A stretch of DNA of 64,000 bases from contig NZ_CP071051.1 in the NCBI RefSeq assembly GCF_017161405.1, forward strand, positions 558,001 through 622,000. The letters are read 5' to 3'. The DNA is from Leucobacter sp. CX169 (lineage in GTDB: Bacteria; Actinomycetota; Actinomycetes; Actinomycetales; Microbacteriaceae). Positions 1 through 64,000 of this stretch are shown piece by piece (positions within the stretch are counted from its first letter, which is position 1; every line of letters starts with the position of its first letter). Below the pieces are notes generated by a model that worked only from the letters and a program-made list of their open reading frames with translations, was not told the DNA's origin and searched no databases. The position numbers and the translations under genes are program-made.

Positions 1-1
1 A

Positions 2-3000
2 CGCGCCGTCAGCCGCATTGCCGCGGTGCTGCCGGAGGGCGTCGAGCCACAGGTCATGTCGGGATCGCTCGACGACTTCCCCGTCATTCAGATCGCGGTG
101 ACGCCCGCGGATGGGAGCGACGCGGAAGAGACCGCGGCGCTCGTAGAGCGCATCGCGATCCCTGAGCTCGGCGACATTGACGGCGTGCGCGAGGCCCAGC
201 TGGTCGGTGCTCGCGGCGACCGCATCGCCATTACCCCGAACGCCGAGACCCTCGCGGCGAACGGCCTCTCTGCCACCGCGATCAGCGACGCGCTGCAGCA
301 GAACGGCATTCTGATCCCCGCGGGAACGGTAGCCGAGGGCGACCGCACGCTGGCCGTTCAGGCGGGCGCGACGATCGAATCGGTCGACGAGGTTGCAGCG
401 CTCCCTCTCGTATGGGGCCCCGAGGGGTACATGCAGCCGGTCGCGCCCGTCGCTCCCGACACAGGTGCCGCTGCGGGCGCGGGCGATCCCGCATTGCAGG
501 ATCCTGCCGCTGCCGCGGCTGCTGCCGCCGCGGCCGGTCAGGCCGCCGCGCAGGCGCCCACCATGGCGCCGGCGCCCCGCACCCCGCTGACCATCGGCGA
601 CGTCGCAGACGTGCGCCTCGAAGCGAACCCGGTCACCGGGATCTCACGTGTCGATGGCAAGCCCGCGATCACGATCGCGGTGACGAAGCTCGGGACTGCC
701 AACACGGTCGAGGTGTCGCACCAGGTGTCCGACGCGCTGCCTGAACTGCAGAAGGCGCTCGGCGGCGCGACCCTGACGGTCGTGTTCGATCAGGCGCCGT
801 ACATCGAGCAGTCGATCCACACGCTCACGATTGAGGGCATGCTCGGGCTCGTCTTCGCGATCCTGGTCATCCTGGTCTTCCTGCTGTCGGTGCGTGCGAC
901 ACTCGTCACCGCCATCTCGATCCCGACCTCGGTGCTGATGACCTTCATCGGGCTGAACTTCGCCGGATACACCCTGAACATCCTCACGCTCGGCGCGCTG
1001 ACCATCGCCATCGGCCGAGTCGTGGACGACTCGATCGTGGTGATCGAGAACATCAAGCGCCACCTGGCACCGGGGGTCGACAAGGCGACCACCATTGTCA
1101 CCGCGGTGCGCGAGGTTGCCGGAGCGATCACCGCCTCGACGCTCACGACCGTCGCGGTCTTCCTGCCGATGGCGTTCGTCGCGGGCATGGTGGGCGAGTT
1201 GTTCCGCCCGTTCGCGCTCACGATCACGCTGGCGCTTGCGGCCTCGCTCATCGTCTCGCTGACGATCGTGCCGGTGCTGGCGTACTGGTTCCTGCGCCCC
1301 GACCGGGTCAAGGCCATCGCCGCTGGCGACGGTTCGGAGGGCAGGGCCGAGCCGGCCCCCGCGGTGCACGGCGAAGAGCGCGTGACCGCGCTGCAGCGCA
1401 GCTACCTGCCGGTCATCGCTTGGACGCTGCGCCGCCCGGTCGTCACGATGTTGATCGCCGTGGTGGCCCTCGGTGCCACGGTCGCGGCCGCGCCGCTCAT
1501 GAAGACGAACTTCATTGGCGCGGACGGGCAAAACTCGATCGGCCTCACCCAGACGCTCGCCCCCGGCACCAGTCTGGACGCGCAGCTCGCCCAGGCCGAG
1601 AAGGTCGAGAGCGTGCTCGCGGACGTCGACGGCGTCGAGACCGTGCAGGTGACCATCGGCGGATCCGGTGGCATGTCCGCCTTTGCCGGTGGCAGCAGCG
1701 ACGGTGCCGTGAGCTACTCGATCACCACCGACCCCGATGCCGACCAGGTCGCGCTGCAGCAGCAGATTCGTGACGCGGTCGACGGGCTCAGTGATGCCGG
1801 CGAGTTCACCCTCGGACAGGGCGGGGGCTCGGGCTTCTCGAGCTCGATCGCGGTCGAGATCACGGCTCCTGACCAGGACACGCTTGCCGAGGCGTCCGAC
1901 GCCATCGTTGCGGCGATGAAAGATCAGCCGACGTTGATGGAGGTCGAGAGCAACCTCGGCACCTCGCGGCCGTACCTGGCGATCACGGTGAACCGGGAAG
2001 CTGCGGCGGAGGTCGGCCTCAGCGAGGCCGCGGTCTCTGGCCTCGTCGCGCAGCGCATGCAGCCGTCCCGGATCGGCCAGATCGTGCTCGACAACTCGAG
2101 CGTCGGCGTCTACCTGACCGACTCGGCCGTGCCGGCGGATCGCGACGCGGTGGCCGCGATCGAGATTCCCAGCGTGGTTGGCCCCCAGCGCCTCGACGCG
2201 ATCGCGACCGTGGAGGTCGCGGACGGCCCCGTCTCGATCACTACGGTGGCGGGCGCGAGGTCGGCAACCGTGTCGGCGCTTCCGGTCGGCGACGACCTCA
2301 CCGCCGCCGGCGCCGAGGTAACCGCGGCCCTGGCCAGCGTCGACCTGCCCGACGGGGCGACCGCCGGCATCGGCGGCGTGATGGCCGACCAGGAAGAGGC
2401 GTTTGGGCAGCTTGGGCTCGCGCTGCTGGCCGCGATCCTGATTGTCTACATCATCATGGTCGCGACGTTCAAGAGCCTGCTCCAGCCGCTACTCCTGCTG
2501 GTTTCGGTGCCCTTCGCCGCGACCGGCGCGATCGCGCTGCAGATTCTCACCGGCACGCCGCTCGGGGTGCCCTCGCTGATCGGCGTGCTCATGCTCGTCG
2601 GCATCGTGGTGACAAACGCCATCGTGCTCGTGGACCTCGTGAACCAACTGCGCGAACGAGGAGTTCCCCTGCGCGAGGCGGTCACGCTGGGCAGCGCCCG
2701 CCGGCTCCGCCCGATCCTGATGACCGCGCTCGCGACGATCCTGGCGCTCGTGCCGATGGGGCTCGGCCTCAGCGGTCAGGGAGGCTTCATCTCGCAGCCG
2801 CTCGCGATCGTCGTGATCGGCGGCCTGCTGTCCTCGACGGTGCTGACGCTCGTCGTGCTGCCGACGCTCTACTTCCTCGTCGAGGGCGCGCGCGAGCGTG
2901 GTGCTGCGCGGCGAACGGAGCGACGCGAGGCGCGCCTTGACGCGCGCGACGACCGCCGCGCCGCGAAGCAGGCTGCAACCGTAGCTGCAGCTGCTTCCGC

Positions 3001-3310
3001 GACGGCGGTGTCGGCAGCGAATGGCGTGACGGAGGCCTATGCGACGGAGGCCCATGCAACCGAGACCGATGCAACCGAGGCCGAGACCGCTGCGGACGCC
3101 GTGCGGGCTGAAGATGCCGCGACGGCTGAGGCCGAAGCGGTAGATACTGGCGAGGCGCCATCAGCCAGGCCGGCGATTTCGGGGGACACCCCGGTGGCTG
3201 CTCCGCGCGAGTGGGCTGATTTGACCGGCGACCGGCAGGATCCTGCCCCCGAGGTCGAGGCTGCCCCCGAGACTGAACCGACGAACAACCCAGAAGAGGA
3301 TGCCCGATGA
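2..3310 (+). CDS. RND-superfamily (AcrB/HAE1-like) efflux transporter, 5' end missing
   Basis: Integral-membrane, proton-driven export pump. The reading frame is already open at base 2, so the start lies upstream of the window; about 1100 residues are visible. The first visible segment is porter-domain sequence with an Ala/Pro-rich insert (near residues 140-190). A membrane block follows (nt ~830-1290) with the motif GRVVDDSIVVIEN, which carries the two membrane aspartates that relay protons in AcrB-type pumps. A second porter half comes next, then a second membrane block (nt ~2400-2880). The last ~130 residues (from nt ~2910) are a charged, Ala/Thr/Glu-rich, probably disordered cytoplasmic tail. 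The stop overlaps the next start (ATGA), so the two genes are probably coupled. The substrate cannot be inferred. The family call is firm; the AcrB-like subgroup rests on the VDD motif. Confidence 0.88.
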   Translation, partial: RAVSRIAAVLPEGVEPQVMSGSLDDFPVIQIAVTPADGSDAEETAALVERIAIPELGDIDGVREAQLVGARGDRIAITPNAETLAANGLSATAISDALQQNGILIPAGTVAEGDRTLAVQAGATIESVDEVAALPLVWGPEGYMQPVAPVAPDTGAAAGAGDPALQDPAAAAAAAAAAGQAAAQAPTMAPAPRTPLTIGDVADVRLEANPVTGISRVDGKPAITIAVTKLGTANTVEVSHQVSDALPELQKALGGATLTVVFDQAPYIEQSIHTLTIEGMLGLVFAILVILVFLLSVRATLVTAISIPTSVLMTFIGLNFAGYTLNILTLGALTIAIGRVVDDSIVVIENIKRHLAPGVDKATTIVTAVREVAGAITASTLTTVAVFLPMAFVAGMVGELFRPFALTITLALAASLIVSLTIVPVLAYWFLRPDRVKAIAAGDGSEGRAEPAPAVHGEERVTALQRSYLPVIAWTLRRPVVTMLIAVVALGATVAAAPLMKTNFIGADGQNSIGLTQTLAPGTSLDAQLAQAEKVESVLADVDGVETVQVTIGGSGGMSAFAGGSSDGAVSYSITTDPDADQVALQQQIRDAVDGLSDAGEFTLGQGGGSGFSSSIAVEITAPDQDTLAEASDAIVAAMKDQPTLMEVESNLGTSRPYLAITVNREAAAEVGLSEAAVSGLVAQRMQPSRIGQIVLDNSSVGVYLTDSAVPADRDAVAAIEIPSVVGPQRLDAIATVEVADGPVSITTVAGARSATVSALPVGDDLTAAGAEVTAALASVDLPDGATAGIGGVMADQEEAFGQLGLALLAAILIVYIIMVATFKSLLQPLLLLVSVPFAATGAIALQILTGTPLGVPSLIGVLMLVGIVVTNAIVLVDLVNQLRERGVPLREAVTLGSARRLRPILMTALATILALVPMGLGLSGQGGFISQPLAIVVIGGLLSSTVLTLVVLPTLYFLVEGARERGAARRTERREARLDARDDRRAAKQAATVAAAASATAVSAANGVTEAYATEAHATETDATEAETAADAVRAEDAATAEAEAVDTGEAPSARPAISGDTPVAAPREWADLTGDRQDPAPEVEAAPETEPTNNPEEDAR

Positions 3311-3852
3311 GTCTCGCGAACCAGGATGTAGTGGCCCGGAGCTCGATGATCTCGGGCGACGTCGAGTCGGTGGACGAGCTCTTCGACGACCCGGAGCTGC
3401 TGCTTTCGGTTGAGGACCAGCCCGGCGTCGCCGGTACGCGCTGGCGGGACATGCGTGCTGCGCGGCCGGGTGCGAGCACCGGCGTGATCGAGCTGTCCTA
3501 CGGTGGCCTGCTGCTCGCCGATGCGCGCCTGAGCGATGAACTGTGGCCCTTGTGGTCGTACCTGCTCGCGATGATCGAGGAGTACCTCGCGGACGGCGTC
3601 GGCCAGGCGGCGTTCCCGAACCGTCCGGTGCACATCGTGCTGCGTGACCGCGAGGACACGAGCTACTTCGCGGTGGGCGACATCGAACTCGACGTGCACG
3701 CGCCAAGCCTCATCCGTGGCCTGCTCGAGGGCGCCGAGGCGTTCTTCACCTGGTTGCTGGAGGAATGCGAGGAAGAGGACGCTGCCGGCGAGCTCGCGGT
3801 GATCGGGCAGATTCGTGCCGAGATTGCGGACGAGGACGAGTCGGAGTTCTAG
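3307..3852 (+). CDS. Acidic protein of unknown function coupled to the RND pump
   Basis: A 181-residue soluble protein with no signal peptide or membrane segment and a strongly acidic C-terminus. The start ATG shares ATGA with the stop of the RND pump gene, indicating translational coupling. The middle part has a regular alpha/beta-like pattern (ELSYGGLLLADARLSDELWP, then a helix around SYLLAMIEEYL), but I do not recognise the family. Because of the coupling it may be an accessory or regulator of the pump; that is inference only. Confidence 0.8.
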   Translation: MSLANQDVVARSSMISGDVESVDELFDDPELLLSVEDQPGVAGTRWRDMRAARPGASTGVIELSYGGLLLADARLSDELWPLWSYLLAMIEEYLADGVGQAAFPNRPVHIVLRDREDTSYFAVGDIELDVHAPSLIRGLLEGAEAFFTWLLEECEEEDAAGELAVIGQIRAEIADEDESEF

Positions 3853-4138
3853 CTCGTTCGAAAGTTTCTCGGGCTTTTCCCGCGGATATCGGGTACAGTC
3901 AATTCGTCGGCTTGGATGTTGGCGCGCCCCGAAATGAGGTGGCACGCCCGTATGCATCCGCTAGGCCGGTTCCTGAGGGCGGATAGACCCTCAACTCACT
4001 CTGTGATCGGCCCGGCCAAAGACTGCTCGGGGAGCAACCCCATCTTGCTGCAAGTGCAGCGGATCAGCCACGTCTTACGTGCGCTGACTCGCTCGCGGCT
4101 CGGTGTTGCCATGCGTTCACCGCACGAAAGGCACCCTT
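3853..4138 (+). ncRNA. Structured 5' leader of the DEAD-box helicase gene
   Basis: This gene-free stretch of about 285 nt precedes the helicase. A possible -10 box TACAGT lies at 3894-3899. Four small hairpins can be drawn by eye in a row: TGAGGG/CCCTCA (3974-3993), TGCTC/GAGCA (4024-4036), GCTGC-AAGT-GCAGC (4047-4060) and CACGT-CTT-ACGTG (4069-4081). No convincing ORF is present. Long leaders are common upstream of cold-inducible helicases; a regulatory role here is inferred, and no known riboswitch class was recognised. Confidence 0.4.
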
Positions 4139-6796
4139 TTGTCGAAGAAAGACGGGCGCGGCTTCAAGCCCGCCAAGAACTACGAACCCAGTCGCGCGAC
4201 GGGTTCGGCCAGCCCCAAGCACCGGGGCTACCGCCCCGATGAGACCCCCGGTAAGGGCCGTTGGAGCCAGGACGATCGGGCTCTGCGCAGCTCGGATCGC
4301 GGCCCGGCCCGCGGCTACGACCGCACCGACCGCGGCGACCGTTCAGCCCGCCCCGAGCGTGACGGCGGCTGGCAGAATCACCCTCCGCGCGACGATCGCG
4401 GTGGCTTCCGCGGAGGTCGCGATGCGCGTTCGAACGACCGCAACAGCACCGGCGGTGACCGCCCGCAGCGTCGTTACTTCGACGAGGCAGGCGCCGAGCG
4501 CCGCGGTGGATCGCAGGATCGTCCGCGTCGTGATTATGGCTCCGACGCTCCCCGTCGCGATTTCAAGTCGGATGGCCCGCGTCGTGACTTTGGCAACGAT
4601 CGCCCGCGTCGTGATTTCAACAACGATGGCCCGCGTCGTGAGTTCAACTCCGATCGCCCCCGTCGGGACTTTACCAACGACGGCCCGCGCCGCGATTTTG
4701 GCAACGATCGCCCGCGTCGTGATTATGGCTCCGACGCACCGCGTCGTGACTTCAAGTCGGATGGCCCGCGTCGTGACTTTGGCAACGACCGTCCCCGCCG
4801 TGATTTCACCAATGATGCTCCCCGTCGTGAGTTCAACTCGGATCGTCCCCGCCGCGACTTCGGCAGCGATCGTCCGCGTCGTGACTTCACCAACGACGCC
4901 CCGCGCCGTGAGTTCAACTCAGATCGCCCCCGCCGCGATTTCGGTGGCGAGGCCCCGCGTCGTGACTTCAAGTCGGACGGCCCGCGTCGTGACTTTGGCA
5001 ACGACCGTCCCCGTCGGGACTTCAACAGTGACGCTCCGCGCCGTGAGTTCGGCAACGATCGCCCGCGCCGTGACTTTGGCAGTGATGCCCCGCGCCGCGA
5101 GTACGGCAACGACCGTCCGAAGCGCGACTACAACTCGGATCGTCCCGCTCGCGATTTCGGCAGCGATCGTCCCCGTCGTGACTACAACAGCGATGCTCCG
5201 GCCCGCGACTTCAAGTCGGATCGTCCCCGTCGCGATTTCAATAGCGGTCGCCCCGCGCAGGGCTACGTCAGCCGTGAGAACCGCACCCCGGGCAGCTTTA
5301 CGCCGTCCGAGGACGTAGTGCTCGAGCGGCTCAAGGCGAAGCAGATCGTCGCTGAGGATGCCGCAGGCAAGACCTTCGCTGACCTCGGTCTCGGCGACAA
5401 CATCGTCCGCGTTCTGGCCGGCATGGGTGCGGATGCGCCGTTCCCGATTCAGGCAGCCACGATTCCCGAGGTGCTCGCTGGCCGTGACGTGCTCGGCCGC
5501 GGCCGCACCGGCTCGGGCAAGACCATCGCGTTCGGCGCCCCGCTCGTCGAGCGTCTGCTCAAGCTCAAGGCTGAGGGCGCGTTCGACAACGACCCGCCCC
5601 GTGAGCGCCCCGAGCGTATGGTGCGCGGCGAGCGTCCGGTGAAGAAGCATCGTCGTGTTGCTGCCCGCAAGCCGAAGGCCATCATCTTGGCCCCGACTCG
5701 CGAGCTCGCGCTGCAGCTCGACCGCACCGTCCAGCCCATTGCTCGCGCGGTGGGTCTGTACACGACTCAGGTCTACGGCGGGGTGCCCCAGGCGCGCCAG
5801 GTGGGCGCGATTGAGCGTGGCGTCGACATCATCATCGGCACCCCCGGCCGCATCGAGGACCTGATGCGTCAGGGGCACCTCGACCTGCGCGAGGTCATCA
5901 TCTCGGTGCTCGACGAGGCCGACCACATGTGCGACCTCGGCTTCCTCGAGCCGGTGCAGCGCATCCTGCGCAGCACTGCGCACAAGTCGCAGAAGCTGCT
6001 CTTCTCGGCCACCCTCGATCAGGGCGTGGCGAAGCTGGTCAATGAGTTCCTGCAGGATCCCGCCGTGCACGAGGTGGCTGGCGAAGATCAGGACTCGAGC
6101 ACGATCGACCACCAGGTCATCGTCGTCACGCGCGAAGACAAGATTGCGGTGCTCAAGCAGTTCGCAGACCGCGACGGCAAGACCTTGGTCTTCACCCGCA
6201 CCCGTGCGTACGCCGAGCAGCTCACCGAGATGTTCGAGGACATCGGCGTTTCCGCCGTTGCCTTGCACGGTGACCTCAACCAGGCACGTCGCACGCGCAA
6301 CCTCGAGCGCCTGACCTCGGGTCGCGCGAGCATTCTCGTCGCAACCGACGTCGCCGCACGTGGCATCCACGTGGACGACATTGACCTGGTCATCCAGGCC
6401 GATGCGCCCGACGACTACAAGACGTACATGCACCGTGCCGGCCGCACGGGCCGTGCGGGTAAGTCGGGCACCGTGCTCACGATCATCCCGCGTCAGCGTC
6501 AGAGCCGAACCAGCGAACTGCTGGCGCGCGCCGAGATCACCCCGAGCTTCTTCTCGGACTTCTACCCGGGCGACGAGCTTCCCGCGGCGAAGTTCAAGTC
6601 GGCTCCTGTCGAGAAGGCTCCGACCGAGAAGGCACTCAAGAAGGCCGCGCGGCGTGCCGCCGAGGCTGCGGCCGACGAGGCTGCGCTGAACTCGCAGGTG
6701 GAGGCGACCTTTGTGGTCGACGAGCCCGCGGAAGACGTTGCGGCCGAGACCGTCGGGACCGCCGCCGTCGAGCCCGAGGGCACCGCGGCCGTATAG
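4139..6796 (+). CDS. DEAD-box ATP-dependent RNA helicase with long repetitive N-terminus
   Basis: Cytoplasmic ATP-driven RNA remodelling enzyme. I prefer the TTG start at 4139, which follows GAAAGG at 4125-4130 with an 8-nt gap; a GTG at 4103 is in frame but lacks such a site. The protein is then 885 residues. Residues ~120-375 are a degenerate tandem repeat of about eight residues built on PRRDF, arginine/aspartate-rich and probably disordered and RNA-binding. The helicase core follows: Q-motif region, Walker A GRTGSGKT (~residue 455), PTRELALQ, TPGR, DEAD (~590), SAT (~622), ARGIHV and HRAGRTGRAG (~764). An Ala/Glu-rich tail ends the protein. RhlE/DeaD-type by core; the exact role (ribosome assembly or cold adaptation) is inferred from the family. 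Confidence 0.93.
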   Translation: MSKKDGRGFKPAKNYEPSRATGSASPKHRGYRPDETPGKGRWSQDDRALRSSDRGPARGYDRTDRGDRSARPERDGGWQNHPPRDDRGGFRGGRDARSNDRNSTGGDRPQRRYFDEAGAERRGGSQDRPRRDYGSDAPRRDFKSDGPRRDFGNDRPRRDFNNDGPRREFNSDRPRRDFTNDGPRRDFGNDRPRRDYGSDAPRRDFKSDGPRRDFGNDRPRRDFTNDAPRREFNSDRPRRDFGSDRPRRDFTNDAPRREFNSDRPRRDFGGEAPRRDFKSDGPRRDFGNDRPRRDFNSDAPRREFGNDRPRRDFGSDAPRREYGNDRPKRDYNSDRPARDFGSDRPRRDYNSDAPARDFKSDRPRRDFNSGRPAQGYVSRENRTPGSFTPSEDVVLERLKAKQIVAEDAAGKTFADLGLGDNIVRVLAGMGADAPFPIQAATIPEVLAGRDVLGRGRTGSGKTIAFGAPLVERLLKLKAEGAFDNDPPRERPERMVRGERPVKKHRRVAARKPKAIILAPTRELALQLDRTVQPIARAVGLYTTQVYGGVPQARQVGAIERGVDIIIGTPGRIEDLMRQGHLDLREVIISVLDEADHMCDLGFLEPVQRILRSTAHKSQKLLFSATLDQGVAKLVNEFLQDPAVHEVAGEDQDSSTIDHQVIVVTREDKIAVLKQFADRDGKTLVFTRTRAYAEQLTEMFEDIGVSAVALHGDLNQARRTRNLERLTSGRASILVATDVAARGIHVDDIDLVIQADAPDDYKTYMHRAGRTGRAGKSGTVLTIIPRQRQSRTSELLARAEITPSFFSDFYPGDELPAAKFKSAPVEKAPTEKALKKAARRAAEAAADEAALNSQVEATFVVDEPAEDVAAETVGTAAVEPEGTAAV
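4531..5255 (+). repeat. In-frame tandem repeat encoding (N/S)D-x-PRRDF units
   Basis: About 30 imperfect copies of a 24-bp unit, with variants of cgtcgtgacttc, sit inside the helicase gene and encode Arg/Asp repeats. The copies differ mainly at synonymous sites and at the two residues between repeats, as expected for a coding repeat that expands and contracts by slippage or recombination. Confidence 0.9.
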
Positions 6797-6841
6797 CGTT
6801 ATCGAACAACTCGGCAAGCTCTGATTTAGAGCATGTGTCCA

Positions 6842-6894
6842 ACAAGGCCGCGGTGCGGTTCTCCACGATTGTGGGGAGCGCGCCGCGGCCTTGT
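6842..6894 (+). terminator. Hairpin terminator after the helicase gene
   Basis: A perfect 12-bp outer stem, ACAAGGCCGCGG with CCGCGGCCTTGT, encloses a further partial stem (CTCCAC/GTGGGG). It lies between the helicase stop and the acyl-CoA oxidase start. There is no long T-run, as is usual for high-GC actinobacteria. Confidence 0.7.
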
Positions 6895-6956
6895 CGCGTG
6901 TACGGGGCAGGCCTAGCCTGGAGGCACTTCGTCACCGCGAACACAAAGGATGCTCG

Positions 6957-9020
6957 ATGACCGACACTGCCGTCTCCACTGCCAGCGCCTCCACCCCGGC
7001 CCAGCCGAACGCCGAACGCCAGCCCCGCCTCAACGTCGCCCGCGTGGGCGATGTCCTGCTCGGCCGCTGGAAGACCGAACGCCTCGAATCCCGCACGCTC
7101 TGCGCTGACCCGCGCATGCACTCCATCCCGGGGCAGTCGATGCAGGAACAGCGCGAGCGCGTGCTCGGGCAGCTGCAGATCATGGTGGACGAGGACGCGA
7201 TTCAGCGCGCGTTCCCCAGCGATCTCGGTGGCTCCGACAACCACGGCGGCAACATCGCCGCCTTCCAGGAGGTCGTGTTCGCCGACCCGTCGCTGCAGAT
7301 CAAGGCCGGCGTGCAGTGGGGCCTCTTCGGCTCCGCGATCCTGCACCTCGGAACCCGGCCCCACCACGAGCGCTGGCTGCCGGACGTCGTGAACTTCAAG
7401 ATTCCCGGCGCGTTCGCCATGACCGAGATCGGACACGGATCGGACGTTGCCTCGATTGGCACGACCGCGACCTATGACCCGGCGACCGAGGAATTTGTCA
7501 TTCACACGCCGTTCAAGGGCGCGTGGAAGGAGTATCTCGGCAACGCCGCGCTGCACGGGCGGGCCGCGACGGTCTTTGCTCAGCTCATCACGAACGGCGT
7601 GAACCACGGGGTGCACTGCTTCTTCGTGCCGATCCGTGACGAGAACGGCGAGTGCCTCCCCGGCATCGGCAGCGCCGACGACGGGGTGAAGGGCGGCCTG
7701 AACGGCATCGACAACGGGCGCCTGCACTTCACGAACGTCCGCATCCCTCGCACGAACCTCCTCAACCGTTACGGCGACGTCGCCCCCGACGGCAGCTACA
7801 GCTCGCCGATCGCGAGCCCCGGGCGCCGGTTCTTCACCATGCTGGGCACCCTCGTGCAGGGTCGCGTGTCGCTCGATGGCTCGGCGGTGAACGCGATGAA
7901 GGTCGGTCTCGACATCGCGATCCGGTACGGCCTCGAGCGTCGCCAGTTCGCCGGGGCTGATGGGAAGGAACAGGTGCTGCTCGACTACGGCCTGCACCAG
8001 CGCCGCCTGTTGCCGCGGCTCGCGGAGACCTACGCGATGGCATTCGCGAGCGAGAAGCTGCTCGTGACGTTCGACGAGGTGTTCTCGGGTGCCAACGACT
8101 CGGACGCCAACCGTGAGGACCTCGAGACGCTGGCCGCCGCGCTCAAGCCGCTGTCGACGTGGGCGGCGCTCGACACGCTGCAAGAGACTCGCGAGGCATG
8201 CGGCGGTGCCGGCTTCATGGCGTCCAACCGCATCACGGGGCTCCGTGCCGATCTCGACATTTTCGTTACGTTCGAGGGCGACAACAATGTGCTGCTGCAG
8301 CTCGTCGGCAAGCGACTGCTCACCGACTACGCGGCGCAGTTCAAGGACGCTGACGCGGCGACCCTGGCGCGAGCGGCGGCCGGACAGCTCGGCGAACGGG
8401 CGAGCAAGTTTGGCCTGCGCCAGCTCGCACAGAGCGTCTCGGACCTCGGCCAGGTGGCCCGCTCGGTCGAGAGCCTGCGCGAGACTGATGCGCAGCGCCA
8501 GCTACTGACCGACCGGGTCGAGACCATGGTCGCTGAGGTCGCCCAGGTGCTGAACGCCGCACGGAAGGTGGGCAAGGCCGCGCAGGCCGAGGCCTTCAAC
8601 GCCCAGCAGCACCGCCTGATCGAGGCGGCTCGCGCCCACGGCGAGCTCCTGCAGTGGGAGGCATTCACCGAGGCGCTCGAGCAGTTCAGCGGCGACACCC
8701 TGACGGTGATGACCTGGCTGCGCGACCTCTTTGGGTTCTCGCTGCTGGAGCGGCACGCGGCGTGGTATCTCGTGCACGGGCGCCTCTCCGGTCAGCGCAC
8801 CGAGGCGGTTACCGCTTATACGGATCGCCTGATCGGCCGGATCCGCGAGCACGCGCTCGACCTCGTCGACGCGTTCGGGCTCACCCCGGAGCTGGTGCGC
8901 GCGGAGATCGCCACCGGCATCGAGCGCGAGCGCCAGGACGAGGCGCAGGCGTATGTTGCTGCGGCGCAGGCCGCAGGAACCTGGCCCGTGCAGGAGAAGA
9001 CGCTGCGCGCGGCGAAGTAG
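6957..9020 (+). CDS. Acyl-CoA oxidase / acyl-CoA dehydrogenase family flavoprotein
   Basis: FAD enzyme catalysing alpha,beta-dehydrogenation of acyl-CoA, the first step of beta-oxidation; oxidases pass electrons to O2. The ATG at 6957 is chosen because AAAGGA lies 6 nt upstream; a GTG further upstream would overlap the terminator. The 687-residue length matches four-domain acyl-CoA oxidases rather than ~380-residue dehydrogenases. Visible family features are FAMTEIGHGSDVASIGTTA (flavin/substrate region, ~residues 140-165) and GGAGFMASNRITGL followed by FVTFEGDNNVLLQLVGK (~residues 415-450). The C-terminal ~200 residues form the oxidase-type helical domain. It stands alone, with no thiolase or hydratase nearby. 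Oxidase versus dehydrogenase activity is not provable from sequence. Confidence 0.88.
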   Translation: MTDTAVSTASASTPAQPNAERQPRLNVARVGDVLLGRWKTERLESRTLCADPRMHSIPGQSMQEQRERVLGQLQIMVDEDAIQRAFPSDLGGSDNHGGNIAAFQEVVFADPSLQIKAGVQWGLFGSAILHLGTRPHHERWLPDVVNFKIPGAFAMTEIGHGSDVASIGTTATYDPATEEFVIHTPFKGAWKEYLGNAALHGRAATVFAQLITNGVNHGVHCFFVPIRDENGECLPGIGSADDGVKGGLNGIDNGRLHFTNVRIPRTNLLNRYGDVAPDGSYSSPIASPGRRFFTMLGTLVQGRVSLDGSAVNAMKVGLDIAIRYGLERRQFAGADGKEQVLLDYGLHQRRLLPRLAETYAMAFASEKLLVTFDEVFSGANDSDANREDLETLAAALKPLSTWAALDTLQETREACGGAGFMASNRITGLRADLDIFVTFEGDNNVLLQLVGKRLLTDYAAQFKDADAATLARAAAGQLGERASKFGLRQLAQSVSDLGQVARSVESLRETDAQRQLLTDRVETMVAEVAQVLNAARKVGKAAQAEAFNAQQHRLIEAARAHGELLQWEAFTEALEQFSGDTLTVMTWLRDLFGFSLLERHAAWYLVHGRLSGQRTEAVTAYTDRLIGRIREHALDLVDAFGLTPELVRAEIATGIERERQDEAQAYVAAAQAAGTWPVQEKTLRAAK

Positions 9021-9041
9021 GCGCGAGGGCCTCCGCGAGAG

Positions 9042-9085
9042 CGCAGCGAGCCCGGGCACGGAGGATCCGGCCCGGGCTCGCTGCG
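9042..9085. terminator. Bidirectional terminator between convergent genes
   Basis: A perfect 16-bp inverted repeat (arms CGCAGCGAGCCCGGGC and its complement, 12-nt loop) lies between the convergent stops of the acyl-CoA oxidase and the small membrane protein. TTCTT follows on the plus strand. Confidence 0.85.
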
Positions 9086-9096
9086 TTCTTCGGCGC

Positions 9097-9570
9097 TTAG
9101 CGCAGCACTGCCACGCCGAGCGTCGCGAGCACCCCGAACGCCACGCCCCAGAGGATGATCGAGATGATCTGCCAGAGAATTACCGCGTTCTTCGAGGCAC
9201 CGAACGACACCATCGCCGCCGAGGTGATCTGGCTGGGCAGGAACACCTGACCGAGCAGGCTGACGCCGGGAACTCCGTACTGCTCGAGGCGCTGACGCAG
9301 CTTCTCGCGGCGGGGCGACAGCTCCTGGGGGGCGCGCTTCGCGGTGACTTTCTCGCGGACCCCATGCGTCCCGAGCACAAACGCGAGCATCGAGGCGATG
9401 TTCCCGACGATCGCCGCGACGATCGCGACGACCGGGTTGATTCCTGAAATCACCCCGATGGCCGAGCCGAAGTAGGACTCTACAAACGGGATCGCCGAGA
9501 TGAGGAGCACCCCGAGCCACTGGAAGATCTCGGGAAGCGAAGCGGTGAAGTCCTGGAGCGTCTGGAACAT
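9097..9570 (-). CDS. Small multi-pass membrane protein, Sm_multidrug_ex-like
   Basis: A 157-residue protein with hydrophobic segments near residues 15-35, 40-68, 105-125 and 130-155. A basic cytoplasmic-type loop (KVTAKRAPQELSPRREKLRQ) sits in the middle. The ESYFGSAIGVISGINP stretch followed by two hydrophobic helices resembles small putative export proteins of the Sm_multidrug_ex/DedA-like type. No transport substrate can be named. It is transcribed alone, towards the acyl-CoA oxidase. Confidence 0.6.
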   Translation of the reverse strand: MFQTLQDFTASLPEIFQWLGVLLISAIPFVESYFGSAIGVISGINPVVAIVAAIVGNIASMLAFVLGTHGVREKVTAKRAPQELSPRREKLRQRLEQYGVPGVSLLGQVFLPSQITSAAMVSFGASKNAVILWQIISIILWGVAFGVLATLGVAVLR

Positions 9571-9713
9571 GGTGAGCCTTTCGAAGCGATGATTGCGGCC
9601 GCGCCGCCTGCAAGAGCAGGGGTGTGCGGCGATGACTCAATCCTTCCGGGGCGCAGCGCACCGCACTAGTGCCCCCTTGTCACGTGTGAGCGAGCGATTG
9701 TGCACGGTCGATT

Positions 9714-9729
9714 CGTGACATCTGTCACG
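9714..9729. promoter_or_regulatory. Inverted-repeat operator upstream of the sensor kinase gene
   Basis: CGTGACATCTGTCACG is a perfect 7-bp inverted repeat with a 2-bp spacer. A half-site-like TGTCACGTGTGA lies just upstream (~9679). If transcription starts at the ATG of the kinase (9765; -10 box TAGGCT at 9752-9757), the dyad is centred near -43, where class II activators bind. Autoregulation by the NarL-type regulator encoded downstream is inference. Confidence 0.5.
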
Positions 9730-9764
9730 GGTCGGCAGGCGCGCCGCGGCCTAGGCTTGATTCA

Positions 9765-10976
9765 ATGACCGGCCCTCACCATTCCACCCGGCCAGGGGAT
9801 GGCGTGCACGCCACCTGGACCTACACGCTCGGCTCGATCGTCTTCTTCTTCGCGATGATCGACGCGCTGATGCTGGTGAGCCTTGCCGAAAGCGCGACGC
9901 GATCGGGAGCGCCGCTGGAGTACCTGCTGCTGTTCGCCATCGTTGCTGCTTCGGTCGTCCAAATTCGGTACTGCTGGTTTCTGCGCGTGGGTGCGGGCGG
10001 CGGGTTCTTGTCGACGGGGTGGACCGTCGCGCTCGTTGCCCCGGCGGCACTCAGCTGGACGCTCGCGTGGGTACTTCCTGCACATACCCTCTTCGCCGCC
10101 CTCCCGGTCTGGCTGAGCTGCTCGCTCGTCGTGTGCCTCCTGCCGCGCTCGCGTCGCCTGCCCTTGCTCGCGGGGGCGGGGGTGCTCGCCGCGCTCCCGG
10201 TCGCGGTGCACGCCCTCCTCGGAGTCGAACCGCTGAATCTCTGGGGGAGCGGCCGGGACCTCCTCGTGGTGGTCTACGCCCTCATGCTGCCCCTCATGCT
10301 GCTGCTGAGTCTGTGGTTCTGGCGCGTCGTGCTGCGGCTCGATGAGAGCCGGCTGGTCGCCGGTGAGCTGGCGGTCACCCAGGAGCGGCTGCGCTTCGCC
10401 GCCGATCTGCACGACATCCAGGGACATCACCTGCAAGTCATCGCGCTCAAGGCGGAGCTTGCCGAACGGTTGCTCGAACGCGACCCTGCGGCGGCCGCCG
10501 ACCAACTGCACGAGGTGCGCATGATTGCGAAGACGGCAATGGAGGAGACGCGCTCGCTCGTCGCGGGGCTCCGCGAGGTCACGTTGGATGCCGAGCTCGA
10601 GAACGCGCGCGAGGTGCTCGCCCTCGCCGGCGCCGACTGCGCGCTCGACCTCGGCCCCCTTCCCGCCGACCGGCGGGTGCGCCGGGCTCTCGCGCTCTGC
10701 GTGCGCGAGGCGACCACCAACATCCTGCGGCACAGCGACGCGCGGTCCGCGTCGATCGTGCTGCGCGCCACCGCTGAGGGCTGCACCCTGCAGGTCACGA
10801 ACGACGGGCTTGCGCCTGTGCAGGATCCCGCCGCTCGTGCCCCGGGTTCCGGCCTCGCCGGCCTGCGCGAGCGGGTCGTGGAACTCGGCGGCTCGCTCGA
10901 GGCGAGCGTCGATCCAAGCTCCGATCGGCATGAGTTGCTCGTCTGGGTTCCGGTTCGCGCGGGGGTGCCCGCATGA
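9765..10976 (+). CDS. NarL/DesK-type sensor histidine kinase
   Basis: Membrane sensor of a two-component system, 403 residues. Several hydrophobic segments fill residues ~15-190 and probably sense a membrane or envelope signal. The HisKA_3 dimerisation domain contains AADLHDIQGHH with the phospho-accepting histidine near residue 215. An HATPase domain follows, with an N-box-like region (EATTNILRHSDARS) and a G-box (GSGLAGLRERVVELGG). No Shine-Dalgarno is evident; TAGGCT 7 nt before the ATG suggests a leaderless mRNA. The stop overlaps the start of the response regulator (ATGA). No target gene such as an ABC exporter is adjacent. Confidence 0.92.
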   Translation: MTGPHHSTRPGDGVHATWTYTLGSIVFFFAMIDALMLVSLAESATRSGAPLEYLLLFAIVAASVVQIRYCWFLRVGAGGGFLSTGWTVALVAPAALSWTLAWVLPAHTLFAALPVWLSCSLVVCLLPRSRRLPLLAGAGVLAALPVAVHALLGVEPLNLWGSGRDLLVVVYALMLPLMLLLSLWFWRVVLRLDESRLVAGELAVTQERLRFAADLHDIQGHHLQVIALKAELAERLLERDPAAAADQLHEVRMIAKTAMEETRSLVAGLREVTLDAELENAREVLALAGADCALDLGPLPADRRVRRALALCVREATTNILRHSDARSASIVLRATAEGCTLQVTNDGLAPVQDPAARAPGSGLAGLRERVVELGGSLEASVDPSSDRHELLVWVPVRAGVPA

Positions 10977-11611
10977 CCGGGAAGATTCGCCTGCTTCTCG
11001 CGGACGACGAGCACCTGATTCGGGGCGCCCTCGAGGCGCTGCTCGGGCTCGAGCCCGACATCGAGATCGTCGCGAGCGCCGACAACGGCGTGTGTGCCGT
11101 GCGGCTCGCTCGCGAGACGCGGCCCGACATCTGCCTGCTCGACCTCGAGATGCCGCAGGCGGACGGGCTCGAGGCGGCCGCGCGGATCCTGCAGGAGACG
11201 CCGGAGCCCGGGGACTCGCAACGTCCGCTTCCCCGCGTCATCATCGTGACCCGCCACGCCCGGCCGGGGGTGCTGCGCCGCGCCCTCGCAGCCAAGGTGT
11301 CCGGCTTCGTGCCGAAGTCGACCGCGGCGGGAGACCTGGCCGACGTGATCCGCGACGTCGCCGCCGGCAAGCGCTACATCGACCCTGAGATCGCGGCGGC
11401 GGCACTCTCGGCCGAGCGCTGCCCGCTCACTGACCGTGAGCTGGACGCGCTGCGCTCAAGCCGTGCGACGACGAGCGTGCAGGAGATCGCTGACCAGCTG
11501 TTCCTGTCGCCGGGCACCGTGCGCAACTACCTGTCGTCCGCAATCACGAAGCTGGGCGCGAGCTCCCGGCACGCCGCGGCCGAGCAGGCCTGGCAGCAGG
11601 GCTGGATCTAG
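10973..11611 (+). CDS. NarL-family response regulator
   Basis: A 212-residue transcription factor coupled to the upstream kinase by a 4-nt ATGA overlap. The receiver domain has the acidic pair ADDE near residues 10-13, the phospho-acceptor Asp57 in LLDLEMP, and Lys in the VPKS region. The C-terminal LuxR-type HTH spans ~residues 150-205 (LTDRELDAL, then EIADQLFLSPGTVRNYLSS). It is the cognate partner of the kinase; its regulon is unknown. Confidence 0.93.
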   Translation: MTGKIRLLLADDEHLIRGALEALLGLEPDIEIVASADNGVCAVRLARETRPDICLLDLEMPQADGLEAAARILQETPEPGDSQRPLPRVIIVTRHARPGVLRRALAAKVSGFVPKSTAAGDLADVIRDVAAGKRYIDPEIAAAALSAERCPLTDRELDALRSSRATTSVQEIADQLFLSPGTVRNYLSSAITKLGASSRHAAAEQAWQQGWI

Positions 11612-11644
11612 GGACCCGACAGGCGACTCGATTAGGCTGGCCGC

Positions 11645-12622
11645 ATGACTCAACCGCTGCGCCAAATGTTCCCGCCGATCGAGCCTTACCTCACCGGGAT
11701 GCTGCCGGTCGGCGACGGGCATGAGGTGTATTTCGAGGAGTGCGGAAACCCGGACGGGCAGCCCGTCGTGTTCCTGCACGGCGGCCCCGGGGGCGGCTGC
11801 TCGCCCGATCACCGCCGCTATCACGACCCCGAGAAGTACCGGATCGTCCTGTTCGACCAACGCGGCTGCGGCCGCAGCACCCCGCACGCGAGTGCCCCTG
11901 GCGCGGACCTCACGTCGAACACCACCTGGCACCTCGTAGCCGACATCGAGCGGCTGCGCGCGCACCTCGGCATCGATCGGTGGCAGGTGTTCGGCGGATC
12001 CTGGGGCTCGACGCTCGCGCTTGCCTACGCACAGACGCACGCCGAGCGCGTGACGGCACTCGTGCTGCGGGGCATCTTCACCCTCCGCAAGAGCGAGATC
12101 GACTGGTTCTATCAATCAGGCGCCTCGTTCCTCTTCCCGGATGTCTGGGAGGAGTACCTCGCGCCCATCCCCGAGGCCGAGCGCGGCGACCTGGTCGCCG
12201 CGTACCACCGACGCCTGTTCGACGCCGACCCGGCGGTGCACGTGCCCGCGGGCGTTGCGTGGACGGTGTGGGAGAACTCGACCATCCGGCTCGCCCCGGA
12301 CGCCGCGGGCATCGCGGAGGCCCGGGCGGACGTCGACGCGGCGGTCGCGTTCGCCCGCATCGAGAACCACTACTTCACGAACGCGGGCTGGATGGAAGAC
12401 GGTCAGCTCATTCGCGAGGCGCGCGAGAAGCTCGCCGGGATCCCGGGCGTCATCGTCCAGGGGCGGTACGACGTATGCACGCCGGCGGTCACCGCATGGG
12501 ACCTGCACCGCGCGTGGCCCGAGGCCGAGTTCGAGATGATCGGCGACGCGGGCCACGCCTCGAGCGAGCCCGGAATTGTCGATGCCCTGGTGCGCGCGAC
12601 CGAGCGATTCACCACGCCATAG
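11645..12622 (+). CDS. pip: Prolyl aminopeptidase (proline iminopeptidase), S33 family
   Basis: Cytoplasmic alpha/beta-hydrolase that removes N-terminal proline from peptides. The 325-residue length is typical. The oxyanion region HGGPGG is at residues 45-50, DQRGCGRS follows, and the nucleophile elbow GGSWG carries Ser119. A C-terminal Asp/His pair (RYDVCTP, GDAGHASS) completes the triad. TAGGCT 6 nt before the ATG suggests a leaderless transcript separate from the two-component genes. Confidence 0.92.
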   Translation: MTQPLRQMFPPIEPYLTGMLPVGDGHEVYFEECGNPDGQPVVFLHGGPGGGCSPDHRRYHDPEKYRIVLFDQRGCGRSTPHASAPGADLTSNTTWHLVADIERLRAHLGIDRWQVFGGSWGSTLALAYAQTHAERVTALVLRGIFTLRKSEIDWFYQSGASFLFPDVWEEYLAPIPEAERGDLVAAYHRRLFDADPAVHVPAGVAWTVWENSTIRLAPDAAGIAEARADVDAAVAFARIENHYFTNAGWMEDGQLIREAREKLAGIPGVIVQGRYDVCTPAVTAWDLHRAWPEAEFEMIGDAGHASSEPGIVDALVRATERFTTP

Positions 12623-12692
12623 AGGTACCGCGCCGTCGATAGACTGACGACAGTTTCGGCGACCGCCGAGCAGCCGAGCCGAGGAGGCCGAA

Positions 12693-13607
12693 GTGACGTT
12701 CAACGACAACGTCCGCGTTGACACCAGCAAGGTCCAGCGCCGTACCGGTGGAAGCGGCGGCGGTGGCCGTGGCGGTCTGAAGATCGCCGGCGGCGGTCTC
12801 GTCGGCGTTATCGTGCTGTTCGTCGTGGGCCAGCTGCTCGGCGTGAACCTCCTGGGCAGCGGAGGAATTGGCGGGCTGGGGAGCCTCGGCACCGTCTCTG
12901 ACCAGAGCACCCAGTCGGTCACGACAGGCAACCTTGATGAGTGTCAGACGGGCGAGGCGGCGAACGTCGACGACGTCTGCCGCATGACGGCCGCGAGCGA
13001 CGCGATCGACCGCTACTGGGCGACCCAGGTCGGGAACTATCGCGCGCCGGGCGTCGTCCTGTACGACGGCTCGACCCAGTCGGGTTGCGGCCCGGCGACC
13101 GCGGACGTCGGACCGTTCTACTGCCCCGCCGACGAGTCGATCTATGTTGACACCGCCTTCTTCCAGACGCTCCGCACCGACTTCGGGGCCTCGGGCGGAT
13201 CTCTCGCCCAGATGTACGTGCTCGCGCATGAGTGGGGCCACCACATCTCGAACCTCATCGGCTCGATGAACCTCGCGGGCCGCGCCTCCGGCCCGACCTC
13301 GGGTTCGGTCCGCCTCGAGCTGCAGGCCGACTGCTTCGCCGGAGCCTGGACGCGCAGCGCCTCGACCGTCTCGGACGACAGCGGCGTGCCGTTCCTGAAG
13401 CCCGTGACGACCGAGCAGATCGCGGACGCGCTGAACGCGGCGGCCGCGGTGGGCGACGACAGCATCCAGCAGCGCTCGACCGGCAGCATCAACCCCGAGG
13501 GCTTCACCCACGGCACGTCGGAGCAGCGCCAGCGCTGGTTCCAGACCGGCTATGACCAGGGCCCGACGGCCTGCGCGACGTTCGACGTCGACGGCTCGCA
13601 GCTGTAG
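12693..13607 (+). CDS. YpfJ-type neutral zinc metallopeptidase
   Basis: A 304-residue membrane-anchored protein. A glycine-rich cytoplasmic N-terminus is followed by one transmembrane helix (~residues 30-50). The extracellular domain carries HEWGHHIS near residue 179, a zinc-binding HExxH motif typical of the putative neutral zinc metallopeptidase family. The downstream LELQADCFAGAW probably contributes the third zinc ligand. Start GTG at 12693 follows GAGGAGG. Substrates of this family are largely unknown. Confidence 0.88.
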   Translation: MTFNDNVRVDTSKVQRRTGGSGGGGRGGLKIAGGGLVGVIVLFVVGQLLGVNLLGSGGIGGLGSLGTVSDQSTQSVTTGNLDECQTGEAANVDDVCRMTAASDAIDRYWATQVGNYRAPGVVLYDGSTQSGCGPATADVGPFYCPADESIYVDTAFFQTLRTDFGASGGSLAQMYVLAHEWGHHISNLIGSMNLAGRASGPTSGSVRLELQADCFAGAWTRSASTVSDDSGVPFLKPVTTEQIADALNAAAAVGDDSIQQRSTGSINPEGFTHGTSEQRQRWFQTGYDQGPTACATFDVDGSQL

Positions 13608-13624
13608 CATCCCCGCAGAGACAC

Positions 13625-13667
13625 CAATGGCGTCGGTGCTCCGGTTTCCCGGGCACCGACGCCATTG
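13625..13667. terminator. Bidirectional terminator
   Basis: A perfect 15-bp inverted repeat (CAATGGCGTCGGTGC and complement) with a 13-nt loop sits between the convergent stops of the metallopeptidase and the LysR-domain gene. TTT follows on the plus strand. Confidence 0.85.
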
Positions 13668-13673
13668 TTTGCG

Positions 13674-14603
13674 CTACTTCTTCTTGCGCTTGTCGAGGCG
13701 CTTGATGGCCTTGTTGCGCTCGGCCTTTTCCTGCACCGCGGCGAGCTGAGCGCCGCGCGAGTTGCGCTTGAGCTGCGGCTTCTTGGGCACCTGTAGCTGC
13801 GGCTTCGCGACCTTTTTCGGTGCGGCCTGGACGTCTTCGGGCTCGGGTCGCGAGCTGCGCGAGGTGCGCCCGCGCAGGATCCCGGCGAGCTGCTGCACGT
13901 CAGACGAGTCACGGCCGACGCGCCAGGTTGCCCAGACGCTGCTGCCGATCAGCGGCGGGTCGGCGATGATCGGGATGATCACGTGCTCTTTCTTGTTGAT
14001 GAGGTGCCGCGCGAGCGGGATCGGCATCAGGATCGAACCGGCGCCGGTCGCGACGAGCTGCAGGGTGGCCCGGATGTTCTTCGGCATCCATGCGGGGTCG
14101 GCCCACGGCTCGGCGTCCGGCCATTCGGGGGAGTGGTCGGGGTGATCGAGCAGCGGCGTGTACGCGATATCGGTCATCCGCACGGCCGGCTCGTCCGCAA
14201 GTTCGTGTCCCTTGGGCACGACGAGTCCCATCGACTCGGTGTAGAGGAACATCGCGTGGCGCGTGATCTTCGCCTCCGTGTCTGTGTCCGAGTCCGGCGT
14301 CCAGATGACGCTGCCGTGCTCGGCCGCACCCTCAGGGATCTCGCCCGGGGCGGTGCGCTCGATGACGACGTCGCAGTCAGCAGCGAGCTCGGAGGTGCGG
14401 CCAAACGCCATGTTGAGCGGGACCATCTCGAGGACGCGACCGGGGACGGCGGCGCGCCAGCGGCGCTCCCACTTGCTGGGCGCGATACCGCGGGCGAAGC
14501 CCAGGCGCAGCGGCGGCGGGGTCAGGTCGAACTCGGTGCCGAGCGGAAGTGCCTCGGCAGGATCCTGCCCCTGGGTAGCTGGAGTGGTCGGGGTCTCGTT
14601 CAC
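13674..14603 (-). CDS. LysR-type substrate-binding domain protein lacking an HTH
   Basis: A 309-residue protein. Residues ~30-240 resemble the effector-binding domain of LysR regulators (LRLGFARGI near the start, GLVVPKGHELADEP in the middle, VATGAGSILMPIPLARHL later). There is no N-terminal winged HTH, and the C-terminal ~70 residues are a basic Lys/Arg tail ending in KRLDKRKKK. The GTG start shares GTGA with the stop of the alkyltransferase-like gene, so the two are translationally coupled. The basic tail may bind nucleic acid or acid surfaces. The function is unknown; a ligand-sensing partner role is inference. Confidence 0.8.
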   Translation of the reverse strand: MNETPTTPATQGQDPAEALPLGTEFDLTPPPLRLGFARGIAPSKWERRWRAAVPGRVLEMVPLNMAFGRTSELAADCDVVIERTAPGEIPEGAAEHGSVIWTPDSDTDTEAKITRHAMFLYTESMGLVVPKGHELADEPAVRMTDIAYTPLLDHPDHSPEWPDAEPWADPAWMPKNIRATLQLVATGAGSILMPIPLARHLINKKEHVIIPIIADPPLIGSSVWATWRVGRDSSDVQQLAGILRGRTSRSSRPEPEDVQAAPKKVAKPQLQVPKKPQLKRNSRGAQLAAVQEKAERNKAIKRLDKRKKK

Positions 14604-14938
14604 GGCGCAACTTTCGCGTAGATGTCGTGGGAATAGGGAAGCCGCGCGCTCGAGAGCGCGAGCCGGTAGTCATCGGGGGCGAGGACCCCGCGCAGCGGAG
14701 TGTCTTCCTCGCGGTAGTGCGGCAGTGCAAGCCTGGCGTGGCCCTGGGGCGGCAGGCCACTTGCGGGCACCACCCTCCACCAGGGTACGGCGTGTCCGTA
14801 CAGTGCGAGTACCTGACCGACCGCGCGCGGGGCGTTTGACCCGATCGCGTAGGCGACATCGCCGTACGTCATGACGCGCCCAGCGGGAATGCGCGTCACC
14901 GTGGCGAGCACTGCGTCGACAAACTCTGGGCTGGGCAC
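14600..14938 (-). CDS. Alkyltransferase-like (ATL) DNA-lesion-binding protein
   Basis: A 112-residue single-domain relative of O6-alkylguanine-DNA alkyltransferase. The fold is marked by IPAGRVMTYGDVAYAIG and RAVGQVL. The usual active-site PCHR is replaced by PWWRV (residues 52-56), so the protein cannot accept an alkyl group. ATL proteins bind O6-alkylguanine and hand it to nucleotide excision repair. It is the first gene of a two-gene minus-strand unit with the LysR-domain protein. Confidence 0.9.
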   Translation of the reverse strand: MPSPEFVDAVLATVTRIPAGRVMTYGDVAYAIGSNAPRAVGQVLALYGHAVPWWRVVPASGLPPQGHARLALPHYREEDTPLRGVLAPDDYRLALSSARLPYSHDIYAKVAP

Positions 14939-14960
14939 GCACTCAGACTACGCGGTGCGG

Positions 14961-14992
14961 ATTGGCATGTCTTTCCGTCCGAATCGGCATGT
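14961..14992 (+). promoter_or_regulatory. Direct repeat, candidate AraC-type activator site
   Basis: ATTGGCATGT (14961-14970) and ATCGGCATGT (14983-14992) are direct repeats with a 22-bp period, two helical turns. The second copy overlaps the -35 position of a putative promoter whose -10 is TAGCCT at ~15013. This arrangement is typical of AraC-family activators, and an AraC gene ends this transcription unit. Confidence 0.5.
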
Positions 14993-15052
14993 TCTGGGCG
15001 CTCACAGTTTCGTAGCCTCGGGTGAACCCGGAAATCGACCCCTGGAGGCGTC

Positions 15053-16207
15053 ATGACTTCGAGTACACGAACGCAGCTGCCGCAGTTGAGCCGGCGGACC
15101 CTGTTGCGCCTGGCGGGAACCGGGGCCGGGCTGCTCGGACTGTCGACCCTTGCCGGGTGCGCCCCCTCGGCTCCGGGATCCTCCCCGCTGGTTTGGGGAA
15201 ACTGGACGTTCACGATGGACTTCGACGAGGAGACCCAGAGCTACCCGACGCTTGAGCAGTTCACGAAGCAGTCGGGCATTCCGGTCGACTTCCTCGAGGA
15301 CATTGACGACAGTGCGACTTTCTACGCGAAGATCCGGGAGCAGCTGCAAAAGGGGAGCTTCCCCGGCTACGATCTCTTCAATTTCGCCGACGACTTCACA
15401 GCGCGCGTCATCGAGAACGGTGAGGTGCAGGAGATCAATCACGCGAACATTCCGAACCTTGCGAACGTGCTGCCGCTGATGAGTAGTCCCGCCTACGACC
15501 CGACGCTGCAGTACAGCGTGCCGTGGCAGGGCGGGATGACGGGGCTCTGCTACAACACGAAGTTGTACCCGAAGGGGATCCGGAGCATGGCCGACCTGAC
15601 CGAGCCCGCGCTCGAAGGTCGCGTGAGCGTGCTGTCCGAGATGACCGACACCGTGGGGCTCACGCTGCTGGGGCAAGGCGTGGACGTGTCGGGTGACTGG
15701 GGCGATGCGGAGTTCGAGCGGGCGCTCGCCGAGATCAGTGAGCGCGTCGAGTCGGGGCAGTACGCCCAGGTCAAAGGAAACTCGTACACGCAGGACCTCC
15801 AGAGTGGCAACATCTGGGCCGCGATGTGCTGGTCGGGCGACGTGCAGGTGCTCAACGACGAGGCGGGCGAGGAACTCTTCAAATGGGTTATTCCGGAGGA
15901 GGGCGGGACGAAGTACGTCAACTCGATCCTGGTGCCGCGTGGAACCGAGCGCATGGCCGACATCGAGCAGCTCATCGACTTCTATTACCAGCCCGACGTG
16001 ATGGCCGAGGTCACCGCCTACACCGCGAGCGTGCCGCCGGTTACCGGGGTGCGGGAGGAACTCGCGAAGATTGACCCCGCGCTGGCGGACAGCCCCATGC
16101 TGTTCCCGAGCGAAAAGGACGCGGAGCGGATCTACGACTTCCGACTGTTGACGCCCGCGGAGACGAAGACGTACACCGGACAGTTCCTCAAGGTCCTGGG
16201 CCTCTAG
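15053..16207 (+). CDS. Tat-exported lipoprotein, PotD-like ABC solute-binding protein
   Basis: A 384-residue extracellular solute-binding protein. The N-terminus has a twin-arginine signal (SRRTLLRLAG) and a lipobox LAGC, so it should be a membrane-anchored lipoprotein. The mature part (FTKQSGIPVDFLEDIDD, YDLFNFADD, VPWQGGMTGLCYNTK, LVPRGTERM) resembles spermidine/putrescine-type binding proteins. No permease or ATPase gene is adjacent, so it must use a distant transporter. It is followed after 15 nt by an amidohydrolase, suggesting that both serve one substrate. Confidence 0.87.
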   Translation: MTSSTRTQLPQLSRRTLLRLAGTGAGLLGLSTLAGCAPSAPGSSPLVWGNWTFTMDFDEETQSYPTLEQFTKQSGIPVDFLEDIDDSATFYAKIREQLQKGSFPGYDLFNFADDFTARVIENGEVQEINHANIPNLANVLPLMSSPAYDPTLQYSVPWQGGMTGLCYNTKLYPKGIRSMADLTEPALEGRVSVLSEMTDTVGLTLLGQGVDVSGDWGDAEFERALAEISERVESGQYAQVKGNSYTQDLQSGNIWAAMCWSGDVQVLNDEAGEELFKWVIPEEGGTKYVNSILVPRGTERMADIEQLIDFYYQPDVMAEVTAYTASVPPVTGVREELAKIDPALADSPMLFPSEKDAERIYDFRLLTPAETKTYTGQFLKVLGL

Positions 16208-16222
16208 GCGCAGGGGACGGAG

Positions 16223-17560
16223 ATGAAAAAGATGACACTTCCCCACGGCTTCGCGCTCTGCGACGTGACGATTGTCGACGGCACCGGAGCTGATGCGCAG
16301 CCGCGCCCTGACTCGTTCATTGAGGTGCGGGGCAAACGGATCACCGCGATGGGGCCAATGGCCGACTTCGTGGCGCGGCCAGAGATCGACGTGGTCTCGT
16401 TGCCGGGTCACTTCGTGATGCCCGGGCTGATCGACGCGCACGTGCACCTCTCGGGCGGCCGTGCCGACGTCGACGACCAGGAGATGGGAGTCGTCGCCGA
16501 GCCGATGCTCCTCAAAGCGATGCGCTCGGTGTACGAGGCGCAACAGCTCCTCAAGCGCGGCTTCACTACTGTCCGCGACATCTCGTGGAACGGGCTGTAC
16601 CTCAAGCGGCTGTTCTTCGAGCAGACGATTCCCGGCCCCAAGGTCGTCGCCTGCGGCCCCGGCCTCTCCCGCACCGGCGGCCACGCCGACCTACACCAGT
16701 TCACCCCTGACTATGTCGCCGAGGCCGGGGTGTGGGGCCTGATTGCTGACGGCCCGGAAGAGGTCCGCAAGGCGGTGCGGAGAAACCTTCGCGAGGGCGC
16801 CGACGCCATCAAGATTTGGGTGAGCGGCGGGGACAACTGGCCCCACGATCGCATTGACGACGTGCACTACTCGATGGAGGAGGTGCGCGCGTGCGTCGAC
16901 GAGGCGCACCGGCAGACGGGGACGATCGTCGCGGCCCACGCCGAGAATCGGGAAGCGATCGAGATGGCGATCGACGCCGGTTGCGACACGATCGAGCACG
17001 GCGAGGACATCGACGAGGCGCTCGCCCAGAAGATGGTTGCGAATGGCACGATTCTGGTGCCGACGCTGCAGCTCATCGTCAACTGGTACCGCGACTTCAT
17101 CCCGCTCGGCGAGGGCGAGCGAACGCAGATCAGGCCCGACGCCTTCCTCTACCGGGACCTGTACGAGGAACGCACCGAGGAGATGGGCGAGGCGTACGGC
17201 GCCGCGGCCGAGACGAGTTTCCGCACGGCGCTCGCCGCCGGGGTCAAGATCGCGCTGGGCTCGGACACCGTGTACGAGCCGCTCACGAAGTACGGCGAGT
17301 ACAGCGCGCTCGAGTTCCGCGCGCTCGTGCAGTGCGGCATGACGGTGCCGCAGGCGATTCACGCGGCGACCGCGGTGTCGTCCGAGGCCGTCGGAATGTC
17401 GCACGTGATCGGCACCCTCGAGACGGGCAAGCTCGCTGACCTGCTCGTGCTGCGGGCCGACCCGACGTCGAGTGCCGAGGTCGTCTACGACGTGGCGAAC
17501 CACGCGCGCGTGTATTGCGATGGCAAGCTCACCGTGCGGGACGGCGAATTCGTCTGGTAG
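16223..17560 (+). CDS. Metal-dependent amidohydrolase
   Basis: A 445-residue cytosolic TIM-barrel hydrolase of the amidohydrolase superfamily. Visible metal ligands are HVH in GLIDAHVHLSGG, the carboxylated-lysine candidate in AIKIWVSGGDNW, His in AAHAEN, His in IEHGEDIDE and Asp in LGSDTVYEP. The imidazolonepropionase/Xaa-Pro-dipeptidase-like subgroup is the best fit; the substrate (cyclic amide, peptide or similar) is unknown. It shares a transcription unit with the upstream binding lipoprotein and the downstream AraC regulator, suggesting uptake and hydrolysis of one compound. Confidence 0.88.
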   Translation: MKKMTLPHGFALCDVTIVDGTGADAQPRPDSFIEVRGKRITAMGPMADFVARPEIDVVSLPGHFVMPGLIDAHVHLSGGRADVDDQEMGVVAEPMLLKAMRSVYEAQQLLKRGFTTVRDISWNGLYLKRLFFEQTIPGPKVVACGPGLSRTGGHADLHQFTPDYVAEAGVWGLIADGPEEVRKAVRRNLREGADAIKIWVSGGDNWPHDRIDDVHYSMEEVRACVDEAHRQTGTIVAAHAENREAIEMAIDAGCDTIEHGEDIDEALAQKMVANGTILVPTLQLIVNWYRDFIPLGEGERTQIRPDAFLYRDLYEERTEEMGEAYGAAAETSFRTALAAGVKIALGSDTVYEPLTKYGEYSALEFRALVQCGMTVPQAIHAATAVSSEAVGMSHVIGTLETGKLADLLVLRADPTSSAEVVYDVANHARVYCDGKLTVRDGEFVW

Positions 17561-17588
17561 CGAGAGGGCCGCGTACCCTGAACTCACC

Positions 17589-18881
17589 ATGCTTAGGGAC
17601 GACGAGAGCTTCGCGAGGCGCACTGTAGCGGTCGGGCGGACGCGGATGCATCGGCACCCGGGCGTCGCCGAGATTGTCCTGGTGCTGCGTGGCTCGCTCC
17701 ATGTCACCGTGAGCTGCGAGCAGTTCAGTCTGACGGTGGGCGATTTTGCGGTGCTGAACGCTGGTGATCCGCACATGCTCGTGGGCTCGGACGACAACGT
17801 CACCGCCCTGGTGCACGCGCGCCTTTCGGACTTTTCGGACGCGGTGCCCGGGATCGACGGGGTGATCTTCGCCTGTGAGTCGTTCGATCTCGTGCGGTCT
17901 CGCGGGCAGGAGGACGCGCTTCGCCAGCAACTACTGGGGGTGCTGCAGGCGGGCGAGGAGGTGGCGCGGTCTCGCGTCGCCGAGTTACTCACCGAGCTCT
18001 GTGGCGGGTACGCCTACGAGGACTATTACGAGCGGCGGCAACGGCTCAGCACGATGCGCCGGGTGCAGTTTCGGGAGATCGTGGGGGCGATGCGTGCCCG
18101 CCTCGCGGAGCGCGACGTGCTCGATCAGGTGGCCGAGTCGCAGCACTATCACAAGAACTCGCTGTCCCGGATCGTGCGCGACGCCACGGCGGTGAGCTTT
18201 AGTGACCTCCTGACCTTCCTGCGCGTCGCCGAGGCCGAGGTCGCGCTGCTCGAGTCCGACGCGACGGTCTCTCGGATTGCCTCGGACTGCGGGTTCTCAG
18301 ACGCGAAGTACCTGACACGAGCGTTCCGGGCGTGGTTCGGCGAGCGGCCAGCAGATTTTCGGCGCCGGGTGCGCCCGCTGATGGCCTGCGACGAGCGGAT
18401 CGTCGACGCGGGGGCCAAGGGTGAGGCGCTCGTGGAGGCGATGCGGCGGGCCCCGGCGGGCGGGCCATCCTTGCCCCGCCTCAGCGTGACCCCGCTGCTG
18501 GTCAAGAACCTGGGCAGCCGGTCAGATCTGTTCCGGTCGATCGCCTCACACCAGGATCCGGGCAGTGCGCCGCCGCTCTCCCCGGCGCCCCGGGCCCCGC
18601 ATATCTTGCCGATCCGGGTGCCACTCGATGGGGCGTCGCCGCTCGGTTGGACGGATCTGTTGCGCGGGATTGACCGAGCCAGGTTTCAGCCGGTCCTCGT
18701 GTTGCCGCTCGGCGACTCGGAGGTGCTCGCGGAGCTGATCGTTCAGGTGACGGCGCTCGATGTCGCCCCGCCGATGTACTGGATCGCGTACGAGACCGGG
18801 GCGGCCGAAGCGGCCGAGCGGCTCGCATGCGAGCTCGCAGAGCGGTGTGGGATCGAGGCGACCCCGGTGGCGGCGGGGTAG
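17589..18881 (+). CDS. AraC-family transcriptional regulator with C-terminal extension
   Basis: A 430-residue regulator starting at ATG 17589; earlier in-frame starts lie inside the amidohydrolase gene. Residues ~1-100 form a cupin-like sensor domain (HRHPGVAEIVLVLRGSLHV). The AraC HTH pair occupies ~residues 160-265, the second helix set being SRIASDCGFSDAKYLTRAFR followed by WFGERPADFRRR. Another ~150 residues follow the HTH, which is unusual, because AraC DNA-binding domains normally end the protein. The extension has an alpha/beta pattern I could not assign. Its likely target is the direct repeat at 14961-14992. Confidence 0.88.
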   Translation: MLRDDESFARRTVAVGRTRMHRHPGVAEIVLVLRGSLHVTVSCEQFSLTVGDFAVLNAGDPHMLVGSDDNVTALVHARLSDFSDAVPGIDGVIFACESFDLVRSRGQEDALRQQLLGVLQAGEEVARSRVAELLTELCGGYAYEDYYERRQRLSTMRRVQFREIVGAMRARLAERDVLDQVAESQHYHKNSLSRIVRDATAVSFSDLLTFLRVAEAEVALLESDATVSRIASDCGFSDAKYLTRAFRAWFGERPADFRRRVRPLMACDERIVDAGAKGEALVEAMRRAPAGGPSLPRLSVTPLLVKNLGSRSDLFRSIASHQDPGSAPPLSPAPRAPHILPIRVPLDGASPLGWTDLLRGIDRARFQPVLVLPLGDSEVLAELIVQVTALDVAPPMYWIAYETGAAEAAERLACELAERCGIEATPVAAG

Positions 18882-18981
18882 TCAGCTGCAATCGAGCCGG
18901 CAAGCGCTGGCTTCCGGTCACGTTCCAGTCGGGTCCCGCTCCGGCGTGTTGACGCACTGGTACGCCGGGGTCACGAGCTTC

Positions 18982-20466
18982 CTAGGTTCGTTGGCGTCGC
19001 GGTGGTCTGAGTGGTGATCTCGCGGGCCGCCAGCGAGTGTCGTGGTCGATCCATGGCGGGGCGAGGGTCTCGGGGAGGCCGCCGCGCATGCGGACCTGCC
19101 AACCGCCCGTGTCGAGGGTGCGGTGGTGATGCCAACACAGCGCGACACCGTTGTCGAGGTGCGTCGCGCCGCCGTTCGCGTGCTCCGTGACGTGATGGAT
19201 CTCGCACCAGGCGGCGGGGACGGTGCAGCCCGGGATGATGCAGCCGCCGTCGCGGACCGCGAGCGCGCGCCGTTGATGCGCGTTGAACACCCGGTCTCGG
19301 GTGCCGAGCGCGATGACCCGGCCCGTCTCGTCTTGTACGACGTGCTGCCGGGACCCGGCGCAGGCCGAGTGCGTCGCGGAGCGCACCGGGATCGGGGTGG
19401 GTTCGCCGTCGTGGCCGGTCAGCCACGCGGTGCCGTGGCCGGCCTCGAGCGCGGCGGCGGTGACCTGGATCATCACGGTCACGGGCGCCCCGCCCAGGGT
19501 CGGCATGCCGTCGTGCAGGGCCGCGGCCTGGGCGATCACGGCGAGCGCGTCGTGGCGTTTCTGGTCGGAGGTGCGCTCGTCGCGCGGCGCGAACAGGTCG
19601 GGGTCGCCGAGGCTCGCCGGGCCACAGAGGCCAGCCAAGTCGTCGGGGTCGATCTCGACGAAGCGGACGGAACTCGACTTGCCGGACTCGCGGCCACCCG
19701 CACTGCCAGCACCGTCGCCCTCGTCTACCCGTCGCGTCCGGGGCGACGTGATCGCATCGATCATCCGGCCGAACAGGGCCGCGACCTCGGGCACCACCGC
19801 GCCGTGTACCGGGACGAGGCCGTCCTTCTCGGCCCCGAATCGGAACGAGCGGCGCCGCTGCAGTTCCTCGAACGACGGCTCGGCCCCGTCCTGGTCGATC
19901 GCCGCCGCCCACACTCGCGCGGCCACCCGCACATCGTCCGCATGCAGCGGCAGCGTGGCCTCCCCGCCGTCCGGCAGCGCGGTCCCGCACGCCGCCGCGA
20001 CCAGGCAGCGCTCCGCCTCGACCACGTCCTCGCGGTCAGCGCCATCGGGCAAACCACCCAGCACGCGCGTGATGACGGCCGCCGCCTCGCAGCCCAACGC
20101 CCCCGCGCCGAGCGCTGCGGCGACCGCGGGGAACCGTGGCGGCATGACGTGCCCGCCCAGCCCCATCCTGCAGCGGGTCTCGCGCGCCAGCGCGAACCGG
20201 GTCGACGCGGTGCGCCCCGACACCTGGGTCACGCGCTGCAGCAGCTCCGTCGCGTTCCGGCAGCCGTGTCGGTGCGCGAGGGATCCCTCGCCGAAGTCGA
20301 CCGCGGCCCGCGCGTCGAGCTCGCCCGCGACCTGCACCCGCAACGCGTCCGCGATCCGACCGAACTCCTCGGCCTCCCGCGCGAGCGCGACGATCTCCGC
20401 ATCAGCCAGCAAGCCGAGCGGCTCCCCCTCTAGCGCGGAAGCAACCCGCGCACTCAGCGGCAACAC
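18982..20466 (-). CDS. 13E12/DUF222 family HNH endonuclease-domain protein
   Basis: About 494 residues if the GTG at 20466 is the start; the open frame runs further upstream but would overlap the VIT1-type gene and cross the promoter. Residues ~15-330 are the helical DUF222 region (LADAEIVALAREAEEFGRI near its start). The C-terminal HNH domain reads DGGCIIPGCTVPAAWCEIHH, then NGVALCWHHH, with the zinc-binding cysteines and catalytic histidines. In mycobacteria several 13E12-repeat genes are known as DNA-damage-inducible; the SOS-like box upstream here agrees. The start has no clear Shine-Dalgarno and remains uncertain. Confidence 0.85.
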   Translation of the reverse strand: MLPLSARVASALEGEPLGLLADAEIVALAREAEEFGRIADALRVQVAGELDARAAVDFGEGSLAHRHGCRNATELLQRVTQVSGRTASTRFALARETRCRMGLGGHVMPPRFPAVAAALGAGALGCEAAAVITRVLGGLPDGADREDVVEAERCLVAAACGTALPDGGEATLPLHADDVRVAARVWAAAIDQDGAEPSFEELQRRRSFRFGAEKDGLVPVHGAVVPEVAALFGRMIDAITSPRTRRVDEGDGAGSAGGRESGKSSSVRFVEIDPDDLAGLCGPASLGDPDLFAPRDERTSDQKRHDALAVIAQAAALHDGMPTLGGAPVTVMIQVTAAALEAGHGTAWLTGHDGEPTPIPVRSATHSACAGSRQHVVQDETGRVIALGTRDRVFNAHQRRALAVRDGGCIIPGCTVPAAWCEIHHVTEHANGGATHLDNGVALCWHHHRTLDTGGWQVRMRGGLPETLAPPWIDHDTRWRPARSPLRPPRRQRT

Positions 20467-20528
20467 GGCGCAGTCCCAGACGGGGTGAGGGTGGTACCGG
20501 AAACCGTTCCGGCTGCGCTGCGGGACAT

Positions 20529-20562
20529 ACCCTATTCTCTCACGAATAGTACAAATGTTCGA
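20529..20562 (-). promoter_or_regulatory. Putative promoter with SOS-like (LexA) box for the HNH gene
   Basis: On the minus strand the box reads TCGAACATTTGTACTA (20547-20562). It matches the actinobacterial LexA consensus TCGAAC-N4-GTTCGA at 10 of 12 defined positions, with one perfect half-site. It covers the -35 region of a -10 candidate TAGGGT (20529-20534). This patch is much more A/T-rich than its surroundings. Confidence 0.55.
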
Positions 20563-20615
20563 TAGCGTGTCGCGCAATCCATAGAATATATTGCCGACTG
20601 GGTGGTGGGGCGAAG

Positions 20616-21353
20616 CTACATCGAGTCGACCCCGAGTAGCGTGCCAATCGCGAACGTCGCGGCCACGGCGATGCCGCCAAAGACCAGCTGACGGAGCGCG
20701 CCGCGCAGCCAGTTCTTCCGGGTGAAGGTCGCCGCGATTCCGCCGGCGACCAGCAGGCCGACCCCGCCGAAGGCGAGGCCGAGCCACAGCTCGCCAGAGC
20801 CGAACAAGAACGGGATCAGCGGGACGAGCGCGCCGAACGAGAAGAAGACGAAGGACGAGACCGCGGCGACCCACGGTGAGGGCTTGTCGTCAGGGTTGAG
20901 CCCGAGCTCGTGGGTGAGGTGCACGCGCAACGCGTTCTCGTCATTCGAGTGCACCTGAGATGCGGCGAGCGTCGCGACGTCGGCGTGCATGCCGAACTTT
21001 GTGAACAGCACGGCCAGCTCCGCCTGTTCCCCCTGCGGGTTGCGCGCGAGAGCGGCGCGCTCGGTGCGGACCTCCGAGTCCACCTGCTCGTTGGCGGTGC
21101 GGACGGAGGTGTACTCGCCGAGCGCCATCGAGATCGCGCCAGCGATGAGCCCCGAGACGCCGGTCACGATGACAATGCCCGGGGCGGCGCCCGCCGCCGC
21201 GACACCCGCGATCAGGCCGATGTTCGAGACGAGCCCGTCCATGGCGCCAAACACCGAGGCGCGCAGCCAGCCCGACGACACGTTTGCGTGCGAGTGGTCG
21301 TAGGCGTGCGGGTCGGAAAGCTCGAAGTCCTCGGGTGAGGCGTCGCGTGGCAT
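20616..21353 (-). CDS. VIT1/CCC1-type iron/manganese transporter family protein
   Basis: A 245-residue membrane protein. The N-terminal helix pair ASVFGAMDGLVSNIGLIAGVAAAG and GVSGLIAGAISMALGEYTSVR are signature segments of the VIT1/CCC1 family. A cytosolic charged domain (ERAALARNPQGEQAELA to HELGLNPDD) with Glu-rich metal-binding character follows, then three C-terminal helices. Family members move Fe2+ or Mn2+ across membranes, probably as efflux in bacteria. GGAG precedes the ATG. The HNH gene lies downstream in the same direction but has its own promoter-like region. Confidence 0.9.
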   Translation of the reverse strand: MPRDASPEDFELSDPHAYDHSHANVSSGWLRASVFGAMDGLVSNIGLIAGVAAAGAAPGIVIVTGVSGLIAGAISMALGEYTSVRTANEQVDSEVRTERAALARNPQGEQAELAVLFTKFGMHADVATLAASQVHSNDENALRVHLTHELGLNPDDKPSPWVAAVSSFVFFSFGALVPLIPFLFGSGELWLGLAFGGVGLLVAGGIAATFTRKNWLRGALRQLVFGGIAVAATFAIGTLLGVDSM

Positions 21354-21455
21354 GAATGGCTCCAGAATCTTGCCGCCGTGTGGCGGTCAACTGGCCACGG
21401 TAGCAAGTTCGGCGGCAGAGGGAGAAGCCTGGTTGCGGGCTGCTTGGGGCGGAAG

Positions 21456-21476
21456 AAAAAGTTCGTCTCGGCGAAC
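21456..21476 (-). terminator. Short hairpin with T-run downstream of the M23 gene
   Basis: On the minus strand GTTCG-N6-CGAAC is directly followed by TTTTT, about 35-55 nt past the M23 stop. The stem is only 5 bp but the T-run is clear. Confidence 0.5.
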
Positions 21477-21509
21477 ATTTCATGCGGGCCCGTCAGGAAC
21501 CCGCCGGAA

Positions 21510-22379
21510 CTACTCCGCCCGAGGCTCGGGCTCTCCGGCCGTCAGGTGCTGTCCGTTGCGGGGCATCCCGTCGGCAGGATCCTGCCCGTCGATCGAAATC
21601 TCTGAGAAGGCAAACGGGACGCCCTGAGCCGTCCAGAACGAGGCGCGGTCCATGAGCTGCGCGTGCACGTGCGGCTCGGAGCTGTTGCCCGAGTTGCCGC
21701 AGGCGCCCACAATATCCCCGGCACGCACGGTATCGCCGACGTTCACCGTCTTCGAGCCCTGAGACAGGTGTACCGTCGCCGCGAAGTCGCCGTTCGCGTC
21801 GCGAACCACGACGTGGTTGCCGACGACGAAGCCGGGCCCGCCGAGCTCGCGCACCGCGCCCTCGGCCATCAGGTAGGCGAACGCGATGAGGTTCGTGCGG
21901 GAGCGGTGGTCGCGGCGCCAGTCGCTCGCACGCACCACGACCCCGTCGACCATCGAGACCACGGGCTGGCCGAAGGCCTTGAACTCCTGCGGCTCGCGCA
22001 TTGCGGGCCAGGTGCCGAAGGCGGGCCGGGTGTATCCCTCTGGCTCGAACACGAGATCGACGGCGTGAGCCTGTCCGTAGGCGCGCGTGCCGTGGCTCGG
22101 CGTCTGAGACGCGGGGCTGTTCATCGCGAGCCAGCGCCCGCTCACGGGGGAGTGCACCGTGACCCGTTCCCGCTGAGGAATGGCCTTCGCGCCAAACATG
22201 GCGAGCAACAGGCAGAGCAGCCAGCCCGCGAGCCCGGCGACGACCAGACCCAGCAGGATCGCGTCGGCGACCTCACCTTCGAGGAAGCGCCCGAAGAGGG
22301 CCACCGCGACCAGCACGGCCGTCGCGGCGAAGAAGATCGCGCCGCGAACGCGGTAGAGCGCGAGGACTGCTGGGTTCAA
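21510..22379 (-). CDS. Membrane-anchored M23-type peptidase domain protein
   Basis: A 289-residue protein with two N-terminal hydrophobic helices (~residues 14-30 and 40-62). The LytM/M23-like beta domain contains HAVD (the His/Asp metal-ligand region), VVSMVDGVVV, VGDTVRAGDIVGACGNSGNS and the HVHAQ histidine motif. It may cleave or bind peptidoglycan or regulate another hydrolase. The start codon is TTG and overlaps the ABC-F stop in TTGA, so its translation depends on the ABC-F gene. That pairing is unusual. Confidence 0.85.
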   Translation of the reverse strand: MNPAVLALYRVRGAIFFAATAVLVAVALFGRFLEGEVADAILLGLVVAGLAGWLLCLLLAMFGAKAIPQRERVTVHSPVSGRWLAMNSPASQTPSHGTRAYGQAHAVDLVFEPEGYTRPAFGTWPAMREPQEFKAFGQPVVSMVDGVVVRASDWRRDHRSRTNLIAFAYLMAEGAVRELGGPGFVVGNHVVVRDANGDFAATVHLSQGSKTVNVGDTVRAGDIVGACGNSGNSSEPHVHAQLMDRASFWTAQGVPFAFSEISIDGQDPADGMPRNGQHLTAGEPEPRAE

Positions 22380-24247
22380 CGGTGGGCTCCCTCGGGGCGG
22401 GTGACGGGCTGGTGACCCGCATCAGGAAGGTCACGAATCCACTGTACGGGAGCCGTGCTGTGCCCCGACCCGGCGGGCTGCGCGGGCGAGATGCGCAGCT
22501 CGTGGCCCGCCCAGCGCTCGCGCAGCCAGCGGTCGTGGCTCGCGATGACGACGGCCCCGGCAAATGTCGAGAGCGCCTCCTCGAGTTCGTCGACGAGCGC
22601 GAGCGACAGGTGGTTGCTGGGTTCGTCGAGCAACAGGATCTCGGGCGGCCTTGCGACAAGAGCTGCGAGCGCGACCCGCCGCTGCTGACCGATACTCAGC
22701 TGCCCGACTGGTCGACCGAGATCGCGCCTCGAGAGCAGCCCGGCGCCCGCGAGGGGTCGCTCCTCGGCGAGGTCTGCTCCCAGCGTGGCAAAGTACCAGG
22801 CCTCGGCGGTGCGGGACGGGTCGACGAACGTGGTCTCCTGGTGCAGCAGCGCGCAGCTCATGCCGTCAGCCAGAGTGACCACGCCGCCGTCCGCGGCCAG
22901 CTCGCCGGCCATGACGCGCAGCAGCGTCGACTTCCCGCTGCCATTGGGTCCGGTGATCAGGATCCGCCCACCCGCCGAAACCCCCAGCGAGACGGGCGCG
23001 AGCCGGCCGTGCACCGAGAGGTCTGTGGCTTCAAGCAGCGTCGGCGTATCCGCCCGCGGCTCGTCAGGGTCCCCGATCCCCGCAAATCGCAACGGCTCGG
23101 GCGGTCGCCGCACACGGTCCAGCTCGAGTGTCTCGAGGCGTACCGTCGCGTTGCGTGCGCGCCGGGCCGTGACGCGGGAATCCTTGTCGGAGTAGAACTT
23201 CTTGCTGATTCGAGACTCGGATTTCGATTCATGCTTGCGGTTCACCTCGCGTGAGCCCACTTCGATCTCGTGCGTGAGATCGGCGATCGAGCGCTGTTCG
23301 GCGGCGTAGCGATCGCGCCACCTGCGCAGCTCGGCGGCCCGCTCGGCGCGCAAGGCGGAGTACCCGCCCGGTCGGGTGCCGTGGACGCGCACGCCCATGC
23401 CCGCGCCCGGGTCATCGGTGGTCGCCCGCTCGGTGGCCCCCTGATCTTTCGCGGCAGGCTCTGCGCCGGCAGGATCCTGCCCAAGGAAGCTCGCCGCATC
23501 GGCGAGCTCAGTTGAGCGCAGCGCCCGCGGGTCGAGGTCGAGCACCCGTGTCGCGACCCGGTCGATCAGCGTGCGGTCGTGGCTCGCGAACACGACGAGG
23601 CCGCGCCAGTCGGTGAGTACGCTCTCAAGGTACGCGATGGCCGCGTCGTCCAGGTGGTTGCTCGGCTCGTCGAGCAGCAGGGCGTCGGGGGCGGCGAGCA
23701 GGAGCGCCGCGAGGGCGAGGCGCACCCGTTCGCCGCCGGAGAGCTCGCCGATGGGGCGGTCGTGGGGCACGGCACCGAGTGAGAGCCCGGAGAGCACGGC
23801 GGCGACCCGTGGCTCGATCTGCCAGGCACCGAGCAGCTCGGCCCGGTCGAGCGCGGCCGAGTAGAGCTCAGCGCTCGCGTCGTCCGAGGGATCGGCGGCG
23901 ACGCCGGCCGCGGCGCGCTCGATGTCCGCGAGGGCCGCGAGCGGCTCGGCCAGGGCGTCGTCGAGGACGGCCCGCACCGGGGTGGTCGCCGGGAAGGGAA
24001 GCTCCTGCGCGAGCATCCCGGTGCGCGGTGGGCGCGAGACAGATCCTGCGTCGGCGGTGTCGAGCCCCGCGGCGATGCGCAGCAGGGTCGACTTGCCGGT
24101 GCCATTCTCGCCAATCAGGGCGAGCCGGTCGCCCGGCGACGCGGTGAAACTGATGTCGCTCAGCACCCGGCGATCGCCGAAGCTGCGCGACACGCCGTCG
24201 ATGACGAGCGGGCGGGTGGGGGTGTGCGTGAGAGATGAGTGTGGCAA
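22376..24247 (-). CDS. ABC-F family ATP-binding cassette protein
   Basis: A soluble tandem ATPase of 623 residues; ABC-F proteins act on ribosomes (translation factors or antibiotic-target protection). I chose TTG at 24247 because GGAGG sits 5 nt upstream; an in-frame ATG at 24286 lacks such a site. The first cassette has Walker A GENGTGKST, signature LSGGERVRLALAA and Walker B LLLDEPSNHLDD. A long charged linker with RKHESKSESRISKKFYSDKD follows. The second cassette has GPNGSGKST, LSIGQQRRVALAA and LLLDEPSNHLS. It is coupled downstream to the M23 gene. Whether it gives antibiotic resistance cannot be told. Confidence 0.92.
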   Translation of the reverse strand: MPHSSLTHTPTRPLVIDGVSRSFGDRRVLSDISFTASPGDRLALIGENGTGKSTLLRIAAGLDTADAGSVSRPPRTGMLAQELPFPATTPVRAVLDDALAEPLAALADIERAAAGVAADPSDDASAELYSAALDRAELLGAWQIEPRVAAVLSGLSLGAVPHDRPIGELSGGERVRLALAALLLAAPDALLLDEPSNHLDDAAIAYLESVLTDWRGLVVFASHDRTLIDRVATRVLDLDPRALRSTELADAASFLGQDPAGAEPAAKDQGATERATTDDPGAGMGVRVHGTRPGGYSALRAERAAELRRWRDRYAAEQRSIADLTHEIEVGSREVNRKHESKSESRISKKFYSDKDSRVTARRARNATVRLETLELDRVRRPPEPLRFAGIGDPDEPRADTPTLLEATDLSVHGRLAPVSLGVSAGGRILITGPNGSGKSTLLRVMAGELAADGGVVTLADGMSCALLHQETTFVDPSRTAEAWYFATLGADLAEERPLAGAGLLSRRDLGRPVGQLSIGQQRRVALAALVARPPEILLLDEPSNHLSLALVDELEEALSTFAGAVVIASHDRWLRERWAGHELRISPAQPAGSGHSTAPVQWIRDLPDAGHQPVTRPEGAHR

Positions 24248-24475
24248 CTGAGCCTCCGAAGTGCACCGCAGCGGGCGCGGTAGCAAGCGAGTCTCGCGGG
24301 GCTGTGCCGAGCGCCGTCGCCGATCTCGGACGCATCGACCTGGGGCGGGATGCGGAGATGTGGGGCGCGGCAGCTTCGACGCCTCAGGCGCGAAACAGTG
24401 CGGAGTTAGATCTTCACGAGTTCGAGTCTACCGGCGCTGGCTCAAAAGAAAAGCTCGGAGGCTGGGCGGATTTGT

Positions 24476-24955
24476 ATGCTGAGTCGAATGGACACGTCAT
24501 CGGCGATCGAAGAGTTTTGGCGCGCGATTCGCGCCGAGCGACCAGAGCTTTCGGAAGAAACCCCCGAGGCTTGGGCGTTTGGCGCAACCTCAGCGCAAGC
24601 CGATGGGCTGCTCGCCCTCGTGCTCGCCGGGACGAAAACCGGTACTGCCTCATCGCTCTGGGACTACGAGGAGACCGGTGACCCCCTCCCGACCGAGGGT
24701 GAGCTGAGCATCATCCTCGACGGGGCAGGCGTGCCGCAGGCCGTCATCGAGACCACCGAGATCCGGGTCGTCCCGTTCCTCGAGGTGTCCGCGGAACACG
24801 CGCACGCCGAGGGCGAGGGGAATCGCACGCTCGCGCACTGGCGCGAGGTGCACGAGCGCTACTGGCGCCTGCACTCCGAGAACCCGCGCGGGTTCGAGCC
24901 CGAGATGCCGGTGGTGTGCGAGCGGTTTCGGCTCGTGCACCCGCTATCGGGCTAG
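24476..24955 (+). CDS. ASCH-domain protein
   Basis: A 159-residue small protein with the ASCH fold (PUA-like, RNA- or nucleoside-related). The characteristic segment LVLAGTKTGTASSLWDYEETGD holds the conserved Gly-Thr-Lys and Thr/Ser positions, and HWREVHERYW fits the later helix. The start may be ATG 24476 or ATG 24488; TATGCT at 24475-24480 would make 24488 a leaderless start of a 155-residue protein. Some ASCH proteins are amidohydrolases for modified cytidines; the activity here is unknown. Confidence 0.85.
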   Translation: MLSRMDTSSAIEEFWRAIRAERPELSEETPEAWAFGATSAQADGLLALVLAGTKTGTASSLWDYEETGDPLPTEGELSIILDGAGVPQAVIETTEIRVVPFLEVSAEHAHAEGEGNRTLAHWREVHERYWRLHSENPRGFEPEMPVVCERFRLVHPLSG

Positions 24956-25230
24956 TTCGCGCCCTCTGTGCTCGGCGGCTTTGGTGCCGGGCACTTCAGC
25001 TGCGTCGGTAGGCCGGGGCCACCGCGGTCGATCCGGTGGTCCTTCATCGGCTGCGTGCAGACGGGACACCTCGGATCTACCGGAGCGACGGGTGCTGGCT
25101 CGTTGCGGTCTCCGAGCTGCGAGGGTCCCTCGATTTGGTACAGAAATCGCTGCACGGCCGCGTAGGCCCCCGGAACGCCGTCGTAGGGACTTCTGTGCCA
25201 GAGCCGTAGCTTCTTCTCTCGTTTGCCCAC
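24952..25230 (-). CDS. Small CxxC protein divergent from an OhrR-like regulator
   Basis: A 92-residue protein starting at GTG 25230 (MGKREKKLRLWHRSPYDGVP). Two cysteine sites, CPVC (residues 55-58) and LKCP (~80), with an intervening HRIDRGGPG, suggest a small zinc-binding domain. A longer frame reads upstream through the operator and the regulator gene but is antisense noise. The GTG lies inside the left arm of the palindrome at 25217-25269, and TAGGGT (25238-25243 on this strand) ends 7 nt before it, so the mRNA is probably leaderless and directly under the operator. The function is unknown. The stop overlaps the ASCH stop region tail to tail. Confidence 0.72.
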   Translation of the reverse strand: MGKREKKLRLWHRSPYDGVPGAYAAVQRFLYQIEGPSQLGDRNEPAPVAPVDPRCPVCTQPMKDHRIDRGGPGLPTQLKCPAPKPPSTEGAN

Positions 25231-25269
25231 AAACAAAACCCTATCATGTTTGTTTGTGGGCAAACGAGA
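25217..25269. promoter_or_regulatory. Long palindromic divergent operator/promoter (OhrR/MarR type)
   Basis: Perfect 21-bp inverted arms (25217-25237 and 25249-25269) are separated by 11 bp. Each arm itself contains the dyad GTTTG-N4-CAAAC, so two identical operators face each other. The left one covers the GTG start of the 92-residue protein; the right one ends at the -10 candidate TAGCAT (25270-25275) of the regulator gene. This is the layout expected for a repressor controlling itself and a divergent target. Confidence 0.8.
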
Positions 25270-25281
25270 TAGCATTGAGCT

Positions 25282-25731
25282 ATGGAGAAACTCCCGATCG
25301 ACGCCCTTGAACTTGATCGACAGGTCTGCTTCGCGCTCGCGGTCGCGAGCCGGGGAGTGATTGGGATCTATCGGCCGATTTTGGAGCCGCTGGGGCTGAC
25401 GCACCCGCAGTATCTCGTCATGCTGGCGCTGTGGGGAGAGCCGCCGGTGCGCTTCCGGGACCTCGCGGACATGCTGCGGCTTGATCCTGCCACGCTGACA
25501 CCCATCGTGAAGCGGCTCGAGCAGTCGGGCCTGATTGAGCGCGCCCCGCTCGAGGGTGACGAGCGCACGTTCACGCTCGCGCCTACCGCGGCGGGCGTGG
25601 CGCTGCGGGAGCAAGCATTGAATGTGCCGCCCGCCGTGATCGACCGGCTTGGCATGCCGATTGAGCGGCTGATGGCGCTCCGCGACGAGCTCGCCGCGGT
25701 GATCGAGGCGGTGGATCGCGGGCCAAGGTAG
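25282..25731 (+). CDS. MarR-family regulator, OhrR-like
   Basis: A 149-residue winged-helix repressor. LDRQVCFALAVASR at residues 11-24 places a cysteine at position 16, matching the peroxide-sensing Cys of OhrR regulators. The dimerisation and wing parts (YRPILEPLGLTHPQYLVMLA, LRLDPATLTPIVKRLEQSGL) also follow the OhrR subgroup. TAGCAT lies 6 nt before the ATG and there is no Shine-Dalgarno, indicating a leaderless mRNA. It sits behind the double-dyad operator, so autorepression is likely. No ohr peroxidase gene is adjacent, so the divergent 92-residue protein is its only obvious target here. Confidence 0.88.
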   Translation: MEKLPIDALELDRQVCFALAVASRGVIGIYRPILEPLGLTHPQYLVMLALWGEPPVRFRDLADMLRLDPATLTPIVKRLEQSGLIERAPLEGDERTFTLAPTAAGVALREQALNVPPAVIDRLGMPIERLMALRDELAAVIEAVDRGPR

Positions 25732-25882
25732 CGCGCGCCGACGCCCGGTGACCGACTCGAGCGAGTCCTCGGAATTCCGGTCAGTCTGAATGCCTCGAAA
25801 GTTTCTCACCGCACGGAGCCCTCATAGGAGATGCTGAGACAGTCGCAACGTCGCGGCGCACAGCACCGAGGGAAGGACCAGC

Positions 25883-26659
25883 ATGTCGAGAACCTATGTT
25901 GTAACCGGGGCCGCGAGCGGAATCGGCAAGACCACTGCGGAACTGCTGCGAGCGCAGGGGAATACTGTTATCGGCGTTGACCTTCACGACGCAGACATCA
26001 ACGTGGACTTGACGACAGCGACCGGTCGAGAATCGCTCGTAGCCGAAGCAACTCGTCTGAGCGGCGGCAATATCGACGCCGTCCTGGCGATCGCGGGCCT
26101 CGCGGCAGCCATTCCCGCGACCGTGGGCGTGAACTACTTTGGGATGGTGGCAACCCTCGAGGGGCTGCGTCCGCTTCTCGCCGGATCCGACGCCCCGCGT
26201 GCGGTGGGCGTCGCCTCGATGGCATCGATTCTTCCCGTCGACGACACCCTTGTTGAGCTCATGCTCTCTGGCGACGAAGCGGGGGCCCTCGCGCGGACCG
26301 CCGTGCTTGCGAGTGATCCCGCAACTGAGAATCACATCTATTCCTCGACCAAGAAGGCGTTCGCGATTTGGGTTCGCCGGAATGCGGCGACCGCGGCGTG
26401 GGCCGGGGCTTCGATCCCGCTCAACGCCATCGCGCCGGGGGTCATCAAGACGCCGATGACGGCGCCGTTGCTCTCGACCGAGGAGGGCCGAGCGCAAGTC
26501 GCTATGGTGCCGATGCCGCTCAATGGATTTGCCGGGCCTGAAGTGCCCGCAAACCTGCTCGTCTGGCTTACCAGCGTGGAGAACAGTCACCTCTGTGGGC
26601 AGGTGATCTTCATTGACGGTGGCAGTGATGTCGTGATTCGCGGCGATTCGACCTGGTGA
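25883..26659 (+). CDS. Short-chain dehydrogenase/reductase (SDR)
   Basis: A 258-residue NAD(P)-dependent oxidoreductase. The cofactor motif TGAASGIG is at residues 8-15 and the catalytic pair YSSTK at residues 153-157. The aspartate after the second strand (GVDLHDAD) suggests NAD(H) preference. The overall sequence resembles 3-alpha-hydroxysteroid dehydrogenase-type SDRs; the substrate is unknown. GAAGGA precedes the ATG by ~10 nt. It stands alone, convergent with the luciferase-like gene. Confidence 0.88.
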   Translation: MSRTYVVTGAASGIGKTTAELLRAQGNTVIGVDLHDADINVDLTTATGRESLVAEATRLSGGNIDAVLAIAGLAAAIPATVGVNYFGMVATLEGLRPLLAGSDAPRAVGVASMASILPVDDTLVELMLSGDEAGALARTAVLASDPATENHIYSSTKKAFAIWVRRNAATAAWAGASIPLNAIAPGVIKTPMTAPLLSTEEGRAQVAMVPMPLNGFAGPEVPANLLVWLTSVENSHLCGQVIFIDGGSDVVIRGDSTW

Positions 26660-26673
26660 TTCCTCGAGGGTGA

Positions 26674-26707
26674 GTTGCCGGGGTGGGCTGGTGCGCACCC
26701 CGGCAAC
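26674..26707. terminator. Bidirectional terminator between SDR and LLM genes
   Basis: A perfect 12-bp stem (GTTGCCGGGGTG and complement) with a 10-nt loop, plus partial outer pairing (CTCGA/TCGAG), lies between convergent stops. Confidence 0.85.
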
Positions 26708-26728
26708 GCGTGCTCATCGAGAATGCGG

Positions 26729-27781
26729 TCAGACCGCCACGCCCTGCACGGGTCCCTCGAAGTTCGGCTTCCAGCCGAGCCCCGGCGCGACGTGCTTCGC
26801 GAACGACTCGAGCACGTGGAGGTTGTACTCCGGGCCGAGCTGGTTAGGAATCGTGAGCATGAGCGTGTCCGCCGCCATCACGGCGGGGTCGCGCTTGAGC
26901 TGCTCGATGAGCACATCGGGCTCGGCCGCGTAGGTCTTGCCGAATGTCGAGCGCATGCCGTCGATGATGCCGATCTGGTCGCCCGAGTCCTGGCCGCGCA
27001 GGCCGAAGTAGGCGTGGTCCGTCTCATTCATGAGCGGGAACACGCTGCGGCTGACCGAGACGCGCGGGGCGCCCGTATGGCCGGCGGCCCGGTAGGCGGC
27101 CCGGAACGCCATGATCTGCTCGTACTGCAGCTCGTGGAAGGGGCGCCCGTCGGCCTCGGTGAGCAGGGTTGAGCTCATGAGGTTGAGGCCGAGGCGGCCA
27201 GTGTCTTCCGCGGACGCGGCGCTCGCCGAGCCCCACCAGATGTGATCGCGCAGCGTCTCCGAGCGCGGCTCGATGGGCAGCTGGACGCCCTGGCCATACT
27301 GCTTCGGGTCGGCCGGGGCAATCCCGTTCCCGTCGATCGCTTCGAGGAACAGGGCGAACTTCTCGCGGGCGATGTCGGCGCCTCGGGGGTCCTCCGAGCC
27401 GGTGTAGCCGAAGGCCTCGTAGCCGCGCAGCGCCGGCTCGGGTGATCCCCGGCTCATGCCGAGTGCGATGCGCCCGCCCGCGATGATGTCGAGCGTCGCC
27501 GCCTCCTCGGCGAGCTGCAGCGGGTTTTCGTAGCGCAGGTCGATGACACCCGTGCCGACCTCGATGCGCTGCGTGCGCGCGGCGATCGCGCTCAGCAGGG
27601 GCATCGGGGATGCCGCCTGGCGCGCGAAGTGGTGTACCCGGAAGTACGCGCCGTTCACGCCGAGCTCGTCGGCCCCCTGGGCGAGATCGATCGATTGCAG
27701 GATCATGTCGCTCGCGCTGCGCGTGGCGGTGCCGGGGACGTCGCCATAGTGGCCAAATGAGAGGAATCCGAATGCGTGCAT
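26729..27781 (-). CDS. Luciferase-like (LLM class) flavin-dependent oxidoreductase
   Basis: A 350-residue F420- or FMN-type TIM-barrel monooxygenase. The start at ATG 27781 (MHAFGFLSFGHYGD) is chosen because LLM proteins begin this way; a GTG at 27802 is also in frame. Family segments are GVNGAYFRVHHFARQ, IEVGTGVIDLRYENPL, LDIIAGGRIALGMSRGSPEP and HIWWGSASAASAEDTGRLGL. The substrate is unknown. The perfect palindrome ATTCACGTGAAT (27797-27808) lies just upstream. Confidence 0.87.
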   Translation of the reverse strand: MHAFGFLSFGHYGDVPGTATRSASDMILQSIDLAQGADELGVNGAYFRVHHFARQAASPMPLLSAIAARTQRIEVGTGVIDLRYENPLQLAEEAATLDIIAGGRIALGMSRGSPEPALRGYEAFGYTGSEDPRGADIAREKFALFLEAIDGNGIAPADPKQYGQGVQLPIEPRSETLRDHIWWGSASAASAEDTGRLGLNLMSSTLLTEADGRPFHELQYEQIMAFRAAYRAAGHTGAPRVSVSRSVFPLMNETDHAYFGLRGQDSGDQIGIIDGMRSTFGKTYAAEPDVLIEQLKRDPAVMAADTLMLTIPNQLGPEYNLHVLESFAKHVAPGLGWKPNFEGPVQGVAV

Positions 27782-27796
27782 GATGGGTAAAACTCT

Positions 27797-27808
27797 ATTC
27801 ACGTGAAT
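27797..27808. promoter_or_regulatory. Perfect 12-bp palindrome at the LLM promoter
   Basis: ATTCACGTGAAT is followed on the minus strand by TAGAGT, a possible -10 for the luciferase-like gene. It may be a repressor site; no regulator gene is adjacent. Confidence 0.35.
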
Positions 27809-27870
27809 GTTATTCCCGGTCCCCGCGGAAACCTCTGCGCCGGTATCGTGAGGACTGACTAAGGAGAATC

Positions 27871-29379
27871 ATGACCGTCATCATTGATCCGGCCTTTGAG
27901 CCGGTTCCCTCGCTTGCTGCCAACCACGATGTTCGCGTGGGCTCGACCCTCGACGACGCAGCGCAGGCTGCCGCCGTCTTCATTACGCTCGAGGGCGCGG
28001 CCCCCGCGAGCCTGGGCCTCGACCGCACGGCGCTCGCCGCAGCGGGCTTCACCGGGGCGAAGGGCCAGACCCTGCTGCTGCCGTCGGGCAAGACTCCCGT
28101 GTCCGTGCTTGTGGGCACCGGGTCCGGGATCGACAACGCGGACGCGCTGCGTGATGCCGTCGCCGCATTCACCCGGGCCGCTCGTGAATCGGGCGCACTC
28201 GCCGTCGACCTCCGGGCGCTCCCGCCCGATGCCGCAGACGCCGCGCGCGCCGCAACCGAGGGCGCGATCCTTGCCCGGTACCGCTATGACGCGCTGAAGA
28301 GCGATCCGAAGACGGTCGCGCTCGAGTCGCTGTCGCTCACCGTGTCCGAGGCCGACCGGGCCGCGGCAGAGGCCGGCGCGGCGCACGGCAAGATCCTGGC
28401 CCGCGCGACGACCATCTCGCGCGACCTCGCGAACACCCCGCCCCGTCACCTGAGCGCCGAGAAGTTCGGCGAGGTGGCCACCCGTCTCGGCCCGCAGTTC
28501 GGGCTTGAGGTCGAGGTCTTCGATCGCGCGCAGCTGATCGCGCTCGGCACGGGCGGGCTGCTCGGCGTCAACGCCGGCAGCACCGAAGAGCCGCGCATGA
28601 TCAAGGTCAGCTACCGTCCCGAGGGCGCGAGCGCCCATCTCGCGTTTGTCGGCAAGGGCATCATGTACGACTCCGGCGGGATCAGCCTGAAGCCGTCGAA
28701 CGCCATGCACCTCGCGATGAAGTTCGACATGATGGGTGCCGCCGCGGTGTTCGCCGCGATGACCGTCCTGCGTGACCTCGGCGCGACCACCGCCGTCACG
28801 GGCTGGCTGATGTGCACCGACAACATGCCGTCGGGCAGCGCGACGAAGCTCGGTGACGTGCTCACCATTCGCGGCGGCACCACCGTCGAGGTGAAGAACA
28901 CCGACGCCGAGGGCCGCCTCGTGCTCGCTGACGGGCTCGTGCTCGCCACCGAAGAGACGCAGCGCCCCGACGCGATCGTTGACATCGCGACACTCACCGG
29001 CGCCGCCATGGCAGCCCTCGGTACCCGTACCGCTGCGATGCTCGCGAACAACGACGAGATTGCCGGCCAGCTGGAGGCCGCCGCTGCCGCCACGGCAGAG
29101 GGCATCTGGCGCCTGCCGCTTGAGCACAACTACCGCGAACAGCTCAACTCCGAGGTGGCCGACATCTCGAACATGGGCGGCGAGTACGCGGGCACGACCA
29201 CCGCGGCGCTCTTCCTGAACGAGTTCGTCGACGGGATCCCGTGGGGCCACCTGGACATCGCGGGCACCATGAAGAGCGATCGCGACGAGCTCTGGCGCTC
29301 GGCCGGCTCAACCGGCTTTGGCGCGAGATTGCTCGCCGAGTTCGCGGCCGGCTTCACGAGCCCGGTCACCGAAAAGTAG
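27871..29379 (+). CDS. pepA: Leucyl aminopeptidase (M17)
   Basis: A 502-residue cytosolic two-metal aminopeptidase. The N-terminal macro-like domain covers residues ~1-165. The catalytic domain has VGKGIMYDSGGISLKPS (metal-ligand Lys/Asp), MKFDMMGAAAV and the signature NTDAEGRLVLAD. AAGGAG lies 4 nt before the ATG, and TATCGT at ~27843 could be the -10. Normal length, no oddities. Confidence 0.95.
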   Translation: MTVIIDPAFEPVPSLAANHDVRVGSTLDDAAQAAAVFITLEGAAPASLGLDRTALAAAGFTGAKGQTLLLPSGKTPVSVLVGTGSGIDNADALRDAVAAFTRAARESGALAVDLRALPPDAADAARAATEGAILARYRYDALKSDPKTVALESLSLTVSEADRAAAEAGAAHGKILARATTISRDLANTPPRHLSAEKFGEVATRLGPQFGLEVEVFDRAQLIALGTGGLLGVNAGSTEEPRMIKVSYRPEGASAHLAFVGKGIMYDSGGISLKPSNAMHLAMKFDMMGAAAVFAAMTVLRDLGATTAVTGWLMCTDNMPSGSATKLGDVLTIRGGTTVEVKNTDAEGRLVLADGLVLATEETQRPDAIVDIATLTGAAMAALGTRTAAMLANNDEIAGQLEAAAAATAEGIWRLPLEHNYREQLNSEVADISNMGGEYAGTTTAALFLNEFVDGIPWGHLDIAGTMKSDRDELWRSAGSTGFGARLLAEFAAGFTSPVTEK

Positions 29380-29399
29380 TGCGGGACGCGGGGGACGCG

Positions 29400-31742
29400 A
29401 TGGCGGCGGAATGGGTCACTTGGTCACACGAGACCGAGGAGTCGGAGTCGCCATCGCGCCCCCTCGTCGTGGTCGCGAACCGGCTGCCGGTGGACCGCGT
29501 CGCAGACCCTGACGGCGGCCCCGACACCTGGCGTACGTCGCCCGGCGGGCTCGTCACCGCGATGGAGCCGGTCGTTCGCGAGCTCGGCTGCACCTGGGTG
29601 GGGTGGGCTGGCGGCGTCGACGAGGCCACCGAGCCGTTTCAGGCCGGGGGCTTCTCGCTGCAGCCCGTCGCGCTCAGCACTCGAGACCTCGAGGAGTACT
29701 ACGAGGGGTTCTCAAACGATACGATCTGGCCGCTCTACCACGACGTCATCTCTCCGCCGCAGTACCACCGGGAATGGTGGGAACGGTATCGCGAGGTCAA
29801 CGAGCGCTTCGCCGCCGAGGCTGCTGCCGCCGCCGAACACGGCGCGACCGTCTGGATACACGACTACCAGCTGCAGCTCGTCCCGGCGATGCTGCGCGAA
29901 AAGCGCCCGGACCTCGTCATCGCGTTCTTTCTGCACATTCCCTTCCCCGCGAACGGGATCTTCTCGCAGCTCCCGTGGCGCCGCCAGATTCTCGAGGGCC
30001 TGCTGGGCGCAGACCTGATCGGCTTTCAGCGGGTGCAGGATGCCGCGAACTTCCGCTCGGTCGTCCGACGCATTCTGGGTGTCCCCGCCCACGGAAACGT
30101 GGTCTCGCTGCCGGAGGATGGTTCGGGTGAGGAGCCTCGCCGCGTCGTCGCGCAGGAGTTTCCGATCTCTATCGACGTGCGGCAGTTTGTCGAGCTCACG
30201 GAGCGTCCCGAGGTGCAACAGCGGGCCGCCGAGATTCGCGCCGAACTCGGAAACCCGAAGCGGGTCATCTTGGGAGTCGACCGGCTCGACTACACCAAAG
30301 GGATCCGGCACCGGCTCAAGGCCTACGCCGAGATGCTCGCGGACGGGTCGCTCGAGCCGGGCGAGACGGTGCTCGTCCAAGTGGCGAGCCCGAGCCGAGA
30401 GCGGGTCGTGGCCTACCAGCAGTTGCGCGACGAGATCGAGCTGACCGTGAGCCGCATCAACGGCGACCACGGGGCGATTGGCTACTCCCCGGTCGTCTAC
30501 CTCCACCGCGGGTACCCGCGCGAGGAGATGGCCGCGCTGTATCTCGCGGCGGACGTGCTCGCGGTGACTGCGCTGCGCGACGGGATGAACCTCGTCGCGA
30601 AGGAGTATGTCGCGTGCCGCACCGACGGTCGTGGGGCGCTGGTGTTGAGCGAGTTCGCAGGCGCCGCCGACGAGTTGTCGCGTGCGGTGATTGTGAACCC
30701 CCACGACATTGAGGGCCTCAAGGCGGGGCTGCTCAAGGCCCTGCACATGCCTGAAGAGGAGCAGCGCCGCCGCATGCACGTCATGCAGCGCACCCTGAAC
30801 AGTAGCGACGTGCTGCGCTGGTCGAGCGAGTTCCTGCGTGCGGTCGACGCCGCCGCTCGCGGCCCGTTGGTCTCGGGTCCCGAGCGACCTCAGGCGGCGC
30901 CACCGACCCGGCCGATCTTCTTGCCCACCGGAATCGATGCGGCGCTGCGGCGCCTCGCGACGGCCCCCGCGGTGCTCATTGCTCTCGACTTCGATGGCAC
31001 GCTCGCGCATCTCGTGTCTCGGCCAGAGGATGCCAGGATCCTGCCCCGGTCTGAGCGCGCGCTCGAGGTGCTGCAGGAGGCGCCCGGGGTGCGGGTCGCT
31101 CTTGTTTCGGGACGTTCGCTCGAAAGTCTCGCCTCGACCGGCGTGCGCACCACCGGCAGGATCCTGGCCGGTTCGCACGGTGCCGAGCTGCGCTGGGAGG
31201 ACGGTTCGGGGGATCCGGCCGAGCCGACCGAAGAGGAATTCGTGTTGCGCGACCTGCTCGAGGTGCAGCTTGAGCAGGCGCTCGGCCACATCGACGGGCT
31301 GAAGATCGAGCGCAAACCCTACGGGGTTGGCGTACACACCAGGCGGGTCGCTGACCGCGAGGCGGCCAGCGCGGCGATCACCGAGGCAGAACGGATCGCG
31401 CGAAGCCTCGCCGATGCGGGGCACCCATTGCGCACACGCCACGGCAAAGAGGTCATCGAGATGGCGGTGCGCGACTCGGACAAGGGCGCCGTCCTGACCC
31501 AGATTCGCGACCGCCTACCCGAGGGGCCCGTGCTCTTTATCGGCGACGACGTGACCGACGAGGATGGGTTCCGGGCGCTCCGGCCCGGCGACGTCGGGGT
31601 GCGCGTCGGGCCGGGGGAGTCCGCTGCCGAGTTTCGGGTGGCCGACCCGGACGAGGCGGGCGCGCTGCTCGCGCGGCTGACGGAACTCCGCACTGACCGG
31701 GTGATCGGCTCCGAAGGACTCGGCGGTGAGGCTCCGCGGTAA
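29400..31742 (+). CDS. Bifunctional trehalose-6-phosphate synthase/phosphatase
   Basis: A 780-residue fusion that makes trehalose from UDP- or ADP-glucose and glucose-6-phosphate. The N-terminal GT20 OtsA domain (~residues 20-480) shows VVVANRLPVDR, TSPGGLVTAMEP, WIHDYQLQLVPAMLR, GVDRLDYTKGI and TALRDGMNLVAKEYVA. The C-terminal OtsB domain (~residues 515-770) is a HAD phosphatase with LDFDGTLA, VSGRSLESL, and GDDVTDEDGF as motif IV. ATG 29400 is preferred; a GTG at 29379 overlaps the pepA stop. Both domains look catalytically complete. Two near-copies of the recurrent palindrome lie in the OtsB part (31034, 31157). Confidence 0.93.
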   Translation: MAAEWVTWSHETEESESPSRPLVVVANRLPVDRVADPDGGPDTWRTSPGGLVTAMEPVVRELGCTWVGWAGGVDEATEPFQAGGFSLQPVALSTRDLEEYYEGFSNDTIWPLYHDVISPPQYHREWWERYREVNERFAAEAAAAAEHGATVWIHDYQLQLVPAMLREKRPDLVIAFFLHIPFPANGIFSQLPWRRQILEGLLGADLIGFQRVQDAANFRSVVRRILGVPAHGNVVSLPEDGSGEEPRRVVAQEFPISIDVRQFVELTERPEVQQRAAEIRAELGNPKRVILGVDRLDYTKGIRHRLKAYAEMLADGSLEPGETVLVQVASPSRERVVAYQQLRDEIELTVSRINGDHGAIGYSPVVYLHRGYPREEMAALYLAADVLAVTALRDGMNLVAKEYVACRTDGRGALVLSEFAGAADELSRAVIVNPHDIEGLKAGLLKALHMPEEEQRRRMHVMQRTLNSSDVLRWSSEFLRAVDAAARGPLVSGPERPQAAPPTRPIFLPTGIDAALRRLATAPAVLIALDFDGTLAHLVSRPEDARILPRSERALEVLQEAPGVRVALVSGRSLESLASTGVRTTGRILAGSHGAELRWEDGSGDPAEPTEEEFVLRDLLEVQLEQALGHIDGLKIERKPYGVGVHTRRVADREAASAAITEAERIARSLADAGHPLRTRHGKEVIEMAVRDSDKGAVLTQIRDRLPEGPVLFIGDDVTDEDGFRALRPGDVGVRVGPGESAAEFRVADPDEAGALLARLTELRTDRVIGSEGLGGEAPR

Positions 31743-31803
31743 GTCTGCTGGTCGACGGACCGGCGTTCCCTGGCCCGCGCGGTTCAGATGATTGGATGGG
31801 GGA

Positions 31804-33141
31804 ATGAGCGAGACGAGTGCTGCCCAGCCGATCAACTCCCACCCGATCACTCCCGACACGGTGCGTGCGGCGCTGCCTGGCATCGCTGACTACATCGAGG
31901 GGATCGCGGGTTTCGTCGAGGCATCGCCCTCGTCGTACCACGCCGTCGATGCCGCGGCCCGGCTGCTGGTGCGCGCGGGTTTTGAAGAGGTTGACGAGCG
32001 AGCTCATTGGGAGCGCACTGAGGCCGGGGCGGGGTCTTTCGTGCGGCGAGATGGTGCGCTCATCGCGTGGATCGCGGGGGAGGGCGTGGGCCCGACATCG
32101 CCGGTCCGGCTGCTGGGGGCACACAGTGACTCGCCGACGTTCAAGCTGAAGCCGGGTCCCGGACACACCGCTGAGGGGTGGGCGCAGGCCGGCGTCGAGG
32201 TGTACGGCGGGCCGCTCATCAACTCGTGGCTCGACCGCGACCTGTGCCTGGCGGGACGCCTCGTGACGCACGACGGATCCGAACACCTCGCGCGCACGTC
32301 GCCCGTTGCGCGCATCCCCCAGCTCGCGATCCACCTGGATCGCACGAGCAACACCGCGCTCGAGCTCGACAAGCAGCGGCACACACAGCCGATCCTGGGC
32401 ATCGGCGAGATCGACCCGGTCGAGCTGCTGTCGACGGCCGCAGGAGTTGAGCGGGATGACATCGTCGGCTGGGACGTCTTCCTCGCCGACACTCAGGCTC
32501 CCGCGCGCATTGGTGTGTCCGGGGAGCTGCTGGCGTCGGGACGCCTCGACAACCTCAGCTCGGTCTACGCGGGGCTCATCGCGCTCGCGCTTGCGACGCC
32601 GGCCGCCGACACCATCGCGATCCTTGCCGTGTTTGACCATGAGGAGCTCGGTTCGGAGAGCCGTTCCGGTGCCGCCGGCCCGTTCCTCGAAGACGTGCTC
32701 GACCGCATCCAGGCCGGCCTGGGCGCGACAACCGAGGACGCTGCGCGAGCCCGCGCCGCGTCATGGTGTCTCTCGGCCGATGCTGGGCACGCGGTGCACC
32801 CGAACTACCCCGAGAAGCACGACCCGGACGTGCGACCCCGCGCCGGCGCGGGACCGATCCTGAAGGTGAACGCCAATCAGCGGTACGCGAGCGACGCCCA
32901 CGGTGCCGCGCTCTGGGCGCGGGTGTGCGCAGCCGGGGCAGTGCCGGTCCAGGAGTTCGTGTCTCACAACAAGGTGCCCTGTGGCACGACGATCGGTCCG
33001 CTCACCGCGACCCGACTTGGTATCAGGACGGTGGACGTCGGCGTGCCGCTGCTCTCCATGCATTCGGCGCGCGAACTGGCGCACGTCGACGACCTGCACG
33101 GGCTCGCCCGAGCGGCCGCAGCGTTCTTTGCAGGGGCCTAG
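31804..33141 (+). CDS. M18 family aminopeptidase
   Basis: A 445-residue dodecameric zinc aminopeptidase removing acidic or other N-terminal residues from peptides. Metal and catalytic motifs are LLGAHSDSPTFKLKP, LDNLSSVYAGL, FDHEELGSES and the C-terminal SMHSARELAHVDD. VEASPSSYHAV near residue 35 is a family hallmark. ATG 31804 was chosen; an in-frame TTG at 31792 is possible. The organism thus carries M17, M18 and S33 peptidases within this window. Confidence 0.93.
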   Translation: MSETSAAQPINSHPITPDTVRAALPGIADYIEGIAGFVEASPSSYHAVDAAARLLVRAGFEEVDERAHWERTEAGAGSFVRRDGALIAWIAGEGVGPTSPVRLLGAHSDSPTFKLKPGPGHTAEGWAQAGVEVYGGPLINSWLDRDLCLAGRLVTHDGSEHLARTSPVARIPQLAIHLDRTSNTALELDKQRHTQPILGIGEIDPVELLSTAAGVERDDIVGWDVFLADTQAPARIGVSGELLASGRLDNLSSVYAGLIALALATPAADTIAILAVFDHEELGSESRSGAAGPFLEDVLDRIQAGLGATTEDAARARAASWCLSADAGHAVHPNYPEKHDPDVRPRAGAGPILKVNANQRYASDAHGAALWARVCAAGAVPVQEFVSHNKVPCGTTIGPLTATRLGIRTVDVGVPLLSMHSARELAHVDDLHGLARAAAAFFAGA

Positions 33142-33196
33142 GCGGCCTTGACGGGCACTCCGGCACCCTCTGGGTGGCTGGCAGTCTCCTCGGCCG

Positions 33197-35803
33197 CTAG
33201 GCGGCCCGCCAGAGCGTGAGCTCCGCTTGCTCGCTGAGCTCACACAGGCGGTCCGCGAGAGAGTCGCGCTCGGTCACGCCGAGCTTCAGGTAGAGGTGAG
33301 CGAGGTGGGTCTCGACGGTGCGCCGTGAGATCTGCAGGGTCGTTCCGATCCACTTGCTTGAGTACCCGAGCGAGGCGAAGTTCGCGATCTCGCGCTCGCG
33401 CCCGGTCAAGTCGGTGCCGGCAGGGAGCGGCATCCAGATGCCGAGCCGGGCGAGGGCCCGTGTGCTGGGGTGTTCAGAGAGCCGCTCTTGTTCGTGCAGT
33501 GCATGGATGTGGTCGACGATCGCCGGGGCGATCCTGCCGTCGATCTGGGGCCGCAGAATCTCGGCGCGGGCCAGCAACGCGGGATCGCGTTCGCCCGCGA
33601 GAACTTGCACGTGCAGCGCGCGAAGCTCGACCAGGGAGAAGTGGCGCTCGCGTGCCCACTGGGCGAGCTCACCGGCCCCCGCCGCCGCCAGCTGGCGGTC
33701 GCCCAGCCACAACCTCGCACGCACGAGGTTGAAGCGAATGATCCCCTCGACGATGCGTGACTCACCGAGCGGCAAGGACAGGCAGCGCTCGATTTCTGCG
33801 CGGGCCGCGGCCGAGTTCCCTGCCGCCGCGTAGGCGAAGGCGGCGGCTGCCGAAACGTTGACGAGGTACCCGACGGGATCGGAAATCTCGAGCCGGGCGA
33901 TCGCCGCCGCGAACTGGCCACTCGCGACCTGCCACTGCCCCTGCGCCGAGGCGAGCACCCCTGCAGTCATTTCCGAGAAGCCTGCTTCAGTGAGGAACTT
34001 CGCCGGGCGCTGCTCGAGATGCGCATCGAGGCTGCGCTGCAGATTCGAGATGGTCTGGATCCTGCCGGAAACGCTGGCAATCAGGTACCAGCTCGCGAAG
34101 AGCTCGCCTACGGCGTCGGGCACGTCTGGGAGGTGCAACGTGGCCAGCGGCAGCTCGCGGATGGCGATTTCGCGGGCCTGGCTCACCTTTCCCTGCTGAC
34201 CCAAGATCGCGCAGCGCACGGCCGCGCTGGTGAGTCGGGAGACGCGGCTCGTCGTCGATACTTGGGGGGTCTCGTCGAGCGTCATCGCCTCGTCGAAGTG
34301 CCCGATGGTGCCGAGGCGCGGGGTGAGCTTCAGCGCGAAGTACTCGTGCACAGGTAGGGCGTCCGGCGGCAGCTGGGCGTGCAGCGTTCGCGCAACCAGC
34401 AGGGCCTGAGCCGGGTCGTCGTCCCGTCGCAGCAAGAGATCGAAAACCGCGAAGGCGAGGGCCACGCGGCGCATGAGGAGCGCGTCGTCGTCGCCGGGCT
34501 GGGGTGTTGTCCAGCGCAGCTCGTCCTGCACCGAGGTCGCGCGGTAGCGCTTGAGGTCGACCGATCGCATCATGCGCAGTCGGCGAGCTCGAGCATCGAG
34601 ACGCTCGAACAGGGTGGACGACGGATGTTCGATCAGCAGGTCGGCAAGGCGCACCGCGAGGGGCCGATCGGCGGCGGCGCACGCGATGGTGAACGCACGC
34701 CGCAGGAGCGAGAGCCGGATCGGCTGGCCGTGCTCGATGCTGATCGCCACAGAGCGAAGCGCGAGCTCGGGAGCGTGTTCCGGGATGACCGGGGGGAGTG
34801 CGTCGAGAAAGGCGAGGTCGGCGCTGACGCGCTCTCCCGGGGTCGCTGCGTCTCGCACTGCCTCGGCGATCAGAGGGTGCACGATCGAGAACCGTGGCTC
34901 GCTCTGATCGTGCGCGAGCGTGATGAACGACGAGCGGGCGAGCGAGTCGAGCGCCTCCGCATCGCACAGTCTGCGGGCGATCGCCTCGGGCATGGGCTCG
35001 GCGAGTGCGATCGCGAGGAGGGCGCTGCGTTCGGCGGGGCTGAGCTGATGCAGCTCAGCGGCGAAGAGCTCTGCGACCGTTCCCGCGAGCGGGGCTGCGC
35101 CGTTCCAGTAGGCGAGCGGGCCAGAGACGGTGATGGCGCCGCTGCGCAACAGCGCCGCGGCGTAGCGGCTGAGGAGGAGCGGATTACCGCCGCTCTTGCT
35201 GTGCAGTTGCAGCGCGGACGGCCCCTCGATCGCTTCGCTCTGGAAGAGGCTGCAGGCGAGCTGGCTCGACTCGGCTAGGGACAGCGGTCCCAGGCGCTGG
35301 TGGGCGGCGTAGCCGTCGCGCTCGAGCCGCTCAAGGAGCCACAGTGCATCGCCGGGCACGCTGCGGGCCGTGATGATGACGCGGAGTCCCGGGGCGACGG
35401 CAAGAGCCCCCAACAGCTCGAGGCTTGCCGCGTCGTACTCGTGCGCGTCGTCCGCGATGAGCAGGACGTCCTCGCCCGGTCGCACGAGCACGTCCGTCAC
35501 CGACTCGAGCGCCGCAATCGGGGTGGGAAACTCGTCGTGCAGGAGTGCCGGAATCAGGCCGGTGAACGCGTGGTACGGCGTCGAACGCGCGCCCCAGCTT
35601 CCGCGAATGCGGACCACCTCGACGGGCGCGTCTTCGCGCAGGATCCTGGCGGCTTGGCGGGCAAAGTGCGTCTTCCCGATGCCGGCTGGCCCAGTCACGA
35701 TCAGGCACGATCCTGCGGGGAGGAGCGTTGCCACCGCGGAGGAGAGTTCAGGGGTGCGGCCCAGGTGGGCCGCTTCGCCGTGCATATCTCTCTCCGCACT
35801 CAC
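33197..35803 (-). CDS. Large LuxR-family ATP-binding regulator (LAL/MalT type)
   Basis: An 868-residue transcription factor. A STAND-like NTPase occupies residues ~15-330, with Walker A GPAGIGKTHFA and Walker B VLLIADDAHEYD. A helical-repeat (TPR-like) signal domain occupies ~350-780. The C-terminal LuxR HTH (~residues 800-855) reads LTGREREIANFASLGYSSKWIG then LQISRRTVETHLAHLY. On the minus strand a good -10 box TATACT lies at 35830-35835, about 27 nt upstream of the ATG. It could control neighbouring surface genes; its target is unknown. Confidence 0.9.
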   Translation of the reverse strand: MSAERDMHGEAAHLGRTPELSSAVATLLPAGSCLIVTGPAGIGKTHFARQAARILREDAPVEVVRIRGSWGARSTPYHAFTGLIPALLHDEFPTPIAALESVTDVLVRPGEDVLLIADDAHEYDAASLELLGALAVAPGLRVIITARSVPGDALWLLERLERDGYAAHQRLGPLSLAESSQLACSLFQSEAIEGPSALQLHSKSGGNPLLLSRYAAALLRSGAITVSGPLAYWNGAAPLAGTVAELFAAELHQLSPAERSALLAIALAEPMPEAIARRLCDAEALDSLARSSFITLAHDQSEPRFSIVHPLIAEAVRDAATPGERVSADLAFLDALPPVIPEHAPELALRSVAISIEHGQPIRLSLLRRAFTIACAAADRPLAVRLADLLIEHPSSTLFERLDARARRLRMMRSVDLKRYRATSVQDELRWTTPQPGDDDALLMRRVALAFAVFDLLLRRDDDPAQALLVARTLHAQLPPDALPVHEYFALKLTPRLGTIGHFDEAMTLDETPQVSTTSRVSRLTSAAVRCAILGQQGKVSQAREIAIRELPLATLHLPDVPDAVGELFASWYLIASVSGRIQTISNLQRSLDAHLEQRPAKFLTEAGFSEMTAGVLASAQGQWQVASGQFAAAIARLEISDPVGYLVNVSAAAAFAYAAAGNSAAARAEIERCLSLPLGESRIVEGIIRFNLVRARLWLGDRQLAAAGAGELAQWARERHFSLVELRALHVQVLAGERDPALLARAEILRPQIDGRIAPAIVDHIHALHEQERLSEHPSTRALARLGIWMPLPAGTDLTGREREIANFASLGYSSKWIGTTLQISRRTVETHLAHLYLKLGVTERDSLADRLCELSEQAELTLWRAA

Positions 35804-35829
35804 CCCCCAGTGACTGACTTTGGATTCGG

Positions 35830-35835
35830 AGTATA
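35830..35835 (-). promoter_or_regulatory. -10 box of the LAL regulator gene
   Basis: TATACT on the minus strand (AGTATA on plus) is a near-consensus actinobacterial -10 in an AT-rich spot, 27 nt before the start at 35803. No good -35 is visible. Confidence 0.45.
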
Positions 35836-35970
35836 AGCAGATCGGTGATGCAGAAGCCAGCCCCTAGCCGTGAACTAGCTGGGATTATCGAGCGCCAAAC
35901 TTGCTTTCGCTGGTGCCCGACGCCGCTCGTTTCGCGGGCGCTGATCTGGTGGGGGGAATAGGATCAAGCC

Positions 35971-36255
35971 ATGAACGAGATCCAGCAGGAGCGCCAGCCC
36001 GGTGCGGCGTTCTCCACGCGCCGCAATGTCCCCGTCGTCGAGAACATCGGCGGAAAGCAGATTGAGGTTACGTTCCTGGGAACCAACGCCCAGGGGCGCT
36101 TGACCTGGATTATGTGGAACCCGACGCAGCCGTTCCTGATCGGCATTCTGACCCAGGGGCAGCTCGGCTTCACCTTCGAGCAGCGCACCGGTTCTGGAGT
36201 GATGTTGCACGAGAACGTTCCGCTCTCCCGAGTCCAGCGCGCAATCGCCGGTTAG
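35971..36255 (+). CDS. Small protein of unknown function
   Basis: A 94-residue, mostly beta-type soluble protein (NVPVVENIGGKQIEVTFLGT, LGFTFEQRTGSG) with no signal peptide or cysteine. AGGA lies ~11 nt before the ATG. Codon use is normal for the window. An opposite-strand frame of similar length (35875-36327) looks less protein-like. I do not recognise the family. It lies between the LAL regulator and the tRNA cluster. Confidence 0.65.
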   Translation: MNEIQQERQPGAAFSTRRNVPVVENIGGKQIEVTFLGTNAQGRLTWIMWNPTQPFLIGILTQGQLGFTFEQRTGSGVMLHENVPLSRVQRAIAG

Positions 36256-36321
36256 AGCAGGCCTTTTACTGCTGAAGTTTCGGCTGCGACACGCCAGGGA
36301 TTTCGGTATTTCGGCCTCGAT

Positions 36322-36350
36322 TTGCACCCATGGTGCTGGATCCGTAATAT
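36322..36350 (+). promoter_or_regulatory. Promoter of the tRNA cluster
   Basis: TTGCAC (36322-36327), a 17-bp spacer and TAATAT (36345-36350) give the best sigma-70-like promoter in the window. It ends about 34 nt before tRNA-Glu. Confidence 0.75.
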
Positions 36351-36383
36351 TTATCTCGGTAGTTGATGACGCGAAAGTGTCAC

Positions 36384-36456
36384 GGCCCCATCGTTTAGTG
36401 GCCTAGGACACCGCCCTTTCACGGCGGCAGCACGGGTTCGAATCCCGTTGGGGTCA
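36384..36456 (+). tRNA. tRNA-Glu (TTC anticodon)
   Basis: The 73-nt cloverleaf has an acceptor GGCCCCA/TGGGGTC, anticodon loop CTTTCAC (TTC) and T-arm CGGGTTCGAATCCCG. The discriminator is A, and CCA is not encoded. First gene of a three-tRNA unit. Confidence 0.97.
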
Positions 36457-36486
36457 CTGAAACTGCCACAATTGAATAATGAGTAT

Positions 36487-36560
36487 GGCCCTGTAGCGCA
36501 GTTGGTTAGCGCGCCGCCCTGTCACGGCGGAGGTCGCGGGTTCAAGTCCCGTCAGGGTCG
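36487..36560 (+). tRNA. tRNA-Asp (GTC anticodon)
   Basis: The 74-nt cloverleaf has an acceptor GGCCCTG/CAGGGTC, anticodon loop CTGTCAC (GTC), a canonical TTCAAGT T-loop and discriminator G. CCA is not encoded. Confidence 0.97.
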
Positions 36561-36571
36561 CTGAGATGAAT

Positions 36572-36604
36572 GGAGCTCTTCTTCGGGAGGGCTCCTTCGT
36601 TTCG
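36572..36604 (+). terminator. Hairpin between tRNA-Asp and tRNA-Phe
   Basis: A 9-bp stem (GGAGCTCTT with GAGGGCTCC, two G-T pairs) has a CTTCGG loop and is followed by a T-rich tract. It probably terminates part of the transcripts after tRNA-Asp or acts in processing. Confidence 0.6.
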
Positions 36605-36620
36605 GGCGACTGCCCAAAAT

Positions 36621-36693
36621 GGCTCTGTAGCTCAGTTGGTAGAGCGTTCGACTGAAAATCGAAAGGTCACCGGATCGACGCCGGTCGGAGCCA
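36621..36693 (+). tRNA. tRNA-Phe (GAA anticodon)
   Basis: The 73-nt cloverleaf has an acceptor GGCTCTG/CGGAGCC, D-arm GCTC/GAGC, anticodon loop CTGAAAA (GAA), T-stem ACCGG/CCGGT and discriminator A. The T-loop reads ATCGACG, so position 54 is A instead of the nearly universal T. CCA is not encoded. Confidence 0.95.
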
Positions 36694-36695
36694 CT

Positions 36696-36731
36696 GCCCC
36701 TCACGAGGCTTCTACTCGTGGGGGGCTTTTT
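36696..36731 (+). terminator. Terminator of the tRNA cluster
   Basis: A 12-bp stem (GCCCCTCACGAG with CTCGTGGGGGGC, one G-T pair) and 7-nt loop are followed directly by TTTTT. This is the most classical intrinsic terminator in the window. Confidence 0.9.
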
Positions 36732-36762
36732 CGTGTCTGTTCGAGTCCGCTACGTTGGCCTT

Positions 36763-37263
36763 GTGGATAGCGACATTGATCACGACCGGTCTCGGATGCT
36801 TGCGGGTCTCAAGACTTCCGGGCTTCTGCGCTTGTATGCCGGCATCCTCGTAGAGCTTCGCGAACGCGGTGTCATTCGCACAAACAATGCCCCGCTGGGT
36901 GACTATGCAGAGCATCTGGCGTTCCATGTCTACGGCGGTGCCCTGGCGCCGAACTCGGAAAAGGCATTCGACATTCTTGATTCCGACAATCGGCGGGTGC
37001 AGATTAAAGCCTGTTCCTGGGGATCCAACTCTCGGTCCAGCACGGCATTCTCCGTGTTCCGGTCGCTCGATTTCACAGTAGCGACATTCCTGCTCTTTGA
37101 TGCCGACACATATCGTTTGCTGTGGGCTCGGGAGCTGACCGCAGATCAGGTTCGTGAAAACGCGTCATGGTCGTCGCATGTCAACGGATGGCGGATTCGA
37201 GTTGCGGCCGTCGAGCGCGAAGGTATCGATGTTTCTGAACGGTTCGTGGTCGACGCCGGCTAG
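36763..37263 (+). CDS. PD-(D/E)XK-like protein (DUF6998-like), putative nuclease fold
   Basis: A 166-residue protein beginning at GTG 36763; the frame opens further upstream but that part lies in the tRNA terminator. TACGTT 6 nt before the GTG suggests a leaderless mRNA. The central segment NAPLGDYAEHLAFHVYGG, then APNSEKAFDI and VQIKACSW, shows the spacing E-x-x-D plus Q-x-K of a PD-(D/E)XK nuclease-like fold. Similar segments occur in small DUF6998-type proteins, sometimes next to tRNAs or defence genes. Codon use is visibly less GC-biased than that of its neighbours, suggesting transfer. Enzymatic activity is not established. Confidence 0.7.
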   Translation: MDSDIDHDRSRMLAGLKTSGLLRLYAGILVELRERGVIRTNNAPLGDYAEHLAFHVYGGALAPNSEKAFDILDSDNRRVQIKACSWGSNSRSSTAFSVFRSLDFTVATFLLFDADTYRLLWARELTADQVRENASWSSHVNGWRIRVAAVEREGIDVSERFVVDAG

Positions 37264-37264
37264 G

Positions 37265-37479
37265 TCATAGTCTCGGGCCGATGTTTTGGAACATCCCCAC
37301 CATGTCGCTGCGCTGGAACCCTGCCGCCTCGTACAACGACTCACCAGCCGTCGACGCGAAAAGGGTCATCGAGGCAGGACTGGGTGCGCGCTCGGCAATG
37401 AGTAGCAGCAGCCGATCGAGTACGGCACGCCCCAACCCACGGCTTCAGCAAGCCGTCGGTGCTCATCGGGAGTGGGCAT
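37265..37479 (-). pseudogene. Remnant of a GNAT acetyltransferase gene
   Basis: On the minus strand ATG 37479 opens MPTPDEHRRLAEAVGWG, typical of the start of small GNAT enzymes. After about 17 codons the matching sequence continues in another frame as GRAVLDRLLLLIAERAPSPA (acetyl-CoA-binding helix), then ESLYEAAGFQRSDM and a stop at 37265-37267. Only about 215 nt of the usual ~420 remain, so the middle has been deleted and the frame shifted. Confidence 0.7.
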
Positions 37480-37557
37480 TCGATCTATGAGGAACCACGT
37501 GCTCACGATGCGAAGAGTCAATCACAACCGAGAAAACAGGGGAGTGCGAGTGCTCGC

Positions 37558-38652
37558 CTAGTTGAGAGTCTTGCGAGTCCGGCGCCGCCAGAGTGCCACG
37601 CCGCCGAATGCGGCCGCCGCAAGCAGTGCCACACCGCCAAGGCTCCATGCCCACGCCGCGTTCGCGGACGGCGCCAAGGCAGGATTGCGCGACACGGTGA
37701 CACTGGCGACGACGGTGACGCCGGCGTCTGCGAAGTCCAGGATCAGATGGTGATCGCCGTCCGCCACCCGCGAGAGGTCGAAGGCCCCGGAAACCACGCC
37801 CTTGTCCCACTCGGCGGAACCGAGCGCGACCGGGGTCGAACGCATGGATCCCACGACGGAAGTCTTGCCGCCACGGAGCATCTTGGTCAGCGCACCGATC
37901 TGTTCGCGCGCCTGGGAGTGCTTGCTCAGGAGGGTCTGCATCTGCAACAGACGTAACTGCTGACTGCTGGTGAGGGCGTCTGCGGCCGATCGCAACTGCT
38001 CCATGGCCAGTTCCGCGGCCCGGCGCGCCTCCTCGGGGGTGGGGCCACCGGTAAACGCCTCCGTCACGTGTGCCTTGAGCATCGCCTGCTGTGCTCGCGC
38101 GAGGAGGTCGGCAGTTGGGTCGCTCCGGTACTCCTGCACGGCCCTGAGTGACGCTTCCAGCGAGTCCAGCTGTTGGGCTCCCGAACTGATCTCCCGAAGC
38201 AGGCGTGAGATTTCGCCCTCGAGTGCCATTGCCCGGCTAGTCGCCACCGCGAGGATCGCGTCGACGTCCGTGGCCAGGAGGTCAACCGATTGGAAGGCAA
38301 TCTCCGGGTGGTCAGCGATCACGGGCTCAATCAATGCGTACAGCTGTGCGTCCTGCTCGGGTGCCGGGTTCTCGGCGAGGCCCAGCGTGGGGTGCGCGTC
38401 GCCGTCCACCAGGATGGGTGCGCCCTCCGCGTCTTCCGCTGCGGCCAGGAGCGCGTCGAGTTCAGGCTCGGCGATATCGACGAGCCCATCACCGAGGTCG
38501 ACCGCGTCGCCCAGCGAAAATGGTGCTTCGGCGGCCTCGGTGGCACGCACCTGAGAGACGCCGCCGTTGGCGTGCGCCGCCGCCGACACCGAACAGGCGA
38601 GCAGCGCCCCGATGACGCCTGCGGCAACCATGCCCAGATTCCTCATACTCAT
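37558..38652 (-). CDS. Secreted, membrane-anchored surface protein of unknown function
   Basis: A 364-residue protein. The N-terminal signal peptide runs to about residue 28 (ACSVSAAAHA). The mature part is acidic at first (residues ~40-100). A long helical, probably coiled-coil section follows (~140-255, EGEISRLLREISSGAQQLDS, LRLLQMQTLLSKHSQAREQ), then a beta-rich domain (~260-320). It ends with a hydrophobic helix and basic RRRTRK tail but no LPxTG-type motif. Similar architecture occurs in actinobacterial choice-of-anchor proteins. TAAATT lies 6 nt before the ATG, suggesting leaderless translation. It may be controlled by the dyad at 38731-38754 upstream. Confidence 0.82.
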   Translation of the reverse strand: MSMRNLGMVAAGVIGALLACSVSAAAHANGGVSQVRATEAAEAPFSLGDAVDLGDGLVDIAEPELDALLAAAEDAEGAPILVDGDAHPTLGLAENPAPEQDAQLYALIEPVIADHPEIAFQSVDLLATDVDAILAVATSRAMALEGEISRLLREISSGAQQLDSLEASLRAVQEYRSDPTADLLARAQQAMLKAHVTEAFTGGPTPEEARRAAELAMEQLRSAADALTSSQQLRLLQMQTLLSKHSQAREQIGALTKMLRGGKTSVVGSMRSTPVALGSAEWDKGVVSGAFDLSRVADGDHHLILDFADAGVTVVASVTVSRNPALAPSANAAWAWSLGGVALLAAAAFGGVALWRRRTRKTLN

Positions 38653-38730
38653 GTCCCAAATTTATCAGACGCAGTCCAATGTTTGGGATGTAGTCCTCTC
38701 AGAGACAAGGTCCGAGAGTGTTCCTGCGAC

Positions 38731-38806
38731 GGGGTGAAATCACCATCTCACCCCGTCGCCGAGCGGTCAGGACAAGCCCCCAGATCAACGCTGAAATGGT
38801 GTCGAA
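38731..38806. repeat. Copy 1 of a duplicated dyad-containing intergenic segment
   Basis: This segment matches 41084-41160 at roughly 75-80 % of positions by eye. It starts with the dyad GGGGTGAAAT / ATCTCACCCC (38731-38754) and contains the shared block AGCGGTCAGGAC. It ends with ATGGTGTCGAA, the start of the diguanylate cyclase gene in copy 2. Here the ATG (38796) opens only a 26-codon frame, MVSNGSASRF..., so it looks like a decayed copy of the promoter and first codons. It lies upstream of the surface gene 37558-38652. Confidence 0.75.
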
Positions 38807-38911
38807 TGGGTCTGCTTCGCGATTCGGTGACGGTTTCTCGCCACGCGTCCGATTCCAGAAGTGGTGTTCCCCGTGACAGCCTCAGCTTCGTGCAGGGGCG
38901 CGACAAGCCGA

Positions 38912-40870
38912 TCAGGCGCGGCGACGGAGGCGCGTCGCGAGGATCAGTGATCCGGCGAACAACAGGGCGATAGCCGCCGCCACCAGGGCATCGGGGCGTT
39001 CCCCACCGGTCTTCGCGATCTCATCGACGCTCGGTGTATTTCCGCCCGTCGATGCTGCCGCTGCGACGGTCCACGACTGCTCGGCAATCTCGCTCACGTT
39101 GCCAACCGAATCGCTCGCTCGCACCCGGAAGCTGTGCGCGCCTGCCGAGAGAGCGGGCGTCGTCACCGGCGAGGTGCAGGCCGTGAAGGCCGCGCCGTCG
39201 AGCGAGCACTCGAAGCCGGCAATCGCGGAGGCGTCAGTCGCGGAGAAGGCGAACGTCGAGGTGGAGCCCGACGCGGTACCCGGCGACACCGAATCCCAAG
39301 CCACCACCGGAGCGGTCAGGTCGACCGTCCAGGTGTACTCTGATGCGCTCGGATCGGTCGCCCCGAGCGCATCGATGGCGCGCACAGCGAGCGTGTGGGA
39401 GCCATCGACGAGCCCGCTGAAGGTCGGCCCGGTCGGGCAGATCTCGAAGATGCCGGTCTGTCCGAGATCACACTCGAAGGTGTACGGGCCCGTCCCTGCC
39501 GAGGCGGAGAGCGAGAACGTCGCGTCCCCCGAGGCGATCGGCGAGGTAGGACCGGTGACGATCGTGGTGTCGGGTGCCGCAGTCAGCTCGACGGCGCCGA
39601 CATCACAGCCGGCGCCCCCCAGTCGTGATTCTCCGCGCTGATCGATGGCGCCGCAGGAGAGGGCGGTGTCAATGGCGGGGCTGCTTGGCAGCGGGACCCG
39701 GGTCTCGGTCGGACCGCCGAACGATCCGAGCTCGCGCAGTTGCGGGTCCAGCGGGGCACCCGAGGTGCCGGCCCGGTTGCCATTCGCCCCGTCGACGACC
39801 GTGCCGCCGGCGACGCCGACGATGTTTCCGGCACCGCCGGCCGCGCCGGACAGGTCGCCGCCAGTGTTTTCGGCGACGATCGAGTGCTGCACGATCACGG
39901 TCCCCGAGCTCTGGGCGATGCCACCGCCTGCCGCTGCGGTGTTCCCGGTGACGGTGGTGCTCGTGAGCAGAAGTTCTCCAACGGCGCTGCCCGCTGAGTG
40001 CACCGCGCCTCCGCTGCCCGCCGCAGTGTTGCCGACGATCGTGGTGTCGGTGACGATGGTCTGGCCCTGGTGGGTGGGCGGAAGCGCTATGCCTCCGCCG
40101 TTGCCGCTCGCGGTGTTGCCCGAGAGCGTCGACTGCTCGATCGTCGAGACATCCGGGCCGTTCGATTCGAGCACGAGCCCTCCGCCCGTCTGAGCGCCAT
40201 TGCCCGACACGGTGGTGCGCTGCATGTAGAGCTCGCCTACGACGAAGACTCCTCCGCCGAAATCACTCGCGGTGTTTCCGTCGACGATAGAGTCCAGCAC
40301 GGTGAGACTGCCATAGATAGACGCGATGCCGCCGCCGCTCGCCGCGGTGCCGCCGGTGACCCTCACGTTGTTGAGGAAAGTGTCCACGAAGAACGTGCTG
40401 ATACCGCCGCCGTCGGCGAACCCGCCGGCGGCGTTGCCGCCGACGATCGTGAGCTGGTCGAGGCCCAGTTCCATGCTGCCTACAAACGAGTACGCTTCAA
40501 TTGCCTTCTGCGTCGCCGAGGCGTCGATGGTCGTTGCGTTCATCCCTGCGCCGCTGATCGATACGTCCCCCGTGATCTCGAGCGGTGCGTTCAGCGTGTA
40601 CACGCCCGCGGGCAGCGCGATCGTGTCGGGTCCGCCAGTCGCATTGGCGAAGCAGACGGCTTCGCGGAGGCTCCAGAGGCCATCGGGGCCGGGGTCGAGC
40701 AAGCCGCTGGAGCAACCAGCGGAGTCGGAGTCGTCCGCCTGCGTAGTCACATTGACCGACGCCGCGTGCGCGGGCGCCGCAGCAGATACAAGACCGATCC
40801 CTGCGATGAGAGTCCCGAGGCCGAGAGCCGCGACGGTCAGGCGAGCCGGGCGGTGCAGGGCGAACGTCAT
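38912..40870 (-). CDS. Wall-anchored beta-helix surface protein (choice-of-anchor type)
   Basis: A 652-residue secreted protein. The signal peptide ends near APAHA (residue ~36). Residues ~40-420 form a right-handed parallel beta-helix with many GGGI and GNTA turns (TTVSGNGAQTGGGLVLES, STLSGNTASGNGGGIALP), ending in the choice-of-anchor-Q-like SPAIDTALSCGAIDQRGESR. Two Ig-like domains follow (~430-600, each with TFECDL or FECSLDGAAF). The C-terminus is a sorting signal of the type IAKTG, hydrophobic helix, RLRRR, close to the LAxTG motif of class E sortases. It is probably an adhesin or polysaccharide-binding protein. Confidence 0.87.
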   Translation of the reverse strand: MTFALHRPARLTVAALGLGTLIAGIGLVSAAAPAHAASVNVTTQADDSDSAGCSSGLLDPGPDGLWSLREAVCFANATGGPDTIALPAGVYTLNAPLEITGDVSISGAGMNATTIDASATQKAIEAYSFVGSMELGLDQLTIVGGNAAGGFADGGGISTFFVDTFLNNVRVTGGTAASGGGIASIYGSLTVLDSIVDGNTASDFGGGVFVVGELYMQRTTVSGNGAQTGGGLVLESNGPDVSTIEQSTLSGNTASGNGGGIALPPTHQGQTIVTDTTIVGNTAAGSGGAVHSAGSAVGELLLTSTTVTGNTAAAGGGIAQSSGTVIVQHSIVAENTGGDLSGAAGGAGNIVGVAGGTVVDGANGNRAGTSGAPLDPQLRELGSFGGPTETRVPLPSSPAIDTALSCGAIDQRGESRLGGAGCDVGAVELTAAPDTTIVTGPTSPIASGDATFSLSASAGTGPYTFECDLGQTGIFEICPTGPTFSGLVDGSHTLAVRAIDALGATDPSASEYTWTVDLTAPVVAWDSVSPGTASGSTSTFAFSATDASAIAGFECSLDGAAFTACTSPVTTPALSAGAHSFRVRASDSVGNVSEIAEQSWTVAAAASTGGNTPSVDEIAKTGGERPDALVAAAIALLFAGSLILATRLRRRA

Positions 40871-41083
40871 TGTTATTTCCTCAGGTCGACAAGCCGTGGA
40901 GCGGAGCAGTTCATCTGGGAGGAGCGTTCACAGCGTCACTGGGAACTGCAGCTCGCGACCGAGACTGGAATCCAAACTACTGGGTCGAGTCAATGTGAAG
41001 CAAGCGGGCTGCGCCGCCGCCGCACCGAGGGACGCGTGGCGCTTCAGGCGCGGGCATGCTCGTGAGAGCCGCCTCGACCCACC

Positions 41084-41160
41084 GGGGTGAAATGCCAATT
41101 TCACCCCGGTGCCAAGCGGTCAGGACCGGGCCCCAAGACCTACACTGACATGGTGTCGAA
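41084..41160. repeat. Copy 2 of the dyad-containing segment, promoter of the GGDEF gene
   Basis: Contains a perfect 12-bp-arm inverted repeat (41082-41109, core GGGGTGAAAT / ATTTCACCCC) and the block AGCGGTCAGGAC. A -10 candidate TACACT (41141-41146) is followed by the start ATG 41150 of the diguanylate cyclase. The dyad is a likely operator and also lies ~210 nt upstream of the divergent beta-helix gene. The whole gene-free stretch 40871-41149 holds nothing else recognisable. Confidence 0.75.
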
Positions 41161-42130
41161 CCATCCATCGTCTCGGGTCCTGAAGGGCCAGTCCGACCTG
41201 TCGTTTGCGGTGGCGGCACTGTTTCTTTCTGGCGGCCTGTTTGCCGGCCTCGCTGCCACGGTGTTTCCGCCCGAGCATCGGCCGCCGCTCTGGGTGCCGG
41301 CGCTCGTTTCGGGCTCAGGGATCCTGATCTCACTGCTGGTGCTCTGGCGGGGGCGCCGGCTTCGCATCGGATCGGCCGCGGTGATCAGCGGAATCTACCT
41401 CGTCTTCTTGCTCTGGCTGATTGCGAACAGCACCAGCCTGGGACGCGCCACCGTCGCCGCCATGCTGAGCGTCGTCGTGATCGTCTTGTACGCCTGGTTT
41501 CTTCCGATGAAATACGCCCGATGGGTCGGGTACACCGCCCTGCTGCTCTACGCGATCATCATGATGTTTCGCTACCAGTCCAACGACGCGTACCTGACTG
41601 CGGTCGCGCTCGTTTCCCTGGCGGTGCTGTTGACCGAGGTGTTCGGGCGCTTCAAAGCGAACCTTGAGAAGTCGTCGTTAAACGATCACCTCTGTGACGT
41701 TTGGAACCGGCGCGGGTTTGAACTGCTACTCAAGAAGGAGATCAGCACGGTCGCCCGTACGGGTGAGCCGCTTTCGCTGCTCTATATCGACCTGGACGAG
41801 TTCAAGACAGTAAACGACACCCGGGGGCATGTCGGGGGCGATAGCGTGCTTCGCCAAGTAAGCGACGAGCTCGTGCGAGGGGTGCGCAGCGGGGACAGCG
41901 TCGCGCGCATCGGAGGCGACGAATTCGTCGTCCTGCTTCCGCGCACCGCCGCCCAGGAGGCGCAGCTCCTCGCCGAACGCCTGAAGGGCGTCGTGACTGC
42001 CTGCGGCTGGTCGTTTGGCATTGCGGAGTTTCGTCCCGGTGAAACCGGAGATGAGTTCGTCGAACGCTCCGACCTCATGATGATGATGCAGAAGCGAGAT
42101 CGAGCGCGCCGCTCCGATCCGGTGGCGTAA
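41150..42130 (+). CDS. Membrane GGDEF-domain diguanylate cyclase
   Basis: A 326-residue protein with six or so hydrophobic helices (residues ~18-175) as a membrane sensor module, then a GGDEF domain making the second messenger c-di-GMP. The catalytic motif RIGGDEFVVLLP is intact, and RSGD five residues before it is the product-inhibition I-site (RxxD). The usual DxLTGLxNRR region is degenerate (NDHLCDVWNRRGF). The start is ATG 41150, inside the duplicated segment. Its position between surface-protein genes suggests a role in adhesion or biofilm control (inference). Confidence 0.9.
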   Translation: MVSNHPSSRVLKGQSDLSFAVAALFLSGGLFAGLAATVFPPEHRPPLWVPALVSGSGILISLLVLWRGRRLRIGSAAVISGIYLVFLLWLIANSTSLGRATVAAMLSVVVIVLYAWFLPMKYARWVGYTALLLYAIIMMFRYQSNDAYLTAVALVSLAVLLTEVFGRFKANLEKSSLNDHLCDVWNRRGFELLLKKEISTVARTGEPLSLLYIDLDEFKTVNDTRGHVGGDSVLRQVSDELVRGVRSGDSVARIGGDEFVVLLPRTAAQEAQLLAERLKGVVTACGWSFGIAEFRPGETGDEFVERSDLMMMMQKRDRARRSDPVA

Positions 42131-42202
42131 CCGAACCGCACACGCGGCCAACTACGTAATTCTTGCCGACGCGCCTCGCCCACCCCCGCGGTAGATTCAC
42201 AA

Positions 42203-42226
42203 CTCACTTGCGATGGCGCGAGTGAG
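42203..42226 (+). promoter_or_regulatory. 5' stem-loop in the CHAP gene leader
   Basis: CTCACTTGCG-ATGG-CGCGAGTGAG forms a 10-bp stem with one G-T pair. A -10 candidate TAGATT (42192-42197) would start the mRNA at or just before the stem, and the Shine-Dalgarno GGGGAG (42231) follows. It could stabilise the 5' end, or the DNA palindrome may be an operator. Confidence 0.45.
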
Positions 42227-42241
42227 ACCAGGGGAGTCGTC

Positions 42242-43483
42242 ATGTCGTCAAGGAGCATGCCTGCACCGAGTATCACGGTTGTGATCGCGACAGCGCTCGC
42301 ATTCTCGCTCGTCACCCTCTTTTCTCCAGCGCCACTTGCCTTCGCCGTGGACGAGATCACTCCCGACGTCGCGGCCCAGGAAGCTCCTGTCGAGGCCCCA
42401 CCTGCCGATCCTGTCGCGGTGAGCGAGGCCCCGCCGCCTGCCGTGGAGGTGCCTCCGCCGGCGCCAGACCCGGTGGTCGTGCCGGATCCCCCGGACGAGC
42501 CGGCCCCACCCGTCGAAGTGGTCGATCCTGTCGATCCTGCCCCGCCTGGAGAAACGGGTGACCCCGACCCGGGCACCCCTCCCACGGGGGATCCCGAGAA
42601 ACCGGCTACCGAGCCACCCGAGACGCCGACGCCCTCGGACACGCCTGAGCCCGTCAGCCCAACGACACCGGGTTCGGCTCCTGCCCCCGCGGCGCTGCCG
42701 CCCATTCCGCCCGCCCCCATCGACCAGCCACCGAACACGGCCTGGTCGCCGGGCAATCCGGGCGTTGACGAGTTCCCAGGATCGGGCGACCAGGGGGTGC
42801 CCGCAATCGGGGTCGACGGGCTCATCGGCGACAACTACCCCATGTATTACAAGAACATGCCGCTCGACCCGGTCGTCTGGGACGAGTGGAACTTTGCGCA
42901 TCGCCAGTGCACGTCATTCGTCTCCTGGCGCCTGAACCAGGTCAATGGGGTGCCGTTCGACAACCAATATGGCGGACTCGTACGGTGGGGGAACGCGGGT
43001 CAATGGGGAGATTCAGCGCGCAGCCTCGGCATCCGAGTCGACACGACGCCCGCAGCTGGTGCGATCGCGTATAGCGCCCCCGGCACCAACGGCTCAGGGT
43101 CGGCTGGCCACGTCGCCTGGGTGGCGAAGGTGCTCGACGACGGCCGAGCAGTGATTGAGGAGTACAACGCCGGCGCGGTGCCGGGACGATACGGCGCACG
43201 CATCGTCCCGGCCGATGCCTTCACCGGCTACATTCACTTACAGGATCTCGACCCGGCCAGCATTCCGACCGCCGCGCCAGTGCAGCAAGACGAGCATCTG
43301 TCACCCGCTCCGGCGCTCCGGGTGGGCCATGTTCGCGAAGACTTCCCGAACCCCTACCCAGGGATCCTGCCTGCCGCTTGCCTGTGGGTCGGTGACTTGA
43401 ACGGAGACGGGACACCCGATGCACTCACCTTTCAGCGGGTGAGTTTCGCGGGGCAGCTCGTGAGCCGAGAACGACTGAGCTGA
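42242..43483 (+). CDS. Secreted CHAP-domain protein with proline-rich region
   Basis: A 413-residue secreted protein. The signal peptide ends near residue 35 (PAPLAFA). Residues ~40-165 are a Pro/Glu/Asp-rich, wall-spanning-type stretch. The CHAP amidase/peptidase domain (~200-345) has the catalytic Cys in AHRQCTSFVSWRLN and His in GHVAWVAKV, so it should cleave peptidoglycan amide bonds. The C-terminal part holds a single EF-hand/FG-GAP-like loop DLNGDGTPDA, usually found in multiple copies. Start ATG follows GGGGAG. Confidence 0.88.
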   Translation: MSSRSMPAPSITVVIATALAFSLVTLFSPAPLAFAVDEITPDVAAQEAPVEAPPADPVAVSEAPPPAVEVPPPAPDPVVVPDPPDEPAPPVEVVDPVDPAPPGETGDPDPGTPPTGDPEKPATEPPETPTPSDTPEPVSPTTPGSAPAPAALPPIPPAPIDQPPNTAWSPGNPGVDEFPGSGDQGVPAIGVDGLIGDNYPMYYKNMPLDPVVWDEWNFAHRQCTSFVSWRLNQVNGVPFDNQYGGLVRWGNAGQWGDSARSLGIRVDTTPAAGAIAYSAPGTNGSGSAGHVAWVAKVLDDGRAVIEEYNAGAVPGRYGARIVPADAFTGYIHLQDLDPASIPTAAPVQQDEHLSPAPALRVGHVREDFPNPYPGILPAACLWVGDLNGDGTPDALTFQRVSFAGQLVSRERLS

Positions 43484-43588
43484 ACGCCGGTCACTCCGTG
43501 CGGATCTCGGAGCGTTCCGGAAAACCCGAACGCGCTTCTCCGGGTGCCCCGGTGTCCGCGCGGAGTCCGCGGCCGTAGCGTAGGAGCC

Positions 43589-44866
43589 ATGAGTACACCA
43601 ACGCCGCTCCCGCCGCAGGACGGCCCAGCACCCCAGCGCCCCCTGCGCCCCTTTATGACGACCCTGCACCTCGCCGCCATGGGCACGATGGGGTGGGCGC
43701 TGCTGACGACCCTGGTCACGCTCTTGGCCACCGGCGCCGGGCTCATCATCGTGATGGGAATCGGGCTCGTCATCCTGGTCGGCTGCGTGTACGCGCTCTT
43801 CGGTCTGGGGTGGTTCGAGGTTGCCCGGGTGAGCGGCCTCTATCGCCTCGACGTCCCGGCGCTGGGCCTGCGCCGCGGCGGCTCCGGATTCAAGGGTTAC
43901 CTGAAAGGGCTGTGGTCGCAGGTCATCGATGCGCGCATGTGGCGCGCCGTCGCAAACTTCGGCATCGCGAGCACCCTCGGGCTCGTGGTGCTCTGGCTCA
44001 CGCAGCTCTTCTTCTGGTCGATCGGCAGCATCGTCGCGGGCAGCCTTGGCCTGGGGTTCGCATCGATGCCCGGGGGACTGGGCGCGCCCGGCGGAATTAT
44101 CGCCGGGGTCCTCGGGGTACTGATCGCTCCGGCTGGGATCCTGCTGTTGACGATGCTGCACCGCACGATTTCCTGCGCGTTGATTGAGGCTGGCGCCCAC
44201 GAAGCGGTGCTGCGCGAGCAGGTGCGTGCGACCGCCGAGCAGCGCGAGGGGGCGGTGCGGGCCGCCGACGTCGAACGCACGCGCATTGAGCGCGATCTGC
44301 ACGACGGGGTGCAGCCGCGACTCGTCTCGATCGGCATGACACTCGGCCTTGCCAAGCAGCAGCTCGACAGCGACCCCGAGAGCGCGAAGGCGCTGATCGA
44401 TGAGGCGCACACATCGACCAAGGCAGCGGTGACGGAGCTACGACAGCTGGCCCGCGGGATCCATGCCTCGGTGCTGGATGACCGAGGCCTCGACGCGGCG
44501 CTCTCGGCACTCGCCGGACGGTCACACATTCCCGTCCACCTCGACGTGCGTATCGGCAGCGCGACCATCTCGCGCGACGCCCAGGCGGCCGTCTATTTCG
44601 CAGTCGCGGAGTCCCTCACGAACGCGGCGAAGCACTCGCGCGCAAGCGAGTGTCGGGTGACGCTGCGGGTGCGAGGCGAGGCCCCCGGCGCCTCGACGCT
44701 GTGGGCCCGGGTCGAAGACAACGGCATCGGCGGCGCGACCGTGCAGCCGGGCGGCGGTCTCGACGGCATCATCAACCGAGTGCTCGCCGCCGGCGGCACC
44801 TCGAGGCTCGAGAGCCCCATTGGCGGCCCGACCACGCTGGAGGTGAGCGTCCCATGCGCATCCTGA
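43589..44866 (+). CDS. NarL-type sensor histidine kinase
   Basis: A 425-residue membrane kinase. Four hydrophobic helices form the N-terminal sensor domain (residues ~30-85 and 125-205), resembling the actinobacterial putative-sensor domain. HisKA_3 follows with ERDLHDGVQPRLVSIG (His at ~residue 240), then HATPase with ESLTNAAKHSRAS and GGGLDGIINRVLAAGG. ATG 43589 is preceded by TAGGAG. The 3' end overlaps the response regulator gene by 13 nt. Confidence 0.92.
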   Translation: MSTPTPLPPQDGPAPQRPLRPFMTTLHLAAMGTMGWALLTTLVTLLATGAGLIIVMGIGLVILVGCVYALFGLGWFEVARVSGLYRLDVPALGLRRGGSGFKGYLKGLWSQVIDARMWRAVANFGIASTLGLVVLWLTQLFFWSIGSIVAGSLGLGFASMPGGLGAPGGIIAGVLGVLIAPAGILLLTMLHRTISCALIEAGAHEAVLREQVRATAEQREGAVRAADVERTRIERDLHDGVQPRLVSIGMTLGLAKQQLDSDPESAKALIDEAHTSTKAAVTELRQLARGIHASVLDDRGLDAALSALAGRSHIPVHLDVRIGSATISRDAQAAVYFAVAESLTNAAKHSRASECRVTLRVRGEAPGASTLWARVEDNGIGGATVQPGGGLDGIINRVLAAGGTSRLESPIGGPTTLEVSVPCAS

Positions 44867-45549
44867 TCTGCGAAGACTCGGTGCTCTTGCGCGAAGGAAT
44901 CGTGCGGCTGCTCGAGCACTCCGGGCACGAAGTCGTCTCCGCCCTGCCTGACGTGGAGGGCTTGAGCGAGGCGGTTGAGGAATACGCCCCCGACCTCTGC
45001 ATCCTCGATGTCCGCCTGCCGCCGACGTTCACCGACGAGGGGATCCGTGCGGCGCTCGAGCTGCGCCGCACTCGCCCGCAGCTGCCGCTGCTCGTGCTCT
45101 CGCAGTACGTCGAGGAACGGTACGCGAGTGACCTCATCGCGGCCCGCGGGGGCGGCATCGGCTACCTGTTGAAGGATCGCGTCGCCGACGTGGCCGAGTT
45201 CGTCGCGTCCGTTGAGCAGATTGCCGCGGGACGGGACGTGCTTGACCCCGAGGTGGTTGCTCAATTGCTCGCGCGCAGCAGCCGTGACGAACGCATGCGC
45301 CGGCTCACCGAGCGCGAGCGGACGGTGCTCGCGGCCCTCGCCGAGGGCAAATCCAACCAGGCGATCGCCGCGCTGCTGTTCCTTTCCGAAGGAAGCATCG
45401 AGAAGCACATCACCGCCATCTTCCAGAAGCTCGGATTTGAGGCAGACGAGACCGGCAACCGCCGGGTGCTCGCCGCCATCGCCCACATTGAAAACACCGG
45501 GATCATGCGACAGGCAGAACCGGGTACGCAGACAGGAATCGGATCATGA
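44854..45549 (+). CDS. NarL-family response regulator
   Basis: A 231-residue regulator starting at ATG 44854 within the kinase gene. The receiver domain has ICEDS and the phospho-acceptor Asp in LCILDVRLPP, then GYLLKDRV with the conserved Lys. The LuxR HTH (LTERERTVLAALAEGKSNQAIA, FLSEGSIEKHITAIFQKLG) occupies ~residues 150-205. Its stop overlaps the start of the DUF4097-like gene (ATGA), so all three genes form one coupled operon. Confidence 0.93.
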   Translation: MRILICEDSVLLREGIVRLLEHSGHEVVSALPDVEGLSEAVEEYAPDLCILDVRLPPTFTDEGIRAALELRRTRPQLPLLVLSQYVEERYASDLIAARGGGIGYLLKDRVADVAEFVASVEQIAAGRDVLDPEVVAQLLARSSRDERMRRLTERERTVLAALAEGKSNQAIAALLFLSEGSIEKHITAIFQKLGFEADETGNRRVLAAIAHIENTGIMRQAEPGTQTGIGS

Positions 45550-46412
45550 ACGACTCACCCCGCCCCACCGACGAACACGCTCAGCGTCCCCGCTCCACGG
45601 GGGCGTCAGCCGTCGCGATTGGCACCGCCATCGTGGGCGGGCTGGCCCTCATCTCAGTGGGCGCGACCGCCGCGATCGGGACGACCGGCTCGATCTTGCA
45701 CCAAGTCGGCTCGCCGAGCGGCGACAGCGTGCAGACGGTCGACCCCGCGGGAATCACCGAACTGAGCGTCGACGCCAATGCGGGGCAGTTCCAGCTTCGC
45801 TTCGCCGATGTTCGAGAGGCAGAGCTCGAGATTACCGGGAACAACCGCCAAGACTGGCGGATGCAGCGATCGGGCGACGAGCTCGTCGTGCGCTCGGGCG
45901 GCAGCTGGTTCGGGGGTGGCTTCTGTCTCTTCGGCTGCAACTTCGGCGACGACCAGGTCGTGCTCACCCTGCCGAACTCGCTCGCGGGCAAGCTCGACGC
46001 CGATCTGACACTTGGTGCGGGAAGCCTCACCGCAGCGGGCGAATTCCGTGATCTCGACGTGGATATCTCTGCCGGGAAGGCAGTGGCGACGGGCTCGGCC
46101 CGCTCCCTCAGCGTCGGGCTTGGCGCTGGCCGGGCGGACTTCCGGCTCGACGGGGTGCAGGAGGCAAGCTTTGACGTATCGGCAGGCAAGATCGTCGCCG
46201 AGCTCACCGGCGCCGCCCCGCGAGAGGTGGATCTCGACGTCAGCGCCGGGTCTCTGGAGCTCACGGTCGCCGACGTTGCGTACGCGGTGGAATCGCAGGT
46301 CTCGGCCGGGCAGCTGGACAACCGCTTGCAGACGCGACCGGGGTCAGCAAACGTGATCGAGGCGCAGGTGTCGGCTGGCAGCGTGACGCTGCTCCCCGCC
46401 CGGACCAGGTAA
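45546..46412 (+). CDS. DUF4097-like membrane-anchored beta-solenoid protein
   Basis: A 288-residue protein with one N-terminal transmembrane helix (~residues 20-45). The extracytoplasmic beta-helical domain is built from short SAG repeats (VDISAGKAV, FDVSAGKIV, LDVSAGSLELTV, SQVSAGQLD, AQVSAGSVTLLP). This pattern is typical of the DUF4097/adhesin-like family often encoded beside NarL-type two-component genes, where it is thought to act in envelope-stress sensing. Start ATG overlaps the regulator stop (ATGA). Confidence 0.85.
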   Translation: MNDSPRPTDEHAQRPRSTGASAVAIGTAIVGGLALISVGATAAIGTTGSILHQVGSPSGDSVQTVDPAGITELSVDANAGQFQLRFADVREAELEITGNNRQDWRMQRSGDELVVRSGGSWFGGGFCLFGCNFGDDQVVLTLPNSLAGKLDADLTLGAGSLTAAGEFRDLDVDISAGKAVATGSARSLSVGLGAGRADFRLDGVQEASFDVSAGKIVAELTGAAPREVDLDVSAGSLELTVADVAYAVESQVSAGQLDNRLQTRPGSANVIEAQVSAGSVTLLPARTR

Positions 46413-46439
46413 CGGGGCCAGCGCGGCGCACGGGGTCCG

Positions 46440-46461
46440 AGGTGCAGAAACGGGTGTAGAT
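46440..46461 (+). promoter_or_regulatory. Shared 22-bp element, copy 1 (upstream of LSQTG protein)
   Basis: Matches 49256-49277 at 18 of 22 positions, all differences being transitions. It consists of two GGTGYAGA units with a 12-bp period. It ends 130 nt before ATG 46592, comparable to the 148 nt in the second copy. Confidence 0.55.
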
Positions 46462-46591
46462 CAATCGCGCGCTCGCGCTCGGGTGACATTGGATGGGGAC
46501 TGAGCGCCTCGTCTGTTACGAATGCACGGCGGATCGCTCTGGGCCACGGGACGACATCTCGCGGCTCTCACGCAATGCCGAAGGTGAGCCG

Positions 46592-49162
46592 ATGCAGACC
46601 AGACCCCGCCACTTGGTGGTTCCGATTGTCGTGGCGCTCGCCGCCGCGCTCCTGCCCGCCTCTCCGGCGTATGCGACGGGGATCCACGATGTCGCGGATG
46701 AAGGAGCCCTGCGAATCGCGGCGGCGACCACCCCCGCCGGCGAGACGATTCGGCTCACCGCAGACATCGGAACAACGAGTGCACGAATCGGTTACCTGGC
46801 CTTCGAATCGGGCGCGACCCTCGACCTGAACGGATTCTCGCTCGCGACGCAGTCGATCGCGTTGAAGCCGGGAACCTCGTTCTCGATCGATGATCGCTCC
46901 GCGGCGGGCACCGGCAGGCTCGATGCGAGTTACGTTGAGCCCTCGGGGGTGCCGTACACCCCGAGTGCCGCGATTTCGACCACGGGGGCGCATCTCACCA
47001 TCGCGGGCGGCACAATCTTCGCCGACGCGAGCGGGACGCACTCGCGAGCGGGTATTGGCGGTTACCCCGTTCCCACCGCAGCGCCGCAGGGGGTCACGAT
47101 TGCCGGAGGGACCGTGACGGCCACCGCAGCGGGCGGTGCAGGCATCGGGACTACCCAGAATGACATCGCCACGGGGGACTTTCCCATTCGGATCACTGGG
47201 GGTTCGGTACACGCGAGCGCGCAGCGAGGCGCCGGGATCGGCTCTGCCGGGCTCACTTCATATGCGCGCCCCACCATCACGGTCAGCGGAGGCGTCGTCG
47301 ATGCGCAGAGCGTGTCCGGAGCAGGCATCGGCGGCGGCTCGCGCGCGTCCGCCGTGAACTCGATCAATATCTCTGACATCGTGATCAGCGGCAACGCGGT
47401 CGTCAACGCTCGTTCAGCACAGGCTGCCGGGATCGGCGGTGGGTACTTCGGAAGCGCCAAGACCGTGACGATTGGAGCTGGCGCGGTCGTCACCGCGTTC
47501 TCGAGCGAACCAACCGTTCCGGCGATTGGCGCCGGGCGTTACGGAGAACTCGATGGGGCGCTCACCGTACACGGCACCCTCCGAGTTCCCGCGAGCACCT
47601 TCGTGCGATCGTTGCGGTCAAACCTCGCGGGAAACACGATCGGTGCCACGGGCCTCATCACGGGCTCGGGCGGGTTGCGTGCGCAGGGGGTCTGGAACAA
47701 TCTGGGCGCCATTACGCTCCCCAACGCTCTGGTGACGGCGGCCGACATCAACGAGAATCACTTCGTTGTCGCGCTGAACGGCAACCTCGCCGGCGTGCCC
47801 GACAGTGCCACCCGCGTGCTCGCGCCCACCTTTGCAGCGGGTGACCGCCCGCTTCCGGTCCTTTCCTCCGCGACCGGCTGGAGTTTCGCCGGGTGGAATA
47901 CTGCCGCGGATGGCAGCGGTGAGCCCTTCACTGAGGCGACGGTGATGGCGCCTCGGCCCGAGGCCACCGGGACTGGCGGCACAGCGGTCAGCCTGTTCGC
48001 GCAGTGGGTCCCCTCACGTATTGCCGTGTCTGTGGAGCCCGAAACGAGCGCCGCCGGCGAGAGCATAACGCTCAGCGCAGAGTGCTTGGGTATTGATGAC
48101 GTATCGCTTGGTGACTGCACGGATGACGTCACTTTCGGGAGCGATACTGCGAGTGACGTGGTAACTGGCAACGCTGTTCGCGCGACTGCGGCAGGGACCC
48201 GTACGTTGACCGCCGCGGGCTGGGGACTGAGCGCGAGCACCTCCGCCGTGGTCACCCCGGCGCAGGCCTCGCAACTGCAGCTCACCCCGAGTGCCACAAT
48301 CGTCGACCAATTTGGCGAGCTCGATTTCGTCTCCATCCTGCGTGACGAGTTCGGGAACCAGGTCGCTGATGTGTCCGCCACCGCGGTGCTCTCCAGCGCC
48401 CCCAGGGGAGTGGAAGTGAACGGCAACCAGCTCAGCTTCCACTCGGCTGGAGCGTTCACGATCACGTCGGCTGCCGGGTCGCTGAGCGCCACCACCGAGA
48501 TCGAGGTGACCGCTGCGGCCCTCGCCTCGCTGGTGCTGACCGTGCCGTCATCGGCGGCTGCGGGCGACACGATTTCCCTGAGCGCGGAGGGTTTTGCCGC
48601 GGGCGGGCAGAGCCTCGGCGATGTGACTGACCAGGTAACTTTCGCGAGCTCCGAGGCGTCGGATGTGCTGGACGGCGACCAGGCCACCGTTACCCGGGCA
48701 GGATCACGGACATTCACCGCGACGCTGCGGGGCGACGCTGCGATCGAGGCGCGGGCCGGCTCGATCGTCCGCGCGGGAAGCCTCGTTACGCTGACGCTGC
48801 AGGCCAGCGCGAACCAGGTTTCGCAGGGTTCGTCGGTGTCGCTCACCGCAACGGTGGAGGACGCGTACGGCAACACCCGCGACGTCTCTGACGAAGCGAC
48901 GTTCACGAGCGATCATTCGCGAGACGTCATCGATGGCAGTACGGTGACGTTTCTCACTGCGAGTTCGCACGTGGTTACCGCTGAGTACGGCGGAGCGAGC
49001 GCGAGCGTAACGATCGCCGTGATCCCGACGCCGGGTGCCGCCGCTCCGGTCCTCTCGCAGACCGGAACGAGCAGCCTCGCTCCCGTGATGATCGCGGCTG
49101 CGCTGCTCGTGATCGGCGGCGGAGCACTCTCGCTTCGCCTGCTCCGCCGGAGGGCAAACTGA
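46592..49162 (+). CDS. Wall-anchored surface protein with LSQTG sorting signal
   Basis: An 856-residue secreted protein. ATG 46592 is chosen because AAGGTGA lies 5 nt upstream. The signal peptide ends near SPAYA (residue ~27). Residues ~30-360 form a beta-helix-like region with repeated AGGTV, GAGIG and ISGG turns. A Listeria-Bacteroides (InlB B-type) repeat follows (~residues 435-480, WSFAGWNTAADGSGEPF). Three or more Ig-like/bacterial adhesin repeats follow (~490-800). The C-terminus has LSQTG, a hydrophobic helix and RLLRRR. It is probably an adhesin covalently attached by a non-class-C sortase. Confidence 0.87.
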   Translation: MQTRPRHLVVPIVVALAAALLPASPAYATGIHDVADEGALRIAAATTPAGETIRLTADIGTTSARIGYLAFESGATLDLNGFSLATQSIALKPGTSFSIDDRSAAGTGRLDASYVEPSGVPYTPSAAISTTGAHLTIAGGTIFADASGTHSRAGIGGYPVPTAAPQGVTIAGGTVTATAAGGAGIGTTQNDIATGDFPIRITGGSVHASAQRGAGIGSAGLTSYARPTITVSGGVVDAQSVSGAGIGGGSRASAVNSINISDIVISGNAVVNARSAQAAGIGGGYFGSAKTVTIGAGAVVTAFSSEPTVPAIGAGRYGELDGALTVHGTLRVPASTFVRSLRSNLAGNTIGATGLITGSGGLRAQGVWNNLGAITLPNALVTAADINENHFVVALNGNLAGVPDSATRVLAPTFAAGDRPLPVLSSATGWSFAGWNTAADGSGEPFTEATVMAPRPEATGTGGTAVSLFAQWVPSRIAVSVEPETSAAGESITLSAECLGIDDVSLGDCTDDVTFGSDTASDVVTGNAVRATAAGTRTLTAAGWGLSASTSAVVTPAQASQLQLTPSATIVDQFGELDFVSILRDEFGNQVADVSATAVLSSAPRGVEVNGNQLSFHSAGAFTITSAAGSLSATTEIEVTAAALASLVLTVPSSAAAGDTISLSAEGFAAGGQSLGDVTDQVTFASSEASDVLDGDQATVTRAGSRTFTATLRGDAAIEARAGSIVRAGSLVTLTLQASANQVSQGSSVSLTATVEDAYGNTRDVSDEATFTSDHSRDVIDGSTVTFLTASSHVVTAEYGGASASVTIAVIPTPGAAAPVLSQTGTSSLAPVMIAAALLVIGGGALSLRLLRRRAN

Positions 49163-49185
49163 CCGGGCTGATGCCCCATTGAGCT

Positions 49186-49226
49186 GAGGCCGTTGATACC
49201 CACCCCCCGGGGGTATCAACGGCCTC
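49186..49226 (+). terminator. Strong terminator before the pilus operon
   Basis: A perfect 16-bp inverted repeat (arms GAGGCCGTTGATACCC and its complement) with a 9-nt loop lies just after the surface-protein stop. A short T-containing tract follows. Confidence 0.85.
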
Positions 49227-49255
49227 TGTTGTGCGCCGTCGGCGCCTCTCGCCAC

Positions 49256-49277
49256 AGGTGTAGAAGTGGGTGTAGAC
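49256..49277 (+). promoter_or_regulatory. Shared 22-bp element, copy 2 (upstream of pilus operon)
   Basis: Counterpart of 46440-46461. GGTGTAGA occurs at 49257-49264 and 49269-49276, an exact direct repeat. It lies 148 nt before the pilin start and just after the terminator, so it is in the promoter region of the pilus operon. Confidence 0.55.
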
Positions 49278-49425
49278 GATGGGGGTCAGTCGTTACTTAC
49301 GACGTTAGATGAGTACAGAAGTCATGCGCTGAGGTATTCGGCGAGCAGTGTTGCTGAAGATTCGCCGCTGCACTTCATTTGCCAGGTGGTGCGTTCTGCA
49401 CCAATCTCGAATGGAGCCGAACCCC

Positions 49426-50949
49426 ATGAAGAACCACAAGACCTCGCGCGTCGCAGCGCTGCTGGGCGCGTTCGCGCTCAGCGCTGCTGCATTGACGGGT
49501 GGCGCCACCGCAGCATTTGCCGAGCCCCCGAGCTTCGGGAACATCGATTTCTCGAAGCCCGGCTCGTTGACCGTGCACAAGTACCTGCATCAGACGGGTA
49601 CCCCCACCGTCGGCGACATCAGCGCCGCTCCCGACGCTGATGACTACACCAATCCGGTCGCGGGCGTCGAGTTCACGGTCTACCCGTTGCTCACGACGCT
49701 GGGCGCTGAGATAGACCTGGAAGACCCAGCCACCTGGGATTCCCTGAACGCGATCGTCCCGGGCGCTGGGTGTACCGCGCCCGCTGGATACTCGATCGGT
49801 ACCGGACAGGTCATGCCCCTGACGAGCGCCACTGGCACAGCGACCCAGGCGTTGCCGATCGGCGTATACATGGTCTGCGAGACCGATGCGCCCTCGAATA
49901 TCGTCGACCGGGCAGCGCCGTTTGTCCTCACGGTGCCCATGCCCCACGAGAACGGCTGGGTGTACGACGTACACGCCTTCCCGAAGAATGGCGCGGGCAC
50001 GCTCGTCAAGACGGTCAAGCCGATCGGACCCGGCACCGGACTCGGGTCTACTCTGACCTTCCCCGTGACGATGACGATTCCCCAGCAGGAGAACGCCTGG
50101 ACCAAGTTTGAGATATCCGATGCCTTGGACGCGCGGCTCGAGCCGGTCGGCACGGGTGTGCAGTCCGTCAAGGTCGGCACGCAGGTGCTCGACGCGAGTT
50201 ACTACTCGGTCGGGGCCCCCATTGCAGACAACACCGTCAAGGTGACCTTCACTCCGGCGGGTATTGCCTGGTTGAATGCCACGCCGAAGGATGCGCAGGC
50301 GGGCAGCGTCATCACGATTGAGTTTGTCGCCACGGTGGTTTCGATTGGCTCCGGCGTCATTGAGAACGTTGCCCAGTTCAGCAACACACCGGGGCAGTCG
50401 CTCGACTCAAACCCCGTGACCACCCGATGGGGCAGCATTGAGGTCCTGAAGCGCGCGGCCGGCACTCTGGACGCAAATGGTGTGCTCAAGGGCGCCGAGT
50501 TCGAGGTGTACAACGCCGATCTCCCGTACGCGCCAAACTGTGGCGTAGCAAAGCCCGTCGAGAACGAAGGCCCCATCAGTGTCGGTGGCGCGACCAAGTT
50601 CGTCTCCGATGCAAACGGCGTCGTCACGATTCCTGGCCTGTTCGTGAGTGACAGCGTGAATACATCGATCAACGCGAGCCAGCGGTGCTACGTGCTCAAG
50701 GAGACGAAGGCTCCCGCAGGGTACGTGCTGCCCTCGAGCGCATTCACCCCGGTGCAGGTCAAGACAGGCGTGACCACGATCGCGAGCAACTTCAACCCCG
50801 TGATCACGAACACCCAGCAGGACGTTCCCGAACTGCCGCTCACCGGTGCTGCGGGACAGGTGCTGCTGGTTGCGGCGGGCATCGCTGGCGTCGCCATCGC
50901 CGGTGGCCTGATGCTGGTGAACCGTCGCCGCACGCGGGCACAGCTCTAG
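49426..50949 (+). CDS. Sortase-assembled major pilin (SpaA/SpaH type)
   Basis: A 507-residue pilus shaft subunit. The signal peptide ends near residue 33 (TAAFA). The pilin motif with the polymerising lysine is in GWVYDVHAFPKNG (~residue 190). Two or three isopeptide-type Ig domains follow, the last with E-box YVLKETKAPAGY (~residue 430). The C-terminal sorting signal is LPLTG, hydrophobic helix, RRRTR. The class C sortase encoded downstream would link subunits through Lys and LPLT-Thr. The preferred start is ATG 49426, with GGAG 9 nt upstream; ATG 49411 is possible. Confidence 0.93.
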   Translation: MKNHKTSRVAALLGAFALSAAALTGGATAAFAEPPSFGNIDFSKPGSLTVHKYLHQTGTPTVGDISAAPDADDYTNPVAGVEFTVYPLLTTLGAEIDLEDPATWDSLNAIVPGAGCTAPAGYSIGTGQVMPLTSATGTATQALPIGVYMVCETDAPSNIVDRAAPFVLTVPMPHENGWVYDVHAFPKNGAGTLVKTVKPIGPGTGLGSTLTFPVTMTIPQQENAWTKFEISDALDARLEPVGTGVQSVKVGTQVLDASYYSVGAPIADNTVKVTFTPAGIAWLNATPKDAQAGSVITIEFVATVVSIGSGVIENVAQFSNTPGQSLDSNPVTTRWGSIEVLKRAAGTLDANGVLKGAEFEVYNADLPYAPNCGVAKPVENEGPISVGGATKFVSDANGVVTIPGLFVSDSVNTSINASQRCYVLKETKAPAGYVLPSSAFTPVQVKTGVTTIASNFNPVITNTQQDVPELPLTGAAGQVLLVAAGIAGVAIAGGLMLVNRRRTRAQL

Positions 50950-50960
50950 CTCAGGTCACT

Positions 50961-50996
50961 CTGCGGGGGTGCATGATCACCTGAGCGCCCCCGCAG
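50961..50996 (+). terminator. Intercistronic hairpin between pilin and tip gene
   Basis: CTGCGGGGG (50961-50969) pairs with CCCCCGCAG (50988-50996), with extra inner GC pairs and no T-run. It probably attenuates transcription or protects the 5' mRNA, giving more shaft pilin than tip and sortase. Confidence 0.6.
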
Positions 50997-51033
50997 TCCG
51001 TTGGCACAGTTTTCGAAAGCGTAAGGCCGCACT

Positions 51034-53238
51034 ATGCGTCGCAGCACCGCAGGATCCCGACCGACGACCCGTCGGTTACGCGCCACTCGCGCGTTGCTGG
51101 TGCTCGCTCTCGGACTCTCGACGTTTGGCGGGCAGGCGCTGGTTGCGGCTCCCCCGGCGCAGGCGGTTGCGAAAGACTCCTTCGACCCCAATAGGCCGCA
51201 GGTGTTCGTCGGCCAGGGGGATCCGACGACCCTCTTTGCTGGCCAGCAGGGCGTCGGCACCCTTGTGCTTGACAACCTGGGCTTCCAGAACACGCTTCAG
51301 TTCAATGCCATGGGCTACAACACGAACGACAATCTGCTGTACGCGATTCAGAAAGGCGATGCAGCCGGAAACAGGCTGGTGCAGATTGGGCGCAAGACCA
51401 AGGCCGTGTCGACCGCCCCCGATGCCATGATCGCTGAGGTACTCGGATCAGTCGTCGGGCTTCCGGCAATCACCAACCCCAACGACTCGTACATGCAGGG
51501 CACTTTCGGCGGTGAAATAACGAACAACAATTTCCTCTACGTGCGCAGCTACGCCGCGGACAGCCGGTTGTGGGAGGTCAACGTCGTGCCCAATGACAAC
51601 GGCCAGTACACGGCGGAACGAATCGATCTCAAATCCCCAGTTCCTGGCGTCGCCGATATCGTCTGGAGCGGGCATGCGATCTGGGGAGTCTCGAGCACCA
51701 GAATTTATCGTATTAACCCCGATGAAAGAGATGTTGCCAGCTGGGCTATTCCGGCCACTGGCCCCCTCGCCGCTCTGCGCGGCAAGACCTTCGGCGCAGC
51801 GTGGACGCTCGGCAACGGCAACCTGCAGCTGTCGGACAATGCGTCTGGAAATCTGTATCAGATCGCCATCGAAGACCCCAACGGAGACAGCCCAACCTTC
51901 TCCCTCGTGGGCACGACTAGAGGGACGAGTAGCAGCAACAACGACGGTGCTTCGTCGCCCGGTGCGCCGGTTGACCTCGAGATCGTGAAGACTGGGCCGG
52001 CGGAGTACGCTCCGGGCGACGCCGTTCGGTACACGATGACCGTGACGAATCACGGCCCCGGCCAGTCGAGCGGCAGCATCGTGACCGACCGGATTCCGGA
52101 TGAGTTGGTCGACCCGGCCACGACAACCCCCGGGTGCACCATCAGTGCTGTGGAACGTGAGCTCAGCTGTGGACTGAGCGCGCTCGCTGCCGGGGCAAGC
52201 ACAGAAATCGTGGTGACGGCCGCCGTCAAGACGTCTCTGATAGCGCCGCTGCCGAACATCGTGAACACCGCGCAGGTGCTGGGCAATGAGGCGGATCCCA
52301 ACCTGAACAACAACTCGAGCACTACCACGGCGGTGCCTCACCCCGGCAGGCTTGTGCTGGCGAAGACGTCAAACCCGGCGTCGGGCACGACGATCGTCCC
52401 GGGGCAACTCGTGCAGTACGCGCTGACGTTCACAAACGCGGGGCTCACCCCCGTCGACGTGAACCATGTCGACCTGCTGCAGGACGTAGTCGACGACGCG
52501 GAGCTTGACGGAGCAATCGTCAGCCATGCCGCACTCACGGCCGCCTCGCAGCCGCTGAACCAGCCGACTTCTGCGCTGCATATTACCGGCGAGCTCAACG
52601 GGGGCGTGACCGCCACGGTGACCTACTCGGTGCGTGTGAAGACTGTGCTCCCGAGCCACGCGACCGGCAAACTCGGGAATTTCCTAATGGCGCTCGGCGA
52701 GGAGCCCCCGCCCGTCTGTGCTCCTGGCAGCACACACTGCACCGAGCACCCGGTGCGGGTGTCGTTGTCGTGGAACAAGGTGAACGATCACAACCCGGCC
52801 CAGTTCTTGGCGGGCTCGGCGTGGACCTTGACGCCGTTCGACCGCGCGGCGGTGCCGATGCTGGACCCGTCGAGGGCGATGAGCGTGGTTGACTGCGTCG
52901 CGGCCTCGGCAGCCGAGTGCACGGGGCCCGACTCGAACCCTGCGGTGGGCAAGTTCACGGTCCGTGACCTCACGATAGGGAAGTATCGCCTGACCGAGTC
53001 GCAGGCCCCGGCAGGATATCTCCGCATCAGCCCGATCGACATCGAGGTGTACAGCGAGCTCGACTACGGCAATATCGTGAACCGGCAAGCGCCAGTGCCG
53101 ACGCTCCCGCTGACCGGCGGAATGGGAGCGGCCGTGTTCTGGGGCAGCACCGGCGGCCTCGGCCTGCTGGCCGTGGTCGCCCTGATCCTGCAGCGCCGCA
53201 AGATGCGCCTCGCAGGGCGAGCGCAGCCAGATGCGTAG
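51034..53238 (+). CDS. LPLTG-anchored pilus tip/ancillary-type protein
   Basis: A 734-residue secreted protein. The signal peptide ends near PAQA (residue ~44). Residues ~50-300 form a propeller-like domain (DUF6923-like, NTNDNLLYAIQKGD, YRINPDERDVASW). Two DUF11-type conserved repeats follow (VDLEIVKTGPAEYAPGD and LVLAKTSNPASGTTIVPG). A SpaA/Cna-B-like domain comes next, with E-box YRLTESQAPAGY (~residue 665). The sorting signal is LPLTGG, hydrophobic helix, QRRKMR. It lacks an obvious pilin-motif lysine, fitting a tip or side subunit. The 3' end overlaps the sortase gene by 8 nt. Confidence 0.9.
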   Translation: MRRSTAGSRPTTRRLRATRALLVLALGLSTFGGQALVAAPPAQAVAKDSFDPNRPQVFVGQGDPTTLFAGQQGVGTLVLDNLGFQNTLQFNAMGYNTNDNLLYAIQKGDAAGNRLVQIGRKTKAVSTAPDAMIAEVLGSVVGLPAITNPNDSYMQGTFGGEITNNNFLYVRSYAADSRLWEVNVVPNDNGQYTAERIDLKSPVPGVADIVWSGHAIWGVSSTRIYRINPDERDVASWAIPATGPLAALRGKTFGAAWTLGNGNLQLSDNASGNLYQIAIEDPNGDSPTFSLVGTTRGTSSSNNDGASSPGAPVDLEIVKTGPAEYAPGDAVRYTMTVTNHGPGQSSGSIVTDRIPDELVDPATTTPGCTISAVERELSCGLSALAAGASTEIVVTAAVKTSLIAPLPNIVNTAQVLGNEADPNLNNNSSTTTAVPHPGRLVLAKTSNPASGTTIVPGQLVQYALTFTNAGLTPVDVNHVDLLQDVVDDAELDGAIVSHAALTAASQPLNQPTSALHITGELNGGVTATVTYSVRVKTVLPSHATGKLGNFLMALGEEPPPVCAPGSTHCTEHPVRVSLSWNKVNDHNPAQFLAGSAWTLTPFDRAAVPMLDPSRAMSVVDCVAASAAECTGPDSNPAVGKFTVRDLTIGKYRLTESQAPAGYLRISPIDIEVYSELDYGNIVNRQAPVPTLPLTGGMGAAVFWGSTGGLGLLAVVALILQRRKMRLAGRAQPDA

Positions 53239-54157
53239 TGCCGGGCGACACGGCTCTGGCCCGCGGCGGGGCGGCGGGCCGAAGCAGGGATGGCGCCCGA
53301 GCATCCTGACCATCGGGGTCGGCGTGATCTTGCTGGCTGCAATGGTGGCCGGCCTGTACCCCATGACCGCGGCCTGGCTGTCGTCCTACAACCAGTCGCA
53401 GGCCATTCGCGAATACGGTGAGGCGGTCAGTCGGGTGCGCCCGACCGCGGCAGAGCAGTTGGCGACGGCGCACGCCTACAACGACGCGATGAGCGCCGGG
53501 GTGTTGCTGGGGGCGAACGCCAACATGCCGGTCGGCGAGGGCGTGATGACCGACGACTCATTTCGCTACGACGATATCCTGCGGGCCACTGACGACGGGA
53601 TCATGGCGCGCATCAAGATCCCGAGAATCGGCGTTGATCTTCCGATCTATCACGGCACGAGCGATGAGGTGCTCCTGCTCGGGGCCGGGCACCTTGAGGG
53701 GTCGAGTCTTCCCGTGGGCGGTGTCGACACGCACTCCGTCATCACTGCGCACCGCGGGCTCGCGAACGCGACCATGTTCAGCAATCTCGACGGGGTCGAG
53801 CTGGGGGACCGGTTCACGGTCGAGGTGTTTGGTGAAGTACTGACCTATGAGGTGCGGGCGAAAGAGGTCATCGAACCCGCCGAGACCGACTCGCTGCGGG
53901 CGGAACCCGGGCATGACTGGGTGACCCTGATTACCTGCACGCCGCTCGGCATCAATTCGCACCGCATCGTCCTCACCGGCGAGCGGGTGACTCCGACGCC
54001 GTCTGAAGACTCGAAGCGCGCGGGCGACGCACCGACGATCCCGGGCGTTCCCTGGTGGGCGCTCTATGCCACCGGAGGGCTGACGGTCATTGCCACCTAC
54101 GTCTCACGCCAAGGGTTCGCCGACGCGAAACTGCACGCAAACCGGGGCAACCGCTAG
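53231..54157 (+). CDS. Class C (pilus) sortase
   Basis: A 308-residue membrane transpeptidase that polymerises pilins. It has an N-terminal transmembrane helix (~residues 25-48) and a class-C-type second helix near the C-terminus (WWALYATGGLTVIATYV). The catalytic His is in VITAHRGL, the Cys in TLITCTPLGINSHR and the Arg two residues on (SHRIVLTGER). The lid region (SFRYDDIL) lacks a clear DPW/F motif. The stop TAG shares CTAG with the stop of the convergent LAL regulator gene. Confidence 0.93.
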   Translation: MRSAGRHGSGPRRGGGPKQGWRPSILTIGVGVILLAAMVAGLYPMTAAWLSSYNQSQAIREYGEAVSRVRPTAAEQLATAHAYNDAMSAGVLLGANANMPVGEGVMTDDSFRYDDILRATDDGIMARIKIPRIGVDLPIYHGTSDEVLLLGAGHLEGSSLPVGGVDTHSVITAHRGLANATMFSNLDGVELGDRFTVEVFGEVLTYEVRAKEVIEPAETDSLRAEPGHDWVTLITCTPLGINSHRIVLTGERVTPTPSEDSKRAGDAPTIPGVPWWALYATGGLTVIATYVSRQGFADAKLHANRGNR

Positions 54158-56886
54158 TGGGGGTTCGGTTCGACCGCAGCCGGTCGTTGCTGCACGAGCA
54201 GTCCCATGCGGGTGGCCTGCAGGATCGCCTCCTCGCGACCTCCCACCTGCAGTTTTCGATACACCGCGAGGCGATGCCGCTTCATCGTCGCTGGAGCGAT
54301 CGAAACGTGCTCGGCGGCGGCCGCGAGCGACGGATGCGTCACCATCGTCTCGAGGGCGCGCTGCTCCATGGTGGTGAGGCGCTCTCGCACCACGCCGCGC
54401 GCCTGTATCGGGACGCGGTCGATGCGCTCGACGAGGTCGTACGCTCCAGCAGCCCGCGCTGCGACGGCGATCGCTCGCAGGGGCTCGAACGGGACCGTGC
54501 GGAACATCATCGACAAACCGTTGCGCTCGACGAGCTCACCCGCATGTTTCAGGGACTCGATTGCCTCGTCGCGCAGGCCACATCCCCACGCAGCAATTGC
54601 GGCCATCAAGAACTTATCGATGCGTTGCCGCTTCGAGATGCCGGCGAGACCAATCTGCTGGACCTCGAGCAGTGCGCGAACGTTGTCTCCCGAGAAAAGG
54701 GAGAGCCGGGCTCGCTCGATCTGCACGAAGAGATTCTCCGCGGGCAACGAGCGCAGGATCCGCCCGGAGATGGTGAAATCCCCGAGCGTGGTGTTGAGCA
54801 TTGCCTGGTACAGCGCGAGATACCCGCCCCAGACGCCGACGCCGTGTCGGGCGCGCTCGATCTGCGAGATTCCGGCCCGCAGGTGCGGAATCGCCCAATC
54901 GGGGCCGCGCAGATACCGGGTCGCCTCAACGTCCGCCATGAGGATCATCGGCCACTGTTCGAAGCGATCGTTCCACGGTGCGACGCGTGCCATCGCCTGG
55001 GCGAGCATGTCCGCATCGAGGGACTCGTAGGACAGGTGTGCTCGGGCGACCTCGCCGTTGATCCAGCTCAGCGACGGGGCGCTCACGCCGGACTCTTCCT
55101 GGAGTGCGTCGGCTTGGGCGATGATCTCGGCGGCGACGATGAAGTCCCCGTCGTCGGCCTCCACCAGGGCGAGGCCGTACAAGGCGGCGAGGCGCCACGC
55201 GGCGTGCCGGCTCGTGACGCCGACAGTCGGCGGGACGAGGTCACTCGAAGAGACCTGCATCTGATGGTCGAGGCGTTGCCAGACGCGCCGGGCGAGCGCT
55301 CGGTCGCCACCCATGAAGGCGGTGAACCCCAGCTCCTCGAGGAACACCGGCTGGGTGCCAGGGCTGTCTCGGTGATCCTGCCCCGGAACCTCCTCGGGGG
55401 AGTGCGCGCGCGACATGATGAGTGGCTCGAGTTCACGGGCGATCGCGAGGGCACTGGGCATATTTCCACCCAAGCGCTCGCCGATCATGACTTGCACGCG
55501 ATGCGCGATGGCGAGCGTCGGAGCCGAGTGCAAATCTGCTTCGAGGCGGCGCGATGCCCCCTCTTGCATCAGCCGCGTCAGGCGGTGCAGGTGTTCGTGC
55601 GAGACGGTGCGATCTGAGAACTCTAGGAGCATCCGGGCCGCGGCGAACGTCGGGAACTCCCGCAGCGTTTCATCCGTGAGGGGACGCAGGAGCCGGGTGC
55701 ACTCCTCGCCGCGATCGGTGAGTGTGGTGAAGTGTGCGGCGAGTACCGCTTCCGCATCGGCAAGAGACGAGGACTCGAGATACATGCGGAGCGCGCTGAG
55801 CGGATCCTGTGAGGCGCGCTCACGGGCGGAGCCGCGCAGGAGCGTCGCGTGGTCGAGTGCACTGTAGGAACGCCGGGCAAGGTCGGCAAGCCCGGCCCGA
55901 ATTGCGGGGTGCGCTCGATACACCGTTCGGTGAGTCAGCCCGGTCAGCGACAACAGCCCGTGCTCGAGCAACGGTTGAATCTGCAGGATCGCTTCGTCCT
56001 CGGTCGATTCCAGGAGTTCAGCCGCTTGCTCCAGGCTGATCGTGTCCAGCACGCACGCGGCGAGCATCACGGCACGGGCTTCGTCGTTCAGGAGATCGAG
56101 CGAATCGATCGCCAGGCGTGCCAGCTGCGGATGCAGCGCGGGGGAAGCTGAGGCACGCTCGGCGCCCGGAGGCCGCGAAGAAGCGACCGCATCGCGGGAC
56201 TCTGCGCGCAGTACCGCGCTCGCCGCACGGGGCCAGCCGCCCGTGAGCTCAAGCGATTGACGCAGGCGAGAGTGCACTGGCGTGCGGCAGTGGCGCGCGA
56301 GTGTTCCGAGTTCCTCCGCGTCGAACGCAAGTTCCTCCGGACCGATCGTGAGTACTTCGTCGGCGAACAGGGGGCCGTCAAGGAGGCGCACGCTTCGGGC
56401 GAGTACCACCAGATGAATACGGGCGCTCGCGCCGCTGAGCTCGAGCAACGCGAGGTCGGTCTGAGCGTCGCTGACGCGATGGTAGGCGTCGATGACCAGT
56501 ACGAGGGGTGCGGGCAGGAGTGAAACGTGGTCGAGAACCCACTCGTGCGCTCGCGATTCGTCGTCTGGTTCGCCAGTGGGGTGCGGGCGCTCCTCCAACT
56601 GCGCACGCAGGTGTCGCCAGAACGACGATTTGGTCCTTGCCGTCGTGTGGATCCAGAGTGTCCGATACTCGTGCGCCGGAAGAGAGTCCAGCAATTGTTT
56701 CGCGAGGGTGGACTTCCCGTAGCCGGCCGGGGCATTGAGCAGGATGAAGCCGGCGGGACCGCCGTCGGACGTGCTCAGCCTGAGCCGGAGGCGGGGTCGA
56801 TCGAGCAATTGTGCGGGGTCCACCGCAGAATTCGCGCGCATCAGACGGCCCCCAGTCGTGTCCTGTTGCAGCGCCCCCCAGCTCAT
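54154..56886 (-). CDS. Large LuxR-family ATP-binding regulator next to the pilus operon
   Basis: A 910-residue STAND/MalT-like regulator. ATG 56886 is preferred; the frame extends upstream to 57015 but would overlap the divergent SRAP gene. ATG 56841 is also possible. Walker A APAGYGKSTLAKQL lies near residue 50 and the Walker B-like PLVLVIDAYHRV ~60 residues on. A long helical-repeat domain follows. The C-terminal LuxR-type HTH is LTTMEQRALETMVTHPS, then HVSIAPATMKRHRLAVYRKL. Converging directly on the sortase gene, it is the best candidate regulator of pilus expression (inference). Confidence 0.88.
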   Translation of the reverse strand: MSWGALQQDTTGGRLMRANSAVDPAQLLDRPRLRLRLSTSDGGPAGFILLNAPAGYGKSTLAKQLLDSLPAHEYRTLWIHTTARTKSSFWRHLRAQLEERPHPTGEPDDESRAHEWVLDHVSLLPAPLVLVIDAYHRVSDAQTDLALLELSGASARIHLVVLARSVRLLDGPLFADEVLTIGPEELAFDAEELGTLARHCRTPVHSRLRQSLELTGGWPRAASAVLRAESRDAVASSRPPGAERASASPALHPQLARLAIDSLDLLNDEARAVMLAACVLDTISLEQAAELLESTEDEAILQIQPLLEHGLLSLTGLTHRTVYRAHPAIRAGLADLARRSYSALDHATLLRGSARERASQDPLSALRMYLESSSLADAEAVLAAHFTTLTDRGEECTRLLRPLTDETLREFPTFAAARMLLEFSDRTVSHEHLHRLTRLMQEGASRRLEADLHSAPTLAIAHRVQVMIGERLGGNMPSALAIARELEPLIMSRAHSPEEVPGQDHRDSPGTQPVFLEELGFTAFMGGDRALARRVWQRLDHQMQVSSSDLVPPTVGVTSRHAAWRLAALYGLALVEADDGDFIVAAEIIAQADALQEESGVSAPSLSWINGEVARAHLSYESLDADMLAQAMARVAPWNDRFEQWPMILMADVEATRYLRGPDWAIPHLRAGISQIERARHGVGVWGGYLALYQAMLNTTLGDFTISGRILRSLPAENLFVQIERARLSLFSGDNVRALLEVQQIGLAGISKRQRIDKFLMAAIAAWGCGLRDEAIESLKHAGELVERNGLSMMFRTVPFEPLRAIAVAARAAGAYDLVERIDRVPIQARGVVRERLTTMEQRALETMVTHPSLAAAAEHVSIAPATMKRHRLAVYRKLQVGGREEAILQATRMGLLVQQRPAAVEPNPH

Positions 56887-57013
56887 GCGGGATTTAGTGT
56901 AGCCGGTGGCCTCCCCGTTTCGGCCCGCGCCCGAGGAACTCCCGCATCCAATCGGCGGCGATGTCGGGCCTGCGCATGGGTTCCTTGTCGGGCGTCGGGC
57001 GTACCCTGTGCAC

Positions 57014-57739
57014 ATGTGCGGCAGAGTTGTGGTGGACTACGAAGGGATGGCGATCGGCGAGTCCGATCGGGACATCGTCCGGTGGGTTGGCGAGGGGCTC
57101 GAAGCCCTCGGCACGCCGCCCACGCCGAGTTGGAACTTGGCCCCCACGCAGCCGGTGCCGCTGTTGATCCGCCCGCGAAAGGCGCCCGAAACGCATCGCG
57201 TTGAGCTTGCCCGGTGGGGCATCGTCCCGCCCTGGGAGAAAGCCTTCGCTACGAAGTACCCAACGTTCAACGCGCGCATCGAGAGCGTCGCCGAGAAGCG
57301 CACATTCGCGCCCTCGCTGGTCGCGCGACGGTGTGCGGTTCTGACGACTGGGTACTACGAATGGCTGACCGAGGGAAAGGTGAAAACCCCGCACGTCATC
57401 GGCGGGCACAGCCTACTCCCGCTCGCCGGCCTCTACTCCTGGTGGCGGGAGCCCGGTGCACCCGAGGGGGAAGGGTGGCGGCTCTCGGCGACCGTGCTGA
57501 CGCGCGAGTCCACCGGGCCCCTCGCGTCGATTCACGACCGCATGCCGGTGTTCCTCGACGACGCGCTCGCCGCAGACTGGCTCGACCCCGAGCAGCGTGC
57601 CGATCACGCCATGCTGGGAGCGGTGTCGGGCGGCGCCGAGCGCGTTGCCGCGTCGCTCAACCCGGTCGCAGTCCGGCCGATCACGGGCGACGGGCCAGAG
57701 CTCATCGTGCCGCGTGCTGAGCGAGAGGAGCGCGCCTAA
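57014..57739 (+). CDS. SRAP-family abasic-site DNA-protein crosslink protein (YedK/HMCES)
   Basis: A 241-residue protein starting MCGRVV; Cys2 is the catalytic nucleophile that crosslinks to abasic sites in single-stranded DNA. Other family residues are NLAPTQPVPLL, FNARIESVAEK, the Glu in TGYYEW, and His in ASIHDRMPV. TACCCT (57002-57007) ends 6 nt before the ATG, suggesting leaderless translation, which also leaves Cys exposed after Met removal. No SOS box was seen upstream. Confidence 0.93.
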   Translation: MCGRVVVDYEGMAIGESDRDIVRWVGEGLEALGTPPTPSWNLAPTQPVPLLIRPRKAPETHRVELARWGIVPPWEKAFATKYPTFNARIESVAEKRTFAPSLVARRCAVLTTGYYEWLTEGKVKTPHVIGGHSLLPLAGLYSWWREPGAPEGEGWRLSATVLTRESTGPLASIHDRMPVFLDDALAADWLDPEQRADHAMLGAVSGGAERVAASLNPVAVRPITGDGPELIVPRAEREERA

Positions 57740-57793
57740 AATTCCTGCTCAGAAGTACTGCGGGCGGGGGCCTCTCCTGAGTAATGTTGGGGC

Positions 57794-59005
57794 ATGACCT
57801 TCGCCCCGGCCGAGCTGATCCTGCATCGAGCACGCAAGGTGGACGTCGACGGCGAACATCCTGACGCCTGGATCGCGGTGACGGACGGGCGGATTTCCGG
57901 TGTGGGCACCGGCGGCTGCTGGAGCTCCCTCGTGGGGGACGCGACTGTGGTGGTTGACGCCGAGGGTGACCGGGTGAGCCCGGGCCTGATCGACCTGCAC
58001 ATGCACGGTGGGGGAGGGGCCTCCGTCGACGACGGGGCCGCCTCGGCGCGAGCGGCGATCGCCACCCATCGGGCACACGGCACGACCCGCTCGCTGCTGA
58101 GCTTTGTGTCGGCTCCGGTTCCTGAGCTGATTGATCGCCTCGGCTGGGCGAGCGAGCTCGTGGCGGAGGACCCGACCGTCCTCGGGGCGCACCTCGAGGG
58201 GCCGTTCTTGTCGCCCGAGCGGAAGGGTGCACATCGCCTGGAGGCGCTCTGCGCGCCAGACACGGACGTGGTGACCGCCCTGATCGAGGCGGGGCGCGGG
58301 GTGCTGCGCCAGATCACGATCGCGCCCGAACTGCCGGGAGGCCTCGACGCCATTGCGGCGTTCGCCGCCGCCGGGGTGGTCCCGGCCATCGGCCATACGG
58401 CCGCCGACCTCGAGCACACCGAGCGCGCCTTCGACGCTGGCGCCCGGCTGCTGACCCACGCGTTCAACGCGATGCCCGGGCTCGGTCACCGCGACCCAGG
58501 CCCCGTGGCGGCCGCGTTTGATCGGCCCGAAGTCACGCTGGAACTGATCCTCGACGGGGTGCACCTCGATGCGCGCATCGCGGCGCTTGCGTTCGCCCTC
58601 GCGCCCGGCCGCGTCGCGCTCATCACCGACGCCATGGCCGCGGCGGGCGAAGCGGACGGCGCATACCAGCTCGGTGGGCAGGACGTCTCGGTTGCGGAAG
58701 GCGTCGCGAGGCTCTCAGGGACCGACACGATCGCAGGATCAACACTCACCCTCGACCAGGCAGTTCGGCGCGCGGTGACGGATGCACACTGCACCCCGAG
58801 CGCCGCGGTCGCCGCGGCGACCATGACCCCGGCGCGCCTGTTGGGGCTCGACAGGTCTGGCGGCGAGCTCCGGCTCGGCGCCCTCCGGCCGGGATTCACC
58901 GCCGACCTCGTGCGCTTCGACGCCGACTGGAACGTGCGCGACGTGTGGGTCGCCGGGGTGCGCGAGGACGCGCGCCGGCTCGAGCTTCGGGCTATGCCCC
59001 GATAA
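57794..59005 (+). CDS. nagA: N-acetylglucosamine-6-phosphate deacetylase
   Basis: A 403-residue amidohydrolase that converts GlcNAc-6-P to glucosamine-6-P. Key motifs are GLIDLHMHGGGG, HLEGPF (metal Glu), IGHTAAD, THAFNAMPGLGHRDPG and the catalytic Asp in LITDAMAAAG. TAATGT (57782-57787) ends 6 nt before the ATG, pointing to a leaderless mRNA. The 3' end overlaps the convergent ROK gene by 14 nt. It belongs functionally to the minus-strand amino-sugar cluster. Confidence 0.93.
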   Translation: MTFAPAELILHRARKVDVDGEHPDAWIAVTDGRISGVGTGGCWSSLVGDATVVVDAEGDRVSPGLIDLHMHGGGGASVDDGAASARAAIATHRAHGTTRSLLSFVSAPVPELIDRLGWASELVAEDPTVLGAHLEGPFLSPERKGAHRLEALCAPDTDVVTALIEAGRGVLRQITIAPELPGGLDAIAAFAAAGVVPAIGHTAADLEHTERAFDAGARLLTHAFNAMPGLGHRDPGPVAAAFDRPEVTLELILDGVHLDARIAALAFALAPGRVALITDAMAAAGEADGAYQLGGQDVSVAEGVARLSGTDTIAGSTLTLDQAVRRAVTDAHCTPSAAVAAATMTPARLLGLDRSGGELRLGALRPGFTADLVRFDADWNVRDVWVAGVREDARRLELRAMPR

Positions 59006-59903
59006 TTGCGGCGCCGACCGCGGCAGCCGACGAGTGCTTCGGGAGCACGCGCACTCGGCGGGGCAGGTCGAGCGCCGCGAGGAAGCTCGACTGCTCGGCC
59101 CACTGCTCGAGGGTCGCCCGAATGCCGCCGATGAGTGGTTCACCGAGCAGGCGCAGGCCCCCGCCGATGATGATCGACTGCGGGTCGAGCGAGAGGGCGA
59201 GTACGCGCACGCACGATGCGGCGCCCTGTACGAGGCGCGCCACCACCGCGGCAGCCTCCACGTCGCCCGCCTCCATGGCGCGCACGACGTCTTGTGCCGG
59301 GTGTTCGCCGCCGTGCGGCCAGGCGCGGGAGATCGCCGAGCCGCTCGCAACCGTCTCGAGGCAGCCGAACTGTCCGCACGGGCACGCATAGCCGTTGGGA
59401 TCGATGGGCAGGTGGCCGATCTCGCCGGCGACTCCGTGAGCACCGCGCCACGGGGCGCCGTCGACGACGATTCCTGCCGCGAGGCCCGTGCCGAGGTTCA
59501 GGTAAGCGATGGTGCCGTCGAGCTCGAGCAGATGGTTCGCGCCGAGCGCCGCGGCGGTGACGTCGTTCTCGACGCGCACGGGCACGCCGACCAGCTCGGA
59601 GAGGAGGCTACCGAGCTGCAGCTCGGCGAGGTCCAAGTTGAACGCGTGCCGCACCTCACCCGTTTCGCGGTCCACGGCTCCGGGGATCCCGATGCCGATC
59701 GAGGCGAAAGCCGACAGCGGCCGGCCGGTCTGGAAGCTCAGCCCCCGCACCGCGCGCTCGGCGGTCGCGAGCACGCGCTCGGCCCCGAGTTCGGTCGGCA
59801 TGCGGAGCCGCCCGACGAGCCGACCATTGGGGTCAAGCGCCACCGCCTCGGTTTTCGTGCCGCCAATGTCCAGGCCGACGCGCAGCAGGGTGGGGGTGGT
59901 CAT
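58992..59903 (-). CDS. ROK-family sugar kinase, probable N-acetylglucosamine kinase
   Basis: A 303-residue ATP-dependent kinase. It has the phosphate-binding LDIGGTKTEAVALD at the N-terminus, ENDVTAAALG with the catalytic Asp, and GEIGHLPIDPNGYACPCGQFGCLE with the ROK zinc-binding CxCGxxGCxE signature. The GlcNAc specificity is inferred from nagA and the GH3 gene; glucokinase or repressor roles are less likely because no HTH is present. Start ATG overlaps the GH3 stop. Confidence 0.9.
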   Translation of the reverse strand: MTTPTLLRVGLDIGGTKTEAVALDPNGRLVGRLRMPTELGAERVLATAERAVRGLSFQTGRPLSAFASIGIGIPGAVDRETGEVRHAFNLDLAELQLGSLLSELVGVPVRVENDVTAAALGANHLLELDGTIAYLNLGTGLAAGIVVDGAPWRGAHGVAGEIGHLPIDPNGYACPCGQFGCLETVASGSAISRAWPHGGEHPAQDVVRAMEAGDVEAAAVVARLVQGAASCVRVLALSLDPQSIIIGGGLRLLGEPLIGGIRATLEQWAEQSSFLAALDLPRRVRVLPKHSSAAAVGAAIIGA

Positions 59904-61429
59904 CTCGGATCCTCCTGAACGAGCGAGAGCAGGGCGGCGCCGACGAGTCGGGACGCGCCATAGGTGGCGAGCTCGGCGTACCCGCGGTCGGGTCCGGGCC
60001 AGCCGGTGTCGATGGTGAACACCGATGCTCCGCTCTCGCGGAGTCCGTCGATGCCGTCGCGTGCGAACTCGTGTCGATGCAGGTCTCGCCCCAGCACCAG
60101 CACGGCGTTCGCGCCGCAGTCCCAGGGTATCGGCGTCTCGGCGTTGACCGGGACCAGCGTGCGCGCCAGAAAGTCAGACGCGGCGGTGCGGGCGTCGGCC
60201 GAGTCCGCGGGTCGCAGCGCGGCAGCGAATGGCCCCCACGGGGCGACGCCCACCGCGATGTTCGCCTCGGTGTCGACCCGCACGATCGCCGCGCCGGGGT
60301 GTGCGGCGATCCACGCCCGCGCCTCGGTCACCCCGCGAAACGACGCCAGCACACGCTGTACCTCGTCCTCCTCGGGGAACTCGGCCAGGATCGCGGCCGC
60401 TGGTCCGGGCTGCTCGTCCGCCGCGGGCAGCGGGCTCGCGAGCGCCCGCACACGGGCCGCAGCCTCCCGCACGCGCGCGGCCGGAAGCCTGCCGGCGTCG
60501 ACCGCGGCGAGCAGGACGGCCTCGATCTCGGCTAGCTCCCCGTCGGTGTTCTCGGTGCCGATGCAGAGGAGGTCGCAGCCGGCGGCCAGCGCGCGCACCG
60601 ACGCCTCGGGGATGCCGATCTCCCCACTCGCGCCCCGCATGTCGAGGGCGTCCGAAACGATCACCCCGGTGAAGCCGAGCTGATCGCGGAGCAACCCTTG
60701 CAGGATGGGGGCGCTGAAGGTCGCGGGCCCTGCGGGGTCGATCTGGGGGAGGAGGATATGCGACGTCATGATGCAGCGCGCGCCCGCGTCGATGGCGGCG
60801 GCAAACGGCGGCAGGTCGCGCGCAGCGAGCAGCTCGGGCGACGCGTCGACGACGGGTAACGCGAGGTGCGAGTCCTGCGCGGTATCCCCGTGACCCGGGA
60901 AGTGCTTGGGGCAGGCGGCGATGCCGGTGCCCTGCACGCCGCGTACCCAGGCTGCCGAGTGGCGCGCCGCGAGCGCGGGGTCCGCCCCGAAACTGCGCAC
61001 GCCGATGACGGGATTGTGCGGGTTCGAGTTCACATCGACATCTGGCGCCATCGTGAGCGTGCAGCCGACGGAACGAAGGGTTCGGCCGACGCGCGCTGCG
61101 ACCTCGGCGGTGTAGTCCAAGTCGTCGATGCGGCCGAGCACGGCGTTGCCGGGGTAGGGGGAGCCTTCGGCGTAGAAGAGTCGGGTGACGTCGCCGCCCT
61201 CCTCGTCGATCGCGATAACCGCCTCGGGGCGCGCGGCGCGCACCGCGTCGGTGAGCGCGCGCAGCTGGGCGAGGGACTCAACGTTGCCGCCGAAGATCGC
61301 GACGCCGCCGAGCCCGTCGGTGAGTCGCCGTTCCAACCACGCGGGCAGCGTCGTGCCCACGAATCCTGGCATGAGGGTCGCGCGAATGTCGCGAAGCAAC
61401 TGGTCTGCTGAGTGCTCGGCCCCGCTCAT
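59900..61429 (-). CDS. Glycoside hydrolase family 3 N-acetylglucosaminidase (NagZ/Nag3-like)
   Basis: A 509-residue enzyme without signal peptide, so cytoplasmic. The TIM barrel carries IAIDEEGGDVTRL, KHFPGHGDTAQDSH (the mobile His/Asp loop typical of NagZ) and the nucleophile Asp in VIVSDALDM. A C-terminal alpha/beta domain (~residues 350-509) is present, as in Cellulomonas Nag3-type proteins, some of which act as beta-N-acetylglucosaminide phosphorylases. It would cleave imported GlcNAc oligomers or muropeptides. ATGA overlaps join it to the permease upstream and the kinase downstream. Confidence 0.9.
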   Translation of the reverse strand: MSGAEHSADQLLRDIRATLMPGFVGTTLPAWLERRLTDGLGGVAIFGGNVESLAQLRALTDAVRAARPEAVIAIDEEGGDVTRLFYAEGSPYPGNAVLGRIDDLDYTAEVAARVGRTLRSVGCTLTMAPDVDVNSNPHNPVIGVRSFGADPALAARHSAAWVRGVQGTGIAACPKHFPGHGDTAQDSHLALPVVDASPELLAARDLPPFAAAIDAGARCIMTSHILLPQIDPAGPATFSAPILQGLLRDQLGFTGVIVSDALDMRGASGEIGIPEASVRALAAGCDLLCIGTENTDGELAEIEAVLLAAVDAGRLPAARVREAAARVRALASPLPAADEQPGPAAAILAEFPEEDEVQRVLASFRGVTEARAWIAAHPGAAIVRVDTEANIAVGVAPWGPFAAALRPADSADARTAASDFLARTLVPVNAETPIPWDCGANAVLVLGRDLHRHEFARDGIDGLRESGASVFTIDTGWPGPDRGYAELATYGASRLVGAALLSLVQEDPR

Positions 61430-62361
61430 CCCTTCACCGCCCCGCTCACGAGCCCACTCGTCATACGCCCTTGCACGAACATGAAGAAGACGATGACCGG
61501 GAGGGCGACGAGGGTCGACGCGGCCATCACCTCACCCCAGTCGATTGCTCGCGACGCGGACTGCTGAATGAAGCCGCGCAGCCACAGCGGGAGGGTCTGC
61601 GAACTGGAGTCCTGCAGGATCACGAGCGCCACGGTGAACTCGTTCCACGCCTGGAGGAAGGCGTAGACGCCGCTTGCGACGAGCCCCGGCGCAAGCAGCG
61701 GGAAGGTGATCCGCAGAAACGCCTGGGTGCGGCTGAGACCGTCGACCATCGCGGCTTCTTCAAGGTCCTTGGGGATCCCGGCGACAAAACCACGCAGCAT
61801 CCAAATGGTGAACGGGACAACGGCGGCGATGTAGATGATGCTGACGCCGATCACCGAGTTCAGCAGTCCGAGGGACCCCATGAGCTTGTACTGCGCGATA
61901 AACAGCCCCTCCGCCGGCAGCATCTGGATGAGCAGCACCGCGATGACGAAGCTCTTGCGCCCGCGGAAGCGGAAACGGCTGATGGCGAGCGCCGCGAGGA
62001 AGGCGAAGGCGAGGCAAAAGACGACGGTGATCAGCGCGACGACAACCGAGATGCCGAGCGCTGGGAAGAAGCTGCCGCTCGTGAGTACCGAGGCGAAGTT
62101 GTCGAGCGATCCGCCGAACGGCAGGAAGGTCGGCGTGGTCTTTTGCAGGACGACGTTCGGCAGCAACGACGAGTTGATCATCCAGTAGACCGGAACTGCC
62201 CAGACGAGCGCCACCGCGACGCCAAGCACGCCCAGCAGGATCCTGGCGGGGCGCCGTCCGCGTCCGCGCCCTCGTGCCGAAATGACTTTCAGGGGGGCCG
62301 TCGCCGATGCGTCGGGGGAGGTCTCGGCACGGGTCGCGGACCGGGAGAGTGCGTGAGTCAT
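61426..62361 (-). CDS. Carbohydrate ABC transporter permease (MalG type)
   Basis: A 311-residue inner-membrane permease with six helices. The EAA loop is EEAAMVDGLSRTQAFLRITF, the site that contacts the ATPase. The N-terminal ~45 residues are a cytoplasmic basic stretch. Start and stop overlap the neighbouring genes by 4 nt each (ATGA). No ATPase gene is present in the cluster, so a shared MsiK-like ATPase elsewhere is likely (known from actinobacterial sugar transporters). Confidence 0.92.
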   Translation of the reverse strand: MTHALSRSATRAETSPDASATAPLKVISARGRGRGRRPARILLGVLGVAVALVWAVPVYWMINSSLLPNVVLQKTTPTFLPFGGSLDNFASVLTSGSFFPALGISVVVALITVVFCLAFAFLAALAISRFRFRGRKSFVIAVLLIQMLPAEGLFIAQYKLMGSLGLLNSVIGVSIIYIAAVVPFTIWMLRGFVAGIPKDLEEAAMVDGLSRTQAFLRITFPLLAPGLVASGVYAFLQAWNEFTVALVILQDSSSQTLPLWLRGFIQQSASRAIDWGEVMAASTLVALPVIVFFMFVQGRMTSGLVSGAVKG

Positions 62362-63269
62362 GAGGCTGAGTCCTCCTTGAGCAGGTGGCGGACGTACGCC
62401 CAGCTGAGCGCGATCGTGAGCACGAGCACGAACATCGAGACGGCGCTCGCCATCGCAAAGTCGCTCGAGCCAACGCCGAGTTGGTAAATGTAGGTGCCCA
62501 GCAAATTGGTCTCACTTTGAATGGAGCCCTGATCCTGCAGGAGCTTGATCTGTGTGAAGACCCGCAGGTCCCAGATCAGCTGCAACAGGAAGACGATCCC
62601 GAGGACGGGCCGCACGAGCGGCAGGATGATGTGCCGCAGACGCTGCCAGCCACTCGCTCCGTCCATCTGTGCGGCCTCGAGCACCTCGCCTGAGATCTGG
62701 GTGAGCCCGGCGTAGACCGAGAAGGCGACGAACGGGACGCTCATCCAGACGACGATGATCATTGCCACAAAGAAGAAGGACAGCGGCTCGGCGAGCCAGT
62801 TGTGACCGTTGAACGGCAGGCCGGCCTGTGTGAGCAGCCAGTTGATCATGCCGCGACGCCAGTCGAACAGCCAGTTCCAGATGGTCATCGCGGCGACGAC
62901 GGGCATCGCCCACGCGAGCAAGAGCGAGATCTGCAGCGTGATGCGTACGCCCGTGCTCACCGAGCTCATGAGCAGGGCAAGCAGGATGCCGATCGCCATC
63001 GTGACGGTCGCGGTGACCGCGCAGAACGCAACCGAGCGCGCGACCACGACCCACATGTACGGGTCGCTGAAGAGCGTGATGTAGTTCTCGAACCACACGA
63101 AGGGTGCTGGCTGGCCAAACTGCTGAGCCAGGCCAAAGCTGTGCATCGAGGTCGACACCTGCCACAGCACGGGGTAACCGAGCGCGAGGAGCACGATCAC
63201 GCTCGCGGGAAGCAGCAGCAGGTAGGGGGCGAGGCTTCGCCTGCGTGGGCGGGCTACGGTCTGGCTCAC
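62358..63269 (-). CDS. Sugar ABC transporter permease (MalF type)
   Basis: A 303-residue permease with six membrane helices and the EAA loop VLEAAQMDGASGWQRLRHIILP. I take GTG 63269 (MSQTVARPRRRSLAPYL) as the start because GAGG lies 5 nt upstream; the frame continues to 63320 without support. The stop overlaps the MalG-type start. A stable hairpin separates it from the binding-protein gene. Confidence 0.92.
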   Translation of the reverse strand: MSQTVARPRRRSLAPYLLLLPASVIVLLALGYPVLWQVSTSMHSFGLAQQFGQPAPFVWFENYITLFSDPYMWVVVARSVAFCAVTATVTMAIGILLALLMSSVSTGVRITLQISLLLAWAMPVVAAMTIWNWLFDWRRGMINWLLTQAGLPFNGHNWLAEPLSFFFVAMIIVVWMSVPFVAFSVYAGLTQISGEVLEAAQMDGASGWQRLRHIILPLVRPVLGIVFLLQLIWDLRVFTQIKLLQDQGSIQSETNLLGTYIYQLGVGSSDFAMASAVSMFVLVLTIALSWAYVRHLLKEDSAS

Positions 63270-63306
63270 GTGCGCCTCGATTCGTGTGGGGGTGCCAGGA
63301 TATGGC

Positions 63307-63334
63307 GGGCGGGGCCGCAAGTGCGGCCCCGCCC
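63307..63334 (-). terminator. Intercistronic hairpin between binding protein and permeases
   Basis: A perfect 12-bp stem GGGCGGGGCCGC with its complement and a 4-nt loop. No T-run follows. Such hairpins after binding-protein genes usually keep binding-protein mRNA in excess over permease mRNA. Confidence 0.75.
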
Positions 63335-63348
63335 AATTGATCGGTGAA

Positions 63349-64000
63349 CTACTTGGTGTTGAGCAGCGCGTCGAGCTTTGCGTTGTACTCGAGCGCGAGC
63401 GCGTTCAGGTCATCAGCGTCACGGATCTTGGAGAAGAACTCCTCCATGACGTTGGCGGCCTCAACGGCGGCCCAGCCGGGGGCGGCCGGGGTCAGCTTCG
63501 AGTTCGACGCCGACTCAATGAGTGCCTTCGCGAACTGGTCGTCACCGAGCGAGGAGGTGAACTTCTGGTTTGCCGGGCCGAGACCGTTCTTGCCGAGCAT
63601 CGTCTGGTACTCCTCGGAGAAGATGATCTTCATCAGTTCCTTGGAGAGCTCGGGGTTCTTGGTCTTTGCCGAGATGCCGATGTTCGAGCCGCCGGCGAAG
63701 ACCGGGGCGGGCTTGCCGTCGTTGCCCGGCAGCACCCAGGCCCCGAAGGTGGCGTCATTCCATTCGCGGGCGGGCTTGCCGTCCTCGCCAGTGACGAGGT
63801 CACCGATCGACCAGTGCGCCCAGCCCGGAGCCATGATCGTGGCGGCGGCGAGCGAGAGGTCCGTCGTGTTACCGGCCTCGTCGGTCACCGTGTCCGAGTC
63901 ATTGAGGAACTGGTACTGGTTCGCGTCCTTGGCATCATTCGGCGCGCGAGACGCGTCCCGGAAGATGCCCTGCAGCTGCTCGAGGCCCTTCATTGACTCG
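63349..64000 (-). CDS. Sugar ABC transporter substrate-binding protein, 5' end outside window
   Basis: The C-terminal ~216 residues are visible; the frame stays open to base 64000 (ESMKGLEQLQGIF), so the start lies further right. The segments MAPGWAHWSIGD, VLPGNDGKPAPVFAGGSNIGIS, ELSKELMKIIFSEEYQ and GWAAVEAANVMEEFFSKI are typical of family 1 sugar-binding proteins, such as NgcE/DasA-like chito-oligosaccharide binders. The ligand is inferred from the linked nagA, GH3 and ROK genes. Confidence 0.88.
   Translation of the reverse strand, partial: ESMKGLEQLQGIFRDASRAPNDAKDANQYQFLNDSDTVTDEAGNTTDLSLAAATIMAPGWAHWSIGDLVTGEDGKPAREWNDATFGAWVLPGNDGKPAPVFAGGSNIGISAKTKNPELSKELMKIIFSEEYQTMLGKNGLGPANQKFTSSLGDDQFAKALIESASNSKLTPAAPGWAAVEAANVMEEFFSKIRDADDLNALALEYNAKLDALLNTK

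Follow-up and report, generated by a model that had tools for sequence, protein, structure and literature searches.

An OhrR-like MarR regulator paired with a small zinc-ribbon-like protein: a candidate divergent switch in Leucobacter and other actinobacteria

The closest described systems are those of OhrR in Bacillus, Xanthomonas and Streptomyces, which combine a MarR fold and an N-terminal sensing cysteine with a divergent gene arrangement. In OhrR the sensing cysteine is contacted by a tyrosine, at a position that proves to be replaced in the proteins considered here. In S. avermitilis, ohrR and ohrB2 have a common intergenic region with two boxes, according to PMC6034001. For E. coli, PMC12825309 describes promoters that fire in both directions from one symmetric −10 element, including a 23-bp class. 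Our literature searches found nothing on OhrR in Microbacteriaceae or in Clavibacter. Among the matches listed for MarR in Leucobacter, for divergent OhrR and leaderless genes in actinobacteria, and for MarR with zinc ribbon, none appeared to describe the gene pair set out below.

The window analysed is a 64,000-nt stretch of Leucobacter sp. CX169 (GCF_017161405.1, NZ_CP071051.1, 558,001–622,000), whose genome is a 2.94-Mb single contig. It contains the following divergent genes:

25282–25731, plus strand: OhrR-like MarR-family regulator, 149 aa, with a single cysteine, Cys16, and His41 where ohr-linked OhrRs have Tyr
24952–25230, minus strand: small CCHC zinc-ribbon-like protein, 92 aa, GTG start, C55-x2-C58-x6-H65-x14-C80, found in 210 of 299 family genomes, model pLDDT 83.4

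The pair resembles the OhrR systems in the MarR fold, the N-terminal cysteine at the sensing position and the divergent arrangement. Unlike them, the locus lacks an ohr partner, the regulator falls in a separate clade and carries His41 for Tyr, and the partner gene encodes a small zinc-ribbon-like protein. The candidate operator also differs, being GTTTG-N4-CAAAC or TTAGTRYACTAA instead of ACAATTNAATTGT. It does not follow the TACAATTNAATTGTA-like OhrR operator, since GTTTG-N4-CAAAC differs from the boxes published in PMC6034001.

The regulator compared with OhrR

The regulator belongs to the MarR family (PF01047, 58.9 bits, cut-off 24.6) and scores below the cut-off of the curated OhrR model (NF052638, 121.7 bits versus 200). 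Its nearest solved structures by sequence are the Xanthomonas and Bacillus OhrRs, and in alignments with OhrR chains 2pfb and 1z91 Cys16 falls on the sensing position (a serine in 1z91). The N-terminal cysteine, predicted to be reactive, stands in the LxxQ[LV]CF context that is an OhrR hallmark. Cys16, Tyr30 and His41 are present in 72 of 72 in-register regulators of the pair; the rows of two others (L078 and L084) are shifted by indels, and their printed N termini likewise read QVCFAL and THPQY. In 68 of the 74 pair MarR rows, Cys16, in a Q[VLI]C[FY] context, is the only cysteine from residue 7 onwards.

The THPQY of the pair-type regulators corresponds to TYPQY or TYTQY in the ohr-type rows. 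Because His41 stands in place of the tyrosine of ohr-linked OhrR, the chemistry of the regulator may differ from that of OhrR. In a tree of 52 rows, a 99/93 split separates the pair-type group from the four ohr-linked OhrRs, the second OhrR-like protein of the window genome and the two PDB OhrRs (one row, L148, carries the label of another family and belongs to the same one). The earlier note had described an OhrR-like regulator with a sensing cysteine. The aligned Cys16 bears out that description; judged by the tree, the protein is not OhrR proper, as it falls in a clade separate from ohr-linked OhrR. An ohr-type OhrR is encoded elsewhere in the genome, at 2169137.

This second OhrR-like gene is 39% identical to the window regulator. 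At L035 1459–2966 (genome 2169137) it adjoins a gene of the zinc-type alcohol-dehydrogenase family, and no ohr was found in the genome. Of 299 family genomes, 153 have a protein that scores above the cut-off of the Ohr model TIGR03561; in the whole 2.94-Mb window genome this model gave no match, so that the absence of ohr claimed earlier for the window extends to the complete sequence. Two OsmC-family genes are present, neither being Ohr by TIGR03561. Four ohr loci were examined from the 153 genomes with Ohr above the cut-off, and in all four ohr stood beside an OhrR of the other clade (35–43% identical). The best box-like site at these loci was a single 11/14 match, AATTGTGCACAATC, at the start of the adjacent OhrR in L111. 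The idea that the pair regulator controls ohr was discarded, as each of the four loci has its own OhrR.

A widespread family of small CCHC proteins

The earlier note had called the small product a CxxC/C protein and had taken it to be new. The cysteine set holds and can be refined to a ligand-like set of CxxC plus His plus Cys (C55, C58, H65 and C80). The protein is not confined to this genome, as it belongs to a widespread actinobacterial family. A single-sequence query detected homologues in 23 of 59 relatives. A 23-row profile raised this to 210 of 299 same-family genomes, spread over 56 of 78 genera, and for the class an 80-row profile gave homologues in 55 of 393 genomes. Named examples are those of Leucobacter massiliensis (75%) and L. 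edaphi (68%). An alignment of 80 sequences has eight invariant residues (G35, G40, C55, P56, C58, H65, C80 and P81, with a CPxC...H...CP core), and E44, M62, R69 and T76 are nearly invariant. The spacing C-x2-C-x6-H-x9-16-C is kept at 89 of 91 places, L099 and L100 deviating.

It could be argued that the 92-aa ORF is open by chance alone, since the minus-strand frame in which it lies runs for 285 codons without a stop, through the MarR gene as well. Against this stand its conservation in 210 of 299 family genomes and the eight invariant residues. This reading was therefore discarded, its likelihood being negligible, and conservation of the homologues identifies the ORF as a real gene.

The small protein may bind zinc. 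Like known small zinc-ribbon (CPxC) proteins, the family has a CPxC knuckle followed by His and CP, and other family members weakly match zinc-ribbon models, with best E values of 0.0006 (Pfam) and 0.0011 (NCBIfam). It differs from them in a conserved GPxxxG-type segment and helix, and in the lack of a fold match; the window protein itself had no Pfam or NCBIfam model over the cut-off. An AlphaFold model from the 80 sequences (pLDDT 83.4, pTM only 0.43) superseded a poor single-sequence model (pLDDT 60.4), and has a helix at 22–34 and short strands at 66–68 and 77–79 near the Cys/His set. Foldseek and VIA-align searches of the PDB with the fold model gave no relative. The first 20 residues are basic, with a median net charge of +3 (range −1 to +7). 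Our best guess, from the basic N terminus and the putative zinc ribbon, is a redox- or zinc-responsive adaptor acting on a nucleic acid or protein partner.

Many genomes have a second copy of the small-protein family. At three loci (L144 2986–3303, L147 2899–3333, L031 1405–1728) a gene with EIIA-man and HPr domains, which we take to be dihydroxyacetone-kinase DhaM-like, lies close by, and a Dak1 gene is present at the L145 locus. A search for the box described below found nothing upstream of the small-family gene in L031 and none at 10/12 in L144, L145 or L147. In family f36, an ABC-F-type ATPase gene follows the small gene by at most ∼16 bp (L134 3004–4980, by Pfam; L151 2995–4977). As the gap is so short, the two genes may be co-transcribed, and the neighbour is a possible hint of a link to translation. 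In L. massiliensis an ABC-F gene lies ∼1.1 kb past the small gene; it was absent from the other neighbourhood-compared loci outside f36.

Conservation and layout of the divergent control region

The earlier note had proposed looking for the pair in other genomes. From 100 small-protein loci we left out nine repeats of the same place, giving 91 (L055, identical to L006, is still counted). A MarR gene lies within the fetched locus of ∼2–6 kb at 74 of these 91 places, 68 times divergent and close and six times on the same strand; genomes of one genus are not independent in these counts. In other families, the MarR gene stands beside the small gene at 4/4 loci of f36, 2/3 of f34 and 1/2 of f43, and at none in f27 (0/2), f32 (0/1), f49 (0/1) and f5 (0/2). 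Box-like matches outside the family reach 10–11/12 at four f36 loci and 10/12 at one f34 locus; no 10/12 box was found at the other f34 pair or in f43. By this comparison the back-to-back control region recurs across many actinobacteria.

Within the window, the control region consists of the following elements:

25217–25237, no strand: left inverted-repeat arm, 100% complementary to 25249–25269, containing the left box 25221–25234, GTTTGCCCACAAAC
25249–25269, no strand: right inverted-repeat arm, containing the right box 25252–25265, GTTTGTGGGCAAAC, upstream of both −10 elements
25238–25243, minus strand: TAGGGT, proposed −10 for the small gene, at −13 to −8 relative to its GTG, from sequence and a positional peak in 68 divergent pairs
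25270–25275, plus strand: TAGCAT, proposed −10 for the MarR gene, at −12 to −7 relative to its ATG, from sequence and the positional peak in the 68 divergent pairs

As claimed earlier, the 53-bp segment 25217–25269 has perfect arms of 21 nt, each with one GTTTG-N4-CAAAC, and 11 nt between them. By simple arithmetic, such a perfect repeat with a spacer of up to 50 nt is expected by chance ∼1e-6 to 1e-5 times per 64 kb. The centres of the two boxes are 31 bp apart, and the earlier view of them as a twin operator is supported by comparison with relatives. The left box, a putative operator, does cover the GTG of the small gene (25228–25230), and the arms do duplicate its first codons because the right box is an inverted copy of the left. 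With two boxes and two separate −10 elements, the window promoter has a split arrangement. At its far end, the small gene converges with an ASCH-domain gene (24476–24955, plus strand), their stop codons overlapping at 24952–24955 (CTAG).

All 11 Leucobacter-group loci compared, including the window and the identical sequences L006 and L055, have two boxes 30–34 bp apart. Only in the window genome are the boxes perfect inverted copies, the other ten being imperfect. L106 has a box pair at 31 bp and an extra, overlapping candidate box. Across the 68 divergent loci, the best box matched at 8–14 of 14 positions, and at 10 or more in 64. The small genes of these loci begin with rare codons: CGA accounts for 22 of the 25 Arg codons at position 3 (usage 7.6%) and GCA for 19 of the 24 Ala codons at position 2 (usage 8.1%), which points to a constraint at the level of DNA.

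The earlier claim that both genes appear leaderless is supported by promoter spacing in the window, where a −10 element lies 7–8 nt before each start codon at a conserved distance, and by its recurrence in relatives. With start codons picked independently of the −10 element, 43 of the 68 small genes have a TANNNT that begins at −12/−13, against a background that averages 0.7 per offset and peaks at 3; among the MarR genes 37 of 68 have one, against an average of 1.3 and a peak of 8. No start with leaderless spacing was present in 23 of the 68 small genes and 21 of the 68 MarR genes, and a Shine-Dalgarno-like sequence was found in 10 and 11, respectively. In the window, each mRNA would probably begin at or next to its start codon.

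At 15 of the 68 loci, in-frame starts of both genes lie 10–12 nt from the centre of a single palindrome, mostly TTAGTATACTAA, in which TATACT can be read on both strands (in one of the 15, L021, a later start looks likelier). The starts at these loci are ∼22–24 bp apart, close to the 23-bp class of shared symmetric −10 promoters as given in PMC12825309. The arrangement would differ from that described there in that the symmetric −10 would double as the repressor operator and both transcripts would be leaderless. The window itself also differs from the promoters of that account, its two −10 elements being separate and not shared.

Of 18 genomes hand-picked from those with the pair, 15 have a single exact TTAGTRYACTAA, located at the pair; the exact form is missing in G287, G065 and G134. 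A reversed-pattern control matched in one of the 18 (G287). In the window genome, exact GTTTG-N4-CAAAC is found at five places, two here and three in 23S rRNA genes. Global regulation was discarded, the three other exact sites all being in those rRNA genes. A search of the same genome with the looser pattern GTTYGNNNRCRAAC yielded 17 matches on the plus strand and 13 on the minus strand, compared with 1 and 6 for a reversed control. Of the 20 places matched, 10 do so on both strands, and five of these remain once the sites in the window and the rRNA genes are set aside. Four of them (76793, 482020, 1865569 and 2812960) are inside likely genes. The fifth, the palindromic GTTCGTTAGCGAAC at genome position 1554438 (L161 1239), has no likely gene around it by a simple test. 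In the strict operator form, the switch appears from these counts to be single-target, with few or no other targets; because the looser pattern leaves five other sites, this holds for the strict form only.

Regulator loss and the proposed switch

A natural test is provided by 14 same-family loci where the small gene has no local MarR gene; L020 and L025, which belong to another family, and L031, which is a paralogue from a pair-bearing genome, were left out. Six of these 14 genomes have a pair-type MarR elsewhere (143 bits or more). In all six the box is retained at the small gene (10–11/12), and the moved MarR genes have a 9–10/12 match at their own promoter. The other eight genomes have the small protein and no pair-type MarR, and in all eight the box at the small gene is gone, the best match being the usual background of 6–7/12. 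Among 4420 random 110-bp stretches of those loci, 72 reached 9/12 and none 10/12; when stretches preceding long ORFs served as a further control, 3 of 107 had at least 10/12, some of which may be the pair's own box seen through overlapping frames. The association of box with MarR presence has a Fisher p of 3e-4 by genome; five of the six moved-MarR genomes are of one genus, and counted by genus (2 kept, 5 lost) the value is ∼0.05.

In the opposite situation, the MarR gene was retained in 3 of 14 examined genomes without the small protein (from 89 such same-family genomes). The three solo regulators nest inside the pair-type group of the 52-row tree, and the best box matches at their promoters are 10, 9 and 7 of 12. 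At one of them a box is possible, as its best match is 10/12.

We consider it fairly probable that the locus is a self-contained switch in which the OhrR-like MarR represses both itself and the small gene until Cys16 is modified. A dimer of the one-cysteine regulator would bind each of the paired GTTTG-N4-CAAAC boxes, or in most relatives a single TTAGTRYACTAA-like box, lying over two back-to-back promoters. Once bound, it would repress its own gene and that of the small CCHC protein. The dimer would leave the DNA when Cys16 is modified, most likely by oxidation or thiolation. The freed operator would then allow both genes to be switched on together, and newly synthesized regulator would reset the switch. 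That the small protein is the regulated output, as proposed in the earlier note, is supported by comparative evidence, namely box retention, start codons and spacing. The argument offered there, that there is no ohr and the small protein must therefore be the output, is weak, because the four ohr loci have their own OhrR of the other clade, some of them in pair-bearing genomes.

A narrower account is that the regulator controls only itself, the small gene being a neighbour whose promoter is covered by chance. Purely autoregulatory MarR proteins exist, and some genera have a Shine-Dalgarno-like leader on the small gene with the box farther off. Such control is hard to square with a box that stays at the small gene in 6/6 genomes where the regulator has moved and is gone in 8/8 where there is none, and we regard it as very unlikely. 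The signal is a separate matter. Many MarR proteins sense a non-oxidant ligand, such as a metal, an aromatic acid or an antibiotic, and Cys16 would then be structural; the histidine that replaces the OhrR tyrosine in every in-register row (72/72) fits this, as do an operator and a clade unlike those of OhrR. On the other side, Cys16 aligns with the OhrR sensing position and is conserved in the Q[VLI]C[FY] context, as the sole cysteine from residue 7 in 68/74 rows. A ligand of this kind is unlikely, if less so than control of the regulator alone, and we retain a switch released by Cys16 modification as the preferred reading.

More tentatively, and with doubts that outweigh our confidence, the pair may constitute an undescribed actinobacterial redox switch. 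It would join a His-bearing OhrR-like clade to one divergent promoter as its only genomic target. In several genera a single 12-bp palindrome would serve as both operator and shared symmetric −10 for two leaderless mRNAs, and a new redox- or zinc-responsive small protein would be the whole output.

If true, this would be among the smallest regulatory units to study, with one sensor, one operator region and one output in a genome without ohr. It would also give a handle on a widespread small protein left unnamed by Pfam and NCBIfam searches. The natural variants, with a shared −10, split promoters, a moved regulator or a lost one, would suit tests of symmetric-promoter and leaderless repression in actinobacteria.
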